A stretch of DNA of 64,000 nucleotides from Dokdonella koreensis DS-123. GTDB lineage: Bacteria; Pseudomonadota; Gammaproteobacteria; Xanthomonadales; Rhodanobacteraceae. Every line of letters begins with the position of its first letter. Positions within the stretch are counted from its first letter, which is position 1. The translations under genes were made by a program, and so were the position numbers. Below, in pieces: positions 1 to 64,000 of the stretch. The notes beneath the pieces were generated by a model. That model made no database searches, was not told the origin of the DNA, and worked only from the letters and a program-made list of their open reading frames with translations. The stretch is from contig NZ_CP015249.1 in assembly GCF_001632775.1 (NCBI RefSeq), positions 3,886,686-3,950,685 of the forward strand, written 5' to 3'.

Positions 1-457
1 CCGGCCGCTGCGGTCGAGCGGCGACTTCCTCGTCGCACGCGACCACGGCGTGCTCTGGCGCACGCGCGAACCGTTCGCCGGCGAGCTGCGCCTGACACGC
101 GAGGAAATCGTCGCGACCGAAGGCGGCGAGACCGCGTTCCGCTTGAGCGCCCAGGAGGAACCGACCGTGCGCGTCATCAACGGCCTGATGTTCTCGCTGC
201 TCAACGGCGACGTCGATCGCCTGGGCGAGCACTTCACGATCGCCGGCGAGAGCGGCGCGGAGGGCTGGACGCTGGCGCTGACGCCGCGGCAGCCGGCACT
301 GGCCAAGCTGCTGGCCGGCGTGACGCTGGCGGGCGACCGCCACGTGCGCCGCATCGAACTGGCCGAGGCCAATGGCGACCGTACCGGGATCGTCTTCAGC
401 GAGCAGCGCGACACGCCCGCCGCGTTGACGGCCGAGGAGGCCCGGCGCTTTGAGTGA
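1..457 (+). CDS. LolA-like outer-membrane lipoprotein carrier of the aryl-polyene operon (5' partial)
   Basis: The reading frame is open from base 2 to the stop at 455-457, so the first part of the protein lies outside the window and about 151 residues remain. The visible part begins with a segment of the type SSGDFLVARDHGVLWRT. This resembles the LolA fold, where a hydrophobic beta-sheet cup binds lipid and a 'G-x-L-W' strand is common. LolA-like paralogues are regular members of aryl-polyene and xanthomonadin clusters, where they are thought to carry the lipid-linked pigment across the periplasm. The stop overlaps the start of the MMPL gene by 8 bases, which indicates translational coupling. 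The family assignment comes from reading the sequence and from context; the signal peptide cannot be checked. Confidence 0.75.
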   Translation, partial: RPLRSSGDFLVARDHGVLWRTREPFAGELRLTREEIVATEGGETAFRLSAQEEPTVRVINGLMFSLLNGDVDRLGEHFTIAGESGAEGWTLALTPRQPALAKLLAGVTLAGDRHVRRIELAEANGDRTGIVFSEQRDTPAALTAEEARRFE

Positions 458-2789
458 CGTGCCGCTCCGGGCGCGCCGGCTGGCGATCGGCTGGCTGCTG
501 GTGGTCCTGGCGATGGCCGGCCACGGCCTGTGGCTGTGGAGCGGCGACCGCCTGCACCTGGAAACCGACATGCTGGCGATGCTGCCGCAGCGCGCCGGCG
601 ACCGTGCCGCGCAGGACGCGACGCGGCAATTGGCCGACGCTGCCGGGCGGCGCGTGGTGGTGCTGGTCGGCGCGCCGGACTGGCCGTCGGCACGCACCGC
701 GGCCGACGCCTACGCCGCGGCGGTCGGCGCCGCGGGGCCGTCGCTGGCCCTGCGCTACCGCGTCGGCGACGACCTGGCCGACGACTGGATCGGCTTCTTC
801 ACACCGTACCGCCACCAACTGCTGACCGATGCGCAACGCGCGCAGATGGAAACCGAGCCGGCCGACCGGCTGGCCGCGCGCGCGGTGGAAGCGCTGTACC
901 GGCCGTTCGGCCTGCCGCGCGTGGGCACCTGGCAGGACGATCCGCTGAACCTGTTCGGCGGCTGGCTGGCCGCGCGCGCGGCCGAGAGCCCGGTGCGCGT
1001 GGTCGACGGCCGCCTGTCGGTGGCCGGGGACGGCCGCCAGTACGCACTGCTGATGCTGGAGCAGCACGGGCCGGCATTCTCGATCGCGGCCCAGCGCGCG
1101 CTGATGCCGGTGCTCGATGCCGCGCGCGCGGCGGCACTGGCGGCGGTGCCGGCGGCCGAGGTCGTCAACGCCGGCGTTCCGCTCTACGCCGCGCACGCCG
1201 CCGAGCAGGCGCACCGCGAGGTGCACACGATCGGCCTGGGCTCGCTGGCCGGCATCCTGGTGCTGACCGTGCTGGCGTTCAACGGCCTGCGGCCGCGCCT
1301 GCTGGTGGCGCTGTCGATCGGCGTCGGCCTGCTGGCGGCGATCTCGGTCTGTGCGCTGCTGTTCGAGCGGATCCACCTGATCACGCTGGTGTTCGGCGCC
1401 AGCCTGGTCGGCGTCGCCGAGAACTACGGCACCAACTGGTTCTGCAACCGGCTGGGCCGGCCGCCGGAGGAGCGCTGGGCGATGCGCCGGCGCCAGGCGC
1501 CGGTCATGTGGCTGGCGATGCTGACCACGGTGATCGGCTATGCGCTGCTGGCGCTGGCGCCGTTCCCGGGCCTGCGCCAGATCGCGGTGTTCTCCGGCGT
1601 GGGCCTGCTGGCCGCATTCGTGACGGTGCTGTGGTGGTTCCCGTTCCTGGACCGGCGGCGGATCGAGTTCAACCGCTTCGCCGCCTGGCTCGGCAGCCGT
1701 CGCGCGCTGTGGCCGGCCCTCGGGCGCAACGCGTTCACCGTGGTGTTCGCCGTGGCGGTGACCGGACTGGTCGGCGCGGGCCTGGCCCGGCTGCGCAGCA
1801 ACGACGACATCCGCCTGCTGCAGAACTCGCCGCCGACGCTGATCGAGCAGCAGCTCCGGCTCGGCGCACTGCTCGACCTGCCCAGCCCGGCGCAGTTCTA
1901 CCTGGTGACGGCGCCGAGCGAGGACGGCGTGCTGGCCGCGGAGGAAGCCGTCAAGCAGCGCCTGGCGGCCCGGGTCGCCGACGGCACGCTCGACGGCTGG
2001 CAGGCGGTATCGGATTGGGTGCCCTCGCGCGAGCGCCAGCAGCAGGACGCGGCACTGGTCGCGCGCCGCATCGACGGCGACGGCGGGGTGCTGGCGCTGG
2101 CCGCCGCGCGCCTGGGCGAGACCCTCGCGCCGGCCGCCGCGGCGGCGGTCGTGCCGCTGGCGGTGGCCGACTGGCTGGCCGCGCCGGTGTCCGAACCGCT
2201 GCGCCACCAGTGGCTGGGACGCTTCGGCGACGGCTACGCCAGCGTGATGCTGCTGCGCGGCGCCCACGATCCGGCCCGCTTCGGCGCACTGGCCGCGATC
2301 GCCGCCGAGGTGCCCGGCGTGCGCTTCGTCGACAAGGTCGGCGAGGTGTCCGAGGTGCTCGCGCGCTACCGGCAACTGATGGGCTGGGTGATCGTGGCCA
2401 GCTATGCGCTGGTGCTGGTCGCGCTGTGCCTGCGCTTCGGTCGCCGCGGCTGGCGCGCGCTGGCGCCGACGGCGATCGCCAGCGCGCTGGCGATCGCGCT
2501 GCTGGCCCTGCTCGGCCAGCCGCTGCAGTTGTTCAACGTGCTGGCACTGCTGCTGATCCTCGGCATGGGCGTGGACTACGGCATCTTCCTGCTCGAACAG
2601 CCCGGCCGCTCGGAGCGGCGGCCGTTCCTGTCGGTGACGATCGCGGCGGCCTGCATCGAGCTGGCCTTCGGCCTGCTGGCGCTGTCGCAGACGCCGGCAC
2701 TGCGCGCGTTCGGCCTGACGATGCTGTTCGGCATCTTCCTGGCCTGGCTGCTGACGCCGCTGTTCATGGATGCCGACCACGCCGCATGA
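450..2789 (+). CDS. MMPL/RND-superfamily exporter of the aryl-polyene operon
   Basis: This 779-residue inner-membrane protein has the layout of MMPL (RND-superfamily) transporters. A single N-terminal helix (about residues 8-27) is followed by a periplasmic domain, a block of helices (about 265-430), a second periplasmic domain and a final block (about 645-775). Both helix blocks carry small-residue-rich segments such as GMGVDYGIFLLEQ. Such exporters sit next to LolA-like proteins in aryl-polyene clusters and probably extract the pigment lipid from the inner membrane. The TTG start at 450 is preferred because GAGGAGG (434-440) lies 9 bases upstream; the in-frame GTG at 459 is too far from it. 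The gene overlaps the LolA-like gene by 8 bases. The substrate is inferred from context. Confidence 0.87.
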   Translation: MSDVPLRARRLAIGWLLVVLAMAGHGLWLWSGDRLHLETDMLAMLPQRAGDRAAQDATRQLADAAGRRVVVLVGAPDWPSARTAADAYAAAVGAAGPSLALRYRVGDDLADDWIGFFTPYRHQLLTDAQRAQMETEPADRLAARAVEALYRPFGLPRVGTWQDDPLNLFGGWLAARAAESPVRVVDGRLSVAGDGRQYALLMLEQHGPAFSIAAQRALMPVLDAARAAALAAVPAAEVVNAGVPLYAAHAAEQAHREVHTIGLGSLAGILVLTVLAFNGLRPRLLVALSIGVGLLAAISVCALLFERIHLITLVFGASLVGVAENYGTNWFCNRLGRPPEERWAMRRRQAPVMWLAMLTTVIGYALLALAPFPGLRQIAVFSGVGLLAAFVTVLWWFPFLDRRRIEFNRFAAWLGSRRALWPALGRNAFTVVFAVAVTGLVGAGLARLRSNDDIRLLQNSPPTLIEQQLRLGALLDLPSPAQFYLVTAPSEDGVLAAEEAVKQRLAARVADGTLDGWQAVSDWVPSRERQQQDAALVARRIDGDGGVLALAAARLGETLAPAAAAAVVPLAVADWLAAPVSEPLRHQWLGRFGDGYASVMLLRGAHDPARFGALAAIAAEVPGVRFVDKVGEVSEVLARYRQLMGWVIVASYALVLVALCLRFGRRGWRALAPTAIASALAIALLALLGQPLQLFNVLALLLILGMGVDYGIFLLEQPGRSERRPFLSVTIAAACIELAFGLLALSQTPALRAFGLTMLFGIFLAWLLTPLFMDADHAA

Positions 2790-2954
2790 TCGGATCCGCC
2801 GCCACACTGCGTACGTATTGCCGAACCCGCCGGTACCGTGCGGCGGCGCAGGATGGGGGCCGGCCGGGGTTGCCGGCATACTGCGCGCGCCAGCCGGCGC
2901 TCGCCGGCGCCGCGACCTGAACCCCCGCGGCGTCCCCTTTCACGAAGGAACACC

Positions 2955-4181
2955 ATGCAGACCGAAACCACCCAGATCCTGATCGTCGGCGCCGGCCCTG
3001 CCGGATCGGTGGCCGCGGGCATGCTGCGCAAGCAGGGCCGGCAGGTGCTGGTCCTCGAGAAGGAACAGTTCCCGCGTTTCTCGATCGGCGAGAGCCTGCT
3101 GCCGCAGAGCATGCAGTACATCGAGGAGGCCGGTTTCCTGCGCGACGTCGTCGAGGCGGGCTTCCAGTACAAGAACGGCGCGGCCTTCGTGCGCGGCGCG
3201 CGCAGCACGGCCTTCGATTTCCGCGACAAGTTCTCGCCCGGCTGGGGCACCACCTACCAGGTGCAGCGCGCCGACTTCGACCACGTGCTGGCCAAGGCCG
3301 CCGAGAAGGCGGGCGCCGAGGTGCGCTACCGCCACCAGGTGGTGGCGGTCCATGTCGACGGCGACCAGCCGACCGTCGAGGTGGTCGGGCCGGACGGCGC
3401 GATGTACCAGGTGCGGGCGCGGTTCCTGCTCGACGCGAGCGGCTTCGGCCGCATCCTGCCGCGCCTGCTGAACCTGGAGACGCCGTCGGACTTCCCGGTC
3501 CGCGGCGCCTACTTCACCCATGTCGAGGACCACATCCCCAGCGGCACGTTCGACCGCAACAAGATCCTGGTCAGCGTGCACCCGGAGCACGTGGACGTGT
3601 GGTTCTGGACGATCCCGTTCTCGAACGGCCGCTGCTCGCAGGGCGTGGTCGCCCGCACCGATTTCCTGGAGCGCTATGCCGGCAGCGAGACCGACCGGCT
3701 GCGCGCGATCATCGCCGAGACGCCGACGCTGGCCGGCCTGCTCAAGGACGCGGTCTGGGACACCCCGGCCCGCAAGCTGGTCGGCTACGCCGCCAACGTG
3801 AAGTCGCTGTGGGGCAAGGGCTACGCCCTGCTCGGCAATGCCGGCGAGTTCCTCGACCCGGTGTTCTCCAGCGGCGTGACGATCGCGTTCAAGTCGGCCA
3901 GCCTGGCATCCGCGGCGATCGCGCGCGAGTTCGACGGCGAGCGCGTGGACTGGCAGCGCGACTACGCCGACCCGCTCAAGAGCGGCGTCGACGCATTCCG
4001 CGCCTTCGTCGAGAGCTGGTATGCGGGCGGTTTCCAGGACGTCATCTTCCACCCGAACCAGTCCGCCGAGGTGCGCCGGATGATTTCCGCGATCCTGGCC
4101 GGCTATGCCTGGGACCGCAGCAATCCGTATGTCGCCGAGCCGCGGCGGCTCAAGACGCTGGAGCAGCTGTGCGCGGCATAG
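2955..4181 (+). CDS. FAD-dependent halogenase-like oxidoreductase
   Basis: This 408-residue flavoprotein has an N-terminal dinucleotide-binding motif GAGPAG (residues 12-17) and the flavin-dependent halogenase signature WxWxIP, seen as WFWTIP at residues 216-221. Lys73, in the segment YKNGAAF, lies where halogenases such as PltA keep the catalytic lysine that handles HOCl or HOBr. Halogenases of this family need FADH2, oxygen and halide. Xanthomonadins are brominated aryl polyenes, so this enzyme probably halogenates the aryl head group or the acyl carrier protein-bound polyene. The ATG at 2955 follows GAAGGA and removes about 39 poorly conserved upstream residues that are also open. It lies 165 bases after the MMPL gene, the only sizeable gap in the operon. 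Some annotation calls such proteins only NAD(P)/FAD-dependent oxidoreductase. Confidence 0.82.
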   Translation: MQTETTQILIVGAGPAGSVAAGMLRKQGRQVLVLEKEQFPRFSIGESLLPQSMQYIEEAGFLRDVVEAGFQYKNGAAFVRGARSTAFDFRDKFSPGWGTTYQVQRADFDHVLAKAAEKAGAEVRYRHQVVAVHVDGDQPTVEVVGPDGAMYQVRARFLLDASGFGRILPRLLNLETPSDFPVRGAYFTHVEDHIPSGTFDRNKILVSVHPEHVDVWFWTIPFSNGRCSQGVVARTDFLERYAGSETDRLRAIIAETPTLAGLLKDAVWDTPARKLVGYAANVKSLWGKGYALLGNAGEFLDPVFSSGVTIAFKSASLASAAIAREFDGERVDWQRDYADPLKSGVDAFRAFVESWYAGGFQDVIFHPNQSAEVRRMISAILAGYAWDRSNPYVAEPRRLKTLEQLCAA

Positions 4182-4780
4182 GCCGCGGCCGGCCGACACC
4201 GGCCGGCGCGAGGCCCTGGCTGCACCGGCTCCTGCTGGCCGGGCTGGCGGCGCTGCTGGCGGCCTGCGCCCACGCGCCGCGCCGCGATACCGCACCGCTG
4301 CCGGACCTGGCGCTGGCACCGGCGGCGTTCGGCGGCACGGTCAGCCTGGCGCAGCGGCTGACCTTCGCCCGGCTCGACGGCCGGTCGGTCGCGGCGCATC
4401 CACTGGACGCGCTGCTGGAAATCGATGCCGGTGCGGTCCGGCTGGCGGCGCTGGCGCTGAACCGGCGCATCCTGAGCCTGACCTGGGACGGCCAGCGGCT
4501 GGACGTGGACCGCGACCCGCAGCTGCCGCCGCAGGTCGATCCGGCGCGCGTGCTGCGCGACGTGCAGCTGGTGCTGTGGCCGGCCGCGGCGATCCGCGCG
4601 GCGCTTCCGGCCGGCTGGACGCTGCGCGAAGCCGAGCGGCAGCGCGAGCTGCTGCACGGCGAACGCGTCGCCGTCGCGATCCGCTACGCCGCCGCGTCGC
4701 GCTGGGCCGGCGAGGTCGTGCTGGAGAACCGGCACGAAGGCTATCGCCTGACGATCGCCTCGCACGAGCAGGCGCCGTGA
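4169..4780 (+). CDS. DUF3261-type lipoprotein of the aryl-polyene operon
   Basis: This 203-residue protein begins with a basic stretch, a hydrophobic helix (LLLAGLAALL) and a lipobox ending LAAC, so it is probably a lipoprotein. The mature part is a compact mixed-sequence domain with the segment LSLTWDGQRLDVDRD and a late YRLTI strand, consistent with DUF3261. That family occurs in aryl-polyene clusters between the exporter/oxidoreductase and ketosynthase genes. Its role is unknown; work in the outer-membrane insertion of the pigment is a reasonable inference. The GTG at 4169 overlaps the halogenase gene by 13 bases and has GGAG at 4160-4163. The stop overlaps the ketosynthase start in a GTGA arrangement. 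Confidence 0.72.
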   Translation: MRGIGRGRPTPAGARPWLHRLLLAGLAALLAACAHAPRRDTAPLPDLALAPAAFGGTVSLAQRLTFARLDGRSVAAHPLDALLEIDAGAVRLAALALNRRILSLTWDGQRLDVDRDPQLPPQVDPARVLRDVQLVLWPAAAIRAALPAGWTLREAERQRELLHGERVAVAIRYAAASRWAGEVVLENRHEGYRLTIASHEQAP

Positions 4781-5964
4781 CCTCGCCCGCCTATCTCAAC
4801 GCGCTCGGTGTCGTCTGCGCGCTCGGCCGCGGCTGCGAGGCGCTGCGTGCGGGGCTGTTCGCCGACACGCCGGGCGGCGTCGCCGCGGACGATCAGGTGC
4901 TGCCGGGGCGCCGGCTGCACCTGGGCCGCGTCGACGCCCCGCTGGCCGATCCGGCGCTGCTGCCGGCGTCGCAGCGCAGCCGCAACAACGCGCTGCTGCT
5001 GACCGCGCTGGAGGAGATCCGGCCGGCGGTCGACGCGGCGATCGCCCGCTACGGCGCCGACCGCGTCGCCCTGGTGCTGGGCACCAGCACGTCGGGCATC
5101 GGCGAGAGCGAGGCGGCGATCGACGAGTACCTGCGCACCGGCCGGCTTCCCGGCCACTACCACGTCGGCCAGCAGGAACTGGGTTCGCCGGCGATGGCGC
5201 TGGGCGGCCTGCTGGGCCTGGCCGGCCCGTCGATCGTCGTGTCCACGGCCTGCTCTTCCAGTGCCAAGGCCATGGCCAGCGCCGCGCGGCTGCTGCGGGC
5301 CGGCCTGTGCGACGCGGCGATCACCGGCGGCGGCGATTCGCTGTGCGCCTTCACGGTGGCGGGCTTCTCTGCGCTCGAGGCGGTCAGCCCTACGCGCTGC
5401 AATCCGCTCAGCCGCAACCGGTCGGGCATCAACATCGGGGAAGGCGCGGCCTTGTTCCTGATGACGCGCGAGCCCGGACCGGTCACGCTGGCCGGCTGGG
5501 GCGAATCCTCCGATGCCCACCACATCTCCGCGCCCGACCCGACCGGCCGCGGCGCGCTGGCGTCGATGCGCGCGGCGCTGGACCGGGCGGGCATCGGCCC
5601 GGACGCGATCGACTACATCAACCTCCACGGCACCGCCACCGCGCAGAACGACCTGATGGAGTGCCTGGCGGTCCATGCGCTGTTCGGCGAGGACACGCCC
5701 TCCAGCTCGACCAAGCCGCTGACCGGCCACACCCTCGGCGCCGCCGGTGCGATCGAGGCGGCGATCGGCTGGCTGACGCTGGCCGGCAACCCGGAAGGCC
5801 GCCTGCCGGTGCACTGGTGGGACGGCGCCGTCGATCCGGACCTGGCGCCGGTCGCGATCGCCGGCCCCGGCAGCCGGCTCGGCCGCCCACCGGCCTATGT
5901 GCTCAGCAATTCGTTCGCGTTCGGCGGCAGCAATGCGAGCCTGGTCCTGGGGCGCGGCCGATGA
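4777..5964 (+). CDS. Beta-ketoacyl-ACP synthase (aryl-polyene ketosynthase I)
   Basis: This 395-residue thiolase-fold condensing enzyme has an intact triad: Cys159 in STACSSSAKAM, His284 in LHGTATAQND and His318 in LTGHTLGAAGA, with the usual lysine just before the last motif (TKPLTGH). It should extend the acyl chain on an acyl carrier protein with malonyl-ACP. The first lines lack the FabF-like VVVTGIG opening, so it is a divergent pathway-specific enzyme and not the housekeeping FabB/F. The GTG start at 4777 overlaps the lipoprotein stop by four bases, and the stop overlaps the dehydratase start as ATGA. The acyl carrier protein, acyl-AMP ligase and acyltransferase expected in such clusters would lie before base 1. 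Confidence 0.88.
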   Translation: MTSPAYLNALGVVCALGRGCEALRAGLFADTPGGVAADDQVLPGRRLHLGRVDAPLADPALLPASQRSRNNALLLTALEEIRPAVDAAIARYGADRVALVLGTSTSGIGESEAAIDEYLRTGRLPGHYHVGQQELGSPAMALGGLLGLAGPSIVVSTACSSSAKAMASAARLLRAGLCDAAITGGGDSLCAFTVAGFSALEAVSPTRCNPLSRNRSGINIGEGAALFLMTREPGPVTLAGWGESSDAHHISAPDPTGRGALASMRAALDRAGIGPDAIDYINLHGTATAQNDLMECLAVHALFGEDTPSSSTKPLTGHTLGAAGAIEAAIGWLTLAGNPEGRLPVHWWDGAVDPDLAPVAIAGPGSRLGRPPAYVLSNSFAFGGSNASLVLGRGR

Positions 5965-6440
5965 CGCCGATCACCGTGCCGGTCGCCGACCTGCTGCCCC
6001 ACGCGGGCCGCATGCGCCTGCTGGACCGCGCGATCGAAGGCGATGCGGAGCACCTGGTGGCCGAGGTCGACATCCGCCCGGACGGCCTGTTCTTCGACGG
6101 CACCGGCGTCGGCGGCTGGGTCGGCATCGAGTACATGGCGCAGGCGATCGCCGCCTGGGCCGGGCTCAAGGCACGCGCCGGCGGCGGGACGCCGCGCATC
6201 GGCTTCCTGCTCGGCAGCCGCCGCTACCGCTGCGAGGTCGCGCACTTCCTGCCCGGCCAGACCCTGCGCGTGCGGATCCGCTGCGACTACCTGGCCGACA
6301 ACGGCCTCGGGCAGTTCGACTGCCGCATCGACATCGACGGCACGCCGGTCGCCACCGCGGCGCTGACGGTGTACGAACCGGCCGACCCGGCCGCGCTGCT
6401 GCAACGGGCGGCGCATGACCGACAAGACGCTCCGACATGA
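5961..6440 (+). CDS. Hotdog-fold 3-hydroxyacyl-ACP dehydratase (ApeP/FabZ-like)
   Basis: This 159-residue protein starts with PVADLLPHAGRMRLLDR, the opening of the FabZ/ApeP-like hotdog dehydratases that carries the catalytic His (in PHAGRM). It continues with a central helix region VGIEYMAQAIAAWAG in which a Glu precedes MAQA, as in this family. The enzyme would remove water from the 3-hydroxyacyl-ACP made by the ketoreductase and so create each double bond of the polyene. The start overlaps the ketosynthase stop as ATGA and the stop overlaps the ketoreductase start the same way, so three chain-elongation genes are translationally coupled. The length fits the family. Confidence 0.85.
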   Translation: MTPITVPVADLLPHAGRMRLLDRAIEGDAEHLVAEVDIRPDGLFFDGTGVGGWVGIEYMAQAIAAWAGLKARAGGGTPRIGFLLGSRRYRCEVAHFLPGQTLRVRIRCDYLADNGLGQFDCRIDIDGTPVATAALTVYEPADPAALLQRAAHDRQDAPT

Positions 6441-7168
6441 CTGACAAGACGATCCTGGTGACCGGCTCCAGCCGCGGCATCGGCAAGGCGATCGCGCTGC
6501 GCCTGGCGCGCGACGGCTACGACCTGGTCCTGCACTGCCGCAGCCGCCTCGACGAGGCCACCGCGGTGGCCGCGGACATCGCCGCGCTCGGCCGCGGCGT
6601 ACGCGTGCTGCAGTTCGACGTCGGCGACCGTGCCGCGGCGGCCGCGGCGCTGCTGGCCGACGTGGAGGCGCACGGCTGCCCGTACGGCGTGGTCTGCAAT
6701 GCCGGCATCGCCCGCGACAACGCGTTCCCGGCGATGCCGCCGGAGGACTGGGACGCGGTGGTCCACACCAACCTGGACGGCTTCTACAACGTGCTGCATC
6801 CGCTGACGATGCCGCTGGTCCGGCGCCGCAAGCCCGGGCGCATCGTCACGCTGGCATCGGTTTCGGGCATCATCGGCAACCGCGGGCAGGTCAACTACAG
6901 CGCCGCCAAGGCCGGCATCATCGGCGCCACCAAGGCGCTGGCCGTCGAGCTGGCCAGCCGCGCGATCACGGTCAACTGCGTGGCGCCGGGCCTGATCGAC
7001 ACCGAGATGGTCGACGCGCGCGTCCTCGACGAGGCGCTCAAGGCGATCCCGGCCGGCCGGGTCGGCAAGCCCGCCGAGGTGGCCGCCCTGGTCAGCTTCC
7101 TGATGGGCGAGGACGCGGCCTACATCACGCGTCAGGTGATTTCGGTCAACGGAGGTCTGGTGGGATGA
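6437..7168 (+). CDS. 3-oxoacyl-ACP reductase (FabG-like ketoreductase of the polyene pathway)
   Basis: This 243-residue short-chain dehydrogenase has the NADP-binding motif TGSSRGIG (residues 9-16), an NAG motif (CNAGIARDNAF), a catalytic Ser in ASVSG and the YxxxK pair Tyr154/Lys158 in NYSAAKAG. The C-terminal half ends in the INGG-like segment SVNGGLVG usual for FabG proteins. It would reduce the 3-ketoacyl intermediate in each cycle. Because it is embedded between dehydratase and ketosynthase genes it is assigned to the pigment pathway and not to general fatty-acid synthesis. The ATGA overlap with the upstream gene fixes the start at 6437. Ten bases separate its stop from the next ketosynthase. 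Confidence 0.9.
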   Translation: MTDKTILVTGSSRGIGKAIALRLARDGYDLVLHCRSRLDEATAVAADIAALGRGVRVLQFDVGDRAAAAAALLADVEAHGCPYGVVCNAGIARDNAFPAMPPEDWDAVVHTNLDGFYNVLHPLTMPLVRRRKPGRIVTLASVSGIIGNRGQVNYSAAKAGIIGATKALAVELASRAITVNCVAPGLIDTEMVDARVLDEALKAIPAGRVGKPAEVAALVSFLMGEDAAYITRQVISVNGGLVG

Positions 7169-7178
7169 GGGGTCAGGC

Positions 7179-8429
7179 ATGAAGCCGGCGGGTACTCGCC
7201 GCGTCGTCGTGACCGGCATCGGCGCGATCAGTCCGCTCGGCAACGACTGGGCGACGGTCCAGGCGCGGCTGCGCGAGCGCCGCAACGCCGTCAGCTACAT
7301 CGACGAATGGGATGCCTACGAAGGGCTCAACACGCGCGTGGGCGCGCGGGCCGCGCCGTTCGAGCTGCCGGCGCCGACCTACAACCGCAAGAACACCCGC
7401 AGCATGGGGCGCGTCGCGCTGATGGCCACGCGCGCCAGCGAGATGGCACTGGCCGATGCCGGCCTGCTCGGCGATCCGCTGCTCGGCAGCGGCCGCATCG
7501 GGATCGCCTACGGCTCCTCGTCCGGCTCGCCGGTGGCGATCGGGGACTTCGGCCGCATGATCGCCGAGAAGACCACCGAAGGCATCAACGCGACGACCTA
7601 CATCCGCATGATGTCGCACACCGCGCCGGTCAACATCGGCGTGTTCTTCGGCGTGACCGGCCGCGTCGTCACGACCTCCAGCGCCTGCACGTCCGGCAGC
7701 CAGGGGCTGGGTTACGCCTACGAGGCGATCAAGGCCGGCCACCAGGTGGCGATGCTCGCCGGCGGTGCCGAGGAACTGGACGCCACCCAGGCGGCGGTGT
7801 TCGACACGCTGTTCGCGACCAGCGTGCGCCACAACCACGCGCCGCAGCTGACGCCGCGCCCGTTCGATGCCGAGCGTGACGGCCTCGTGCTCGGCGAGGG
7901 TGCCTGCACCCTGGTGCTGGAGGAGCTGGACCACGCCCGGGCGCGCGGCGCGACGATCCACGGCGAGATCGTCGGCTTCGGCACCAACAGCGACGGCCGC
8001 CACGTCACCCACCCCAACAGCCAGACGATGGCGACGGCGATGCAGCTCGCGCTCGACGACGCCGGCCTGCCGCCGTCGGCGATCGCCTACGTCAACGCGC
8101 ACGGCACGGCGACCGACCAGGGCGACGTCGCCGAGGCCGCCGCCACCCATGCGGTGTTCGGCGAACGCGTGGCGATCTCCTCGCTCAAGAGCTACATGGG
8201 CCATACGCTCGGCGCCTGCGGCGCGCTGGAGGCGTGGATGAGCCTGGAGATGATGCGCAACGGCTGGTTCGCGCCGACCGTCAATCTCGCGACCACGGAC
8301 CCGCGCTGTGCCCCGCTCGATCACGTCACCGGCGACGGGCGGCACATCGACACCGACCTCGTCATGACCAACAATTTCGCCTTCGGCGGCATCAACACTT
8401 CGCTGGTGCTGCGCCGCTGGAGCGACTGA
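7179..8429 (+). CDS. Beta-ketoacyl-ACP synthase (FabF-like, second ketosynthase)
   Basis: This 416-residue protein opens with RRVVVTGIGAISPLG, the classic KAS II start. It has Cys170 (SSACTSGSQG), His308 (NAHGTATDQGD) and His342 (KSYMGHTLGACGA), so all three catalytic residues are present and it is not a chain-length-factor-type decoy. Aryl-polyene clusters usually contain several ketosynthases; this one would share elongation with the enzyme at 4777-5964. The two differ considerably, so they are old paralogues and not a recent duplication. The ATG at 7179 is ten bases after the ketoreductase stop. The next gene starts 31 bases downstream with a good AGGAG. Confidence 0.9.
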   Translation: MKPAGTRRVVVTGIGAISPLGNDWATVQARLRERRNAVSYIDEWDAYEGLNTRVGARAAPFELPAPTYNRKNTRSMGRVALMATRASEMALADAGLLGDPLLGSGRIGIAYGSSSGSPVAIGDFGRMIAEKTTEGINATTYIRMMSHTAPVNIGVFFGVTGRVVTTSSACTSGSQGLGYAYEAIKAGHQVAMLAGGAEELDATQAAVFDTLFATSVRHNHAPQLTPRPFDAERDGLVLGEGACTLVLEELDHARARGATIHGEIVGFGTNSDGRHVTHPNSQTMATAMQLALDDAGLPPSAIAYVNAHGTATDQGDVAEAAATHAVFGERVAISSLKSYMGHTLGACGALEAWMSLEMMRNGWFAPTVNLATTDPRCAPLDHVTGDGRHIDTDLVMTNNFAFGGINTSLVLRRWSD

Positions 8430-8460
8430 ACGCCACCCGCCACCTGCAGGAGAACCGCCT

Positions 8461-8904
8461 ATGAAGACCGCTCTCGCCTCCGCCGCCGTCGCCGTGCTGC
8501 TCGCCGTCGCCGCGCCGGCCTTCGCCCGTGACGATGCCCACATGATGCCGCTCAAGGACGTCATCGAGCTCGGCAAGGCCGAAGGCAAGCTCGATGGCAC
8601 GGTGCAGTTCTACCTGCAGGGCCAGAAGACGCCCAAGGTGGTGCAGAAGCTGAGCTCGGACGTCTCGAACAAGAAGACCAACAGCGCCGGCAAGGGCATC
8701 GACCGCGCCTGCCAGTGGGCGGCGCTCTCGGCGCTGATCGCGTTCCAGGACAAGGCCAGGCAGCTCGGCGCGAACGCCGTGATCGACCTGGTCAGCTACT
8801 ACAAGAAGAACACCAAGGCCAGCCCGACCGACTACGAGTGCCACGACGGCGCCTTCGTGACCGGCGTGACGCTGAAGGGCAACTACGCCAAGGTCGCCGA
8901 GTAG
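8461..8904 (+). CDS. Small periplasmic protein of the family often misnamed excinuclease ATPase subunit
   Basis: This 147-residue protein has a clear Sec signal peptide cleaved after about residue 22 (AAPAFA/RDD) and a mature domain of about 125 residues. The mature part contains GKLDGTVQFYLQGQKTPKVV, ALIAFQDKARQLGANAV and LVSYYKKN, plus two cysteines (ACQW and YECHDG). I recall close relatives annotated as excinuclease ATPase subunit, but there is no Walker motif or UvrA feature, so that name is unsupported. The LGANAVIDLVSYY segment resembles small YbjQ-like or heavy-metal-binding folds only loosely. AGGAG lies at 8447-8451. It ends the pigment operon and is followed by a strong palindrome, so it may help pigment lipid transit; that is inference. 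Confidence 0.8.
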   Translation: MKTALASAAVAVLLAVAAPAFARDDAHMMPLKDVIELGKAEGKLDGTVQFYLQGQKTPKVVQKLSSDVSNKKTNSAGKGIDRACQWAALSALIAFQDKARQLGANAVIDLVSYYKKNTKASPTDYECHDGAFVTGVTLKGNYAKVAE

Positions 8905-8915
8905 GCGATCCGGCC

Positions 8916-8943
8916 CCGCCCGCTGCCGGCCGGCAGCGGGCGG
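8916..8943 (+). terminator. Perfect 28-bp palindrome after the aryl-polyene operon
   Basis: The arms 8916-8929 and 8930-8943 are exact reverse complements (14 bp each, no loop beyond the centre) and begin 12 bases after the stop of the last pigment gene. There is no T tract, so it is a stabilising or Rho-assisted 3' end and not a canonical intrinsic terminator. Confidence 0.55.
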
Positions 8944-9352
8944 CGTACACAGACGGGCCGCCTCGTTTCCCCTCGCGTTTCGCCCGCGGCGCCGGCGTAT
9001 CCTGCGGCATCGCAACATCTCTTTCGGCTTCTCAACGCATCGCCGGCGCGGCCAGGAACGGCCAGCAGCGGTGGCACGCACCGCCGCCCGGCCGCGATGC
9101 CTTCCGCGACCCCGGCCCGATCGCCGGCTCGATCGCCGGCATGCACGCCGGATGATGGCGGTACGGCCCGTTGCCGCGGCCCGGAACGCTCCCAACCGCC
9201 CGCGGAGCCACTGCGCATCACGGGCAAACACAAACGAAAGACGACGCAAAAGTCTTCGGTGCGGATTTGCGGCAGGCTGGACCGGTAGCGCCCCCCGGCC
9301 TGCCCGGCGGTCGCGCTGCTTTCGTTTTCACGCCCCTGCACCGAGGTGTCCG
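8944..9352. other. Intergenic region without a supported gene
   Basis: About 410 bases between the pigment-operon palindrome and the beta-propeller gene. The short open frames here have unbiased composition and no ribosome site. Around 9221-9265 the sequence is less G+C rich and could hold the promoter of the next gene, but I cannot place -35/-10 boxes with confidence. Confidence 0.4.
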
Positions 9353-11557
9353 ATGACCCAACGCAGCCTTTCCCTGACTCTTGGCTTCTGTGCCGCACTG
9401 GCAGCACCGCTGACCATTGCTGCAACGCCACAACCCTTGCCGGCCGGAGCGGCCGGCTTCGACGCCCGCCATGTCGAGCGTGGCGACTACGCCGGCCGCC
9501 GCCCGCTGGCCGCATCGCGGCTCGGCGAGGCGGCACCGGCGGCCGCCGGCCGCGGCACCGGCATGCCGGCGGCCTGGGCGGCACTGGGTCCCTACGGCGG
9601 CGACGTCACCAGCGTGGCCGTCTCGCCGGTCGACGCCGCGCTGGTCCTCGCCGGCACCGCGCCGGCCAATGGGGGTGGCGGCACGCTGTACCGCTCGGTC
9701 GACGGCGCCGCGAATTGGACGGCCGTTCCGGCGATGACCTTCCGCAGCATCTTCGACATCGAGTTCACGCCGAGCGGCACCGCCTATGCGGCCACCGACG
9801 GCGGCGTCTGGAGCAGTTCCGACCAGGGCGTCAACTGGACGCAGCACAACCTCGGTATCGGCACGGCCCAGCTCGTCACCGACCTCACGATCGACCCGAC
9901 CAACCCGTCGGTGATCTGGGCCGGCGTCGACGACGCCTTCGGCAGCCAGCCGATCAACCTGGTGCGCTCGACCGACGGCGGCCTGACCTGGAGCAACGTC
10001 ACGCCGCCCCGCTCGACCGCGATGAGTGCCACGGCCGTCGCCGTCGACCCGACCAATTCGCAGAACGTCGCCGCCACCTTCGCCGGCTGGATCGGCGGCA
10101 CCGAGCTGTGGGTCAGCACCAATGGCGGCACCACCTGGACCAACCGCTCGGCCGGCCTGCCGAGCAACCCGCTGCGGGCCGTCGTGCTCGACGGTTCGCG
10201 CCTCCTGGTCGGCGGCGGCCAGATGTTCGGCTCGCAGTTCGTCGGCCTGTACCTGTCCAACGACCTGGGCCAGAACTGGAGCGCGCTGCACGACGAAAGC
10301 TGGCCGCTGCTGTGCGTGACCGACATCGCGGTGGACCCGAACGACCCGCAGACGATCCTCGCCTCGATCGACGGCGCCGGCATCAACCGCTCGACCGACG
10401 GCGGCAACACCTGGGAAATCGCGGTCGGCGGCAGCTCGATCCTGTCGGCGCAGTCGGTGCGCTACGCCCCCGGCAGCTCGCAGACCGTGCTGGTCGGCGC
10501 AGCCTCGCTCGGCGTGTACCGCTCGACCGACGGCGGCGACGCGTTCGCCGCGTCGACGATCGGCATCGCCGAGCTGGCGCTGTACGCGGTCGACACCAGC
10601 CCGACCGATCCCAACCTCATCGCGGTCGCGTTCCAGGGCAACAACAACGGCGGCGTGCTGAGCTCCAGCAACGGTGGCATCGACTGGACCGCCGAGTCCG
10701 TGCCGCCGACGCGCTACAGCAGCGTCCGCTTCGCGCCGGACGGCACGCTGTACGCCCTGTCGGCCGGCCCCAGCTCGGTGGCGCCCGAAGGGCTCTACCG
10801 GCGCAACGGCGACGGCAGCTGGACCAGCCTCGGCCCGGACCAGGGCACCCTGTTCGAATCGGACCTGATCACGATCCGCTTCGGCACCACCGCCTCGACG
10901 ATCTACCTCGGCGGCGCCGACTTCGGCGTGGCCGGCTCCGAGCGCACGGTCTGGCGCTCCGTCGACGGCGGCACGACCTGGGCCAAGACGCACGAGGGCA
11001 CCGACGGTGACAAGGTCGCCGACATCGAGAGCGTCGCCGGCCGCGGCGGCCAGTACCTGGTCGCGACCTACGACGGCCCGGCCGGCGGTGCGCTGCGCTC
11101 GAGCGACGGCGGCCTGAGCTGGACCGAAACACGCAACGGCCTGCCCGACTTCGCCCGTTTCGGCCGGCTCTGCTCCACCGCCGCCACGCCCGGCACCATG
11201 TACATGTCGATGTGGGACTCGTGGGGCACCGGCGCGATCTACCGCAGCACCAACGACGGCGCCAGCTGGACCCGTGGCTGGACCGGCGGCAACCTGTCGG
11301 ACGTCGCCTGCCATCCGCACGAGCCGGGTGTGCTGTACGCGGCCCAGCAGAGCGCCGACGCGGTGATCCGCTCGACCGACGGCGGCACCAGCTTCACGCC
11401 GTTCGCGACCGGCCTCGGCGCGGCCGGGGCACCGGTGGAGCTGGCCCTGTCCAAGACCGGCGGCCTGCCGCTGCTGTACCTGGCCACCAGCCGCGGCAGC
11501 TTCGTCACCCTGCGCGATCCGTCCAGCGAAACGCTGTTCGCCGACGGCTTCGACTGA
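9353..11557 (+). CDS. Secreted BNR/Asp-box (sortilin-like) beta-propeller protein
   Basis: This 734-residue protein has a signal peptide (about residues 1-23, ending LTIA) and then roughly a dozen Asp-box repeats of the form S-x-D-x-G-x-x-W, such as RSTDGGLTWSN, RSTDGGNTWEI, RSVDGGTTWAKT and RSSDGGLSWTET. These are spaced as in sialidase/sortilin-type propellers, so the mature protein is probably one large or two smaller beta-propellers. Nothing shows sialidase or glucanase catalysis, so the substrate is unknown. The last seven residues are LFADGFD, a motif shared with the two secreted proteins at 15233-16687 and 16754-20242. The ATG at 9353 is preferred because it directly precedes the signal peptide; the frame is open further upstream but reads as noise. 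Confidence 0.82.
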   Translation: MTQRSLSLTLGFCAALAAPLTIAATPQPLPAGAAGFDARHVERGDYAGRRPLAASRLGEAAPAAAGRGTGMPAAWAALGPYGGDVTSVAVSPVDAALVLAGTAPANGGGGTLYRSVDGAANWTAVPAMTFRSIFDIEFTPSGTAYAATDGGVWSSSDQGVNWTQHNLGIGTAQLVTDLTIDPTNPSVIWAGVDDAFGSQPINLVRSTDGGLTWSNVTPPRSTAMSATAVAVDPTNSQNVAATFAGWIGGTELWVSTNGGTTWTNRSAGLPSNPLRAVVLDGSRLLVGGGQMFGSQFVGLYLSNDLGQNWSALHDESWPLLCVTDIAVDPNDPQTILASIDGAGINRSTDGGNTWEIAVGGSSILSAQSVRYAPGSSQTVLVGAASLGVYRSTDGGDAFAASTIGIAELALYAVDTSPTDPNLIAVAFQGNNNGGVLSSSNGGIDWTAESVPPTRYSSVRFAPDGTLYALSAGPSSVAPEGLYRRNGDGSWTSLGPDQGTLFESDLITIRFGTTASTIYLGGADFGVAGSERTVWRSVDGGTTWAKTHEGTDGDKVADIESVAGRGGQYLVATYDGPAGGALRSSDGGLSWTETRNGLPDFARFGRLCSTAATPGTMYMSMWDSWGTGAIYRSTNDGASWTRGWTGGNLSDVACHPHEPGVLYAAQQSADAVIRSTDGGTSFTPFATGLGAAGAPVELALSKTGGLPLLYLATSRGSFVTLRDPSSETLFADGFD

Positions 11558-11603
11558 ACGATGACATCCTCCGCCCTGGCGACACCGGGCGGATTCGCAG
11601 CCG

Positions 11604-11626
11604 GAGCGCCGCCCACAGCGGCGCTC
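11604..11626 (+). terminator. Hairpin after the beta-propeller gene
   Basis: A 9-bp perfect stem (11604-11612 with 11618-11626) encloses a CCACA loop and starts 46 bases after the stop. No T tract follows. Its position supports the GTG at 11663 as start of the next gene and not the ATG at 11561, because that longer frame would run through the hairpin. Confidence 0.5.
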
Positions 11627-11662
11627 TGGTCACGCGCGCACGCGGCGATTACCCTCGCCCCG

Positions 11663-14089
11663 GTGACACGACGGCTGCGCTTCGGCTCCCATCTGATCGA
11701 CCTGGCGACACGCGAGTTGTCCGAGGACGGCCGCCTGCGCCCGTTGTCGCCGCGCGTCTTCGACTGCCTGGCCTACCTGATCGAGCACCGCGACCGTGCC
11801 GTCGGCCGTGACGAGCTGATGGCGGCGGTCTGGGGCAAGGCCGACGTGGCCGATACCCAGCTGGCGCAGGTCATGCTGAAGGCACGCCGCGCGATCGGCG
11901 ATTCCGGCGAAGCGCAACAGATGATCCGCACGGTCGCCGGCTTCGGCTACCGCTGGGTGGCCGAGGTCGTCGCCGAAAGCGACGACCCCGAACCTCCGCC
12001 GGCCGCCGACGCCGGCATCACGCCGGACGAAGCGCCGGCCGCCGGCCCGGCGGCGATCCCGGCACCAGCGACCGAGCCGGCCCCCCGGCCGACTTCGCCC
12101 GACCGCCGGTGGTGGGGTGCGGGCGCGGTACTCGCGCTGGTCCTCGCCGGCCTGGCGGCGCTCGCCTGGCAGCGCCAGCGCCTGGCGAGCGCACCGGCGG
12201 TACCGCCCCCGGCCGCAACCACCGCACCGGCCGGGTCCGTCCCGCCGCAGGCCGACAACCTGGTCGCGGTGCTGCCGGCCACGGTGGACGCCCCGGCCGA
12301 ATGGTCCTGGCTGCGGCTGGGCGTCATGGAATTCGTGGCCGGCCGCCTGCGCCATGCCGGCCAGCGCGTCGCGCCGAGCGAGAACGTCGTCTCGCTGCTG
12401 CGGTCGGGCACCGACGCGGCGGCATTGGCCGAACGCGTGCAGCGCACGCTCGAACCGCGCTGGCAGGTGGTCCCGCAGATCCGCCAGGCCGATGCCGGCT
12501 GGACCGTGAACCTGGAGCTGCGCGAGCGCGGCGGTGCCCCGCGGGCATTCCCGGGACGGGCCGACGACGCGATGACCGCGGCGCGGATCGCCACCGACCA
12601 GCTCCTCGGCGCGGTCGGCGGCACCGCCACCGAGGCGGCGACACCGGCCGCCAGCCCGGACGCGGAGGAGCGCCTGTCGCGCATCGACGCCGCCCTGCTG
12701 ATCGACGACCTGGAGACGGCGCGGCGCCTGGTGCTGGCCGCCCCCGCCGCGGTGCGCGCCACGCCGGAACTGCGGCTGCGCGAGGCGGAGATCGACTTCG
12801 TCGCCGGCCGCAACGAGGAGGCCGGCCGCGTGCTGGCGCGCCTGCTCGACGACCTTCCCGCCGAAACCTATCCGCTGCTGCGGGCACGCGTCGTCAGCGG
12901 GCTGGGCGCCGTGCACGTGCGCCTGGGCGAGATCGCCCAGGCCGAGCGCGAGACCACCGACGCACTGGCCCTGCTCGAGAGCCACGGCGACCCGGCCCTG
13001 ATCGGCAAGACCCATATGCGGCGCGGCGTCGCCCGCAGCCTGCTCGGCCGTCACGACGATGCCCTGGCCGACTTCGCGCAGGCGCGCATCGCGATGCAGC
13101 TGGCCGGCGACTCGCTCGGCCTGGCGCAGATCGAACTCAACGAAGGCGCGCTCAACGGCATGCGCAACCATCCGGCCGCCGCGCTCGCCAGCTTCGAGCG
13201 TGCCGCCGTGCAGTTCGAGCGCTTCGGCATTTCCGGCGAGCTGGCGGCCGCCCTGGCCAACCAGGTCGTCGCGCATCGCGCGCTGCTGCAGCCCGCCGCC
13301 GGCCTCGCCACCAGCGAGCGCGGCCTGGCCCTGCTCGCCGGACCGCTGAACGTCGAGACCGCCCAGCTCATCAAGCTGCGGCGCGCCCAGGCCCTGGTGG
13401 ACTCGGGCCGGTGGCGCGAGGCCGATGGCCTGCTCGAGGAACTCAGTCGCGCGATCGACACCGCGCGCGAGCCCGGGTCGGCGCTGCTGGTCGCGATCGA
13501 GCGCGCACGCGTCGCGCTGGCACGCGGCCAGGTCGAGGACGCGCTGGCGCTGGCCGCACCGGCCAGCGCGGCGACGACCGGCCCGGACCTGGACAGCGCG
13601 CGCGCCGACGCCTGGCTGATCTCGCTGCGCGCCTTGCGCCGGCTGGACCGGGTCGCCGAAGCGACGCAGGCCGCGCAGGCGTTCTCGACCTGGGCCGAGA
13701 GCACCGGCAACAGCTCGGTGCGCATCCAGGCGCAGCTGGCGCTGGCCGAGCAGGCCGTCGCCGAAGGCCGCCCATCGGCGGCCGATCCGCTGTACGCGCA
13801 GGCGCTCAGCGACGCCAACCGGCAGAACGTGCCGCTCGACCTGGCCGAGGTCGCGATCTCCTGGGCCGATACGCTGATCGCCCGTGGCGAGCTGCGCCGT
13901 GCCGTGCCGATCGTCGGCCAGCTGGACCGCTACGCGGCCGGCGACTTCGCCGCCGCCGCGCTGCAGGCCCGCCTGTATCGCGCGCTGGGCCAGGCGCAGG
14001 CCTGGCGCTCGGCGCTCGACCGCGCCCAGGCGCTGGCCGGCGAGCGTTCGCTGCCCCCCGATGCCGATCCGGAACCTGGCAAGCACTGA
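11663..14089 (+). CDS. CadC-like transmembrane winged-helix regulator with TPR-like sensor domain
   Basis: This 808-residue protein begins with a winged helix-turn-helix domain of the OmpR/CadC type (about residues 3-103; RLRPLSPRVFDCLAYLIEH, then VMLKARRAIGD and GFGYRWVAEV). A Pro/Ala/Glu-rich linker and one membrane helix (about 150-170, WGAGAVLALVLAGLAALAW) follow. The rest, about 600 residues of Ala/Leu/Arg-rich helical repeats of TPR style, would lie in the periplasm. It lacks a receiver domain, so it probably senses a periplasmic signal and binds DNA directly. The GTG start is chosen because the DNA-binding domain begins just after it and a terminator-like hairpin lies between this codon and the ATG at 11561; neither start has a clear ribosome site, so the mRNA may be leaderless. 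Its targets are unknown; the adjacent propeller gene is a candidate. Confidence 0.78.
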   Translation: MTRRLRFGSHLIDLATRELSEDGRLRPLSPRVFDCLAYLIEHRDRAVGRDELMAAVWGKADVADTQLAQVMLKARRAIGDSGEAQQMIRTVAGFGYRWVAEVVAESDDPEPPPAADAGITPDEAPAAGPAAIPAPATEPAPRPTSPDRRWWGAGAVLALVLAGLAALAWQRQRLASAPAVPPPAATTAPAGSVPPQADNLVAVLPATVDAPAEWSWLRLGVMEFVAGRLRHAGQRVAPSENVVSLLRSGTDAAALAERVQRTLEPRWQVVPQIRQADAGWTVNLELRERGGAPRAFPGRADDAMTAARIATDQLLGAVGGTATEAATPAASPDAEERLSRIDAALLIDDLETARRLVLAAPAAVRATPELRLREAEIDFVAGRNEEAGRVLARLLDDLPAETYPLLRARVVSGLGAVHVRLGEIAQAERETTDALALLESHGDPALIGKTHMRRGVARSLLGRHDDALADFAQARIAMQLAGDSLGLAQIELNEGALNGMRNHPAAALASFERAAVQFERFGISGELAAALANQVVAHRALLQPAAGLATSERGLALLAGPLNVETAQLIKLRRAQALVDSGRWREADGLLEELSRAIDTAREPGSALLVAIERARVALARGQVEDALALAAPASAATTGPDLDSARADAWLISLRALRRLDRVAEATQAAQAFSTWAESTGNSSVRIQAQLALAEQAVAEGRPSAADPLYAQALSDANRQNVPLDLAEVAISWADTLIARGELRRAVPIVGQLDRYAAGDFAAAALQARLYRALGQAQAWRSALDRAQALAGERSLPPDADPEPGKH

Positions 14090-14122
14090 GCCGGCGGCAG
14101 CAGCCGGCCCGGCGAAGCGATC

Positions 14123-14601
14123 TCACGACCGCGGGTCGGCGGCCCGGCCGAGCACCCGATGCGGCCAGCCGGTGTATTCGATCAGGTAAAAGGTGGTGTC
14201 ATCCCAGCGCTTCGCACCGACCGCCTGCTCCGCCGCGTCGACGTGGCGGGCCAGCCAGTCGGGTAGGTCCGCGCAACCGGAAAAGCCGGCGGCCACGTAC
14301 GGAAACGGCGCGGCGGCGGCGCGCGACGTGTGCACGTACACCGCATCGCTCGCGGAATCGTCGGCCGCCACCGACACGAACAGCTGCAGATCATGGCGGC
14401 GCACCCACAGCCGGTCCGCCAACTGCGCGAATACGCCGAAGAGCCGGCGGAGCACCACTGCCTGGCGTCCGTCCCCGTGTTGCCGTAGCCGTGAGGGTCC
14501 GGGTGTGCATGCCACGGATCGAACGTGCCGGACGCGTCGAAACGCGACACGACCCGCTCGGCCTCCCTGGCCAGCCAGCGCTCGAGGCGCGGCAGCTCCA
14601 C
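14123..14601 (-). pseudogene. Frameshifted hypothetical ORF
   Basis: Two overlapping minus-strand frames together look like one protein of about 160 residues. The first runs from GTG at 14601 and reads plausibly to about 14470 (LPRLERWLAREAERVV, then FDPWHAHPDPHGYGN). After that the coding signal moves to another frame, which ends at 14123 (LQLFVSVAADDSASDAVYV, FPYVAAGFSG, DDTTFYLIEYTGWPHRVLG). The switch falls near 14455-14475 and would need a one-base insertion or deletion. I do not recognise the family. It may be a true pseudogene, a sequencing error in a live gene, or two unrelated open frames. It follows the GFA gene on the same strand. Confidence 0.5.
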
Positions 14602-14639
14602 GGAACCGGCCGGCCGGTTCCGGGCCCGCCCGGCGGGCC
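14601..14639 (-). repeat. Two adjacent perfect palindromes downstream of the GFA gene
   Basis: Bases 14601-14622 form a perfect 22-bp palindrome. It is followed directly by an inverted repeat with 8-bp arms (14623-14630 and 14632-14639) and a one-base centre. They lie between the GFA stop (14643) and the frameshifted ORF. A transcription end for the GFA gene is the simplest reading, although no T tract is present. Confidence 0.5.
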
Positions 14640-14642
14640 TCC

Positions 14643-14993
14643 TCAGTAGCTGCGGCCGTCGAACGGAATGCGCTTCAACGTGTCCAGCTCGACGCCTTCC
14701 AGGCAGCGCACGTTGATGGCGGCGGTGGCGCGACCGTCGGGGCCGGTGCCGAAGCCCAGCGGCGCGCAGCCGCAGTGCGTGCAGAAGCGGTGCTGGATGT
14801 GATGCTTGTTGAACGTGTAGGTCGCCAGGTCCGCTTCGCCGGAGCGGAACGTCACCTGCTCGCGCGGCTGGAACCACAGCAGGTAGCCCTTGCGGCTGCA
14901 ATGTGAGCAGTTGCACTCCACGACGTCGCCGATCGGGCCTTCGACGGCGACGTCGAACGCGACCCGTCCGCAATGACAGCTTCCCGAATACAT
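14643..14993 (-). CDS. GFA/CENP-V-family zinc protein
   Basis: This 116-residue protein has the cysteine pattern of the glutathione-dependent formaldehyde-activating (GFA) family: SCHCGRV near the N-terminus, ECNCSHCSRKG in the middle and CTHCGCAPLG later, which bind two zinc ions. The family fold is a beta-tent, and most members have no proven reaction. The name refers to one glutathione-binding homologue, so formaldehyde detoxification should not be assumed. The protein is complete and of normal size. A good promoter (TTGTCC, 18 bases, TATAGT) lies at 15025-15054 on the same strand. The gene is probably transcribed alone, or together with the frameshifted ORF downstream. Confidence 0.88.
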   Translation of the reverse strand: MYSGSCHCGRVAFDVAVEGPIGDVVECNCSHCSRKGYLLWFQPREQVTFRSGEADLATYTFNKHHIQHRFCTHCGCAPLGFGTGPDGRATAAINVRCLEGVELDTLKRIPFDGRSY

Positions 14994-15024
14994 GTCCGGC
15001 GCTCCGCAGCGTGATGGAGCGGCG

Positions 15025-15054
15025 ACTATAGGCGCCCCGTTCGGATCCGGACAA
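15025..15054 (-). promoter_or_regulatory. Sigma-70-like promoter of the GFA gene
   Basis: On the minus strand TTGTCC (complement of 15049-15054) and TATAGT (complement of 15025-15030) are separated by 18 bases and lie about 30 bases upstream of the start at 14993. Confidence 0.6.
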
Positions 15055-15232
15055 GCGGCTCGCGCCGACGCCGGCCACCGCCCCCGCCGCGGCCGGCTTG
15101 CGTGATCGGCCGCCGTTTTGCCTATTGAAGTCTATCTATCGATCCGCAGGGACGTCCCGCTCGCCGGGACCGTCGATGAACCGATACGCGCCGAGCGGAA
15201 CGCGCCGTATCCCGTACGTTCCGGGGAAGAGT

Positions 15233-16687
15233 ATGAACACAGCAACGATCGCACCGGCGCTCCTGGCGCTGCTGGCTGGGGTATGCGGCGGCCTGGCCGC
15301 TCCCGCGGCGGCGGCACCGCCGCGCTGGGACCGGCCGCCGACGGTGGCCGAAGCGCCGGCCGGCGACGCACCGGGCGAATGCAGCGAGGGTTTCGAGGAC
15401 GTCGAGTCGCTGTTCGCCGAAGGCGGCTGGCTGCGCCGCAACACCAGCACGCTCGAGCAGGAATGGGACCAGGCCCTGATGCCGGGCAAGGGCTCCCGCT
15501 GGGAACAGAAGATCGAGTACCTCGATTCCAACGTCGAGGGCCTGTTCTTCAACGCGCATGCCGGCACGCCGCACTCGGTGATCTTCACGAGCCTGTACGC
15601 GCACTCGGTGCTGATGATACCGGGCACCGGCACCGGTACCGGCGTGCTCAGCAACTGGCTGGTCACGCCCGAGATCACGTTCCGCCCCGGCATGCGCCTG
15701 AGCTTCTGGACGCGCAAGGGGTTCTACGAGTACGCGCCGATCTGGGCCGACGCACCGGATCGCATGGTGGTGCGCCTGTGCACGACCGGCGACTGCAGCG
15801 ACGTGGGCACCGGCCCTCACGACACCGGCGCCTTCACGACGACGCTGCTGACGATCAATCCGCAGCTGGGCATGAACGACGACCCGGCCGGGCTGCTGGG
15901 CTATCCCTACAACGGCTGGCGCCAGTTCACGCTGACCGACCTGCCCGCATCGGGCACCGGACGCATCGCGTTCCAGTACTACGTCACCGGTGCGATGGAC
16001 GTGGAAGGCGCATTCTCCGGCGTCGGCAACGGCAACATGATCGCGCTCGACAGCGTCGAACTGCACGGCGCCGGGGCATGTCCGCTGCGGGCGACGCCGC
16101 TGTTCGCCGACGGCTTCGAGCCTGGCGCGCCGCGCTCGATCACCCAGAACACGGGCACCTTCGCGCCGGTGGACGGCCTGGTCGCCACCTGCGTCGCCCC
16201 GACGTCCTGGCTGCGCCGCTTCGACCTCGACGGCGAGTTCGGCCTGGACGGGCGCGTGTCGGTCGACTCGGTCGATTTCGCCGTCGAGCGCAGCTACAGC
16301 ACCGTTCCGGTCGAGGTGCGCCTCTATGCGATTCCCAACGAGGCGGACTTCGTCTATGCCAACCTGGAGCAGATCGGCGCGCGCACGATCACCGTCGACC
16401 AGAACGACCGCCTGTCGATCCGCACCGTCGCCGTGACCGGCACGGTGCCCGATGCGGCCACCCACGACCTGGTCGTGGAGATCCGCAAGAACGAGTTCCA
16501 CCGCGAGTTCTACGTCGGCTTCAACGCGCAGACGCAGACCGCCCCGTCGTACATGGCCTTCCGTGGCGACAACTGCGGCGACCATCCCGAGCCGACCGAC
16601 ATGGAGAACATCGGCGGGGCTCCGGACGCGAGCCTGCTGCTGCGCGTCAACCTCGCCGATCCGGCCGCCGAAACCGGATCGCGCTGA
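15233..16687 (+). CDS. Secreted choice-of-anchor-J domain protein
   Basis: This 484-residue protein has a signal peptide (about residues 1-26) and a cleaved-adhesin/choice-of-anchor-J type domain (about 45-285). Marks of that domain are the CSEGFEDVESLFAEGGW opening, LSNWLVTPEITFRPGMRLSFWTR and the late YYVTGAMDVEG with DSVEL. The motif LFADGFE (residues 290-296) follows and separates it from a second beta-rich domain (about 300-484) that resembles no family I can name. It is probably exported and bound to, or released from, the cell surface. The ATG at 15233 is chosen because GGGGAAGAG lies just before it and the signal peptide begins there. It ends 66 bases before the protease gene on the same strand, so the two may be co-transcribed. 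Confidence 0.8.
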   Translation: MNTATIAPALLALLAGVCGGLAAPAAAAPPRWDRPPTVAEAPAGDAPGECSEGFEDVESLFAEGGWLRRNTSTLEQEWDQALMPGKGSRWEQKIEYLDSNVEGLFFNAHAGTPHSVIFTSLYAHSVLMIPGTGTGTGVLSNWLVTPEITFRPGMRLSFWTRKGFYEYAPIWADAPDRMVVRLCTTGDCSDVGTGPHDTGAFTTTLLTINPQLGMNDDPAGLLGYPYNGWRQFTLTDLPASGTGRIAFQYYVTGAMDVEGAFSGVGNGNMIALDSVELHGAGACPLRATPLFADGFEPGAPRSITQNTGTFAPVDGLVATCVAPTSWLRRFDLDGEFGLDGRVSVDSVDFAVERSYSTVPVEVRLYAIPNEADFVYANLEQIGARTITVDQNDRLSIRTVAVTGTVPDAATHDLVVEIRKNEFHREFYVGFNAQTQTAPSYMAFRGDNCGDHPEPTDMENIGGAPDASLLLRVNLADPAAETGSR

Positions 16688-16753
16688 CGTCCGGCAGAAC
16701 GCCGTGCCGCCCCTTCATCCATCGATCGATCCCTCGATCAGGAGTCCCGTCCG

Positions 16754-19700
16754 ATGTCCGTCCTGACCCTGTCGCGGCCTGCGCTCGCCGCTGCCGTCCT
16801 GCTCGCGCTGGCCACCCGCGGCGAGGCCGCCCCGCCCCTGCTGCACACCCTGCCGCTGCAGGCACCCGCCCCGGAAACGATCCAGAGCCTGCGCGAGGAC
16901 GCGACCCTGCTGGTGCTGCAGGCCGGCGCCTTCGATCCGCTGCGCGAACGCATCGCGTTCCCGGCGGCGCGCGCCGCAGCGCGCGCGGATGCACGCTACG
17001 GCATCGTCCAGTACCGCGCCGGGCAGTCGGCGGCGGCACGGGCCGCGATCGCGCGCGCCGGCGCCGAGATCGTCGGCCACCTGCCGAACACGGCCTTCCA
17101 GGTCCGCGGCGACGCCGATGCACTGGCGCGCATCGGCAACGCGCCGGCGGTGCGCTGGAGCGCCCCGTACCCGGCCGGCTTCAAGCTCGCGACCGGTCTG
17201 CTCGACGGCAGCGTGGCCGCGCGCCACGCGCCGTCGGGCCGCGTCGCGCTCGAGATCCACGGTTTCCGCGGGGAATCGATCGAGCGGCTGGTCGACGTGC
17301 TGCGGGCGACCGGCATCGACCTCGGCATCGGCACGCGTGCCGGCGCCTTCGACCTGCCCTCGGTCCGGGTGGATGTCCATCCGGCCGCGCTCGACGCCCT
17401 GCTGCTGGCCGCCTCGTCGATCGAGGGCATCGCCTGGATCGAGCCCTACCTGCCGGCCACCCTGCACAACCGCGATTCGGTCGGCCCGATCCAGGCCAAC
17501 CAGGCCTCGTGCACCGCGCCGGACGGCGAAGGCGCCTGCGCGGACGGGCTGGACCCGGCACGCGCCACGCTCTGGCGGCGCGGCCTGACCGGTCACGGCC
17601 AGATCGTGGCGATCGCCGACAGCGGCCTGGACCGCAACGAAGACTGGTTCGCCGGGCTCGACCTGGGCGCCGGCCCGAACATCGCCATCACCGATGCGGA
17701 CGATCCGGCACCCGCTCCGCTGGCGACCGGCGCGACCTACCCGGACCGCAAGGTGTACGCCTACTGGGTGCAGCCGGGCGCGAGCGCGTACGACAACAAC
17801 CAGTTCTGCGAGGCCTACAACCGCTACCACGGCACGCACGTGACCGGCACCGCGGCCGGCGACGCCGCGCCGTACGCGAGGCCGGGTGCCGTCGACTACA
17901 CCGACGGCGACGGCATGGCACCGGGCGCCCAGGTGCTGTTCCAGGACCTCGGCGACGATGCCACCGGCTGCCTGTCGATCGCCGATTTCGGGGCGACCCT
18001 GGCCCAGGCCTACGCCGGCGGCGCCGGCATCCACAACGACAGCTGGGGCAATTCCAGCGGCGGCTACTACGTCGGCCACGACGTCAGGGCCGATGCGGCA
18101 CTGTGGTCGAGCGAGAACCTGCTGGTGGTCGCCGCCGCCGGCAATTCCGGACCGGAGGCCACCACCACCGGCTCGCCGGGCAATGCCAAGAACGTGCTGG
18201 CCGTCGGGTCGACGCGGCATGGCCACCTGACGGCGACCTCGGCGTTCTCCAGCCGCGGGCCGACGATGGACGGCCGGCGCAAGCCGGACATCATGGCGCC
18301 CGGCGAATCCATCGTGTCGGCGCGCGGCAACGACGACAACGGTGCCGCCGTGCAGGCACCGCAGACGCAGGCGCTCAGCGGCACCTCGATGGCGGCGCCG
18401 ACGGTCACCGGCGGCGCCGCGCTGCTGCGCCAGTACTTCGGCGACGGCTGGTACCCGTTCGGGCGCGCGACGCCGCGCGAACGCAGCGAGCCGGCGGGCA
18501 CCCTGCTCAAGGCCGCGCTGATCAACGGCACCGCGCCGATCTCGACCAACTGGCCCAGCCACAACGTCGGCTGGGGACGGATCTGGCTCGAGAACAGCCT
18601 CTACTTCCAGGGCGGCACGCGCGGCCTGCGACACTGGGTCCGCGACAACGGCGCCGGCCTGGAAACCGGCGACGTCGACACCTTCCCCGTGACGGTGGCC
18701 GCGGGCGAGGAGCTGCGCGTCACGCTGACCTGGTTCGATCCGGAAGCGGCGCTGGCGGCCAGCCCGGCCCTGGTCAACGACCTCGACCTGGTGGCGGTGG
18801 CGCCGGATGGCCGCCAGTACCTCGGCAATGTGTTCCATGCCGGTCAGTCCGCGACCGGCGGCAGCCCGGACCGGCTCAACACGGTCGAGCACCTGCGCGT
18901 GATCGCACCGGTGGCCGGCGCCTGGACGCTGCGCGTGATCGCGCACGCGGTTCCCGGCAATGGCCGGCCGACCAGCCACCGCCAGGGCTATGCGCTGGTG
19001 GTGGGCGCGCGCATGGGCGTGCTCGGCGACCGGCTGCTGGCCGACGGCTTCGGTGCGGACGATACGCCGGGCGTGGCCGCGCCGGCCTCGCTGCAGACGA
19101 CCGGCAACGGCGAAGAGGGCGTGCGCATCGCGGCGCAGCCGGTGGCCGGCGCCGACGGCTACCAGCTCTACCGCGCCGACGGCAGCTGCGCGACCGCCGA
19201 CCCGGGCCGCTTCCGCTTCGTCGGCCAGTCGCCGTCGGCGACGCTGCTCGACACGCGCAGCCAGGGCGGCGCCGCCTACGCCTACCGCGTCCGCGCCGTG
19301 AAGGACGGCGCGGAGGGACCGCTCTCGCACGCCTGCGTGGACGTGGTCTCCGCCGATGCCTGCTCGATGTCGCTGAACTTCGACGGCGACTCGCTGGCCG
19401 CCGCGTCGGCGCACGCGACCTGCACCGTCGGGCTGTCGTGGCAGCCGGCCACGGCGAACTGCCCCGGCAAGGCGGTCGCCTACCGGGTGCTGCGCGACAC
19501 GACGCCGCTGTTCACCGCGCCCCAGGTCGTCGCGACCGTGGACATGCCGGCCTACAGCGACACCGATGTCGTCGACGGCCAGCCGCGCTTCTACCAGGTC
19601 GAGGCCTTCGACGAGGCCGGCAACACCACCCGCTCGCACATCATCGGCACCACGCCGAGCGGCACCGGCAGCACCGGCGCCGGTGTCTGGACCGACGATG

Positions 19701-20242
19701 CCGACACGCGCACGAACCTGCAGCAGCAATGGCCGTGGTCGATCACCAACGCCGCGGCCGCCAACGGCAGCTTCAGCTACCGCAGTGCGCCGGGCCCGGC
19801 TTATCCGGCCGATACCTGCGCGGCGATCGCCACCGTGCCGCTCACGCTGGCGGCGGGCACGCCGCAGCTGCGTTATGCGGCGCGCTACCAGCTGGAATCG
19901 GAATGGGACGGCGTGGTCGTGGAACTGTCGGCCGACGGCGGTGCCACCTGGACGCCGCTGGTGCCCGCCGGCGGCTACCCGGGCAGTTTCGCGCAGACGA
20001 TGGACCCGCCGGTCAACGCCTGCGGCTATCCGGCCTCGCAGAGCGCGTTCACCGGCGAATCGGCCGGCTTCGCCGCCGGCCAGTTCGTCCAGATCAGCCA
20101 CGACCTGAGTGCCTACGCCGGCCAGGGCGTACTGGTGCGCTGGCGGCTGAGCTCGGACCCGGCCATGCAGGCGGCCGGGTTCTACCTGGACGACATCCGC
20201 GTCGACGCCGAGCTGCCCGGCACGTGCCAGGCCGGTCCTTGA
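16754..20242 (+). CDS. Secreted subtilisin-like (S8) serine protease with C-terminal accessory domains
   Basis: This 1162-residue protease has a signal peptide (about residues 1-25) and a probable propeptide to about residue 270. The S8 catalytic domain shows Asp289 (AIADSGLDRN), His359 (HGTHVTGT) and Ser545 (SGTSMAAPTVTGG). A pro-protein-convertase-like beta domain (about 640-755) is followed by the motif LLADGF (761-766). After it come a fibronectin-like segment (about 775-865), further beta domains and a final choice-of-anchor-J-like region (about 1000-1155). All catalytic residues are present, so it should be an active extracellular endopeptidase. AGGAG lies at 16740-16744. It is followed by a strong hairpin and then by the ECF sigma/kinase pair, which might regulate it. 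Confidence 0.92.
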   Translation: MSVLTLSRPALAAAVLLALATRGEAAPPLLHTLPLQAPAPETIQSLREDATLLVLQAGAFDPLRERIAFPAARAAARADARYGIVQYRAGQSAAARAAIARAGAEIVGHLPNTAFQVRGDADALARIGNAPAVRWSAPYPAGFKLATGLLDGSVAARHAPSGRVALEIHGFRGESIERLVDVLRATGIDLGIGTRAGAFDLPSVRVDVHPAALDALLLAASSIEGIAWIEPYLPATLHNRDSVGPIQANQASCTAPDGEGACADGLDPARATLWRRGLTGHGQIVAIADSGLDRNEDWFAGLDLGAGPNIAITDADDPAPAPLATGATYPDRKVYAYWVQPGASAYDNNQFCEAYNRYHGTHVTGTAAGDAAPYARPGAVDYTDGDGMAPGAQVLFQDLGDDATGCLSIADFGATLAQAYAGGAGIHNDSWGNSSGGYYVGHDVRADAALWSSENLLVVAAAGNSGPEATTTGSPGNAKNVLAVGSTRHGHLTATSAFSSRGPTMDGRRKPDIMAPGESIVSARGNDDNGAAVQAPQTQALSGTSMAAPTVTGGAALLRQYFGDGWYPFGRATPRERSEPAGTLLKAALINGTAPISTNWPSHNVGWGRIWLENSLYFQGGTRGLRHWVRDNGAGLETGDVDTFPVTVAAGEELRVTLTWFDPEAALAASPALVNDLDLVAVAPDGRQYLGNVFHAGQSATGGSPDRLNTVEHLRVIAPVAGAWTLRVIAHAVPGNGRPTSHRQGYALVVGARMGVLGDRLLADGFGADDTPGVAAPASLQTTGNGEEGVRIAAQPVAGADGYQLYRADGSCATADPGRFRFVGQSPSATLLDTRSQGGAAYAYRVRAVKDGAEGPLSHACVDVVSADACSMSLNFDGDSLAAASAHATCTVGLSWQPATANCPGKAVAYRVLRDTTPLFTAPQVVATVDMPAYSDTDVVDGQPRFYQVEAFDEAGNTTRSHIIGTTPSGTGSTGAGVWTDDADTRTNLQQQWPWSITNAAAANGSFSYRSAPGPAYPADTCAAIATVPLTLAAGTPQLRYAARYQLESEWDGVVVELSADGGATWTPLVPAGGYPGSFAQTMDPPVNACGYPASQSAFTGESAGFAAGQFVQISHDLSAYAGQGVLVRWRLSSDPAMQAAGFYLDDIRVDAELPGTCQAGP

Positions 20243-20274
20243 ACGGACCGGGCGGCCGGCCGGCTTCCGATCAC

Positions 20275-20299
20275 CTGCGCGGCGGACGCCGCCGCGCAG
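20275..20299 (+). terminator. Hairpin downstream of the S8 protease gene
   Basis: An 11-bp perfect stem (20275-20285 with 20289-20299) with loop ACG begins 33 bases after the protease stop. It has no T tract; a Rho-assisted or RNA-stabilising end is likely. Confidence 0.55.
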
Positions 20300-20340
20300 C
20301 GGGCACGGGTCCCGCCAGCCGCACCCGGCCACCGCTCCGA

Positions 20341-20368
20341 TTGGACGCCGGTGCGCCGGTCATATCAC
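20341..20368 (+). promoter_or_regulatory. Candidate promoter of the ECF sigma/kinase operon
   Basis: TTGGAC (20341-20346) and TATCAC (20363-20368) are separated by 16 bases, a fair sigma-70 match that would start transcription near 20375. The ten-base word CGCCGGTCAT occurs twice, at 20354-20363 and 20376-20385, flanking the -10 box. Confidence 0.4.
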
Positions 20369-20371
20369 TAT

Positions 20372-20395
20372 GTCCGCCGGTCATCTCCGGCGGAC
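20372..20395 (+). promoter_or_regulatory. Inverted repeat just before the ECF sigma start codon
   Basis: Nine-base arms 20372-20380 and 20387-20395 are exact reverse complements around TCATCT. The repeat ends five bases before the GTG at 20401, so it could be an operator or an RNA hairpin that hides the ribosome site. Confidence 0.5.
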
Positions 20396-20400
20396 AGGCA

Positions 20401-20964
20401 GTGGAACCCCTCGACGACATCACCCGCCTGCTCGACCAGGCCCGCGATGGCGAACACGAGGCGTGGACGCGCCTGCTGCGCTCGGCCTACGGCGACATCA
20501 AGCGGCTGGCGCGCCGGCAGCTGGCCCAGGGCGCGACGATGCCCACGCTCAACACCACCGGGCTGGTCAACGAGTGGTACCTGCGCGTGGCCGACGCCGG
20601 CGACGCGATTCCTGAAAACCGCCGGCACTTCTTCGCGTTGACCGCCAAGATCATGCGCCAGGTCATCTGCACCTACGCGCGCGAGCGGTCTGCCGCCAAG
20701 CGCGGCGGCGACCAGACGCGCATCGACATCGGCCTGGTCGACCGGGAGCTCAGCGAGCAGGCCCACCGCTTCATCGTGCTGGACCAGGCGCTGTCCCAGC
20801 TCGGCAAGGAGAACGAGGACATGGTGCGCGTCGTGGAATGCCGCTTCTTCGCCGGCATGACCGAGCCGGAGACCGCCGAGGCCGTCGGCATCCCGATGCG
20901 CACCGTGCAATGGCTGTGGGCGCAGGCGCGCGGCCGGCTCGCGCACATCATGGAAGAACCATGA
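20401..20964 (+). CDS. ECF sigma factor (TIGR02999-like) paired with a Ser/Thr kinase
   Basis: This 187-residue ECF sigma factor has region 2 (about residues 5-95, with HFFALTAKIMRQVICTYARER as the -10-recognition helix) and region 4 (about 125-185, with FAGMTEPETAEAVGIPMRTV as the helix-turn-helix). It resembles the Sig-70_X6/TIGR02999 type. The usual acidic DAED motif before LVQE in region 2.2, which contacts the beta-prime coiled coil, is replaced by Asn51-Thr52-Thr53-Gly54. In the EcfP/PknT pair of Vibrio a threonine in this place is phosphorylated to switch the factor on. No anti-sigma gene is present; instead a transmembrane kinase overlaps it as ATGA. The GTG at 20401 is the last start that keeps region 2 whole. 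Confidence 0.85.
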   Translation: MEPLDDITRLLDQARDGEHEAWTRLLRSAYGDIKRLARRQLAQGATMPTLNTTGLVNEWYLRVADAGDAIPENRRHFFALTAKIMRQVICTYARERSAAKRGGDQTRIDIGLVDRELSEQAHRFIVLDQALSQLGKENEDMVRVVECRFFAGMTEPETAEAVGIPMRTVQWLWAQARGRLAHIMEEP

Positions 20965-23153
20965 GCGGCTCGACGGTCACCTTCGAGCCCGGTGGCGCGC
21001 TGCGCTGCCGGCTGGTCTCGACGATGCTGGTGGACACGCTGCCCGCGCTGGAGGCCGGTACCCAGATCGGTCCGTTCCGTGTGCTGCGGCTCGTCGGCCA
21101 GGGCGGCCTCGGCGTGGTCTACCTCGCCGAACGCGCCGACGGTGCGTTCGAGCAGCAGGTGGCGCTCAAGCTGATCGCGCCGGAGGTCGATCCCGGCGTC
21201 GCCGAGATCCTGCTCGAACGCGAGCGCCGGCTGCTGGCGCGCCTGCACCATCCGAACATCGCCCGCCTGCTCGACGGCGGCCGCAGCAGCACGGGCCTGC
21301 TGTGGTTCGCGATGGACGCGGTGCAGGGCGTGCGCATCGACCTGTGGTGCGACGAACGTGGCCTCGACGCGCGTGCACGCATCCGGCTGGTGGCCGAGGT
21401 CTGCACGGCGGTCGCCTATGCCCACGCGCGCCTGGTCGTGCATCGCGACATCAAGCCCTCGAACATCCTCGTCGACGACGCCGGCGTGCCGCGACTGCTC
21501 GACTTCGGCATCGCCGCGGCGCTGGACGACGCCAGCGACGATCCCGCGCGGCGCGCCTCGACACCCGGCTATGCCAGCCCGGAACAGCGCCGCGGCGATC
21601 CGGCCGGGATCGCCCAGGACATCTACCAGATCGGCCGGCTGCTGCAGACCCTGCTCGAAGGCCGGCTGTCACGGCACGAGCGTGCCGATGCCGAGGCGAT
21701 CCTGCGGCGCGCGCTGGCCGAGCAGCCCGAGCACCGCTACGCCAACGTCGATGCACTGGCGGCGGACCTGCGCGCGATACTCGAACACCGCCCGGTCGCG
21801 GCACGCGGCAGCGCGCTGGCGTATCGCCTGGGCCGCCTGCTGCGGCGCCACCGCCTGACGGCCGGTGCGCTGGTGCTCGGTGCCCTGACCCTGGTCGGCG
21901 TGGTGGGCTATTTCCTGTGGAGCCTGGACCGGGAGCGCGACCGCGCCGAGCGCGAGGCACAGACGGCCCGGCACGTCAGCGAGTTCATGGTGGGACTGTT
22001 CCGTGCCGCCGACCCGGCGCTGCACGGCGGCCGCGTCCCGACCATCGACACGGTGCTGGCCGATGCACCCGAGCGCATCGAGCGCGAGCTGGCCACCGAA
22101 CCCCTGGTCATGGCCGAGCTGCTGACCACGATCGGCCGCACCTTCGTGGCCTTGCGCGATTTCACGCGCGCCCAGCCGCCGCTGCGCAAGGCGGTCGAAT
22201 TGACCCGCGCGCAGCCGCAGACCCCGCCGCTCGTGCGGGCCGAGCGCCTGCGGGCGCTGGCGATCACGCTGTACGACATCGAGCGGATCGACGAGCGGCG
22301 CGCGCTGCTGGTCGAGGCGATCGCCGGCCTGGACCCGGACTCCCGCGAGCATGCGCGCACGTACAACATCACCCAGCAGAACCTGGCGATGGCCGACCTG
22401 TCGGCCGGCGACAGGACCGCCGCGATCGAACGCCTGCGCCTGGCGCTCGATCATGGCCGCCGCCTGCTGGCCGAGGGCGAACCCTCGCTGGTCGCGGACC
22501 TGCTCGGCCTGGCCAGTGCGCTGGCCGAGGACGGCGATCCGTCCGAGGCGCTGGCGCTCTACCAGGACGCCTATGCCAGCGGCCGCGAATACCTGGGCGT
22601 ACGCCATCCGTACACGATCCTGGCGGCCGGTGGCCTGGCCGGCAGCTTGGCGCGGGTCGGGCGGCACACTGAGGCGACGCAGCCGATGCGCGAAGCCGTC
22701 GCGGGGGCCTTGCAGCTCTACGGGAATCCCTCGCCGAACTATGCGCTGGCCCTGCTGCAGAGCGCGGAGGTCACCGCGGCCGCGGGCCGGCACGGCGAGG
22801 CCGTGCCGGTGCTCCGGCAGGCGCTGGCCGTCTGCGAGCAGCTGCCGCCCGGCAATGACACGCTCAGCGTGAACGTGCTGGAGGCCCTCGGCGATACGCT
22901 GCTGGCCGGCGGCGATGCCGTGGCGGCCGAGGCCAGCTACCGCCGCATGCTCGACCTCAACCGCGACGGCAGCGGTGCCCAGACACTGGATCGCGGCCAG
23001 CGGCCGCTCAAGCTGGCCGGCGCCCTCGCCGCGCAGGGGCGGTGCACCGAGGCGGCGCAGTGGCGGCAGACCGCCCGGCAGCGCGCCGAGCGCTTCCCAC
23101 CCGATGCCGCACTGCGGGCCCGGCTCGATGCACCGCTGGCGGCGTGCGACTGA
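20961..23153 (+). CDS. Transmembrane Ser/Thr protein kinase with TPR-like extracytoplasmic domain
   Basis: This 730-residue kinase has a Hanks-type domain (about residues 38-280): glycine loop GQGGLGVVY, Lys70 in VALKLI, His161-Arg-Asp163 in HRDIKPSN and Asp181 in DFG, so the catalytic core is complete. One membrane helix follows (about 300-322, GALVLGALTLVGVVGYFLW). The remaining 400 residues are helical TPR-like repeats, predicted outside the cytoplasm. This architecture is typical of kinases encoded beside TIGR02999/ECF43-like sigma factors. The start overlaps the sigma gene stop in ATGA, so both are made together. The likely substrate is that sigma factor; the signal sensed by the TPR domain is unknown. 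The first 37 residues before the kinase domain are unusual and unassigned. Confidence 0.9.
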   Translation: MSGSTVTFEPGGALRCRLVSTMLVDTLPALEAGTQIGPFRVLRLVGQGGLGVVYLAERADGAFEQQVALKLIAPEVDPGVAEILLERERRLLARLHHPNIARLLDGGRSSTGLLWFAMDAVQGVRIDLWCDERGLDARARIRLVAEVCTAVAYAHARLVVHRDIKPSNILVDDAGVPRLLDFGIAAALDDASDDPARRASTPGYASPEQRRGDPAGIAQDIYQIGRLLQTLLEGRLSRHERADAEAILRRALAEQPEHRYANVDALAADLRAILEHRPVAARGSALAYRLGRLLRRHRLTAGALVLGALTLVGVVGYFLWSLDRERDRAEREAQTARHVSEFMVGLFRAADPALHGGRVPTIDTVLADAPERIERELATEPLVMAELLTTIGRTFVALRDFTRAQPPLRKAVELTRAQPQTPPLVRAERLRALAITLYDIERIDERRALLVEAIAGLDPDSREHARTYNITQQNLAMADLSAGDRTAAIERLRLALDHGRRLLAEGEPSLVADLLGLASALAEDGDPSEALALYQDAYASGREYLGVRHPYTILAAGGLAGSLARVGRHTEATQPMREAVAGALQLYGNPSPNYALALLQSAEVTAAAGRHGEAVPVLRQALAVCEQLPPGNDTLSVNVLEALGDTLLAGGDAVAAEASYRRMLDLNRDGSGAQTLDRGQRPLKLAGALAAQGRCTEAAQWRQTARQRAERFPPDAALRARLDAPLAACD

Positions 23154-23231
23154 CCTCCCGCTGCCGGTCCATCGGCGATTCAGGTGCAGGGACTAGGCTG
23201 CGGGGACCGAAGTCGTAGGGAGGTTGCCGCG

Positions 23232-23558
23232 ATGATCCATCCCGCTCTTTCCCGCTGCGCCGGCCTCGTGCTGGCGTTCACGGCCGCCGGCGCCGCCTGG
23301 GCGCAGGGCGGCGACCGCGTCCACCGGTTCCAGGACCGCCAGGGCGCGCAGGTCGAGCTGCACTCGGGCCAGCCGGTGTACCCGGCCGACGGCCCCGCTC
23401 CCGCCTTCGCCGCCCTCGATGCCGACCGCAACGGCAGCATTTCCGCCGACGAGGCACGGGCCTATCCGCTGCTGGCCACCGATTTCCTCTACGCCGACAG
23501 CAATCGCGACGGCCGGATCTCGGCGCGCGAATACGCACGCTGGACCGCGCAACGCTGA
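23232..23558 (+). CDS. Exported two-EF-hand protein
   Basis: This 108-residue protein has a signal peptide (about residues 1-25, ending AAWAQ) and a short mature part with two canonical 12-residue calcium loops, DADRNGSISADE and DSNRDGRISARE, both with acidic residues at positions 1, 3, 5 and 12 or acceptable substitutes. It should bind two calcium ions in the periplasm or outside. AGGGAGG lies just before the ATG at 23232, and a TAGGCT box about 40 bases upstream may be its promoter. It lies 78 bases after the kinase gene, so it may also be read through from the sigma/kinase operon; calcium buffering for the nearby protease is conceivable but unproven. It converges on rsuA with a 16-base gap. 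Confidence 0.82.
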   Translation: MIHPALSRCAGLVLAFTAAGAAWAQGGDRVHRFQDRQGAQVELHSGQPVYPADGPAPAFAALDADRNGSISADEARAYPLLATDFLYADSNRDGRISAREYARWTAQR

Positions 23559-23574
23559 GCGCGCGGCGGCACGG

Positions 23575-24279
23575 TCAATCGGCGGCGAACACCCGCGCGA
23601 TCGCCGCGGCGTCGAGCGCGCGCCAGGCACCGGCCTCCAGGTCATCGAGTGCGAGGCCACCGACCGCCGCGCGATGCAGCGCGACGACGTGGTTGCCGGT
23701 GGCCGCGAACATCCGCCGCACCTGGTGATAGCGGCCTTCGAAGACGGTCAGCCGCGCCCGGCGCGGCGCCAGCACCTCCAGCCGCGCCGGCGCGAGCGGC
23801 GTGGTCTCCGATTCGAGCAGCAGCGTGCCGCTGGCGAACAGGGCGGCCTCGTCGCCACGCAGGTCCTCGGCCAGGTCCGCTTCGTAGACCTTGGCGACCT
23901 GCGCACGCGGCGAGATGATCCGGTGCAGCAGTCCGCCGTCGTCGGTCAGCAGCAGCAGGCCCGAGGTGTCGCGATCGAGCCGGCCGACCGTCGACAGCAG
24001 CGGACTGCGCAGCCGGTAGCGTTCGGGCAGCAGGTCGTAGACCAGCCGTCCGGCATCGCGCGTGGAACAGGTGTAGCCGGTCGGCTTGTGCAGCATCAGC
24101 GACAGGCCGGGCGGCGGGTCGAGCGGCTCGCCGTCGATGCGGACGTCGGCAGGGGCGACCGCGTCGTCGGCATAGAGCACCTCGCCGTCGGCGAGCGTGA
24201 CGCGGCCCTCGCGGAACATCGCGGCGACCTGCTTGCGGCTGCCGTAGCCGAGGTTGGCGATCAGGCGCACCAGCTTCAT
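23575..24279 (-). CDS. rsuA: RsuA-family 16S rRNA pseudouridine synthase
   Basis: This 234-residue protein has an S4-like RNA-binding start (KLVRLIANLGYGSRKQVAAM) and the RsuA/RluB catalytic motif GRLDRDTSGLLLLT, whose first Asp is the nucleophile. It also has the late motif EGRYHQVRRMFAATGN typical of the family. RsuA makes pseudouridine 516 in 16S rRNA; RluB/RluE relatives act on 23S rRNA, and the length and S4 form favour RsuA. The start overlaps the stop of the upstream methyltransferase gene by four bases, so the two ribosome-modification genes are co-translated. The gene ends close to the convergent EF-hand gene. Confidence 0.88.
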   Translation of the reverse strand: MKLVRLIANLGYGSRKQVAAMFREGRVTLADGEVLYADDAVAPADVRIDGEPLDPPPGLSLMLHKPTGYTCSTRDAGRLVYDLLPERYRLRSPLLSTVGRLDRDTSGLLLLTDDGGLLHRIISPRAQVAKVYEADLAEDLRGDEAALFASGTLLLESETTPLAPARLEVLAPRRARLTVFEGRYHQVRRMFAATGNHVVALHRAAVGGLALDDLEAGAWRALDAAAIARVFAAD

Positions 24280-25343
24280 CGACGCGCTCCGCCGGCCTCG
24301 ATGACCTTGTAGCCCTCGCGCACGACGTGGGTCTGCACCGATGCGAAGCGCTGCGCGAGCAGCGCCTCGTACGGCAGGTGGCGATTGGCGACCAGCCAGA
24401 AGCGCCCACCCGGCAGCAGCGCATCGGCGGCCGCGGCGATGAACGCCTGGCCCAGTTCCGGCTGGCCGGCGCGGCCCTGGTGGAACGGTGGATTGCTGAC
24501 GATGGCGTCATAGCGCTGCGGCAGGCCGGCGGCGACGTCGTGCCAGTGCACCGCGGTCTCGACCGCGTCGCCGCGTGCGGCCCGAGCGCGATCGAGGTTG
24601 GTCCGCGCCGGCGCCAGCGCACGCTGTTCGGCCTCGTACAGGTCGATCGCGCGGACGGCGGGGCAGCGCTGCAGCACGCGCACCGCCAGGTAGCCGTAGC
24701 CGGCGCCGAGGTCGGCGACGCGGCCCTGCAGCGCCGCCGGCAAGGCGTCGGCCAGCAAGCGCGAGGCCGGATCGACGCGGTCCCAGGCGAACAGGCCGGG
24801 ACGGCTGACGAACGCGCCGTCGGCGATCGGCCGCGGCGCATCGAGCATGGACCAGGCGGCCGCCAGCGTCCGGTCGAGCCGGCGCGCGTCCGGCGCCGTC
24901 CAGAACACCCGGCACTTGTGCTTGGACCGCACCTGCAACGGGCCGGCCAGGCGCGCCAGATCGGCCTCGCCGGAACGGGCGCCCTCGTCGTTGGCGAGTG
25001 CGACCACCACCACCCCGTGATCACCGGCGTGGCCGAGTGCGCGCGCCAGCAGGGCCCGCGCCGCTTCGCGCTGGCGCGGCGGCAGCACCAGCACGAACGC
25101 GAAGCGCGTGTCCTCGGCCGGCTCGGACACCACGGTGCCGGCGTGGCCCAGGGCATTGGCGAACGGCTTGAACGTCTGCACGCAATGCCAGTCCACACCG
25201 GCATGCAGCTGCTGCCAGCGCCCGGCGCGGGCCCCCAGGAACAGCACCGGCGCGCCATCCGGCAGCGCCAGGGCGCCGTCGGCAAACGGCACGAACAAGG
25301 CGTCGAGGGCGGCGTCGGACGCAGGTGGGACGGCGGCATTCAC
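24276..25343 (-). CDS. rsmC: RsmC-like 16S rRNA guanine-N2 methyltransferase
   Basis: This 355-residue protein has two methyltransferase-like halves, as in RsmC/RlmG. The first is degenerate. The second has a SAM-binding segment VADLGAGYGYLAVRVL and the catalytic NPPF motif in IVSNPPFHQG, typical of enzymes that methylate exocyclic amines of guanine. A late GGRFWLVANRHLPYE segment also fits RsmC, which modifies G1207 of 16S rRNA. The start is GTG at 25343. A TAGAAT -10 box lies at 25377-25382 on the same strand. It forms a two-gene operon with rsuA. RlmG-type activity on 23S rRNA is the main alternative. Confidence 0.78.
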   Translation of the reverse strand: MNAAVPPASDAALDALFVPFADGALALPDGAPVLFLGARAGRWQQLHAGVDWHCVQTFKPFANALGHAGTVVSEPAEDTRFAFVLVLPPRQREAARALLARALGHAGDHGVVVVALANDEGARSGEADLARLAGPLQVRSKHKCRVFWTAPDARRLDRTLAAAWSMLDAPRPIADGAFVSRPGLFAWDRVDPASRLLADALPAALQGRVADLGAGYGYLAVRVLQRCPAVRAIDLYEAEQRALAPARTNLDRARAARGDAVETAVHWHDVAAGLPQRYDAIVSNPPFHQGRAGQPELGQAFIAAAADALLPGGRFWLVANRHLPYEALLAQRFASVQTHVVREGYKVIEAGGARR

Positions 25344-25376
25344 GCAAGTAAGGATCCGGCACGGAACGAACCGGTC

Positions 25377-25382
25377 ATTCTA
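25377..25382 (-). promoter_or_regulatory. -10 box for the rsmC-rsuA operon
   Basis: TAGAAT on the minus strand lies 33 bases upstream of the GTG at 25343. A matching -35 box is not clear because the upstream 17 bases form part of a hairpin. Confidence 0.4.
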
Positions 25383-25409
25383 CGGCCTGCCGCGGTGCAC
25401 GGCAGGCCG
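25383..25409 (-). terminator. Hairpin between the membrane-protein gene and rsmC
   Basis: Ten-base arms 25383-25392 and 25400-25409 are perfect reverse complements around a seven-base loop. They begin 11 bases after the stop of the upstream minus-strand gene. No T tract is seen. Confidence 0.5.
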
Positions 25410-25419
25410 GTCCGCCGCG

Positions 25420-26883
25420 TCAACGTGGGCGGCGCATGCGCTCAGTCAACGCCGCCAGCCCGACGATCGCGAAGACCAGTGCGGCATTGACCAGCAGGTG
25501 GCCCTGCTTGGCGACGTCGGCCAGGCCGTCGCCGAGCACGGTGATCGTCAGCGTGACGCCCATCGTCACCGCCGTGAGTGCCGCGTAGTCGCGCAGCACC
25601 GAGACGCGCCGCAGGCCGTGCCGCGCCAGCAGCAGGCCGAGACCGGCCAGCGGCACGGCCAGGATCAGCCACTGCAGCGCCGGCCAGGCATGCAGCAGGT
25701 GGCCGAGGCTCGGCTGCGAGGCCGGGAGCAGCGCGAACGAGGCGCCTTCGACATGGCCGATGTTGCGCGCCAGCCAGGGATCGAGCGCCTTCACGCCGCC
25801 CCAGGCCAGCCGCGCCGTGAGGCCGGGATGGCGCAGCAGGGTCGCCAGCTCCTTGCCGCGCGTGAAGTTGACCAGGCCCGGGCAGGCTCGGTCGGGCATG
25901 TCCGGCAGTTGCCAGGCATGCAGGCCTGTGAAGGCCTCGCAGGCCCGGTCCAGGCCCAGCTCGTCGAGCAGCGCGCGCCGGTCACCGGCCATCGGCAGCA
26001 GCGCGGTGAACACCACGTGCGCATGGTTGTACTGGCGGATGCTGTCGACCATCGCGCCGGGCCGCTGCAGCTGGATGAACTGCATCCAGAGGCCGGCCAG
26101 GGCGCCGATCAGGACCGCCGCCGCGCGCCAGCCGGTGCGGCGCAGCCGCAGCCGGTCCGCCGCCAGCAGCACCAGCGCCAGTGCCAGCGGCAGCAGCAGG
26201 TGCTGGATCTTGCTGGCGGCCAGCGCGAAGGCCAGCAGCGCCAGCACGAAGAAGCGCCCGCGCGAACGCGGCTGGTCGTGCCACAGCAGCAGCAGCGTGA
26301 ACAGCGCGTACGCCGCCAGCAGCGCGGTCCATTCCGCGTAGAAGGTGTTGAGGTAGAGCGTATTGCCCGGATCGGCCAGCACCACGGCGAAGACCACGCC
26401 GTGGACGACGGCCGCACCGGTGCGGCCGCGGCGCAGGAAGCCGGCCGTCAGCGCCACGCCGAGCGCCGCCAGCGCCGCCAGGCGCAGCAGGCCGAGCCAG
26501 CGCACCGAATGCAGCGGCCCGCCACCGAACGCCTCGGCCAGGTGATAGCCGGCCACGGCCAGGCCCTGGAACACCAGCTCGCTGGACCAGTAGCACATCG
26601 GGTCGGTGGTGGCGAGGAAGCGGAACCGCTCGAACGGCGCCTCCGGGCTGTTCTGCGTCGGCGGCACGTCGGCCGGGCGATCCGGGTACAGGTCGAAGCA
26701 GGCGGTATAGCGCACCTGGTCGTAGCTGTTGGCATAGGCGTACAGCGGCTCGTGCGCCCAGATGGCGAACGCGCGGACCAGGCCCAGGGCCAGCAGGGCG
26801 GCCACCAGCCAGAGCGCCCAGCCGCGCACCGGTGGTCGGTCGCGGGGCTGGCGTGGATCGGCGGTGTCGTGCATGCGGTCCAT
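25420..26883 (-). CDS. Polytopic membrane protein of unknown function
   Basis: This roughly 487-residue protein has about ten hydrophobic helices, starting with LWLVAALLALGLVRAFAIW and followed by a periplasmic-looking loop rich in Tyr, Asp and Pro (AYANSYDQVRYTACFDLYP). The combination of many helices and a large first loop is reminiscent of GT-C-type glycosyltransferases or oligosaccharide-modifying proteins, but no catalytic motif is clear and I do not recognise the family. The ATG at 26883 is preferred because GAGA precedes it and the 37 upstream residues are low-complexity Arg/Pro; the ATG at 26874 is also possible. It is divergent from the kinase gene at 27113 across a 229-base region that must hold both promoters. 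Confidence 0.7.
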   Translation of the reverse strand: MDRMHDTADPRQPRDRPPVRGWALWLVAALLALGLVRAFAIWAHEPLYAYANSYDQVRYTACFDLYPDRPADVPPTQNSPEAPFERFRFLATTDPMCYWSSELVFQGLAVAGYHLAEAFGGGPLHSVRWLGLLRLAALAALGVALTAGFLRRGRTGAAVVHGVVFAVVLADPGNTLYLNTFYAEWTALLAAYALFTLLLLWHDQPRSRGRFFVLALLAFALAASKIQHLLLPLALALVLLAADRLRLRRTGWRAAAVLIGALAGLWMQFIQLQRPGAMVDSIRQYNHAHVVFTALLPMAGDRRALLDELGLDRACEAFTGLHAWQLPDMPDRACPGLVNFTRGKELATLLRHPGLTARLAWGGVKALDPWLARNIGHVEGASFALLPASQPSLGHLLHAWPALQWLILAVPLAGLGLLLARHGLRRVSVLRDYAALTAVTMGVTLTITVLGDGLADVAKQGHLLVNAALVFAIVGLAALTERMRRPR

Positions 26884-27059
26884 TCTCGGCAATTGGTACC
26901 CCCGCGATCCAGTGCCGCCGCCGGGGGCGGGCCGCCGCGGCGCGGCCCGGCACGATACCCGCGCCCTGCGACCACAGCGTGACGCAGTTGGCACTCGCTG
27001 CGTGCAGCCGGCACGGTGCCGGCCGCCAAGCCGGTCCGCGAATACCCCCGGCAGGCCGG

Positions 27060-27068
27060 TGCTAGGAT
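27060..27068 (+). promoter_or_regulatory. Extended -10 promoter of the second Ser/Thr kinase gene
   Basis: TGCTAGGAT combines an extended -10 TG (27060-27061) with TAGGAT (27063-27068), 44 bases upstream of the ATG at 27113. No good -35 box is visible, as is usual for extended -10 promoters. Confidence 0.45.
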
Positions 27069-27112
27069 GCCTTCATCGAAAACGGGAACACCCCCGGGGG
27101 AGTGCCAAGGCC

Positions 27113-29122
27113 ATGAAGCAGCGCGTGGGTCACTACGACATCGTCGCCGAACTCGGACGCGGCGGCATGGGCGTGGTCTACAAGGGATTCGAGGCGGCGC
27201 TGAACCGCTACGTCGCGATCAAGGTGCTGGCCGACTCGCTGGCCGACGACCCCGCCGTGCGCGAACGCTTCCTGCGCGAAGCGCGCAGCATGGCGGCCCT
27301 GAACGACCCGCACATCATCCAGATCCACGCCATCGGCGAGGACGCCGGCCATCCGTACTTCGTCATGGAATTCGTCGAGGGTGAGTCGCTCGGCTCGCTG
27401 CTCAAGCGCGAAGGCCGGCTGACGCTGGAGCAGTCGCTGAAGGTCATCCACCAGACCGCCTCGGGCCTGGCGACCGCGCACGACCGCGGCGTGGTCCATC
27501 GCGACATCAAGCCGGGCAACCTGATGGTCAGCAGCCGCGGCGCGATCAAGATCGCCGACTTCGGCATCGCGCTGTCCAACCACGACCTGTCCAAGAAGCT
27601 CACGACCACCGGCGAATTCGTCGGCACGCCCGGCTACCTGTCGCCGGAAGTGTGCCTCGGCAAGCCGGTCGACCGGCGCTCGGACATCTTCTCGCTCGGC
27701 ATCGTGCTGTTCGAGATGCTGACCGGCAAGATGCCGTTCACCGACGAGTCGCCGCTGGGGCTGATGCTGGAGGTCGTGCGGGCGGAAATTCCCGACGTGC
27801 GCCAGCTCAACGCCAATGTCGACGAGGAGACCTCGCGCATCCTGTCGCGGATGATCGCCAAGGACCCGGCCAGCCGCTACCAGGACTGCCACGAGCTGGC
27901 CGCCGACCTGCAGCGCAACCCGCTGGTCGCCCGCAGCGGGCCGATCACGCTGCAGCCCAAGCTGTCGCCGGCTGCCGCGACCGTGATCGGCCAGAAGACG
28001 CCGCTGCCGTCCGCGGTGACGACGCCGATCACCGCGCCGACACCGATCCGGCCGTCGGCGGGCGCGCCGACGCACATCAGCGCCGGCGCGGCGGTGGCGC
28101 CGCCGGTGCCGGGAGCGCCGGCCCGTCCTTCGGTCCTCGACCGGCCGACCGTGCATGCCTCCGCGCCGAAGCGCACGAGCGCCCTGCCCTGGGCGATCGC
28201 CGCGCTGCTGGTGCTGGCCGCCGGTGCCGGCGCCTGGACGCTGCGCGACCGGATTCCCGGCCTGGCCGGCCCGACCACCACCTCGACCCAGACCATCACC
28301 GCGACCGCGGCGACCGCGGATGCGCCGGCCAGCGCGTCGATCTCGTCGGTCGTCACGCCGCCGATCCCGGCACCGCCGCCCTCCGGACCGTCGGATCCGG
28401 CGGCCGGGAGCACGCCCTCGCCGGCCGATACGGCAGCCGTGGTCCCGACGCCGGACACCGCCGCGCCGCAGGCGCCCGGCGCCACGACCGGCGCGGCACC
28501 GCCCGAAGACACGACCGCCGGCGCACGGGCCCAGAGCGATCCGCCGCCGGCATCACCGGCCGAACCGCCGGCGCCACGTGCCGCACAGGCCGATGTCGAG
28601 GCCCTGCGCAACCTGCCGGCCGCCCAGGCCGAAAGCGGCGCGCCGCCGCAGATCGCCAAGGCGCCGCCGCCCCCGAAGCCGGCCGCGCCGGCAAAGCCGC
28701 GCGTGCCGACGGTGGCGGTGGTCTTCGGCGGCGACGAGGTCATCGCCGAGCCCGCCCGCGACGCCATCACCGACCTGCTGCAGAGCCGGGGCTTCCGCGT
28801 GATCGAAGCCGGCAGCGTCTCGGGCAGCCAGCCCAACCTCAAGGCCCTGTCGGGTCGTGCCGATGCGGTCGTCTTCGTGCAGGCCCGTCCGGTCGGCAGC
28901 CAGGAGATCCACTACTACGGCCAGAGCTCGACGCTCTACACCGTGCAGGTGGCGGTCAAGGCGTATCGCGTCGGCGACGGCAGCGTGCTGTGGAGCAGCC
29001 CGGCCGAGCAGGTCAACTTCACGACGCTCAACGCCGCCGAGAAGGCCCGCGAGGTGGTCGATCCGATGCTCGACGCCGTCGATCGCAACCTGGCCGAGTT
29101 CCGTCCCGGGCGCCGTGGCTGA
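27113..29122 (+). CDS. Transmembrane Ser/Thr protein kinase with Pro-rich linker and CsgG-like C-terminal region
   Basis: This 669-residue kinase begins directly with its catalytic domain (about residues 8-265): GRGGMGVVYKG, Lys37 in VAIKVL, His129-Arg-Asp131 in HRDIKPGN and Asp149 in DFG, followed by GTPGYLSPE. A long Pro/Ala/Thr linker leads to a membrane helix (about 360-378, LPWAIAALLVLAAGAGAW). It is followed by another low-complexity stretch and a folded C-terminal domain (about 535-665; PTVAVVFGGDEVIAEPARD, GFRVIEAGS, TVQVAVKAYRVGDGSVLW). That last domain resembles CsgG/FlgT-like lipoprotein folds that bind outer-membrane or secretion partners. It would lie in the periplasm and may be the sensor. 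The next gene begins 24 bases downstream, which suggests joint work with the AsmA-like protein. Confidence 0.88.
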   Translation: MKQRVGHYDIVAELGRGGMGVVYKGFEAALNRYVAIKVLADSLADDPAVRERFLREARSMAALNDPHIIQIHAIGEDAGHPYFVMEFVEGESLGSLLKREGRLTLEQSLKVIHQTASGLATAHDRGVVHRDIKPGNLMVSSRGAIKIADFGIALSNHDLSKKLTTTGEFVGTPGYLSPEVCLGKPVDRRSDIFSLGIVLFEMLTGKMPFTDESPLGLMLEVVRAEIPDVRQLNANVDEETSRILSRMIAKDPASRYQDCHELAADLQRNPLVARSGPITLQPKLSPAAATVIGQKTPLPSAVTTPITAPTPIRPSAGAPTHISAGAAVAPPVPGAPARPSVLDRPTVHASAPKRTSALPWAIAALLVLAAGAGAWTLRDRIPGLAGPTTTSTQTITATAATADAPASASISSVVTPPIPAPPPSGPSDPAAGSTPSPADTAAVVPTPDTAAPQAPGATTGAAPPEDTTAGARAQSDPPPASPAEPPAPRAAQADVEALRNLPAAQAESGAPPQIAKAPPPPKPAAPAKPRVPTVAVVFGGDEVIAEPARDAITDLLQSRGFRVIEAGSVSGSQPNLKALSGRADAVVFVQARPVGSQEIHYYGQSSTLYTVQVAVKAYRVGDGSVLWSSPAEQVNFTTLNAAEKAREVVDPMLDAVDRNLAEFRPGRRG

Positions 29123-29146
29123 TCGCAGCGCCGGCGGCGCAGGCCG

Positions 29147-31324
29147 GTGAGCCCGCGGCCGGCGTTCCTGCGCGGCGTGCGCCGCCTCGGCTGGATCGCG
29201 GCCGGGTTGCTGGGCCTGTACCTGATCGCCGGCAACCTGTTCCTCAACACGCCGGTCGGCCCGTGGGCGATCAATCGCAAGCCCGACCGGTTCCAGATGC
29301 AGTGGTCGCACGGCCTGACCTGGTGGCCCGGCTGCGCGATGCTCTGGAACGTGGAGGTCGGCGGCCATGTGCGCCGCGTCGTCTGGAACGCGCGGGCTGC
29401 GCGCGGCCACGGTCGGATCGCGCTGCTGCCGCTGTTCGGGCGCGAGCTGCGGCTGGCCTCGATCGACGCCTCGGAGGTGACGGGCAGTCTCCACCTCACC
29501 GACCAGGACCGGACGCCGCCGCCACCGCGGCCGGGCGGCTGGTCGCTGCGCTTCGACCGCATCGCCACCGATTCGCTGCGCACCGCGCGCATCGGCGCTA
29601 TCGACATCGCGACGCAGGGCCAGGTCGCGTTCGGCTTCTACAAGCAGCTGCGCGGCGGACCGCTGGAGATCTATCCCTCGCAGGCCCGGCTGGACGCGTT
29701 GCAGGTCACCTGGGACGGGCGTGTGTTGCTGCACGACGGCGCCGCCACGGCGCGCTTCGCGCTGCCGCGGCATCGGCGGGAAGACGCGAGCGGCCTGGCG
29801 AAGCTCGGCCTGGCCGACGCGGCGCTGGACCTGCACGGCGCACTGCCGGGGTTGGCGGTCGACCTCGACGACGCCGGCCGGATCACCGGCACGCTCGACC
29901 CGGCCGGCACCGGCACGCTGGCCGCGACGCTCGGCTGGCAGCGCGGCGCGCTGACGGCCGGCGGCACGCTGGCGCTGCGCGTGCCGCTGCAGGCCACGCG
30001 CCCTGGCGCCGCGTTCGACAACGAGGCCACGCTGCGCCTGGCGGTCGAGGACGAGGCGATCCGCATCGACGCGACGCTGCCGCGCAGCGAGACCGATCCG
30101 CGCTCGATCGACGCCCGGCTGGTGCTGGCCGGCACCGCCGTCCCGCTGCCGCCCGATCCGCAGCAGCTGCTCGCGCGCCTGGGTGGCGAGGTCGCGCTCG
30201 ATTGGCGGTTCGGTTCGCTGGCCTGGCTGGGGCCGCTGCTGCTCAAGGCGCCGTGGCTGCAGCTGGAAGGCGCCGGTGCGGTCGAGGCCCGGCTACTGCT
30301 CGAGCGCGGCCTGCTGCGCCCCGGCAGCACGCTGCGCATTCCGGACGTGGCGGTGGCCGCGACGGTCGCCGGCCATCGCTTCGACGGCCAGGCGCATGCC
30401 GAGGGGCAGCTCGTCGACGCCGCGGGCACGGCGCTGGCACGGATCGACCTGGCGATCGATCGCTTCGACGTCGCCGCCGTGGACGCGCCCGGCACGCCGC
30501 TGGTGCGCGGCCGCGACCTGCGCATCGACCTGGAGGCACCGGACAGCCTGGCCGGGCTGCGCGAATCGCTCAAGGCGCGGCTGCGCTTCGAACAGGCCGA
30601 GATCCCGGACCTGCGCGCCTTCAACCCATACCTGCCGCGCAACGAGCTGCGCCTGCTGGCCGGCCGCAGCCGGATCAGCGGTGACCTGCACCTGGATGCC
30701 GCCGGCGAGATCGCCAGCGGCCGCGTCAGCATCGAGGGACGCGGCGGGCAGGCCCGCCTGGGCCGGCTGGAGTTCGCCGGCGACTTCGACCTGGACGGCC
30801 GCCTGGCACGGGCGGACATCGCCTCCGGCCGCTTCGACCTCGACGGCAGCAGCCTGCGCCTGCGCAAGGTGCGCGTGGCCGACGCCGGCCGCACCGCCGG
30901 CCGCGACTGGTGGGCCAGCATCGGCATCGTGCGCGGTCACGTGGAAGCCGGCCGGCCATTGGCGCTGCGCACCGACGCGGCGATCGAGATGGAGAACATC
31001 GGCCTGCTGCTGGCGCTGTTCGCCGAGCGCAAGGACTACCCACGCTGGGTGCTGGGCCTGGTCGACGCCGGCCGCCTGCGCGCACGCGGCCTGATGCAGG
31101 TGCGCGGCGACGCGATCGTGTTCGACCGGGTCGAGGCCGCGAACGACCGCTTCGAGGTCAAGACGCGGATGCGCATCGCCGGCGGCAGCCCGGTCGGCGA
31201 CCTCCTGCTGCGCTGGCGCGCGTTGAGCGTCGGTGTCGAGCTGCGCGACGACACGCGCGACCTCCACCTGCTGCGCGCCGCCGACTGGTACGCGCAGCGC
31301 CCACACCTGCTCGGGCCGCCGTGA
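29147..31324 (+). CDS. AsmA/TamB-like envelope protein
   Basis: This 725-residue protein has an N-terminal signal anchor (about residues 14-33, GWIAAGLLGLYLIAGNLFLN) and then a very long, repetitive beta-rich region with alternating hydrophobic strands. Examples are RLASIDASEVTGSLHLT, LDLHGALPGLAVDLDD and RLGRLEFAGDFDLDGRL. That pattern fits the AsmA-like/YdbH class that forms lipid-conducting beta-taco bridges between the membranes. The assignment rests on architecture and not on a motif, so a DUF of similar shape is possible. The GTG at 29147 lies 24 bases after the kinase stop, so the kinase probably shares its transcript and could control envelope lipid transport. It converges with emrB with a 30-base gap. 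Confidence 0.62.
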   Translation: MSPRPAFLRGVRRLGWIAAGLLGLYLIAGNLFLNTPVGPWAINRKPDRFQMQWSHGLTWWPGCAMLWNVEVGGHVRRVVWNARAARGHGRIALLPLFGRELRLASIDASEVTGSLHLTDQDRTPPPPRPGGWSLRFDRIATDSLRTARIGAIDIATQGQVAFGFYKQLRGGPLEIYPSQARLDALQVTWDGRVLLHDGAATARFALPRHRREDASGLAKLGLADAALDLHGALPGLAVDLDDAGRITGTLDPAGTGTLAATLGWQRGALTAGGTLALRVPLQATRPGAAFDNEATLRLAVEDEAIRIDATLPRSETDPRSIDARLVLAGTAVPLPPDPQQLLARLGGEVALDWRFGSLAWLGPLLLKAPWLQLEGAGAVEARLLLERGLLRPGSTLRIPDVAVAATVAGHRFDGQAHAEGQLVDAAGTALARIDLAIDRFDVAAVDAPGTPLVRGRDLRIDLEAPDSLAGLRESLKARLRFEQAEIPDLRAFNPYLPRNELRLLAGRSRISGDLHLDAAGEIASGRVSIEGRGGQARLGRLEFAGDFDLDGRLARADIASGRFDLDGSSLRLRKVRVADAGRTAGRDWWASIGIVRGHVEAGRPLALRTDAAIEMENIGLLLALFAERKDYPRWVLGLVDAGRLRARGLMQVRGDAIVFDRVEAANDRFEVKTRMRIAGGSPVGDLLLRWRALSVGVELRDDTRDLHLLRAADWYAQRPHLLGPP

Positions 31325-31354
31325 CCGGCAGCGCCGGCCGCCGGGCGGCGCGCC

Positions 31355-32905
31355 TCAGTGCCCGCCGCCGGGTGGCGCGCCGGTCTTGGCGCCGAACGGC
31401 GGCTTGGCCAGCCACAGCACCAGCACCAGCGAGAAGAACGTCCAGCCGAGCAGGTGGAACACCTCGTTGAACGAGAGCTGGTAGCTCTGCAACGTGATCA
31501 TCTGGTCGAGCAGGCCGGCGGCGCGCTGCGGATCGCCGTTGCCGAGGGTGGCGAGTGCCTGTTGCGCGGCCGGATCGTAGACCGTCACGTGCTCGGTCAG
31601 GTGCGCATGATGCACGTCGGCACGCCGCTCCCAGAGGAAGGTCGTCAGCGAGGCGGAGAAGCTGCCGCCGAGCGTGCGCAGGAACGTCGCCAGGCCGGAG
31701 CCGTCGGCGATCTCGTTCGGCTGCAGGTCCGACAGCAGGATCTGCATCACCGGCATGAAGAACAACGCCACGCCGATGCCCTGGATCAGCTGGATCATCG
31801 CGACGTGGTTGAAATCCACGTCGAGGTTGAAGCCCGCGCGCATCAGGCTGGTCGCACCCATCGTCAGGAAGGCCAGCGAAGCCAGCACGCGCAGGTCGAA
31901 CTTGGGCGCGTAGCGGCCGATGAACGGCGACAGCAGCACCGGCAGGAGGCCGATCGGTGCCGTCGCCAGGCCGGCCCAGGTCGAGGTGTAGCCGAGCTGG
32001 CGCTGCAGCCACTGCGGCACCAGCAGGCTGATCGCGAAGAAGGCCGCGTAGGCGAAGACCAGGACGGTGGTTCCGGCCGCGAAGTTGCGGTGGCGGAACA
32101 GGCGCAGGTTGACGATCGGTTCCTTGTCGGTCAGCTCCCAGATCAGGAACACCGCCAGTGCGATCACCGAGACGATCGAGGTGGCGATGATGAAGGTCGA
32201 CTCGAACCAGTCCTCGTCGTTGCCCTTGTCCAGCACGATCTGCAGCGCGCCCACGCCGATGATCAGCGTGATCAGCCCGACGTAGTCCATCTTCGGCCGT
32301 TCCAGGCGCTGCGGCCGGGCGCCGAGCTGGCTGCGCACGACCAGGCAGGCGAACAGGCCGATCGGCACGTTGATGAAGAAGATCCACGGCCAGGAATAGT
32401 TGTCGGTGATCCAGCCGCCGAGGATCGGACCCGCGATCGGCGCGACGACCGTCACCATCGCCAGCAGCGCCAGCGCCTGGCCGCGCTTCTCCGGCGGATA
32501 GATCGAGATCAGCAGGCTCTGCGTCACCGGGTACATCGGCCCGGCGACCGCGCCCTGCAGCGCGCGGAACGCGATCAGCATCGGCATGCTCTGGGCGATG
32601 CCGCACAGGAACGAGGCCAGCGTGAACAGCAGCGTCGAGGCGACGAACAGCGGCACCTCGCCGAAGCGGCGCGTCAGCCAGCCGGTCAGCGGCAGCGAGA
32701 TCGCCATGCAGACCGCAAACGAGGTGATCACCCAGGTGCTCTGGTCGGCGCTGACGCCGAGGTTGCCGGCGATCGTCGGCAGCGAGACGTTGGCGATCGT
32801 CGTGTCGAGCACCTGCATGAAGGTCGCCAGCGACAAGCCGACCGTCGTCAGGCCGACGCTGGCGGGCCGGAAGGCGTCCGGCCGCGGTGCGGCGACAGCG
32901 TTCAT
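31355..32905 (-). CDS. emrB: EmrB-type DHA2-family multidrug MFS transporter
   Basis: This 516-residue transporter has fourteen predicted helices and the family motifs LATFMQVLDTTIANVSLPTI in helix 1, WVITSFAVCMAISLPLTGWL with RRFGEV (motif A form) and GPILGGWITDNYSWPWIFFI (motif C). This pattern defines DHA2 drug:proton antiporters of the EmrB/FarB group. It would pair with the membrane-fusion protein encoded just upstream (27-base gap) and the outer-membrane channel before that, giving a pump that spans both membranes. The operon starts with a MarR regulator, so expression is probably induced by hydrophobic or phenolic compounds. Complete and of normal length. Confidence 0.92.
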   Translation of the reverse strand: MNAVAAPRPDAFRPASVGLTTVGLSLATFMQVLDTTIANVSLPTIAGNLGVSADQSTWVITSFAVCMAISLPLTGWLTRRFGEVPLFVASTLLFTLASFLCGIAQSMPMLIAFRALQGAVAGPMYPVTQSLLISIYPPEKRGQALALLAMVTVVAPIAGPILGGWITDNYSWPWIFFINVPIGLFACLVVRSQLGARPQRLERPKMDYVGLITLIIGVGALQIVLDKGNDEDWFESTFIIATSIVSVIALAVFLIWELTDKEPIVNLRLFRHRNFAAGTTVLVFAYAAFFAISLLVPQWLQRQLGYTSTWAGLATAPIGLLPVLLSPFIGRYAPKFDLRVLASLAFLTMGATSLMRAGFNLDVDFNHVAMIQLIQGIGVALFFMPVMQILLSDLQPNEIADGSGLATFLRTLGGSFSASLTTFLWERRADVHHAHLTEHVTVYDPAAQQALATLGNGDPQRAAGLLDQMITLQSYQLSFNEVFHLLGWTFFSLVLVLWLAKPPFGAKTGAPPGGGH

Positions 32906-32932
32906 CGGGGAGTCCTCGGGGGTCCGGGCGCG

Positions 32933-34120
32933 TTACGGGGTCTTGGCCGCGATCGCGCCGCCGGCGGAGTTGGCGTGGACGATCTGCGCTATCAGCGCCT
33001 CGACCTCGCCGAGCTGCGCACCGTAGACGTCGGTCGCGAACGCGGGCTGCGCCGGCGGCTGCTGCGCCAGCGCCGGCCCGGAGCGGTCGTGCAGGTTGAC
33101 CTCCACCTGCATCGACAGGCCGATGCGCAGCGGATGCTCCTTGAGCTGGGCGGCGTCCAGCGCCACGCGCACCGGCACGCGCTGCACGATCTTGATCCAG
33201 TTGCCGCTGGCGTTCTGCGCCGGCAGCAGTGCGAACGCGCTGCCGGTGCCGGCGCCCAGGCTCTGCACGCGGCCCTGGTAGACCGCCTCGCGGCCGTACA
33301 GGTCCGAGGTCAGCGTGACCTCCTGGCCGATGCGCATGTGGCGCAGCTGGGTCTCCTTGAAGTTGGCGTCGACCCAGACCTGCTCGAGCGGGATCACCGC
33401 CATCAGCGGCGCGCCGGGCTGCACGCGCTGGCCGACCTGCACGCTGCGGCGCGCGACGTAGCCGGTGACCGGCGCCACCACGGTGGCGCGCGCACGGTCC
33501 AGGAAGGCCGCGCGCAGCCGCGCGGCCGCCGTCTGCACGTCCGGATGCGAGGCGATCACGGTGTCGTCGACCAGCGCGCGGGTGGTCACCAGTTGTTCCT
33601 GCGTCGCCGACAGCGCCGACTCGGCAGCGGCCAGCGCATCACGCGCATGCGCCAGTTCCTCGGCCGAGATCGCGCCGCTGGCGGCGAGGTTCTTGCGTCG
33701 CTTGAAGTCGTCGCGGGCCCGCTCCAGCGCCACCTTCTGCGCGGCCACGTTGGCGCGGCCGCTGTCGACGTTGCTGTAGAGGCCGCGCACCTGGCGCACG
33801 GCACCGGCCAGGCCGGCCTTGGCCTGTTCGAGCGCGACCTCGGCGTCGGTGACGTCCAGCTCGATCAGCGGCTGCCCCTGCCGCACCAGGTTGCCGTCGT
33901 CGGCACCGATGCTGATCACCGTGCCCGCGGTCTGCGGCGTGATCTGCACGATGTTGCCCTGCACGTAGGCGTCCTCGGTGTGCTCGAACCAGCGGCCGTG
34001 CAGCCAGTACCAGGCGGCCCAGGCGACGGCCGCGGCGGCGACGACGACCGCCAGCAGCACCAGCAGGCGCCGGCGGCGTCCGCGCTGGGTCGTGGCGGCG
34101 AGGGGTTGCGGACTGCTCAT
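32933..34120 (-). CDS. emrA: EmrA-type membrane-fusion protein (HlyD family)
   Basis: This 395-residue protein has one N-terminal membrane helix (about residues 20-43), then a biotinyl-lipoyl-like strand region (AYVQGNIVQITPQTAGTV). A long alpha-hairpin (about 90-215, rich in Ala/Arg/Glu) and the second lipoyl half (TVVAPVTGYVARRSVQVGQ) follow, then the beta-barrel part. This is the EmrA/HlyD layout that links EmrB to an outer-membrane channel. The ATG at 34120 is set by AGAGGACA upstream; the frame is open much further but overlaps the channel gene. It lies between emrB and the channel gene with short gaps, in one minus-strand operon. Confidence 0.92.
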   Translation of the reverse strand: MSSPQPLAATTQRGRRRRLLVLLAVVVAAAAVAWAAWYWLHGRWFEHTEDAYVQGNIVQITPQTAGTVISIGADDGNLVRQGQPLIELDVTDAEVALEQAKAGLAGAVRQVRGLYSNVDSGRANVAAQKVALERARDDFKRRKNLAASGAISAEELAHARDALAAAESALSATQEQLVTTRALVDDTVIASHPDVQTAAARLRAAFLDRARATVVAPVTGYVARRSVQVGQRVQPGAPLMAVIPLEQVWVDANFKETQLRHMRIGQEVTLTSDLYGREAVYQGRVQSLGAGTGSAFALLPAQNASGNWIKIVQRVPVRVALDAAQLKEHPLRIGLSMQVEVNLHDRSGPALAQQPPAQPAFATDVYGAQLGEVEALIAQIVHANSAGGAIAAKTP

Positions 34121-34148
34121 GACGATGTCCTCTGGATGTTCGATGGGA

Positions 34149-35597
34149 TCAGGAGTGCGCGTCGGCGTCCGCTGGTGGCGCCGCGTCGGCCTCGAATCCG
34201 CCGCCGAGCGCCTGCACCAGCGCGATCGAGCCGTCGATGCGCTGCGTCTCGAGGTCGGCCACGCGCTGCTCGGCGACCAGCAGCTGCTGCTGCACGACCA
34301 GCACGTCGAGATAGCTGCCGATGCCGTTGCGATAGCGTTCCTCGGCCAGGCGATGCGCGTCGGCGGCGGTCCGTGCCGCCTGGCGCGCCGCCTCGATCTG
34401 CGGCACCAGCGAGCGCAGCGCGGTGATCCGTGCGGCGACGTCGCGCAACGCATCGACGAGGTTCTGGTTGTACTGGGCGACGGCCAGGTCGTATTGCGCG
34501 TCGGAACCGGCCAGGTTCGCGCGCAGGCGGCCGCCGTCGAAGATCGGCAGCGAGATCGCCGGCGCGAACTGGTAGTAGCGCCCCTGGGCCGAGAACAGGC
34601 CGTCGCCGCCGAGTGCCGCCAGGCCGACCGCCGCGCTGAGATCGATGTTGGGGTAGAACGCCGCACGCGCGCTGGCGATCGCATGGTCGGCCGCCTCCAC
34701 GCGCCAGCGCGCGGCCACCAGGTCGGGCCGGCGGCCGAGCAGCTCGGCCGGCAGGGTCGCCGGCAGCTGCAGCGCGGCCGGCGCCAGCCGCTGCGGGCGG
34801 GTGATCGCGAGCCCGCGGTCCGGGCCGGCACCGAGCAGGGCCGCCAGCGTGATGCGCTCGTCGTCGATCTTCGCCGTCGCCGCCAGCCATTGCTGTTCGG
34901 CCGCCGGCACGGCCGCTTCGGCCTGGCGCAGCTGCAACGCGCTGTCGATGCCGGCGTCGACGCGCTGGCGCGTCAGCTCCAGCGAATGGCGGGCGCGCTC
35001 GCGCTCGTGGTCGGCAATGTCGGCGCGCTCGAACGCGTGCGCCAGCTCGATGTAGCTGCGCGCCACATTGGCCGACAGCGTCAGCCGCGCCGCCTGCGCG
35101 TCGATCTCGGCCGCATGCGCCTCGTCGACCGCCGCCTCCCAGGCCGCGCGCTTGCCGCCCCACAGGTCGAAGCCGTAGCTGAAACTCAGCGACAGCGAAT
35201 TGAGCGCGCTGTAGTGGCCTCCGGTCGGCGGCTCGATCACGGTTTCGGGAATGCGCAGCCCGGACGACGAGGCGCTGGCGCCGATCGTCGGCTGGCGATC
35301 GGCATCGGCGACGCCGACCCGCGCCAGCGCCTGGCGGCTGCGCGCATCGGCAGCCTCCAGGCCGGGATTGCCGGCCAGCGCCTCGGCGATCAGCGCGTCG
35401 AGCTGCGGGTCGCCGAGCGACCGCCACCAGTCGCGCCGGGGCCAGGCCGCCGCCGACACCTCGACCTGGCCGAGGCTGCTGCGCGCAGCGAGGCTGTCGG
35501 GGTCGCGCAGGCGCCCCTCCGGCCGCAGGCCATGGGTGCTGGCGCAACCCGCGGCCAGCACCAGGGGAAGAACGAGCATCGCAAGAGAAGGACGCAT
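34149..35597 (-). CDS. NodT-family outer-membrane efflux lipoprotein
   Basis: This 482-residue protein starts with a lipoprotein signal ending LVLAAGC and continues with two repeats of the TolC/OprM-type outer-membrane factor. Segments are WWRSLGDPQLDALIAEALAGNP early, LPAELLGRRPDLVAARWRVE in the middle and GGRLRANLAGSDAQYDLA in the second half. It would form the trimeric exit duct for the EmrAB pump encoded downstream. The ATG at 35597 is chosen because it gives a proper lipoprotein signal; a start twelve codons earlier would add a basic, non-signal stretch. It lies 23 bases after the MarR gene. Confidence 0.9.
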   Translation of the reverse strand: MRPSLAMLVLPLVLAAGCASTHGLRPEGRLRDPDSLAARSSLGQVEVSAAAWPRRDWWRSLGDPQLDALIAEALAGNPGLEAADARSRQALARVGVADADRQPTIGASASSSGLRIPETVIEPPTGGHYSALNSLSLSFSYGFDLWGGKRAAWEAAVDEAHAAEIDAQAARLTLSANVARSYIELAHAFERADIADHERERARHSLELTRQRVDAGIDSALQLRQAEAAVPAAEQQWLAATAKIDDERITLAALLGAGPDRGLAITRPQRLAPAALQLPATLPAELLGRRPDLVAARWRVEAADHAIASARAAFYPNIDLSAAVGLAALGGDGLFSAQGRYYQFAPAISLPIFDGGRLRANLAGSDAQYDLAVAQYNQNLVDALRDVAARITALRSLVPQIEAARQAARTAADAHRLAEERYRNGIGSYLDVLVVQQQLLVAEQRVADLETQRIDGSIALVQALGGGFEADAAPPADADAHS

Positions 35598-35620
35598 GAT
35601 CGGGTTCCGGAAGCGGAAGA

Positions 35621-36079
35621 TCAGGACTCGCACGCGAGGGTGCGCAGGATGCGCTGGAGGATCGTCGCCAGGTGCTCGCGCTCGCCGGCATCCAGGTCCA
35701 CCAGTGCGTTCTCGAGGCAGGCGTCGACGCTGGCACGGATGTCCTGCCAGAGCCGGGCGCCGACCTCGGTCAGTTCGATGCGCAGCGCACGGCGGTCACG
35801 TCGATCGGGGTGGCGGCACAGGTAGCCCTTCGCCTCCAGCTTGGCCAGCATCCGCGTCATCGCGCCGGGGTCGTGGCGCAGCGCCTGCGCCAGTTCTCCC
35901 GCGCTCATCGGGCCGTTGGCCGCCAGCTGCTTGAGCGCCAGGAACTGCGACATCGTGATGTCGAAGCCACGCTGCGCCAGCGTGCGCTCGATCGAGGCGA
36001 CCAGGGCGCTGCGCGTCTGGCCGATCAGCGACCCGAGGCTGTAGTGGGCTTCGACCGGCGGGCGTTCGGAGGGGCACAT
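35621..36079 (-). CDS. MarR-family repressor of the EmrAB efflux operon
   Basis: This 152-residue protein has the MarR layout: a helical dimer part, the helix-turn-helix MSAGELAQALRHDPGAMTRML (about residues 58-78) and the wing DRRDRRALRIELTEVG with the conserved DxR pattern. It heads the operon marR-channel-emrA-emrB. A perfect 7-4-7 inverted repeat sits between the -35 and -10 boxes of its own promoter, so it should repress the operon and be released by a small ligand, perhaps a phenolic compound. The transcript would start only a few bases before the ATG at 36079, and no Shine-Dalgarno is present, so translation is probably near-leaderless. Confidence 0.9.
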   Translation of the reverse strand: MCPSERPPVEAHYSLGSLIGQTRSALVASIERTLAQRGFDITMSQFLALKQLAANGPMSAGELAQALRHDPGAMTRMLAKLEAKGYLCRHPDRRDRRALRIELTEVGARLWQDIRASVDACLENALVDLDAGEREHLATILQRILRTLACES

Positions 36080-36088
36080 GGGCGGCGC

Positions 36089-36116
36089 ATTCTAAACTCG
36101 CCAGTTTAGTTGTCAA
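36089..36116 (-). promoter_or_regulatory. Promoter and MarR operator of the efflux operon
   Basis: On the minus strand TTGACA (complement of 36111-36116) and TAGAAT (complement of 36089-36094) are 16 bases apart, close to consensus. Between and overlapping them is the perfect inverted repeat CTAAACT-N4-AGTTTAG (36092-36109). The arrangement predicts autorepression by occlusion of RNA polymerase. Confidence 0.78.
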
Positions 36117-36255
36117 GGCAAGTATTCGCACCAGCCAGTTGGCGTACAGCTTCGATCGCCTGCCGGCCGATCGCCCAGGCGCAGGGACACGGACGGAACC
36201 CCAGGCCCCCCGGTGACGCTCTCCATCGCTCACGCGGCGATGACGCGGCCGGCCG

Positions 36256-36510
36256 TCAGGGCCGCGTCGCGACTTCCAGCGCGGTCAATCGCGACAGCGC
36301 ATCGGCGGCCCCGGACCCGCACATCGATGCGGACGGCTGCAGGCGCCGGCATACCGCTGGCCGCTCGGGCCGCCCGAAGATCGCGCAGCGGTTGTCGGGC
36401 GTCAATTGCACGCAGCGCACGCCGGCCGGCTTGCCGTGCGGCATGCCGGGGATCGGCGAGGAGATCGAAGGCGCGATGCAGCAGGCGCCGCAGCCGGACC
36501 GGCAGTCCAT
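36256..36510 (-). CDS. YkgJ-family cysteine-cluster protein
   Basis: This 84-residue protein opens with MDCRSGCGACCIAPSIS, the CxxxCxxCC cluster of the YkgJ/CxxCxxCC family. Further cysteines occur in RCVQLTPDNRCAIFG and VCRRLQPSASMCG. Eight cysteines in such a small protein suggest a zinc or iron-sulfur centre; the function of the family is not established. The start codon (36510) lies three bases after the aroE stop, so it is the last gene of a hemB-aroE-ykgJ operon. The segment 36110-36255 between it and the MarR promoter holds no gene that I can support. Confidence 0.82.
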   Translation of the reverse strand: MDCRSGCGACCIAPSISSPIPGMPHGKPAGVRCVQLTPDNRCAIFGRPERPAVCRRLQPSASMCGSGAADALSRLTALEVATRP

Positions 36511-36513
36511 CGG

Positions 36514-41221
<4,708 letters not shown>

Positions 41222-41231
<10 letters not shown>

Positions 41232-43126
41232 CCGGCCGCCTGCAGCTCGAACAGCTCCGCGTAGCGGCGCCCGGCCGCCAGCAGCGCCTCGTGCGTGCCG
41301 ATCTCCTCGATGCGGCCGCCGTCGAGCACCAGGATGCGGTCGGCCATGCGCACCGTCGAGAACCGGTGCGAGATGATCGCCGCGGTGCGCCCGGCCGCCA
41401 GCGCCTTGAAGCGCTGGAACACCTCGAACTCCGAGCGCGCATCCAGGGCGGCCGTCGGCTCGTCGAGGATCAGCAGCTGGGCGTCGCGCATGTAGGCGCG
41501 GGCGATCGCGATCTTCTGCCACTCCCCGCCCGACAGCTCCACGCCGGTGCGGAAGCGCTTGCCTACTACCTGGTCATAGCCGTCCGGTAGCCGGCGGATC
41601 ACCTCGTCGGCCAGGCTGTCGCGGGCGGCACGCTCGATCCGCGCGCGGTCGGCCCGCGCCTCGATCCGGCCCACCGCGATGTTCTCGGCCGCGGTCAGGT
41701 GGTAGCGGACGAAGTCCTGGAAGATCACGCCGACGTTCGCGCGCAGCGTGTCGAGGTCGTACTCGCGCAGGTCGTGGCCGTCGAGCAGGATGCGGCCTTC
41801 GTCCGGGTCGTAGAGCCGCGCCATCAGCTTGACCAGCGTGGTCTTGCCGGCGCCGTTCTCGCCGACCAGCGCGAGCACCTCCCCGGCCTCGAGCGTGAAG
41901 TCCAGGTGGCGCACCGCCCACCGCTCCGCGCCCGGGTAGCGGAAGCCGACGTTCTCGAAGGCCAGCCCCGCGCGGATCGGCCGCGGGAACGCGCGCGGCT
42001 GCGCCGGCGTGCGGATCTCCGGCTGGATCGTGAAGAACGAGAACAGGTCGTCCAGGTACAGCGCCTGGCCGGCCACCTGCGAGAAACCGATCAGCAGGTT
42101 CTCGAGCAGGGTGCGCAGGCGCCGGAACGCGCCGGACAGGAAGGTGAGGTCACCGATGGTGAAGTCGCCGCGGATCGTGCGCCAGACGATGATCGCGTAG
42201 GCGGCGTAGTAGGCCAGCGTGCCGATCGCGGTCAGCACCGTGCCCCAGACCGCGCGGCGTGTCGCCAGCGCGCGATTGGCCGCATAGAACGCCTCGGCCA
42301 GCTCGCGGTAGCGCGCGATCAGGAACGCGTGCAGGCCGAAGATCTTGACCTCCTTGGCGGTCTCGGCGCTGGCGCCGGTCTGCCGGATGTAGTCCAGCTC
42401 GCGCCGCTCCGGCGCCCGGGCGTAGTCGAGCGAGTAGCTCTGCGCGTTGAAATGGGCCTCGCCGATGAAGGCGGGTACCAGCGCGATCACCAGCAGCACG
42501 ATCAGCCACGGCGCATAGACGATCAGGCCGGCGGCGAACGCCAGGATCGTCACGACATCCTGCGCCTGGCCGAACAGCTGCGCCATCAAGGTCACGCGGC
42601 CCATGCTCTGGCGGCGGGCGCGGTCGAGGCGGTCCTGCAGCTCGCTGTCCTCGAAATCCTCCAGGTCCAGCGTCGCCGCGTGCTCCATCAGGCGGATGCT
42701 CGAGGCGTTGGTGTAGCGCTCCGACAGCAGCGCGTCGATCAGCGAGACGGCCCGCCCGAGCAGGTCGGAAAGCACGGCCAGTCCCAGCTCGACCAGCAGC
42801 AGGGCGAACACCGGATCCAGCACGCCGCTGTGCCAGAGCGCCGCCAGGCCGTCGGCGGCGACCGGATGGCCGACCAGCGCGACCACCGCGTCGATGATCA
42901 GCTTGCCGACATACAGCGTGGCCACCGGCAGCAGCGCACGGACCAGGCGCAGTCCGAGCGTGGCCAGCGTGAAACCGCGGTGGGTCTCCCAGACCAGCCG
43001 CAGGAACGGCGGCAGGTTGCGCAGCGCACCGAATCGTTGCCGCAGCGTCTGCTTCGGCGGCGGCTCGCGCCCCTGCCAGCCCGGGCCGCTGCCGGCCCGG
43101 CCTCCCATCGCATAGTGGCGCGGCAT
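41222..43126 (-). CDS. ABC exporter, fused permease and ATPase
   Basis: This 634-residue half-transporter has a six-helix membrane domain (about residues 45-360) and a nucleotide-binding domain (about 385-630). The latter shows Walker A GENGAGKTTLVKL, the signature LSGGEWQKIAIARA and Walker B LLILDEPTAALD, plus the switch His in ISHRF. It should dimerise and export a lipid, peptide or drug. The soluble-looking N-terminal stretch (PPPKQTLRQRFGALRNL) and the signature with GEWQ are typical of an MsbA-like group common in bacteria but without known substrate. The ATG at 43126 has GAGGCGGG upstream; the seventh codon is another ATG. The 3' end overlaps the regulator gene on the other strand by ten bases. 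Confidence 0.88.
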
Positions 43127-43256
43127 CGCCCGCCTCGAGACGCCCCCGGGGGCCCAGGGACCGGATTCTGCTCGAAAACGCCCGCAGACGCGCCGATCCG
43201 CTGCCGTTCTCCGTCTTCGCGCTGCGCCAGGCTGCTTCGCACCCTGGCAGCCGACA

Positions 43257-43391
43257 ATGTTCAGTTTTTGTTATGCAGCCCTCGGGCAAACTGTTAAGCG
43301 TTTGTTATTCCAACTTAGGAATATCTCTGATAGCATCGCATCAACAATGCGCTGCAAGTGTCTGTAGTTAAATAACTAGAGTACCCAGGAC
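43257..43391 (+). promoter_or_regulatory. AT-rich regulatory region upstream of the SPFH gene
   Basis: This 135-base stretch is far less G+C rich than its surroundings. It has a direct repeat of TTTGTTAT (43267-43274 and 43301-43308), an inverted repeat TATTCC-N6-GGAATA (43306-43323) and a second one, TAGTTA-AA-TAACTA (43365-43378), just before the CAGGAC ribosome site. These look like binding sites for one or more regulators; the exact promoter is unclear. Confidence 0.5.
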
Positions 43392-43850
43392 ATGTTGTCG
43401 CCCTTCATATGGACATTCCTCGGCGCTGCCGCCCTGCTCGCCGTCCTCTCGATCCGCCGCATCCCCGTGGGGCAGGTCTATACGCTGCGCCGGCTCGGCG
43501 GTCGCACGCGCGTGCTGCCGTCGGGCATGCACGTGGTGGTGCCGCTGATCGAGCGCGTCGCCCACAAGATCAGCCTGACCGGCAGCTCGCTCGCATTCGA
43601 GGACGCCGCCGGCGACGGCCGGCGCATCAGCGGCGCGGTCTATTTCCAGGTGCTCGACCCGCAGCGTGCCGATGCCGTGATCGAACAGGTGGACGACCTG
43701 CTGCGGGCGCGCACCAGCGAGCTCCTGCACCAGCCGGCGCTGCCCGACGACCTGGCCGAACGGCGCACCTGGCTCAAGCAGACGCTCAACAGCGAGCTGC
43801 GCGAGCGCGGGCTGCTGGTGACGCGCATCGACCTGGCCGAAGCCGCCTGA
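43392..43850 (+). CDS. Short SPFH/band-7 domain protein
   Basis: This 152-residue protein has an N-terminal membrane helix (about residues 3-20, PFIWTFLGAAALLAVLSI) and an SPFH-like domain. The domain begins with RIPVGQVYTLRRLGGRTRVL followed by LPSGMHVVVPLIERVAHKISL, and later SGAVYFQVLDPQRADAVIEQV. SPFH proteins scaffold membrane microdomains or regulate proteases. Most are 250-400 residues, whereas this one ends soon after the core without the long coiled coil, so it is a minimal form. There is no NfeD partner next to it. It is preceded by an AT-rich region with several repeats, so it may be tightly controlled. A hairpin follows the stop. Confidence 0.78.
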   Translation: MLSPFIWTFLGAAALLAVLSIRRIPVGQVYTLRRLGGRTRVLPSGMHVVVPLIERVAHKISLTGSSLAFEDAAGDGRRISGAVYFQVLDPQRADAVIEQVDDLLRARTSELLHQPALPDDLAERRTWLKQTLNSELRERGLLVTRIDLAEAA

Positions 43851-43861
43851 CGCCGGCGCGC

Positions 43862-43882
43862 GGCCGCCGGAAGACGGCGGCC
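43862..43882 (+). terminator. Hairpin after the SPFH gene
   Basis: Eight-base arms 43862-43869 and 43875-43882 with loop GAAGA begin 12 bases after the stop. A TTTT run follows eight bases later (43891-43894), so it may act as a weak intrinsic terminator. Confidence 0.5.
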
Positions 43883-43940
43883 CGTCTGGATTTTGCGGAG
43901 CGCCGCCCCGATACTGGCGCGCCCGCACCCGCTTTCCGCC

Positions 43941-44591
43941 ATGCCTGCCCGCGAACCGCTGCGGCCTCTCCTGACCGACGGCGCAACCCGCTTCGGCCTC
44001 GATCTCGCCGACGCGACGGCCGAGCGCCTGCTCGACTACATCGATCTGCTGGTTCGCTGGAATCGCGCCTACAACCTGAGCGCCGTGCGCGACCCGGCGG
44101 CCATGGTCGTGCGCCACCTGCTCGACTCGCTGGCGATCGCCCGCTGGGTCGACGGCGCGGCCCTGGCCGACGTCGGCTCCGGCGCCGGCCTGCCGGGCAT
44201 TCCACTGGCGATCCTCGCGCCGGAGCGGCCGGTGCTGCTGATCGACGCCAACGGCAAGAAGGCCCGCTTCCTGCGGGCGGCCGCGCGCGACCTCGGGCTG
44301 CGCAACGTACGCGTGGCCGAGAGCCGGGTCGAGGCGGTCGACGGCACTTTCGATTGCGTGACCGCCCGCGCCTTCGCGACGCTGGCCGAGATGCTCGACA
44401 GCGGCGGCCACCTGCTCGCTCCCGGGGGGCGGTGGCTGGCAATGAAGGGCCGTTTCCCTCAGGATGAAATAGACGCCGTTCCCGCCGGATTCCGCATCGA
44501 CGCCGTCCATGCCCTGGAGGTTCCGGGCCTGGGCGCCGAGCGGCACCTGGTGGTCATCCAACGCAACGCCCAGGATCCGGCCCCGCCATGA
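43941..44591 (+). CDS. rsmG: 16S rRNA (guanine-527-N7) methyltransferase
   Basis: This 216-residue SAM-dependent methyltransferase modifies G527 of 16S rRNA. The family motifs are VRHLLDSLAIARWV, LADVGSGAGLPGIPLAIL (SAM site), LIDANGKKARFLRAAARDL and VTARAFATLAEML. The ATG at 43941 is chosen because residues before it do not fit the family. The stop overlaps the parA start as ATGA. The order rsmG-parA-parB is the common gidB-soj-spo0J arrangement; mnmG, often just upstream, is absent here. Confidence 0.95.
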   Translation: MPAREPLRPLLTDGATRFGLDLADATAERLLDYIDLLVRWNRAYNLSAVRDPAAMVVRHLLDSLAIARWVDGAALADVGSGAGLPGIPLAILAPERPVLLIDANGKKARFLRAAARDLGLRNVRVAESRVEAVDGTFDCVTARAFATLAEMLDSGGHLLAPGGRWLAMKGRFPQDEIDAVPAGFRIDAVHALEVPGLGAERHLVVIQRNAQDPAPP

Positions 44592-45388
44592 CGCGCATCA
44601 TCGCCATCACCAACCAGAAGGGCGGGGTCGGCAAGACCACGACCGCCGTCAACCTCGCCGCCGCGCTGGTCGAGACGCGCCGCCGCGTGCTGCTGGTGGA
44701 CATGGATCCGCAAGGCAACGCGACGATGGCGTCGGGCATCGACAAGCGCCACGCCAAGCCCAACACCTGCGACGTCCTGCTCGACGAGGTGCGCGCCGAG
44801 CAGGCGATCGTGTCGACCGAGGGCGGCTTCGACCTGCTGCCCGGCGGCCCCGACCTGACCGCCGCCGAGGTCAAGCTGATGGACGCCCTGGCCCGCGAAT
44901 CGCGGCTCAAGGACCAGCTCGCCGGCCTCGGCGACCGCTACCGCACGATCCTGATCGACTGCCCGCCGAGCCTGCACCTGCTGACGCTCAATGCGCTGAC
45001 CGCTGCCCATGGCGTGCTGATCCCGGTGCAGTGCGAGTACTTCGCGCTGGAGGGCCTCTCCAGCCTGCTCGACACGATCGAGGCGGTGCGGCGCCGGCTC
45101 AATCCGGACCTGGAAGTCGATGGCCTGCTGCGCACCATGTACGACGTGCGCAACAATCTCGGCAACGAGGTCTCCGCGCAGCTGACCAAGCATTTCGGCG
45201 ACAAGGTGCTGCGATCGGTGATCCCGCGCAACATCCGCCTGGCCGAGGCGCCCAGCCACGGCAAGCCGATCAATCTCTACGACCGCGAGTCGCGCGGCGC
45301 TATCGCCTACCTCGGCCTGGCCGGCGAGATGCTGCGGCGCGAGCGCGGCCCCGCGCCGCCGGCACCGGCGGCCGTTCCCCACGCATAG
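44588..45388 (+). CDS. parA: Chromosome-partitioning ATPase ParA (Soj)
   Basis: This 266-residue ParA has the deviant Walker A motif KGGVGKTTTAVNLAAAL, the segment VDMDPQGNATMASGI and the Walker B-like LIDCPPSLHLLTLNAL. It binds DNA as an ATP dimer and pulls ParB-parS complexes during origin segregation. It has no N-terminal helix-turn-helix, so it is the chromosomal Soj type and not a plasmid type I ParA. It is coupled to rsmG by a four-base overlap and lies 12 bases before parB. No exact parS site was noticed in the window. Confidence 0.95.
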   Translation: MTRIIAITNQKGGVGKTTTAVNLAAALVETRRRVLLVDMDPQGNATMASGIDKRHAKPNTCDVLLDEVRAEQAIVSTEGGFDLLPGGPDLTAAEVKLMDALARESRLKDQLAGLGDRYRTILIDCPPSLHLLTLNALTAAHGVLIPVQCEYFALEGLSSLLDTIEAVRRRLNPDLEVDGLLRTMYDVRNNLGNEVSAQLTKHFGDKVLRSVIPRNIRLAEAPSHGKPINLYDRESRGAIAYLGLAGEMLRRERGPAPPAPAAVPHA

Positions 45389-45400
45389 GAGTTGGACCTG

Positions 45401-46255
45401 ATGGCAGCCAAGAAGCGCGGACTCGGCCGCGGGCTCGATGTCCTGCTCGGCGGCGGCGAAGCCGCGGCCGCCGAGAGCGAAGGCGAACTGCGCACGCTGG
45501 CCGCCGCCAGCATCCAGCCCGGCAAGTACCAGCCGCGGCAGTCCATCGATCCGGAGCGGCTGGAGGAACTGGCCGCGTCGATCAAGGCGCAGGGGCTGAT
45601 CCAGCCGGTCGTCGTGCGCGCCATCGCGCCGGACCGCTACGAGCTGATCGCCGGCGAGCGGCGCTGGCGCGCGGCGCAGAAGGCCGGCATGACCGAGGTC
45701 CCGGCCCTGGTCAAGGAAGTGCCCGACCAGGCCGTCGTCGCGATGGCGCTGATCGAGAACATCCAGCGCGAGGACCTGTCGCCGCTGGAAGAGTCCCAGG
45801 CGCTGGCCCGCCTGATCGAGGAGTTCGACCTGACCCATCAGCAGGCGGCCGATGCCGTCGGCCGGTCGCGGGCGGCCGTCTCCAACCTGCTGCGCCTGCT
45901 GGAGCTGCCGCCCGAGATCCGCACGCTGCTCGATACGCGCAAGCTCGACATGGGCCACGCCCGCGCGCTGCTGACGCTGCCGCCGAACCGCGCGATCGCG
46001 CTGGCCCGGCAGGCCGCCGAGAACGGCTGGTCGGTACGCGAGCTGGAAGAAGCCGTGCGCCGGGTGGACGAGCTGCCCACCGGCAAGGCCGCCACGCCGC
46101 GCCGCGACGCCAACATCGAATCGCTGGAGCGCGAGCTGGCCGAGAAACTCTCGACCCGGGTCGCACTGGCGCACGGCCGCGGCGGCCGCGGCCGCATCGT
46201 GATCCACTACCACAGCCTCGACGAGCTGGACGGCATCCTCGAGCGCATCCGCTGA
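45401..46255 (+). CDS. parB: Chromosome-partitioning protein ParB (Spo0J)
   Basis: This 284-residue protein starts with the typical KKRGLGRGLDVLLGG segment that activates ParA. It has the CTPase/ParB-N motif region (PRQSIDPERLEELAASIKAQ, GLIQPVVVR, GERRWRAAQ, ENIQREDLSPLEE) and the helix-turn-helix LTHQQAADAVGRSRAAVSN. The C-terminal dimerisation part is about residues 235-284. The ATG at 45401 is preferred over the TTG at 45392 because AGGAG (45387-45391) is nine bases before it. It should load on parS and slide along DNA as a CTP-bound clamp. Confidence 0.96.
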   Translation: MAAKKRGLGRGLDVLLGGGEAAAAESEGELRTLAAASIQPGKYQPRQSIDPERLEELAASIKAQGLIQPVVVRAIAPDRYELIAGERRWRAAQKAGMTEVPALVKEVPDQAVVAMALIENIQREDLSPLEESQALARLIEEFDLTHQQAADAVGRSRAAVSNLLRLLELPPEIRTLLDTRKLDMGHARALLTLPPNRAIALARQAAENGWSVRELEEAVRRVDELPTGKAATPRRDANIESLERELAEKLSTRVALAHGRGGRGRIVIHYHSLDELDGILERIR

Positions 46256-46437
46256 CCGGCGGCGGCCCCAGCGCCTCGCCGTCCCGGGAGCCGGCGGCAT
46301 CGGCGGTACACCCGACCGGCGGCGCCTGGAGCACGACGGATCCGGGTGCACGGAGCGCCGTGCTGCGGGCCGATCGGCGATAATGGCGCCCGGGCGGCCC
46401 GGCCGCCGCATCCCTCCCGTGTGATGGACCCGGTGTC

Positions 46438-47154
46438 ATGCGCCAACTCTCCGTCGTCGTGCCGGTGCACAACGAGCGCGACAACATCCTGCCGCTGATC
46501 GACGAGATCGTCACCGCCCTGCGCGGGCGAGCCGACTTCGAGATCGTCTACGTCGACGACCTCAGCCGCGACGACACGCTGGCCGTGCTCGCCGAAGCGC
46601 GCGCGCGCACGCCCGAGCTGCGCGTCGTGCGCCACCTGGCCCAGAGCGGCCAGAGCACGGCGATCCGCACCGGCGTCAAGGCCGCGCGCGGCGACTGGAT
46701 CGCGACGCTGGACGGCGACGGGCAGAACGACCCGGCCGACATCCCCAAGCTGCTCGTACTGCGGGACGGATCGCCTGCCGACGTCAAGCTGTTCGCCGGC
46801 TGGCGCGTGCATCGGCAGGATTCGGGCTCCAAGCGCTACGCCTCCCGCATCGCCAACGCGATCCGCCGGCGCCTGCTGCGCGACGACACGCCGGACACCG
46901 GCTGCGGCATCAAGCTGTTCGAGCGGGCCGCGTTCCTGGACCTGCCCTACTTCGACCACATGCACCGCTACCTGCCGGCGCTGATGCAGCGGGCGGGCTG
47001 GCAGGTCCGCAGCGTACCGGTCAACCATCGCGCCCGCGGGGCCGGAAGCTCCAAGTACAACAACCTCAACCGGGCCCTGGTCGGGATCGCGGACCTGCGC
47101 GGCGTCGCCTGGCTGATCCGCCGCTCGCGCCGCACGGCGGTCGAGGAACTCTAG
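46438..47154 (+). CDS. Family 2 glycosyltransferase (dolichyl/undecaprenyl-phosphate mannose-synthase-like)
   Basis: This 238-residue GT-A enzyme has the opening [17 protein letters not shown], the nucleotide-sugar motifs [12 protein letters not shown] and [16 protein letters not shown] (first acidic motif), and [12 protein letters not shown]. This is the DPM1-like group that transfers a sugar to a polyprenyl phosphate. It lacks the C-terminal membrane helices of the GtrB/ArnC type, so it is a soluble or peripheral form. A GATAAT box about 55 bases upstream (46379-46384) may be its promoter, separate from parAB. Acceptor and sugar cannot be told from the sequence. Confidence 0.85.
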
Positions 47155-47503
47155 GCCCTTCGTCCAGCGCCGGACCGGTCGCGCCTGGGCGCTGAAGATG
47201 TCGTCAGGGGTGCCGCGGGCTCCGGCCGTCGGGTCCAGGCACCCGGCACCCGCCGGCGGCCTCCAGGCCCGATCCGGCGGGCGCTTTCCGGACCCGCCCG
47301 CCGTCCCGGCGGTTGCCGGACCGGCGGATTTCCGCTATAAAGCGCGGCTCGCTTCGATCCGCCTGCCTCCGCAGGCCGCCAGGCCCCGGCACACGGTCCG
47401 CCCTGTCGCCCGATCGCAGCGCTCCAGCACCGTGTGGCGCATCGTCGCCGCTGGGCCGCCGCCGTCCTGGCCAAGGACGGCACCCGAGACACGAGAGGTT
47501 CGC
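47155..47503 (+). other. Leader region upstream of rpmB
   Basis: This 349-base region holds no supported gene. It contains a promoter with TTGCCG (47313-47318), 17 bases and TATAAA (47336-47341), giving an mRNA with a leader of about 155 bases before rpmB. The long leader could carry regulation, but I see no clear riboswitch or attenuator. Confidence 0.45.
47313..47341 (+). promoter_or_regulatory. Promoter of the rpmB-rpmG operon
   Basis: TTGCCG and TATAAA are separated by 17 bases. The A+T-rich discriminator and strong -10 are as expected for a ribosomal protein operon. Confidence 0.62.
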
Positions 47504-47740
47504 ATGTCCAGAGTCTGCCAAGTGACCGGCAAGAGCGTTCTTACCGGCAACAACGTTTCCCACGCCAACAACAAGACCCGGCGCCGCTGGCTGCCGAATC
47601 TCCACGAGCGCCGCTTCTGGGTTGCCAGCGAGAACCGCTGGATCCGCCTGCGCGTGTCCAGCAATGGCCTGCGCACGATCGACAAGAAGGGCATCGACGC
47701 GGTTCTCAAGGAACTGCGCGCCCGCGGCGAGAAGGTCTGA
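47504..47740 (+). CDS. rpmB: 50S ribosomal protein L28
   Basis: This 78-residue protein matches L28 from end to end: [37 protein letters not shown] and [17 protein letters not shown]. The ATG at 47504 follows GAGAGG. It is followed 13 bases later by rpmG, the standard L28-L33 pair. Only one CxxC-like cysteine is present (Cys5), so this is a form without the zinc site. Confidence 0.97.
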
Positions 47741-47753
47741 GGAGTAATCGAAC

Positions 47754-47918
47754 ATGGCATCCAAGCGCGACAAGATCCGCCTGATCTCCACCGCCGGCAC
47801 CGGTCATTTCTACACGACCGACAAGAACAAGAAGAACACGCCGGAAAAGATGGAAGTCAAGAAGTACGACCCGGTGGTGCGCAAGCACGTGCCGTACAAG
47901 GAAGGCAAGATCAAGTAA
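47754..47918 (+). CDS. rpmG: 50S ribosomal protein L33
   Basis: This 54-residue protein reads [20 protein letters not shown] and continues with [20 protein letters not shown] before ending EGKIK, the L33 of gammaproteobacteria. It lacks the zinc-binding cysteines, so it is the zinc-independent form. GGAGTAATCGAAC lies just before the start. A perfect bidirectional terminator follows 19 bases after the stop. Confidence 0.97.
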
Positions 47919-47937
47919 GTCCGGCCTTGCCGACCCG

Positions 47938-47969
47938 ACAAAAAACCCGCCTCTCGGCGGGTTTTTTGT
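47938..47969. terminator. Bidirectional intrinsic terminator
   Basis: A perfect 14-bp stem (47938-47951 with 47956-47969) with loop TCTC has a run of six A on the left arm and six T on the right. It therefore ends rpmG transcription on the plus strand and desaturase transcription on the minus strand. Confidence 0.93.
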
Positions 47970-48008
47970 TGTCCGGGCCTGTCCGATGCCCGCGCGGCCG
48001 CTGCCGGC

Positions 48009-49214
48009 TCAATGCTCGGCCGCGATCCGGTAGCCCTTGAGCCGCGCCGCGAAATCGGCCAGCACGCGGATGCCGCTCGATTCGGCTTCGTGGCACCACT
48101 GCTTGACGCTCTCCAGCATCGCCTCGGCATTGCGGCCGTTGCGCTCGGTCAGCGCGGCGAGGCGGGCGCGGAACTCGCAGACTGTCGCCAGCAGCGGGCG
48201 CTCGCGCACGACCGCCTCGAGCCGCTCGCGCGAATGGGAATCGAGCCAGCGGCCGCCGTTGGCGAGCGCCTTGCGCAGCTTGCGCGGCATCGACTTGATG
48301 CTGGCGCCCGCATGGGCAGCTTCCTCGCGCAGGATCGGCACGATCACGCCGCTGAAGTAGTCGCTCATGACGTGGAACCGGTGCGACAGCAGCGCCTTGA
48401 TCGTCTCGCCGTCGGGCAGCGGCACGTTCGCGCGCAGATCGAGCGCCGGCGCGACGCGCAGGACCTTGGCCAGGCGCAGCGTCTCGAACAGGCGGATCGC
48501 CGCCCAGCCGATGTCGAACTCGAACTTGCGCAGCGCGAACTTCGCCGAGCTGGGGAACGCGTGATGGTTGTTGTGGAGTTCCTCGCCGCCGATGATGAGC
48601 CCCCACGGCGAGAGATTGGTCGAGGTGTCGGCCGACTCGAAGTTGCGGTAGCCCCACCAGTGCCCGAGGCCGTTGACGACGCCGGCCGCCCAGAACGGGA
48701 TCCAGATCATCTGCAACGCCCAGATGGCCACGCCCACCGCGCCGAACAGCGCGAAGTTGACCAGCAGCATCAGCGTCGGACCCATCGACGGCGCGCGCGC
48801 GTAGACAGCGCGCTCGATCCAGTCGTTGGGCGTGCCCATGCCGTACTTGTCCATGATCGAGGCATCGCGGCAGGCGACGCGATACAGGTCCACGCCCTCC
48901 AGCAGCACCTTGCCGATGCCGTGGACGACCGGGCTGTGCGGATCCTCGGCGGTCTCCGTCTGCGCGTGGTGCTTGCGGTGGATCGCGACCCACTGCTTGG
49001 TCACCATCGCCGTGGTCAGCCACGCCCAGAAGCGGAAGAAATGCGCGAGCAGCGGGTGGAAATCGACGCCGCGGTGGGTCTGGCTGCGATGCAGGTACAG
49101 CGTGACCGAGAAGATCGTCAACTGCGTGACGACCACGAAATAGGTGATCCAGGTGCCCCACGAGGCCTGGCTGAACAGGCCGCGCGCGGCGAAATCGAGA
49201 ACGGTATCCAACAT
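48009..49214 (-). CDS. Membrane fatty-acid desaturase (acyl-CoA delta-9 type)
   Basis: This 401-residue di-iron enzyme has the three histidine boxes of membrane desaturases: HRSQTH, HRKHH and HNNHH (in EELHNNHHAFP). Several hydrophobic helices surround them. It should introduce a double bond into saturated acyl chains using oxygen and an electron donor, to tune membrane fluidity. After the last box there is an unusually long tail of about 160 residues, rich in Arg/Ala/Glu and free of membrane segments. A tail of some length is common in proteobacterial DesB-like proteins. A TATAGT -10 box lies at 49249-49254. Transcription ends at the bidirectional terminator. Confidence 0.92.
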   Translation of the reverse strand: MLDTVLDFAARGLFSQASWGTWITYFVVVTQLTIFSVTLYLHRSQTHRGVDFHPLLAHFFRFWAWLTTAMVTKQWVAIHRKHHAQTETAEDPHSPVVHGIGKVLLEGVDLYRVACRDASIMDKYGMGTPNDWIERAVYARAPSMGPTLMLLVNFALFGAVGVAIWALQMIWIPFWAAGVVNGLGHWWGYRNFESADTSTNLSPWGLIIGGEELHNNHHAFPSSAKFALRKFEFDIGWAAIRLFETLRLAKVLRVAPALDLRANVPLPDGETIKALLSHRFHVMSDYFSGVIVPILREEAAHAGASIKSMPRKLRKALANGGRWLDSHSRERLEAVVRERPLLATVCEFRARLAALTERNGRNAEAMLESVKQWCHEAESSGIRVLADFAARLKGYRIAAEH

Positions 49215-49248
49215 GTTGACGCCAAAAGCCCAAGGAATGCGATGGCCG

Positions 49249-49254
49249 ACTATA
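49249..49254 (-). promoter_or_regulatory. -10 box of the desaturase gene
   Basis: TATAGT on the minus strand lies 34 bases upstream of the ATG at 49214. The -35 region at 17-base spacing is not a good match. Confidence 0.45.
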
Positions 49255-49383
49255 CGTGAGCCGGCCCCCCGGGGACCATCGACGACGCCGCAGGCGGCGT
49301 AAAGGTTTCAAAAGCTGCCGGGCGGGTCCGTCCCGCGGCCCGGCTTGCCGCGCGGGGGGCCGAACCGGAACAATGCGCGCTCC

Positions 49384-50331
49384 ATGCCTTCTTCACCCCC
49401 TGTCCTCACGCTCGAACAGACCGGCCGCTCCTTGGCCGGCCGCGTCATCGTCGACGCACTGGACCTGACGGTCGGCAAGGGCGAGGTCGTGGGCCTGCTC
49501 GGCATCAACGGCGCCGGCAAGTCCACGACACTGCGGCTGGTGGCCGGCGTCCTGGCGCCCGATCGCGGCACCATCCGCCTCAACGGGGTCGACCTGGCCG
49601 AACAGCCGCACACCGCCCGGCGTGCGATCGGCTACCTGCCGGAGGACCCGCCTCTCTACGCGGAACTCACGGTCGCCGAGTTCCTGCGGTTCTGCGGACG
49701 GCTGCACGGCCTGGCCGGCGCGCGGCTGCGCGCGCAACTGGACCGCACGATCGAGCGTTGCGACCTCGGCGACGTCCGGCGGCGCCTGATCGGCGCACTG
49801 TCCAAGGGCTATCGGCAACGCGTGGGCATCGCCCAGGCGATCGTGCACGAACCGGACCTGATCGTACTGGACGAGCCGGCCTCCGGCCTGGACCCGGTGC
49901 AGGCACTGAAGCTGCGCGCGCTGGTGCGAAGCCTCGGCGAGCACCATGCGGTGATCCTGTCGACCCACCTGCTGCCGGACGTATCGGCCTGCTGCGACCG
50001 GGTCGCGATCCTGCATCGCGGCCGCCTGCGCTACCGCGGCCGCATCGACGCCCTCGACGCCGGCGGCCTGCTGCGCGTGACCCTGGCCCGGCCGGTGACG
50101 GCCGACGCGTGGACCGGCATGACCGGCGTCGCGGCGGCCGAGGCGATCGACGGGCTGCGCTGGCGGCTGCGCCCGCAGGCGGCGACCGATGCGGCGGCGA
50201 TCGCCGCGGCGGTCGTGGGCCGCGGCTGGGGCCTGGTCGAGCTGCGCTCGGAAGGCTCCGCGCTGGAGGAAACCTTCCTGCGCATCGCCAGTACCGAAAC
50301 CGAACCCGAACCCGAAGGTGCCGCCGCATGA
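49384..50331 (+). CDS. ABC transporter ATPase (GldA-like)
   Basis: This 315-residue ATPase has Walker A GINGAGKSTTLRL, the signature ALSKGYRQRVGIAQA and Walker B LIVLDEPASGLDP, followed by STHLLPDV with the switch His. The LSKGYRQR form of the signature and the C-terminal extension (about residues 225-315) are typical of the ABC-2/gliding (GldA, NosF-like) group. It forms an operon with a permease, a GldG-like protein and a DUF4340-like protein; all junctions overlap by one to four bases. In Bacteroidetes the set GldA-GldF-GldG supports gliding, but in Proteobacteria its substrate is unknown. Confidence 0.9.
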   Translation: MPSSPPVLTLEQTGRSLAGRVIVDALDLTVGKGEVVGLLGINGAGKSTTLRLVAGVLAPDRGTIRLNGVDLAEQPHTARRAIGYLPEDPPLYAELTVAEFLRFCGRLHGLAGARLRAQLDRTIERCDLGDVRRRLIGALSKGYRQRVGIAQAIVHEPDLIVLDEPASGLDPVQALKLRALVRSLGEHHAVILSTHLLPDVSACCDRVAILHRGRLRYRGRIDALDAGGLLRVTLARPVTADAWTGMTGVAAAEAIDGLRWRLRPQAATDAAAIAAAVVGRGWGLVELRSEGSALEETFLRIASTETEPEPEGAAA

Positions 50332-51083
50332 GCACCGGATTGATCGCGACCAACGAATGGCGGCGACAGGCGGTCCAGGCGTTCGCCTGGGGCCTGGCCG
50401 CTGCCGTGCTGGCCCTGATGGCCTGGCAGTTCCTGGTGGCCCTGGGCGCCTACCTGCAGATCGCGCCCAAGCTCGGCGCGCTGCCGAACGCCCCGGGCGT
50501 GACGGACCTGGTCGCGATCCCGCTGCTGCGCAGCTTCTCGAACCTGCTGCTGCTGGTCGTGCCGCTGCTGACGATGCGCACGTTCGCGGGCGAGCGCCAG
50601 CTGCGCACGCTGCCGCTGCTGCTGGCCGCCGGCGCGGGCGACCTGCGCATCGTGCTCGGCAAGTTTCTCGGCACGCTGCCGCTGGCCTTGATCCTGATCG
50701 CGCTGGTCGCGGCGATGCCGCTCAGCCTCGCCTTCGGCACCACGCTGGACCTGGGCAAGCTGGCGGCGGCGGCCCTCGGCCTGACCTTGTTCGCCGCCGC
50801 CCTGGTCGCGATCGGGATCGCCTGCTCGGCCTGGGTCGCGCAGCCGGCGCTCGCCGCCGGCCTGGCCGTCGCGATCGGCGGCGCGCTGAGCGTGCTCGAC
50901 CTCGGCGCGCGCTTCGAGGGCATCGGCAACAGCGCGATCAACTGGTTCGCGCTGCCGACCCACCTCGAGCCGTTCCTGCGCGGCATCGTCGCCAGCGTCG
51001 ACATCGCCTACTTCCTGCTGATCTGCGCCGTCGCCCTGGCCCTGGCGACGCGCCGGCTGCAGCGCCTGCGGCAGGCACCGTGA
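50328..51083 (+). CDS. ABC-2-type permease (GldF-like)
   Basis: This 251-residue protein has six predicted helices and begins IATNEWRRQAVQAFAWG, the usual start of ABC-2/GldF permeases. The segments MRTFAGERQLRTLPLLLAAG and LGKFLGTLPLALILIALVA are hallmarks of the family. It would form the membrane part of the transporter with the preceding ATPase. The ATG at 50328 overlaps the ATPase stop as ATGA, and its own stop overlaps the GldG-like start by one base. Confidence 0.88.
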   Translation: MSTGLIATNEWRRQAVQAFAWGLAAAVLALMAWQFLVALGAYLQIAPKLGALPNAPGVTDLVAIPLLRSFSNLLLLVVPLLTMRTFAGERQLRTLPLLLAAGAGDLRIVLGKFLGTLPLALILIALVAAMPLSLAFGTTLDLGKLAAAALGLTLFAAALVAIGIACSAWVAQPALAAGLAVAIGGALSVLDLGARFEGIGNSAINWFALPTHLEPFLRGIVASVDIAYFLLICAVALALATRRLQRLRQAP

Positions 51084-52432
51084 TGCGCGCACGGCTCGGC
51101 GACATCCTCTTCAAGGTGGCGATCGGCATCGCGGCCGTGTGCCTGGGCTTCTTGAGCACGCGGCACGGCTTCGAGTACGACCTCAGCGCCGGTGCCCGCG
51201 CCAGCCTCGGCCCGGCCACTACCGCGCTGCTCGAAACATTGGACGCGCCCGTCGAGGTGGTCTCCTACGCGCGCCGGCAGGGCGGGCTGCGGCCGGTCAT
51301 CGGCGAGTTCGTCGCGCGCTACCAGCGCCTGAAGCCGGACCTGACGCTGCGCTTCGTCGATCCGGACGCCGACCCGGGCGCGATGCGCGCCGAAGGCATC
51401 CGCCTGGACGGCGAGATCGAGATCCGCTATCGCGAGCGCAGCGAGCGCCTGAAGGTGCTCAGTGAGAACGAGTTCTCCAACGCGCTGCTGCGCCTGTCGC
51501 GCAGCGGCGAGCGCATCGTCGCCTTCCTCGAAGGCGCCGGCGAGCGGCAGCCGCTGGGCCAGGCCAATGCGGACCTCGGGCAGTTCGTCCTGGCGCTGCA
51601 GGAACAAGGCATGCGTCCGGTCGGGCTGCCGCTGGCGAGCAGCGGCCAGGTGCCGCGCAACACCGACCTGCTCGTGATCGCCAATCCGCGCGTCGCGCTC
51701 CCGCCGGCGGCGGTGACCGAGCTGATCGACTATGTCGAGCGGGGCGGCAACCTGCTCTGGCTGGCCGAGCCGGACGAGCGCGGCGGCCTGGATGCGCTGG
51801 CCGAGGCGCTCTCGCTGCGCGTGCTGCCCGGCACGGTGGTCGACGGCGGCGGCGCGGCCTTCGGGCTCGACGACCCGACCTTCGTCGCGGTCAGCCAGTA
51901 CCCTCCGCATGCGATCACCCAGGGCTTCGTGCTGACCACGCTGTTTCCGCAGGCCGTCGCCCTCGCGCAGGTTTCGCCGCCCCGCTGGGACATCGCCCCG
52001 CTGCTGCGCAGTTCGCTGCAGTCGTGGAACGAGACCGGCCACATCCCCCAGGCCGGCGAGGCCGCCGGCAACGTCCGCCACGACGCCGAAGCCGGCGAGA
52101 TCACCGGCCCGCTGGACCTGGGCTTCGCGCTGCGGCGCAACTCGCCGGATCCCGAGCGCAGCGAGCAGCGCGTCGTCGTGATCGGCGACGGCGACTTCCT
52201 CTCCAACACCTTTCTCGGCAACGCCGGCAACCGCGAGTTCGGCGTGCGCCTGTTCAATTGGCTGGTCCACGACGACAGCCTGGTCGAAGTCCCCGATCGC
52301 AGCGCGCCCGATCGCGAGCTGACATTGTCCCAAACCACCCTGAACCTGCTCGGCTTCGCGTTCCTGGTCGGCCTCCCCGCACTGCTGGCGGCCTGCGGCG
52401 GCGTGATCGCCTGGCGCCGCCGGCGCCGCTGA
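51083..52432 (+). CDS. GldG-like ABC-associated periplasmic protein
   Basis: This 449-residue protein has a helix near each end (about residues 9-25 and 420-440) and a large extracytoplasmic domain between them. Segments such as FVARYQRLKPDLTLRFVDPD, VIANPRVALPPAAVTELIDY and VVVIGDGDFLSNTFLGNAGN identify the ABC-associated GldG (DUF7088/IFT52-like) family. Such proteins accompany GldA/GldF and probably interact with the cargo or the cell wall. The start overlaps the permease stop by one base and the stop overlaps the next start, so all four genes are coupled. Confidence 0.85.
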   Translation: MRARLGDILFKVAIGIAAVCLGFLSTRHGFEYDLSAGARASLGPATTALLETLDAPVEVVSYARRQGGLRPVIGEFVARYQRLKPDLTLRFVDPDADPGAMRAEGIRLDGEIEIRYRERSERLKVLSENEFSNALLRLSRSGERIVAFLEGAGERQPLGQANADLGQFVLALQEQGMRPVGLPLASSGQVPRNTDLLVIANPRVALPPAAVTELIDYVERGGNLLWLAEPDERGGLDALAEALSLRVLPGTVVDGGGAAFGLDDPTFVAVSQYPPHAITQGFVLTTLFPQAVALAQVSPPRWDIAPLLRSSLQSWNETGHIPQAGEAAGNVRHDAEAGEITGPLDLGFALRRNSPDPERSEQRVVVIGDGDFLSNTFLGNAGNREFGVRLFNWLVHDDSLVEVPDRSAPDRELTLSQTTLNLLGFAFLVGLPALLAACGGVIAWRRRRR

Positions 52433-53235
52433 TGCGCCGGCGCACACGCCATCTGGTGCTGGCCGTCGCGGCGGCCGCCGCGCTCGCGGGCGCGGTCGGC
52501 CTGCAGCTCCGCCACGAGCGGACCGCGCTGCCCGGTCCGCTGACGGCCCTGGATGCCGCCGGCATCACCGAGGTGACGGTCCGCTGCCGCGGCTGCGACA
52601 CACGGCGTTTCGAACGGGTCGACGGCCGCTGGTGGATGCGCGAGCCCTACGACCTGCCGGCCGACCCCGCGGCCGTCGACGGCCTGCTGGCCATCGCCGC
52701 CACGCCGGTACGCACCTGGTACCACGAAGGGGACCTGGATCTTTCGCGCCTGGGCCTGGACCCGCCGCTGATCGAGCTCCAGCTCGACGCGCACGCCATC
52801 CGGGTCGGCACCACGGACGCCATCGACAGCGATCGCTACATCGCCGTCGGCAACACCGTCGCACGCGCGCGCGACCGCTTCAGCCCACGCCTGCTCGCCG
52901 TCGCCGAAACCGAGCTGGAGCGCCACCTGGTGCCGCAGGATGGCAACCCGCTGACGGTCAGCCTCTCCGTCGCCGGCACGGTCCATGCCGGCGACGCCGG
53001 CGCCTGGGCACAGGCACAGGCGCTGCACATCGAGAAGGCGGCGGAAGGCTTCCAACCGCCTGCGTCGGCGATCGAGGCCACCCTCGTGCTGGCCGGCGGC
53101 ACACCGCTGAGCTACCGGCTGCTGCGCCAGGGGAACGCCTACCTGGCGCTGCGCGACGCTCCGGCCCTGATCTACGTCCTCGACCAGGCCACCCTGGTCG
53201 CGCTGCTGCCGGAGGGTGTCGCGCTGCCGCAGTGA
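52432..53235 (+). CDS. DUF4340-like membrane-anchored protein of the Gld-type operon
   Basis: This 267-residue protein has one N-terminal helix (about residues 7-23) and a beta-rich extracytoplasmic domain. DUF4340 proteins often follow GldG-like genes, and segments such as RFERVDGRWWMREPYDLPAD, AAVDGLLAIAATPV and LGLDPPLIELQLDAHAIRVG match the repeated beta pattern of that family. Its function is not known; it may act as a periplasmic partner of the transporter. The ATG overlaps the upstream stop by one base. Confidence 0.72.
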   Translation: MRRRTRHLVLAVAAAAALAGAVGLQLRHERTALPGPLTALDAAGITEVTVRCRGCDTRRFERVDGRWWMREPYDLPADPAAVDGLLAIAATPVRTWYHEGDLDLSRLGLDPPLIELQLDAHAIRVGTTDAIDSDRYIAVGNTVARARDRFSPRLLAVAETELERHLVPQDGNPLTVSLSVAGTVHAGDAGAWAQAQALHIEKAAEGFQPPASAIEATLVLAGGTPLSYRLLRQGNAYLALRDAPALIYVLDQATLVALLPEGVALPQ

Positions 53236-53295
53236 CGCTTCCGGCGCGGACCTGCATCATCCGCGGCTGTCGCTCCTCATTTCACCGACGTCCCG

Positions 53296-54111
53296 ATGCC
53301 CGAATTGCCCGAAGTGGAGACCGCGCGGCGCGGCCTGGCGCCGCACCTGGTCGGCCAGCGCGTCGACGCCCTGGACATCCGCCAGCCGAAGCTGCGCTGG
53401 CCGATCCCCCCTGCCCTGCGCGAAGGGCTGGTCGGCCACCGGATCGAGGCGGTACAGCGGCGGGCGAAGTACCTGCTGGTGGATACCGACGCCGGCAGCG
53501 CGCTGCTGCACCTCGGCATGTCGGGCATGTTGCGCGTCCTGCCCGCCTCCACGCCGATCGGCCCACACGACCATGTCGACTGGCAGCTCGAGTCCGGCCG
53601 CGTACTGCGCTACACCGACCCGCGCCGGTTCGGCTGCCAGCTCTGGCAGCCGCGCGGCGAGACGCACCCGCTGCTGGCCCACCTCGGTCCCGAGCCGCTG
53701 TCCGACGCGTTCGACGGCGACCTGCTCTGGCACCGGTCGCGCGGCCGCGCGGCGCCGGTCAAGCTGTTCGTGATGGACCAGGCGATCGTGGTCGGCGTCG
53801 GCAACATCTATGCGTCCGAAGCGCTGTTCGCCGCGGGCATCGACCCGCGGCAGGCGGCCGGCAGGATCGCGCGTGCGCGCTACGTCCGGCTGGCCGACGC
53901 GGTGCGGCGAATCCTTGCGCATGCGATCACGCGCGGCGGCACCACCCTGCGCGATTTCCTGAATCCCGACGGCGCTCCCGGTTACTTCGAGCAGGAACTG
54001 TTCGTCTATGGCCGCGAAGGCCAGGCCTGCCGCACCTGCGGCACGCCGATTCGCGGCGTACGGCTGGGCCAGCGCAGCACGTTCTACTGTCCCGCCTGCC
54101 AGACGCGCTGA
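53296..54111 (+). CDS. mutM: Formamidopyrimidine-DNA glycosylase
   Basis: This 271-residue repair enzyme removes oxidised purines such as 8-oxoguanine and cuts the DNA backbone. It has Pro2 (catalytic nucleophile) and Glu3 in [14 protein letters not shown], the lysine in RRAKYLL, the H2TH part [12 protein letters not shown] and a C-terminal zinc finger with CRTCGTPI and YCPACQ. The start is fixed because Pro2 must be the N-terminal residue after Met removal. It lies 60 bases after the Gld-type operon, so it may be read together with it. Confidence 0.97.
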
Positions 54112-54317
54112 ACGCGGCGCATCAGTCAGCCATCATTCAGCTCCCGGCGTGCGATCGTATGACGGAAGACACTAGCAAGCACTGGGCGGATCAGGCAAAA
54201 ATCCGCACGCTTTGTGCAAGCCGCAGCCACAGATCCCGAAACCGGGGTGGGTTTTCTGATTGGCGCTGCGCCCGCCCGCTGTTACTATACTTTCCAGTTC
54301 ATTATTTGGTGCCGTCC
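54112..54317 (+). other. Promoter region of the RND efflux operon
   Basis: This 206-base region has a TATACT -10 box (54286-54291) but no well-spaced -35 box. An inverted repeat GCGGAT-N9-ATCCGC (54186-54206) may be an operator or a weak mutM end. No regulator gene is adjacent. Confidence 0.45.
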
Positions 54318-55850
54318 ATGGCCAGCCAACCCTGCCTTGTGTCCAGGATTCCTTCTCCTGCCTCCGTTTCCGGCCGCCGCGGTTCAGCGGTCGGTGCTGC
54401 CGTGCTCACGGTCTTGCTGGCCGGTTGCGCGGTCGGCCCGGAGTTTCGCTCGCCGGCACCGCCGGAAACCGGCGCCTACCTGCCCGACCGCCTGCCGGCG
54501 ACGACGGCATCCGCCGACACGCCCACCGGCGATGCGCAGCGCTTCCTCGAAGGAACCAGCCCGCCCGACCGGTGGTGGGTGAACTTCGGCAATGACCAGC
54601 TGAGCCAGCGCATCGAGCAGGCGCTCGCCAACAGCCCGAGCGTCGCCTCGGCCCAGGCCGCGCTGCGGCAGGCCCAGGAAAACGTCAACGCCGCGCGCGG
54701 CTCGTTGTTCCCGTCGGTCGACGCCAACGCCGGCGCCACGCGCCAGAACGGCATCGCCGCGGGCACGCCGGGCACCTCGCCGTTCACCGTCTACAACGCC
54801 GGCGTCGGCGTTTCCTACACGCTGGACCTGTTCGGCGGCGTACGGCGCGGCGTCGAGGCGCAATCGGCCTTGGCCGACCTGCAGCGTTACCAGCTGGAGG
54901 GCACCTACCTCAGCCTGGCGGCCAATGTCGCGACGACCAGCATCCTGGAAGCGTCGCTGCGCGAGCAGATCCGGGCGACCGAGGAGATCGTCGACCTGTA
55001 TCGCCAGCAGTACGACCTGACCAGCAAGCAGAGCGAGATCGGCGCCAAGTCGCAAGCCGACGTCCTGGTCGCGCAGAGCCAGGTCGCCACGGCCAGCGCC
55101 CAGTTGCCCGAGCTGCGCAAGGCGCTGGCGCAGACCCAGACGCAGCTCGCGGTCTACCTGGGCCGCTTCCCGTCGGAAGCCGAGTTCGCGGCGCTGGAGC
55201 TGGATGCCGTCAAGCTGCCGATCGACATACCGGTCAGCCTGCCGTCCACGCTGGTGCGCGAACGCCCCGACATCCGCGCCGCCGAGGCGCAGCTGCACCA
55301 GGCGACCGCCCAGGTCGGCATCGCGACCGCCAACCTGTTCCCGACGATCACCCTCAACGGCTCGTACGGTTCGCAGGCGGCACGCGGCGGCGACCTGTTC
55401 GGCAGCGGGACCGAGGCCTGGAGCCTCGGCCTCAACCTGCTCCAGCCGATCTTCCGCGGCGGCACGCTGCGCGCCCAGAAGCGCGCGGCCGAGGCCGGCG
55501 TGGACAAGGCCGCCGCCGACTACCGCACCACCGTGCTGACCGCGTTCCAGAACGTGGCCGATGCGCTGCGCGCGCTCGAGCTCGACGCCGCCGGGCTGAA
55601 GGCACAGGCCGATGCCGAACAGGCCACGCGCAGCAGCCTGGACCTGGTGCGTATCCAGTACGACGACGGCGCCGCCAGCTACCTGCAGGTGATCGACGCG
55701 ACGCGCCTGTACCAGCAGGCCCGCATTGCCGTGATCCAGGCGCGCGCCGCGCGGCTGACCAATACCGCTGCGCTCTACGCCGCCCTGGGCGGCGGCTGGC
55801 GCGGTACCGACGCAGCCGCGATCGCGGCTGCGCAAACGATTTCGAACTGA
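54318..55850 (+). CDS. NodT/OprM-type outer-membrane channel of an RND pump
   Basis: This 510-residue outer-membrane factor has a lipoprotein-like signal (TVLLAGC, Cys at about residue 37, after a long polar start) and two OEP repeats. Segments are WWVNFGNDQLSQRIEQALAN, LRQAQENVNAARGSLFPSVD, VRERPDIRAAEAQLHQATAQ and FRGGTLRAQKRAAEAGVDKA. It should be the exit duct for the adaptor and transporter encoded just downstream (12 and 99 bases). The ATG at 54318 gives a long n-region; a later start is possible but would weaken the signal. Confidence 0.92.
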   Translation: MASQPCLVSRIPSPASVSGRRGSAVGAAVLTVLLAGCAVGPEFRSPAPPETGAYLPDRLPATTASADTPTGDAQRFLEGTSPPDRWWVNFGNDQLSQRIEQALANSPSVASAQAALRQAQENVNAARGSLFPSVDANAGATRQNGIAAGTPGTSPFTVYNAGVGVSYTLDLFGGVRRGVEAQSALADLQRYQLEGTYLSLAANVATTSILEASLREQIRATEEIVDLYRQQYDLTSKQSEIGAKSQADVLVAQSQVATASAQLPELRKALAQTQTQLAVYLGRFPSEAEFAALELDAVKLPIDIPVSLPSTLVRERPDIRAAEAQLHQATAQVGIATANLFPTITLNGSYGSQAARGGDLFGSGTEAWSLGLNLLQPIFRGGTLRAQKRAAEAGVDKAAADYRTTVLTAFQNVADALRALELDAAGLKAQADAEQATRSSLDLVRIQYDDGAASYLQVIDATRLYQQARIAVIQARAARLTNTAALYAALGGGWRGTDAAAIAAAQTISN

Positions 55851-55862
55851 GGAGAAACGCGC

Positions 55863-57029
55863 ATGGCTACGCGCGAGCAACGCAAACCCAGCACCACCAA
55901 GCGCATGATCATCATGTTGCTGATCGTCGGCCTGCTGCTGGCCCTGCTGATCGGCTGGAACGTCATGGGTCAGGTCATGACGGCCAAGTTCCGCGAGAAC
56001 ATGCCGGTGCCGCCGCAGACGGTCACTTCGACCAAGACCGGCTACGACCAGTGGCAGCCGTCGCAGACCGCGGTCGGCACGCTGCGCGCGGTGCGGGGCG
56101 CGGACCTGGCCTTCGACGTCTCCGGCGTCGTCACCAAGGTCAACCTCAAGTCCGGCGATACGGTCCAGGAAGGCCAGGTGCTGATCCAGCTGCGCGACGA
56201 CGACGACGTCGCCGCGCTGCGCCAGGCCGAGGCCGGCTCGGCGCTGGCCAAGGTGACCTTCGATCGCGCCAAGCGCCAGCTCGACGTCAAGGCGATCAGC
56301 CAGGCCGACTACGACAACGCCGCCGCCGACTTGAAGGCCAAGCAGGCCGCGGTGCAGCAGCAGCAGGCGCTCGTCGCCAAGAAGCAGCTGCGTGCGCCGT
56401 TCTCGGGCCGTGCGGGCATCGTCACCCTGAGCCCGGGCGCCTACGTCAATTCGGGCACCGCGATCGTCACCGTGCAGCAGACCGATCCGATGTACGTGGA
56501 CTTCTTCGCGCCGCAACGCAACCTCGGTGCGCTCAAGGTCGGCCAGCGCGTGGCGCTGACGCTGGACGCCTATGCCGACCGTACGTTCGAGGGCGTGCTC
56601 TCGGCGATCGACCCGAAGGTGGAAGGCGATACGCGCAACGTCCGCGTCGAGGCGGCGGTGTCCAACACGGACGGTGCGCTCGTACCGGGCATGTTCGCCA
56701 ATGTCAGCGTCGACGTCGGCGATCAGGATCGCCAGCTGACGCTGCCGCAGACCGCGATCACGTTCAATCCGTACGGCGAGACCGTGTTCGTCGTGAAGCC
56801 CAGCGAGAAGAAGGGCGAGGACGGCAAGCCGGCCCTGCCCGAGGCCCAGCAGGTCTTCGTCACCACCGGATCGCGGCGCGGCGACCAGGTGGCGGTGCTC
56901 ACCGGCCTGGAAGAAGGCGCCGAAGTGGTCACCAGCGGACAGCTCAAGCTCAAGAACGGCACGCCGCTGATCATCGACAACAGCAAGCAGCCCAAGAACG
57001 ATCCGAATCCCAAGCCCCAGGAACAGTAA
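55863..57029 (+). CDS. RND periplasmic adaptor (HlyD/AcrA family)
   Basis: This 388-residue adaptor is anchored by one N-terminal helix (about residues 17-37, IIMLLIVGLLLALLIGWNVM) instead of a lipid. Its lipoyl, hairpin and barrel parts show as GVVTKVNLKSGDTVQEGQVL, LRAPFSGRAGIVTLSPGAYV and VAVLTGLEEGAEVVTSGQLK, the order of MexH/MdtA-like proteins. It would link the permease at 57129 to the channel at 54318. The ATG at 55863 follows GAGGAG. Confidence 0.92.
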   Translation: MATREQRKPSTTKRMIIMLLIVGLLLALLIGWNVMGQVMTAKFRENMPVPPQTVTSTKTGYDQWQPSQTAVGTLRAVRGADLAFDVSGVVTKVNLKSGDTVQEGQVLIQLRDDDDVAALRQAEAGSALAKVTFDRAKRQLDVKAISQADYDNAAADLKAKQAAVQQQQALVAKKQLRAPFSGRAGIVTLSPGAYVNSGTAIVTVQQTDPMYVDFFAPQRNLGALKVGQRVALTLDAYADRTFEGVLSAIDPKVEGDTRNVRVEAAVSNTDGALVPGMFANVSVDVGDQDRQLTLPQTAITFNPYGETVFVVKPSEKKGEDGKPALPEAQQVFVTTGSRRGDQVAVLTGLEEGAEVVTSGQLKLKNGTPLIIDNSKQPKNDPNPKPQEQ

Positions 57030-57128
57030 TGGGCCGGAACGGCGCCGCCGCTGCGACATCCGTCGGAGCGGCCGGCCGGCCGACCGCCACATCCCTGGCC
57101 GCGGGCTCAGGGGCAGAAGGAATATGAG

Positions 57129-60100
57129 ATGAAATTCACCGATCTTTTCATCAACAAGCCGGTACTGGCGATCGTCGTCAGCCTGCTGATCCTCGTACTC
57201 GGGTTGCGCTCGGTCACCGACCTGACGGTGCGCCAGTACCCGAAGACCGAGAACGCCGTCGTCACCGTGACGACGACGTACTACGGTGCCGACTCGGCAA
57301 CGGTCGCCGGCTTCATCACCCAGCCGCTCGAAGCGGCGATCGCCCAGGCGCAGGGCATCGACTACCTGTCGTCCTCGAGCGTGACCGGCGCATCGACGAT
57401 CACCGCGACGCTGCAGCTCAACTACGACTCCAACCGCGCCCTGACCGAGATCCAGACGCAGATCAGCTCGGTCACCAACCAGCTGCCGCCGCAGGCCCAG
57501 CAGCCGGTCATCACGGTGCAGGTCGGCGAGACGATCGCCTCGATGTACATGGGCTTCTACAGCGAAACGCTGCCGGCCAACAACATCACCGACTACGTCG
57601 TGCGCGTCGTCAAGCCCAAGCTCGATTCGATCGACGGCGTGCAGACCGCCGAGCTGATCGGCGGCCGCCAGTTCGCGCTGCGCGCCTGGATCGATCCGGC
57701 GCGCCTCGCCGCCCACGGCGTCACCGCATCGGATGTCTACACCGCGCTGTCGACCAACAACTACCTGGCCGCAGTGGGCTCGACCAAGGGCCAGACCGTG
57801 ACGGTCGCACTGACCGCCGCCACCGACCTGCACACTGTCGAGGAATTCCGCAACCTGGTCGTCAAGCAGAAGGACGGCGCCCTGGTGCGGCTGCGGGACG
57901 TCGCCAACGTCGTGCTCGGCGCCGAGGAATACGACTCGGCCGTCGCGTTCGACGGCAAGCAGTCGGTCTTCCTCGGCATCAAGACCTCGCCGGACGCCAA
58001 CGTCCTGGACGTCGCCGAGCGCGTGCGCAACGCCTTCCCGGAAATCCAGTCGCAGCTTCCTTCCGGCATCACCGGCCAGATCGCCTATGACGCGACCAAC
58101 TTCATCAATACCTCGATCGATGAAGTGATCAAGACGCTGGTCGAGGCGCTGGTCATCGTCACACTGGTGATCTTCCTGTTCATGGGCAGCTTCCGCGCGG
58201 TCATCATCCCGGTGATCGCGATGCCGCTGTCGCTGATCGGCGCGTTCTTCGTGATGCTGGTGCTCGGCTACACGATCAACCTGATCACGCTGCTGGCGCT
58301 GGTGCTCGCGATCGGCCTGGTGGTCGACGACGCGATCATCGTCGTCGAGAACATCGACCGGCACATCAAGGAGGAAGGCAAGACGCCGTTCCAGGCGGCG
58401 CTGGTCGCCGCGCGCGAGCTGACCGGACCGATCATCGCGATGACGATCGTGCTGGTGGCCGTCTACGTGCCGATCGGCTTCCAGGGCGGACTGACCGGTG
58501 CCTTGTTCACCGAGTTCGCGTTCACGCTGGCGGGCGCGGTCACGGTATCGGCCGTCGTCGCGCTGGCGCTGTCGCCGATGCTCGGCTCGCGCTTCCTCAA
58601 GAGCGAGCACGGCGGCAACCGCTTCGTCGACTTCATCGACCGGCGGTTCGACCGCCTCCACCACGGCTACCAGCGGCGCCTGCACGGCACGCTGGAGACC
58701 TGGATCGTACCGGTGGTCATGGGTGTCCTGCTGCTCGGCGGCACCGCCTACCTGTTCACCAACTCCAAGTCCGAGCTCGCGCCGGAGGAGGACCAGGGCA
58801 TCGTGCTCGGCATGGGCATGGCCGCGCCGAATGCGTCGCCGGCGCAGGTGCGCGAGTACCTGCAGCAGATGCACGAGATCACCAAGACCGTGCCCGAGGT
58901 GCAGCAGACCTTCCAGTTCACCGGGTTCTCCGGTCCCAACTCGGTGTTCACCGGCGCACAGCTGACGCCCTGGTCGGAACGGACCCGCAACGCCAACGCA
59001 ATACAGCAGGACCTGCAGCAGAAGTGGGCGGGGATGGCCGGCACCAATACGGTGGCGTTCCAGTTCCCGTCGCTGCCGGGTGCGCAAGGCATGCCGGTGG
59101 AGGTCGTGATATCGACCACCGAACCGTTCGAGAACCTCTACGAGGTCGCGCAGACGGTGCTCGATCGCGTGCAGAAGAGCGGCATGTTCTGGTTCGCCGA
59201 CATGAACCTCAAGATCGACAAGCCACAGAGCACGGTCGAGGTCGACCGCGACATGGTGGCGACGCTCGGCATGACGCAGCAGGACGTCGGCAGTGCCCTG
59301 GGCTCGGCGCTCGGCGGTGGCTACGTCAACTACTTCTCGATCGCCGGCCGTTCGTACAAAGTCATCCCGCAGGTGCTGCAGGCCGACCGCCTCAATCCCG
59401 ACCAGGTGCTCGACTACTACATCCGCACGCCGACCGGCTCGGTCATCCCGGCCTCCACGGTCGCGACGATCAAGAACGAGGTGGTCCCGCAGTCGCTGAC
59501 GCGCTTCCAGCAGCTCAACTCGGTGACGATCCAGGGCGTGCCCGCGGTGGCGCAGGGCGAGGCGATCGACTTCGTCCGCAAGACGATCAACGAGGTCGCG
59601 CCGGCCGGCTACGGCGTGGACTACTCCGGGCAGGCGCGCCAGTACGTCAACGAAACCGGCGGCTTCGCGCTGACGCTGCTGTTCGCGGTCATCATCGTCT
59701 ATCTCGCGCTGGCCGCGCAGTTCAACAGCCTGCGTGATCCGATCGTGATCCTGATCTCGGTGCCGATGGCGCTGTTCGGCGCACTGATCTTCATCAACCT
59801 GCTGCCGAGCTTCGTCGGCATGGGGGCGCTGTCCACACGCTGGTCGACCTCGCTCAACATCTACACCCAGGTCGGCCTGGTGACGCTGATGGGCCTGATC
59901 TCCAAGCACGGCATCCTGATCGTGGAGTTCGCCAACGAGCTGCAGCGCGCCGGCAAGACCAAGCGCGAGGCGATCGAGCAGGCGGCCGCGACGCGACTGC
60001 GCCCGATCCTGATGACCACCGCCGCGATGGTGCTGGGCGTGATTCCGCTGGTCATCGCCAGCGGCGCCGGTGCGGCCGGCCGCTTCAACATGGGCCTGGT

Positions 60101-60245
60101 CATCACCACCGGCCTGACGATCGGCACGCTGTTCACGCTGTTCGTCGTGCCGGCGTTCTACATGCTGCTGGCCCAGGATCACCACGGCGAAGCGGCCAAG
60201 CGCCTCGAGGACGAGGCGTCGTCCGCGCAGCCGGGCCTGGCCTGA
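57129..60245 (+). CDS. HAE1-type RND multidrug efflux permease
   Basis: This 1038-residue inner-membrane pump begins MKFTDLFINKPVLAIVVSLL and has the RND layout with large periplasmic loops after helices 1 and 7. The proton-relay motif GLVVDDAIIVVENIDRH in helix 4 has both Asp residues, and GRFNMGLVITTGLTIGTLFTL ends the protein. It exports drugs or metabolites using proton flow. The operon has its own channel and adaptor but no local regulator. A 12-bp-stem hairpin follows the stop at 60251-60280. Confidence 0.95.
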   Translation: MKFTDLFINKPVLAIVVSLLILVLGLRSVTDLTVRQYPKTENAVVTVTTTYYGADSATVAGFITQPLEAAIAQAQGIDYLSSSSVTGASTITATLQLNYDSNRALTEIQTQISSVTNQLPPQAQQPVITVQVGETIASMYMGFYSETLPANNITDYVVRVVKPKLDSIDGVQTAELIGGRQFALRAWIDPARLAAHGVTASDVYTALSTNNYLAAVGSTKGQTVTVALTAATDLHTVEEFRNLVVKQKDGALVRLRDVANVVLGAEEYDSAVAFDGKQSVFLGIKTSPDANVLDVAERVRNAFPEIQSQLPSGITGQIAYDATNFINTSIDEVIKTLVEALVIVTLVIFLFMGSFRAVIIPVIAMPLSLIGAFFVMLVLGYTINLITLLALVLAIGLVVDDAIIVVENIDRHIKEEGKTPFQAALVAARELTGPIIAMTIVLVAVYVPIGFQGGLTGALFTEFAFTLAGAVTVSAVVALALSPMLGSRFLKSEHGGNRFVDFIDRRFDRLHHGYQRRLHGTLETWIVPVVMGVLLLGGTAYLFTNSKSELAPEEDQGIVLGMGMAAPNASPAQVREYLQQMHEITKTVPEVQQTFQFTGFSGPNSVFTGAQLTPWSERTRNANAIQQDLQQKWAGMAGTNTVAFQFPSLPGAQGMPVEVVISTTEPFENLYEVAQTVLDRVQKSGMFWFADMNLKIDKPQSTVEVDRDMVATLGMTQQDVGSALGSALGGGYVNYFSIAGRSYKVIPQVLQADRLNPDQVLDYYIRTPTGSVIPASTVATIKNEVVPQSLTRFQQLNSVTIQGVPAVAQGEAIDFVRKTINEVAPAGYGVDYSGQARQYVNETGGFALTLLFAVIIVYLALAAQFNSLRDPIVILISVPMALFGALIFINLLPSFVGMGALSTRWSTSLNIYTQVGLVTLMGLISKHGILIVEFANELQRAGKTKREAIEQAAATRLRPILMTTAAMVLGVIPLVIASGAGAAGRFNMGLVITTGLTIGTLFTLFVVPAFYMLLAQDHHGEAAKRLEDEASSAQPGLA

Positions 60246-60250
60246 TGGAG

Positions 60251-60280
60251 GGCGGCGCCGGCCCCAAAGCCGGCGCCGCC
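60251..60280 (+). terminator. GC-rich hairpin after the RND operon
   Basis: Arms 60251-60262 and 60269-60280 (12 bp, perfect) enclose loop CCCAAA. No T tract follows. The queF -10 box begins only three bases after it. Confidence 0.6.
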
Positions 60281-60282
60281 GA

Positions 60283-60288
60283 TACAAT
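60283..60288 (+). promoter_or_regulatory. -10 box of queF, predicted leaderless
   Basis: TACAAT ends six bases before the queF ATG at 60295, so transcription would start at or next to the start codon. There is no ribosome-binding site. The -35 region falls inside the preceding hairpin. Confidence 0.5.
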
Positions 60289-60294
60289 CGGCGG

Positions 60295-61125
60295 ATGAAC
60301 ACGCCGCACGATTCCCCGCTCGGCCGCACCGTCGCCTTCGCCGCCGACTACGATCCGACCCTGCTGTTCCCGATCCCGCGCGAGGCCAAGCGCGCCGAGA
60401 TCGGCATTGCCGCTCCGCTTCCGTTCGTCGGCATCGACTACTGGAACGCCTACGAGCTTTCCTGGCTCGAACCAGGCGGCAAGCCGCGGGTGGCGGTCGC
60501 CACGTTCGAGGTCCCGGCGAGTTCGCCGCGGATCGTCGAATCCAAATCGCTCAAGCTCTATCTCAACAGCTACAACCAGACCCACCTGGCCGATGTCGCC
60601 ACGCTGCGCGCGCGGCTCGTGGCCGATCTGTCCGCGGCCGCCGGTGCGCCGGTGGGTGTTGCCGTCCAGCTCCTGCCGGCACCGCAAGCGCCCTGGATCG
60701 GCGAGCCGGAGGGCGAACTGATCGACGATCTCGACGTGACGTTCGACCGCTACACCCCGCCACAACCGGATCTGCTGACCGTGGATACCGGCGAGGACGA
60801 GGCCGACGAAGCCCTGGTCTCCCACCTGCTGCGCTCCAACTGCCCGGTCACCGGCCAGCCCGATTGGGCCACCGTGCAGGTCGCCTACGTCGGCCCGCGC
60901 ATCGACCGCCGCGGGCTGCTGCGCTACCTGGTGTCCTACCGCCTGCACGACGACTTCCACGAGCAATGCGTGGAGCGCATCTTCATCGACATCGTCCGCC
61001 GCTGCGCGCCGCGCCGCCTCAGCGTCTACGCGCGCTATACGCGTCGCGGCGGCCTGGACATCAACCCGTGGCGCGCCACGGCCGGCAGCCCTCCCCCTCC
61101 GAATCGGCGCGCGTTCCGCCAGTGA
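60295..61125 (+). CDS. queF: NADPH-dependent 7-cyano-7-deazaguanine reductase
   Basis: This 276-residue enzyme reduces preQ0 to preQ1 in queuosine synthesis. It is the long, two-domain QueF type. The catalytic Cys183 is in RSNCPVTGQPDW, followed by Asp of that motif, and SKSLKLYLNSYNQT carries the QueF substrate-binding signature. FHEQCVERIF supplies His and Glu for binding. The ATG at 60295 lies so close to the -10 box that the message is probably leaderless. It is monocistronic; the next gene has its own promoter region. Confidence 0.96.
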   Translation: MNTPHDSPLGRTVAFAADYDPTLLFPIPREAKRAEIGIAAPLPFVGIDYWNAYELSWLEPGGKPRVAVATFEVPASSPRIVESKSLKLYLNSYNQTHLADVATLRARLVADLSAAAGAPVGVAVQLLPAPQAPWIGEPEGELIDDLDVTFDRYTPPQPDLLTVDTGEDEADEALVSHLLRSNCPVTGQPDWATVQVAYVGPRIDRRGLLRYLVSYRLHDDFHEQCVERIFIDIVRRCAPRRLSVYARYTRRGGLDINPWRATAGSPPPPNRRAFRQ

Positions 61126-61263
61126 CCCGCGGCGTGCGCCTTGCGGCGTGCTGCCATCGTCCGGTCACGTCGGCGTCGCATCGTCGGGCAGCGGCCAGCC
61201 GCTCGGGCCGGGCGGGTGAACGCCACCTGACAGGACACCGGGCGCCGTAACCATTTGTTGCCG

Positions 61264-61277
61264 ATTAGGGCCCTAAT
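61264..61277 (+). promoter_or_regulatory. Perfect 14-bp palindrome upstream of the LysM gene
   Basis: ATTAGGGCCCTAAT (61264-61277) is a perfect palindrome in an A+T-rich stretch of otherwise G+C-rich DNA, followed by TTTGTTA. It is a plausible operator for the LysM-lipoprotein operon. Confidence 0.45.
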
Positions 61278-61315
61278 AACCTTTTGTTAATCCGGCGGGG
61301 GTGTAACGTATCGCC

Positions 61316-61335
61316 CCTCGCAACGGCGAGGAGGA
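61316..61335 (+). promoter_or_regulatory. Shine-Dalgarno of the LysM gene overlapped by a small hairpin
   Basis: GAGGAGGA (61328-61335) is a very strong ribosome site six bases before the ATG at 61342. A six-bp stem (61316-61321 with 61326-61331, loop AACG) would hide its first half. Confidence 0.45.
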
Positions 61336-61341
61336 CTATCC

Positions 61342-61659
61342 ATGGCCAACGAAACGAAGAAACCGGATTTTTCCAACGTGAGCGGTACGGTCACGTCGAC
61401 GGCGCCGGAGGCGCCGGCGAAAGCCGACTTCAGCAATGTGCAAAGCAGCGTGGCATCGACGGCGCCGGACGCGCCGGTCGAGAAGGAAACCTACACCGTC
61501 GTCAAGGGCGACACCTTGTCGAAGATTGCGAAGAAGTTCTACGGCAACGCGAATCGGTGGCGGGCGATCTTTGAAGCGAACCGGGATCAGATTTCCAATC
61601 CCGACCTGATCAAGCCCGGTCAGGTGCTCACCATCCCCGCAGACACCGGCAAGTCCTGA
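61342..61659 (+). CDS. LysM-domain protein
   Basis: This 105-residue protein ends in a LysM domain (about residues 50-100; TYTVVKGDTLSKIAKKFYGN, then LIKPGQVLTIPAD), which binds peptidoglycan or related sugars. There is no signal peptide, as in the cytoplasmic YgaU/Kbp-like LysM proteins. The N-terminal half is an imperfect tandem duplication: DFSNVSGTVTSTAPEAP (about 9-25) and DFSNVQSSVASTAPDAP (about 29-45). It has a strong Shine-Dalgarno, so it is probably abundant. The lipoprotein gene follows after 27 bases. Confidence 0.88.
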   Translation: MANETKKPDFSNVSGTVTSTAPEAPAKADFSNVQSSVASTAPDAPVEKETYTVVKGDTLSKIAKKFYGNANRWRAIFEANRDQISNPDLIKPGQVLTIPADTGKS

Positions 61660-61686
61660 CCTCTACTGTTCAACGGAGCCACGTTC

Positions 61687-62172
61687 ATGACCTCTATTCG
61701 CAAAACAGTCCCTCTGATCCTCGCACTCGGCGGCGCCCTGGCGCTGGCGGCCTGCGGCAAGAAGGAAGAGCCCGCGCCGGCTCCCGCACCGACGCCCGCC
61801 CCGGCTCCGGCGCCGGCCCCCACGCCGCCGCCGGCTGCGCCGGCAGGCCTGCTGCTGGTGTCGATCGACCTCGGCAGCGCGGTGGGCGCCGACATGAAGA
61901 TCACCCAGCCGAAGACGACGTTTGCGCCGACCGACACGATCCACGCCGCGGTCAGCACGTCCGGCAGCGCGCCGAGCGCGACCATCGCGGCCAAGTGGAC
62001 CTACCAGGACGGCCAGGTCGTCAACGAGGAAAGCAAGACGATCGCACCGACCGGTGCAGCCGTGACCACGTTCCAGATCAGCAAGCCGGACGGCTGGCCC
62101 GCCGGCAGCTACCAGGTCGCCATCTCGATCGACGGCAAGGACGCAGGCACGCAATCGTTCCAGGTGCAGTAG
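61687..62172 (+). CDS. Lipoprotein with Ala-Pro-rich spacer and Ig-like domain
   Basis: This 161-residue protein has a lipoprotein signal (ALALAACGKK, Cys at about residue 23) and a spacer of about thirty Ala/Pro residues that could cross part of the peptidoglycan. A beta-rich domain (about 55-160; TTFAPTDTIHAAVSTSGSA, AGSYQVAISIDGKD) resembles Ig-like or DUF-type ligand domains. The residue after the lipid-modified Cys is Gly, not Asp, so it probably goes to the outer membrane. It lies 27 bases after the LysM gene, so the pair may act at the cell wall. A clear terminator follows. Confidence 0.82.
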   Translation: MTSIRKTVPLILALGGALALAACGKKEEPAPAPAPTPAPAPAPAPTPPPAAPAGLLLVSIDLGSAVGADMKITQPKTTFAPTDTIHAAVSTSGSAPSATIAAKWTYQDGQVVNEESKTIAPTGAAVTTFQISKPDGWPAGSYQVAISIDGKDAGTQSFQVQ

Positions 62173-62240
62173 CCGCGTGATCCGCTGCGTTCGTGAGCAT
62201 GACCGCAGCGCGATAACGACCTGAACGGATCTTCAGGACA

Positions 62241-62278
62241 ACAATGGGCGCGGCGAAAGCCGCGCCCATTGTCTTTTA
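62241..62278 (+). terminator. Intrinsic terminator of the LysM-lipoprotein operon
   Basis: A perfect 14-bp stem (62241-62254 with 62259-62272) with a GAAA tetraloop is followed by CTTTT (62273-62278 region). It lies about 70 bases after the lipoprotein stop, between two convergent genes. Confidence 0.88.
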
Positions 62279-62295
62279 CTGACACTGTCAGTTAC

Positions 62296-64000
62296 TCACT
62301 GCCTTTCACCGGCAGGTTTCTCGGCGAGGACACGCTCCACGCTGCCCTGGGTCAGCGGGTGGTAGCCGGGCTTGGCCTTGGTGTAGATCGCACGGGCGAA
62401 GGTCAGCCCGTCCGGCGTCTTGGCCAACGCCTCGTACAACGGGAGCACCAGCTTGCGTCGGCCGATGCGCTCGATGAAGGCAGCGATCGCCGGGCGCGCC
62501 TGCGTGTAGCCGCTGCGGATCGTCAGGGCATACCAGCGGAACGCCACTTCGGCGTTGCCGGTACCGGTCAGCTTCCAGGCCTCGTCGAGTGCACGCAGCT
62601 TGTCCACCGGCAGCGTCTGCGGCAGACCGTTCAGGAAATGCAGCCACTCGAAGGTCACCCAGGTGCCGGCACCGATGTCCTTGGCGGCCAGTTCGCCGTC
62701 CAGCCAGCGCGTGCGTGCCGTATCGACCGCGGCGAATCGCGGCGAAACCGATACCGGTGCATCGGCCGGAATACCCGGCTTGTGCAGCCACGCGTCGACC
62801 TCCGCCGCGCTGACCTTGCCGGGATAGCGCTTGGCCAGGTGCTCGTCGTAGTAGGCGAGGAACTGGTCGGTATCGATGCTGCGGAACGCGAAATGATCGA
62901 AGTAGCCGCGCAGGAACGGGTCGAACGCCTCACGTCCGTAGCGCAGCTCCAGGAAGCGCAGGAACCACCGCCCCTTGTTGTAGGGCACGCCCGACAGGCC
63001 TTCGTCGGGATCGACACCTTTCAGATCGGGCACCAGCAGCTGCTCGTTGGCCGACATCTTGGCCATCTCCTCGCGCACTTCGCCCTCGTCGACCACGCGC
63101 TGCATGTCCGCTTCGTCCTTGCCGTAGACCGCCTCGACGATGCGGTTCTCGACATAGGTCGTGAAACCCTCGTTCAGCCACATGTGCTGCCAGTTGGCGT
63201 TGGTGACCAGGTTCCCGGACCAGGAATGGGCCAGCTCATGCGCGATCAGTCCGACCAGGCTCTTGTCGCCCGCGATGACCGTCGGTGTCGCGAAGGTCAT
63301 GCGCGGATTCTCCATGCCGCCGAACGGGAAGCTGGCCGGCAGCACCAGGATGTCGTACCGCTCCCAGCGGTAGGGGCCGTAGAGCTTCTCGGCCGCGCGG
63401 ATCATCGACTCGGTGTCCTCGAACTCCTTGGCGGCACCGGCGACCACCGAGGGCTCGGCATAGACCGCGGTGCGCGGGCCGGTCTCCCGCACCGCCAGGT
63501 CACCCGCCGCGATCGCCAGCAGGTACGACGGGATCGGCTGCTTCATCGTGAACCGGAAGTCACCGTTCAGCGCATGCTTGGCGTCGTTGTCCGCACTCAT
63601 CAGCACGCGATAGCCGGCCGGTGCCTTGATCCGCGCACTGTAGGTGAAGCGGACCGAGGGCGTGTCCTGCAACGGTACCCAGCTGCGCGCATGGATGGCC
63701 TGCGACTGCGAATACATGAATGACCGCTTCTTTCCGGCCGTCTGCTCGGGCGTCATCCACTGCAGTCCGGATGCCGTCGGCGCGGTGCGGTAGTAGATCC
63801 GCACCGCCGGCGCCGCATCCGGGAGAGCGATGTGCAAGGCCGAGCCGAAGATCGGGTCACGCGGATCGAGGCGGTAGTCGACCTTCTTTTCCGTGCCGTC
63901 CGCGCCGACGGCCAGGACGCGCTCGATGTTCAGGTCCCGCGTATCGAGCACCAGATCGTGCGTCTTGGCATCCTTCCAATCCAGATCCAGGCGCACGTTG
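62296..64000 (-). CDS. M1-family zinc aminopeptidase (leukotriene-A4-hydrolase-like), 5' partial
   Basis: The frame is open to the window end, so the start and an expected signal peptide lie beyond base 64000; about 568 residues are visible. The M1 motifs are present: GGMEN (substrate amino-terminus binding), HELAHSW with the distant LNEGFTTYVE (zinc ligands and catalytic Glu), and a downstream Tyr region (GVPYNKGRW). This order and the C-terminal helical domain match LTA4-hydrolase/ColAP-like aminopeptidases, which are often periplasmic in these bacteria. It removes N-terminal residues from peptides. The stop lies just beyond the terminator shared with the convergent operon. Confidence 0.92.
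   Translation of the reverse strand, partial: NVRLDLDWKDAKTHDLVLDTRDLNIERVLAVGADGTEKKVDYRLDPRDPIFGSALHIALPDAAPAVRIYYRTAPTASGLQWMTPEQTAGKKRSFMYSQSQAIHARSWVPLQDTPSVRFTYSARIKAPAGYRVLMSADNDAKHALNGDFRFTMKQPIPSYLLAIAAGDLAVRETGPRTAVYAEPSVVAGAAKEFEDTESMIRAAEKLYGPYRWERYDILVLPASFPFGGMENPRMTFATPTVIAGDKSLVGLIAHELAHSWSGNLVTNANWQHMWLNEGFTTYVENRIVEAVYGKDEADMQRVVDEGEVREEMAKMSANEQLLVPDLKGVDPDEGLSGVPYNKGRWFLRFLELRYGREAFDPFLRGYFDHFAFRSIDTDQFLAYYDEHLAKRYPGKVSAAEVDAWLHKPGIPADAPVSVSPRFAAVDTARTRWLDGELAAKDIGAGTWVTFEWLHFLNGLPQTLPVDKLRALDEAWKLTGTGNAEVAFRWYALTIRSGYTQARPAIAAFIERIGRRKLVLPLYEALAKTPDGLTFARAIYTKAKPGYHPLTQGSVERVLAEKPAGERQ

Follow-up and report, generated by a model that had tools for sequence, protein, structure and literature searches.

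How can a sigma factor be switched on when the acidic patch of its region 2.2 is replaced by uncharged residues, and what part might be played by the Ser/Thr kinase whose gene overlaps its own? The question is raised by a gene pair within a stretch of 64,000 nucleotides from Dokdonella koreensis DS-123, referred to below as the window, in which a GTG-initiated gene for a sigma factor of 187 aa (20401..20964, + strand) is followed by a kinase gene whose ATG overlaps the sigma stop codon as ATGA. Activation of ECF43 sigma factors by a kinase has been worked out in Vibrio, Hyphomonas and Xanthomonas, as described in PMC8999054 and PMC13147305, and further literature on the group is found in PMC8103513 and PMC6653060.

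An ECF43-type sigma factor with an uncharged motif

The sigma factor scores 155.2 bits against TIGR02999, which is over the curated cut-off of 126.15, and 132.3 bits against PF07638 (cut-off 21.1). Family membership was scored with the TIGR02999 model, which we take, following the assignment made in an earlier sequence-only reading of this DNA, to represent ECF43. A comparison with the sequences of solved structures gave no match at E 0.01, and although Foldseek places ECF sigma factors at the top of the ranking for the predicted model, this backs the kind of fold only, since none of them reaches E <= 0.001 and the TM-scores are low. The linker at residues 103-113 is poorly modelled, with pLDDT below 50.

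In the translation of 20401-20964, the residues N51-T52-T53-G54 (20551..20562, + strand) are followed by LVNE, and they align with EAQD, ETAD and DTDD in three further sigma factors from this genome in which acidic residues are retained. NTTG hence stands in the place of DAED, as the sequence-only reading had it; the alignment shows no sign that a canonical acidic motif lies at some other place in region 2, and this possibility is not supported. The absence of DAED is furthermore nothing exceptional, and NTTG is best regarded as an ordinary family variant, since according to PMC8999054 all ECF43 members are without DAED and EcfP of Vibrio parahaemolyticus has the motif STTA, of which the second Thr is phosphorylated, while PMC13147305 gives the family consensus as QTTA, with the Thr kept in 88%, and reports phosphorylation of EcfK at the equivalent Thr51. 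The further claim that no anti-sigma gene accompanies the pair agrees with our scan of four neighbouring proteins, since there was no anti-sigma match among the anchor-J, S8 protease and EF-hand proteins described below and the regulator at 11561, the last of which was scanned by Pfam alone.

Thr53 as the likely switch residue

Two adjacent threonines are present in the motif, and either Thr52 or Thr53 had been put forward as the switch. We aligned 101 sequences, 21 of them the genome's own ECF43-type sigma factors and 80 the best of 180 confirmed relatives from named contigs. The patterns used to draw the relatives came from the subgroup of the window sigma factor, with the motif itself excluded, so that the alignment does not sample the family at random. 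Thr occupies column 53 in 92/101 of these sequences (20/21 from the same genome and 72/80 from other genomes, the latter being the best 80 of 180). Column 52 is Thr in 70 of the 101 (21 own and the best 80 of 180 relatives) and is otherwise Pro, Ala, Val or Arg, and all 31 sequences with one of these four residues have Thr at position 53. Thr52 was accordingly set aside on conservation, and with the second Thr being the phosphorylated one in EcfP the likely switch residue, and expected phosphorylation site, is narrowed to Thr53 (20557-20559).

The nine sequences without Thr53, which are L013 of the same genome and L075, L103, L120, L130, L131, L133, L135 and L138, have Asp-Thr-x at columns 51-53, with an enrichment of Asp51 (9/9 vs 33/92, Fisher P 2e-4) and a weak one of Thr52 (9/9 vs 61/92, Fisher P 0.054). 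A kinase is found in the examined stretch for eight of the nine, and judging from the alignment these sigma factors may form a class with another switch.

A second place has to be considered as well. EcfK, whose motif is QATE, is phosphorylated at several linker sites, Thr106 among them, as PMC13147305 describes; the sequence-only reading did not include this second site. The same source reports that EcfK T51A alone is still functional, phosphate on either T51 or T106 being held sufficient, and that T106E is functional and not constitutively active. In the window sigma factor, the place matching Thr106 is occupied by Asp109 (20725..20727, + strand) instead of the Ser or Thr of an EcfK-type two-site switch. 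This correspondence is indirect and stems from residue spacing in L009, a paralogue from the same genome with the motif QATE, in which a linker Thr lies 55 residues on, equal to the spacing from 51 to 106. Across the alignment (21 own and the best 80 of 180 relatives) the column of Asp109 holds Ser or Thr in 39/101 sequences and Asp or Glu in another 39/101.

These observations weigh on the alternative that Thr52, or a Ser/Thr of the linker, is phosphorylated instead of or beside Thr53. It draws on the several phosphorylated linker sites of EcfK, on the position of Thr52 right beside Thr53 and on the fact that all nine Thr53-less sequences combine Thr52 with Asp51, but the 31 sequences that do without Thr at column 52 all retain Thr53, the enrichment of Thr52 is weak, and the place mapped to Thr106 is an Asp, and we therefore find this alternative unlikely. 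Although the mapping is indirect and the linker poorly modelled, the sequence points to one-site switching at Thr53. A constitutive acid at position 109 could lower the dependence on the kinase; since EcfK T106E is functional yet not constitutively active, an acid at the linker place need not bypass the switch. Likewise Thr53 need not be essential, since T51A is functional in EcfK and phosphate on either of the two EcfK sites is held sufficient.

The kinase and its genomic coupling to the sigma factor

The kinase gene (20961..23153, + strand) encodes 730 aa, which motifs, profiles and alignment identify as a transmembrane Hanks Ser/Thr kinase with a C-terminal TPR domain. It scores 112 bits with Pkinase and 81 bits with TPR_12, it has the motifs GQGGLGVVY, VALK, HRDIKPSN, DFG and TPGYASPEQ, and an alignment of four kinases shows no variation at Lys70, Asp163, Asn168 and Asp181. 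The single strong hydrophobic segment, residues 298-323 (21852..21929, + strand), is the predicted membrane helix, and the TPR matches lie C-terminal to it. The protein hence appears to combine intact catalytic motifs with a membrane helix and an external domain, and the intact Hanks kinase with TPR sensor and ATGA overlap of the earlier reading is borne out. The TPR part is mostly well modelled and the kinase domain, for which four sequences were aligned, badly (pLDDT mostly below 50). The top solved-structure sequence match of the kinase is 9EED (E 1.6e-45, the next being 3.3e-29), which is PknS according to PMC13147305.

In the genome as a whole there are 27 matches to PF07638, of which 21 were taken as ECF43-type after alignment; three of the remaining six were aligned and have acidic motif residues, and three short matches were set aside. 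There are furthermore 32 kinases that pass the Pkinase cut-off, and a kinase domain lies within 1 kb of 18/21 ECF43-type sigma factors and within 3 kb of all 21, with 21 different kinases involved, as against a mean of 0.5 and a maximum of 4/21 sigma factors with a kinase within 1 kb upon random placement (2000 trials). Among outside loci (best 80 of 180) a kinase motif is found close downstream in 57/80 and elsewhere in the locus in 14, with none seen in 9. A sample of 58 other genomes of the family, of which two represent the same genus, gave no sigma factor at E <= 1e-30 with more than 47% identity to that of the window; closer ones are L060 from Lysobacteraceae bacterium PS02065 (79%) and L061 and L071 from a Dokdonella MAG (64% and 57%).

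This coupling makes it very improbable that the kinase is merely a neighbour and that the sigma factor needs no phosphorylation for its activity and is controlled through its expression, and the loss of the acidic patch together with the conservation of Thr53 argues against it as well. Control by expression could be allowed by Asp109 in combination with a perfect 10-bp inverted repeat just 5' of the sigma start (20371..20396), but the equivalent arms in L060 pair at only 8/10 places and for an RNA of this composition the fold is unremarkable (z -1.25), and the repeat was for these reasons rejected as a conserved RNA hairpin. With the acidic motif absent and a kinase coupled, the sequence data support the earlier reading of a kinase-activated ECF43 type. 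We conclude that the interpretation of the pair as an ECF43/STPK system, as in EcfP/PknT and EcfK/PknS, is largely right, although not new, and that this is a real and ordinary ECF43 pair in an unusual genomic setting.

A cassette with a secreted-type protein

The setting is that of a cassette. The window sigma factor belongs to a subgroup of four in the genome, the sisters being L012 (in L140, 75% identical), L014 (in L142, 57%) and L016 (in L141, 61%), and each of the four is preceded by a same-strand gene for a choice-of-anchor-J protein that is over the NF038128 cut-off. In the window this gene lies at 15233..16687 (+ strand), and its product is of a secreted type as judged by eye only from a signal-peptide-like start. 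An anchor-J gene is also found upstream of the pair in L061, L071 and L060, the truncated gene of L060, which runs off the end of the locus, being identified from an alignment. In all seven cassettes (the window, L140, L141, L142, L060, L061 and L071) the anchor-J gene is next upstream of the sigma gene, or next but one where a gene for an S8 protease intervenes. The latter, a subtilase with an InhA-like MAM domain identified by profile scan (16754..20242, + strand), separates the anchor-J and sigma genes in two cassettes only, those of the window and L060, and the two proteases are 71% identical. Downstream of the window kinase, the same kind of scan identified an EF-hand protein (23232..23558, + strand), of which no relative was found in the stretches examined around the six other pairs. 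With gene limits outside the window taken from a home-made gene finder, anchor J and sigma are separated by 9 bases in L141 and by 173-233 bases in L140, L142 and L071, and in L061 the two genes overlap.

Of the 80 outside loci, the 77 that remain gave no match at E 1e-5 to a profile made from the seven anchor-J proteins; the flanks searched were up to 5 kb and in some cases shortened by contig ends. Viral contigs, when scanned, yielded a single weak relative. In the genome itself, 11 anchor-J genes are over the cut-off, and five of these are within 6 kb of an ECF43 sigma gene (random expectation 0.6, P 1.5e-4), but the five are not independent, since four of them belong to the sister cassettes. 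Over the seven cassettes the pairwise identities of the anchor-J, sigma and kinase proteins, compared as tables, correlate at 0.87-0.93, and even though the three trees disagree in some branches the three genes appear to have been inherited together.

The presence of 32 kinases in one genome leaves room for cross-talk, and the kinases of the window and L140, with domains that are 79% identical and sigma factors that are 75% identical, might form a shared network in which each phosphorylates the sigma factor of the other, the pair then being a single branch within a cross-wired family. Indeed the kinase domain of the window is well kept relative to L060 and L140 (78% and 79%) and the TPR domain, as sensor, has diverged (57% and 47%), and one promoter-like pattern is common to three of the four cassettes of this genome. 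Co-inheritance of the degree seen here is however equally expected of dedicated pairs, and we consider the shared network unlikely.

A promoter-like motif upstream of the anchor-J genes

A genome search for a shared promoter motif, suggested in the sequence-only reading, was carried out. The motif CGGGTTT-N12/13-CCTATTGA is common to L141, L061, L142 and L071, where it lies upstream of the anchor-J genes, and L141 and L142 are paralogous cassettes that share it though their anchor-J proteins are only 37% identical; L140 has a weaker form in the same layout. The pattern GGNTTTN{13,14}CTATYK matches the cassettes L140, L141, L142, L061 and L071. It has three matches in the 4.45-Mb genome, each of them 5' of anchor J in a sister cassette, with none for the reversed-pattern control, and in the genome of the Dokdonella MAG (G059) two of the five matches are cassettes, the other three having no cassette gene among the long frames listed. 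Since the sister cassettes served to define the motif, it is only the lack of additional matches that carries information. The pattern is shared by L140, L141 and L142 but misses the window copy; in the case of L060 no motif was seen because the locus ends inside the anchor-J gene.

Altogether five patterns were tried on whole genomes. The first genome-wide pattern gave two matches, both of them cassettes, with a control of 0. Over four genomes, a two-mismatch pattern gave 10 matches including 4 cassettes (control 3), and with a shorter spacer 8 matches including 4 cassettes (control 1). A looser pattern gave 10 matches including 2 cassettes in three genomes (control 4), and in D. koreensis its 4 matches, 2 of them cassettes, are at noise level with a control of 3. 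A one-mismatch match in L176 lies at the end of a coding frame.

The candidate promoter of the window is GTTTT-N12-CTATCT (15115..15137, + strand), which lies 95 bases before the anchor-J start, partially matches the sister motif, is without GG before its first element and overlaps GCCTATTGA at 15120-15128. The exact 9-mer GCCTATTGA occurs once in the window; as a promoter on its own it was rejected, since its one-mismatch count is 4 in the window vs 3.7 in shuffles. Scored by weight matrix, the second element of the window is above every random 300-base stretch (at most 1500 draws). The two-element score has p ~0.006 for the window, 0.046 for L140 and 0.009 for the L143 region, but the matrix is not specific, since a coding stretch, where the S8 gene of L060 ends, also beats every random stretch. 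GTTTT-N12-CTAT was preferred because its layout is that of the sister cassettes, a choice that followed inspection of the data. A search of the coding strand of 14900-23700 for a sigma-70 consensus promoter found none. On this sequence evidence we regard the motif as a good candidate promoter in the sister cassettes; in the window its copy is plausible in this role, though less strongly so.

Proposed mechanism and relation to known systems

The sigma factor is in our judgement probably a kinase-activated ECF43 protein that is switched at Thr53 and belongs to an autoregulated cassette operon. Unstimulated, it would bind RNA polymerase poorly, N-T-T-G having replaced the acidic patch of region 2.2. 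A signal on the periplasmic TPR domain would activate the cytoplasmic kinase domain, and the partner kinase would phosphorylate Thr53, with the phosphate providing the charge that is missing for contact with the beta' subunit and so rendering the sigma factor active. As the linker contact is already acidic by virtue of Asp109, a single switch site is expected. Locally, the likely output would be the operon itself, comprising the anchor-J protein, the S8 protease, the sigma factor and the kinase, with a promoter before the anchor-J gene. By analogy with EcfP and EcfK, we infer phosphorylation of Thr53 by the window kinase and an ensuing gain of RNA polymerase binding, while gene order and the motif suggest autoregulation of the operon. 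If the promoter motif is right, the regulon of the subgroup would be narrow and consist mainly of the own operons. A more far-reaching version seems doubtful to us, in which the genome has four copies of a self-contained surface-protein switch, the anchor-J protein being both the main product of the sigma factor and a ligand or brake of the TPR domain, so that every copy monitors what becomes of the product it has secreted and drives almost nothing beyond its own operon.

The two known systems closest to the pair were compared with it by description. EcfP/PknT of Vibrio parahaemolyticus likewise has a sigma factor without DAED, an uncharged motif with two Thr (STTA vs NTTG here) and an adjoining Ser/Thr kinase, but EcfP is tied to polymyxin resistance, whereas the conserved neighbour of the window pair is a secreted-type protein (PMC8999054). 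EcfK/PknS of Xanthomonas citri shares the cytoplasmic kinase, the membrane helix and the periplasmic TPRs, in line with 9EED as top solved match, but differs in that EcfK has QATE and linker sites including Thr106 where the window has NTTG and Asp109 (PMC13147305). EcfK drives a type VI secretion system. The sister cassettes in the same genome, the Dokdonella sp. MAG and Lysobacteraceae bacterium PS02065 have the same order of anchor J, sigma and kinase, and differ in that the S8 protease is limited to the window and L060 and that the promoter motif is partial in the window. Searches of the open-access literature, judged from titles and abstracts, showed no link between choice-of-anchor proteins and sigma factors. 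What looks new here is that the window copy and its sisters travel with a secreted-type protein, and that the promoter-like signal of the sisters is rare in the genome.

Since the linker place is already acidic, the window pair allows a direct test of one-site switching as in EcfP against two-site switching as in EcfK. Furthermore, a genome with 21 ECF43 sigma factors and four close cassettes with diverged sensors offers a setting in which to study the insulation of parallel pairs, and with three of the four cassettes sharing a promoter-like motif it likewise offers one for the questions of which signal the TPR domain receives and which promoters ECF43 sigma factors use.

Surroundings of the cassette

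A TGGACGC-N19-CTATG block, found a little upstream of the sigma factor start both in the window (20342-20372) and in the cassette of Lysobacteraceae bacterium PS02065 (L060, 4942-4972), is a possible candidate for a second promoter of the sigma gene. An LFADGFE-like stretch is repeatedly present in secreted-type proteins, either within them or at their end, in the anchor-J and S8 proteins of the window, in two of the D. koreensis stretches with sister cassettes (L140 and L141) and in L143. The last of these harbors the own-genome pair next in closeness to that of the window (L143:6464-11620; sigma factor L018, 47%), and here anchor J is replaced by two divergent delta-60-repeat proteins.

Other regulators and sigma factors

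Near the cassette, the protein encoded at 11561-14089 constitutes a second regulator with TPRs, these being combined with an N-terminal Trans_reg_C domain. The window furthermore contains a second Hanks kinase, whose kinase domain (27134-27883) is the top Pkinase match in the whole D. koreensis genome, and the closest ECF43-type factor among the sigma matches of that genome is the window's own, approximately 6 kb away. Elsewhere in the genome, a Hanks kinase domain is found some 250 bases after the sigma matches L022 (2553608-2554090) and L024 (4265431-4265910), despite the acidic region-2.2 motifs of these factors (ETAD and DTDD, respectively).

In the alignment, threonine is absent from the phospho-site column in nine ECF43-type sigma factors, namely L013 of D. 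koreensis and the relatives L075, L103, L120, L130, L131, L133, L135 and L138 from other genomes. In all nine the sequence at this place is Asp-Thr-x, and these proteins possibly represent a class in which the switch sits one residue over.
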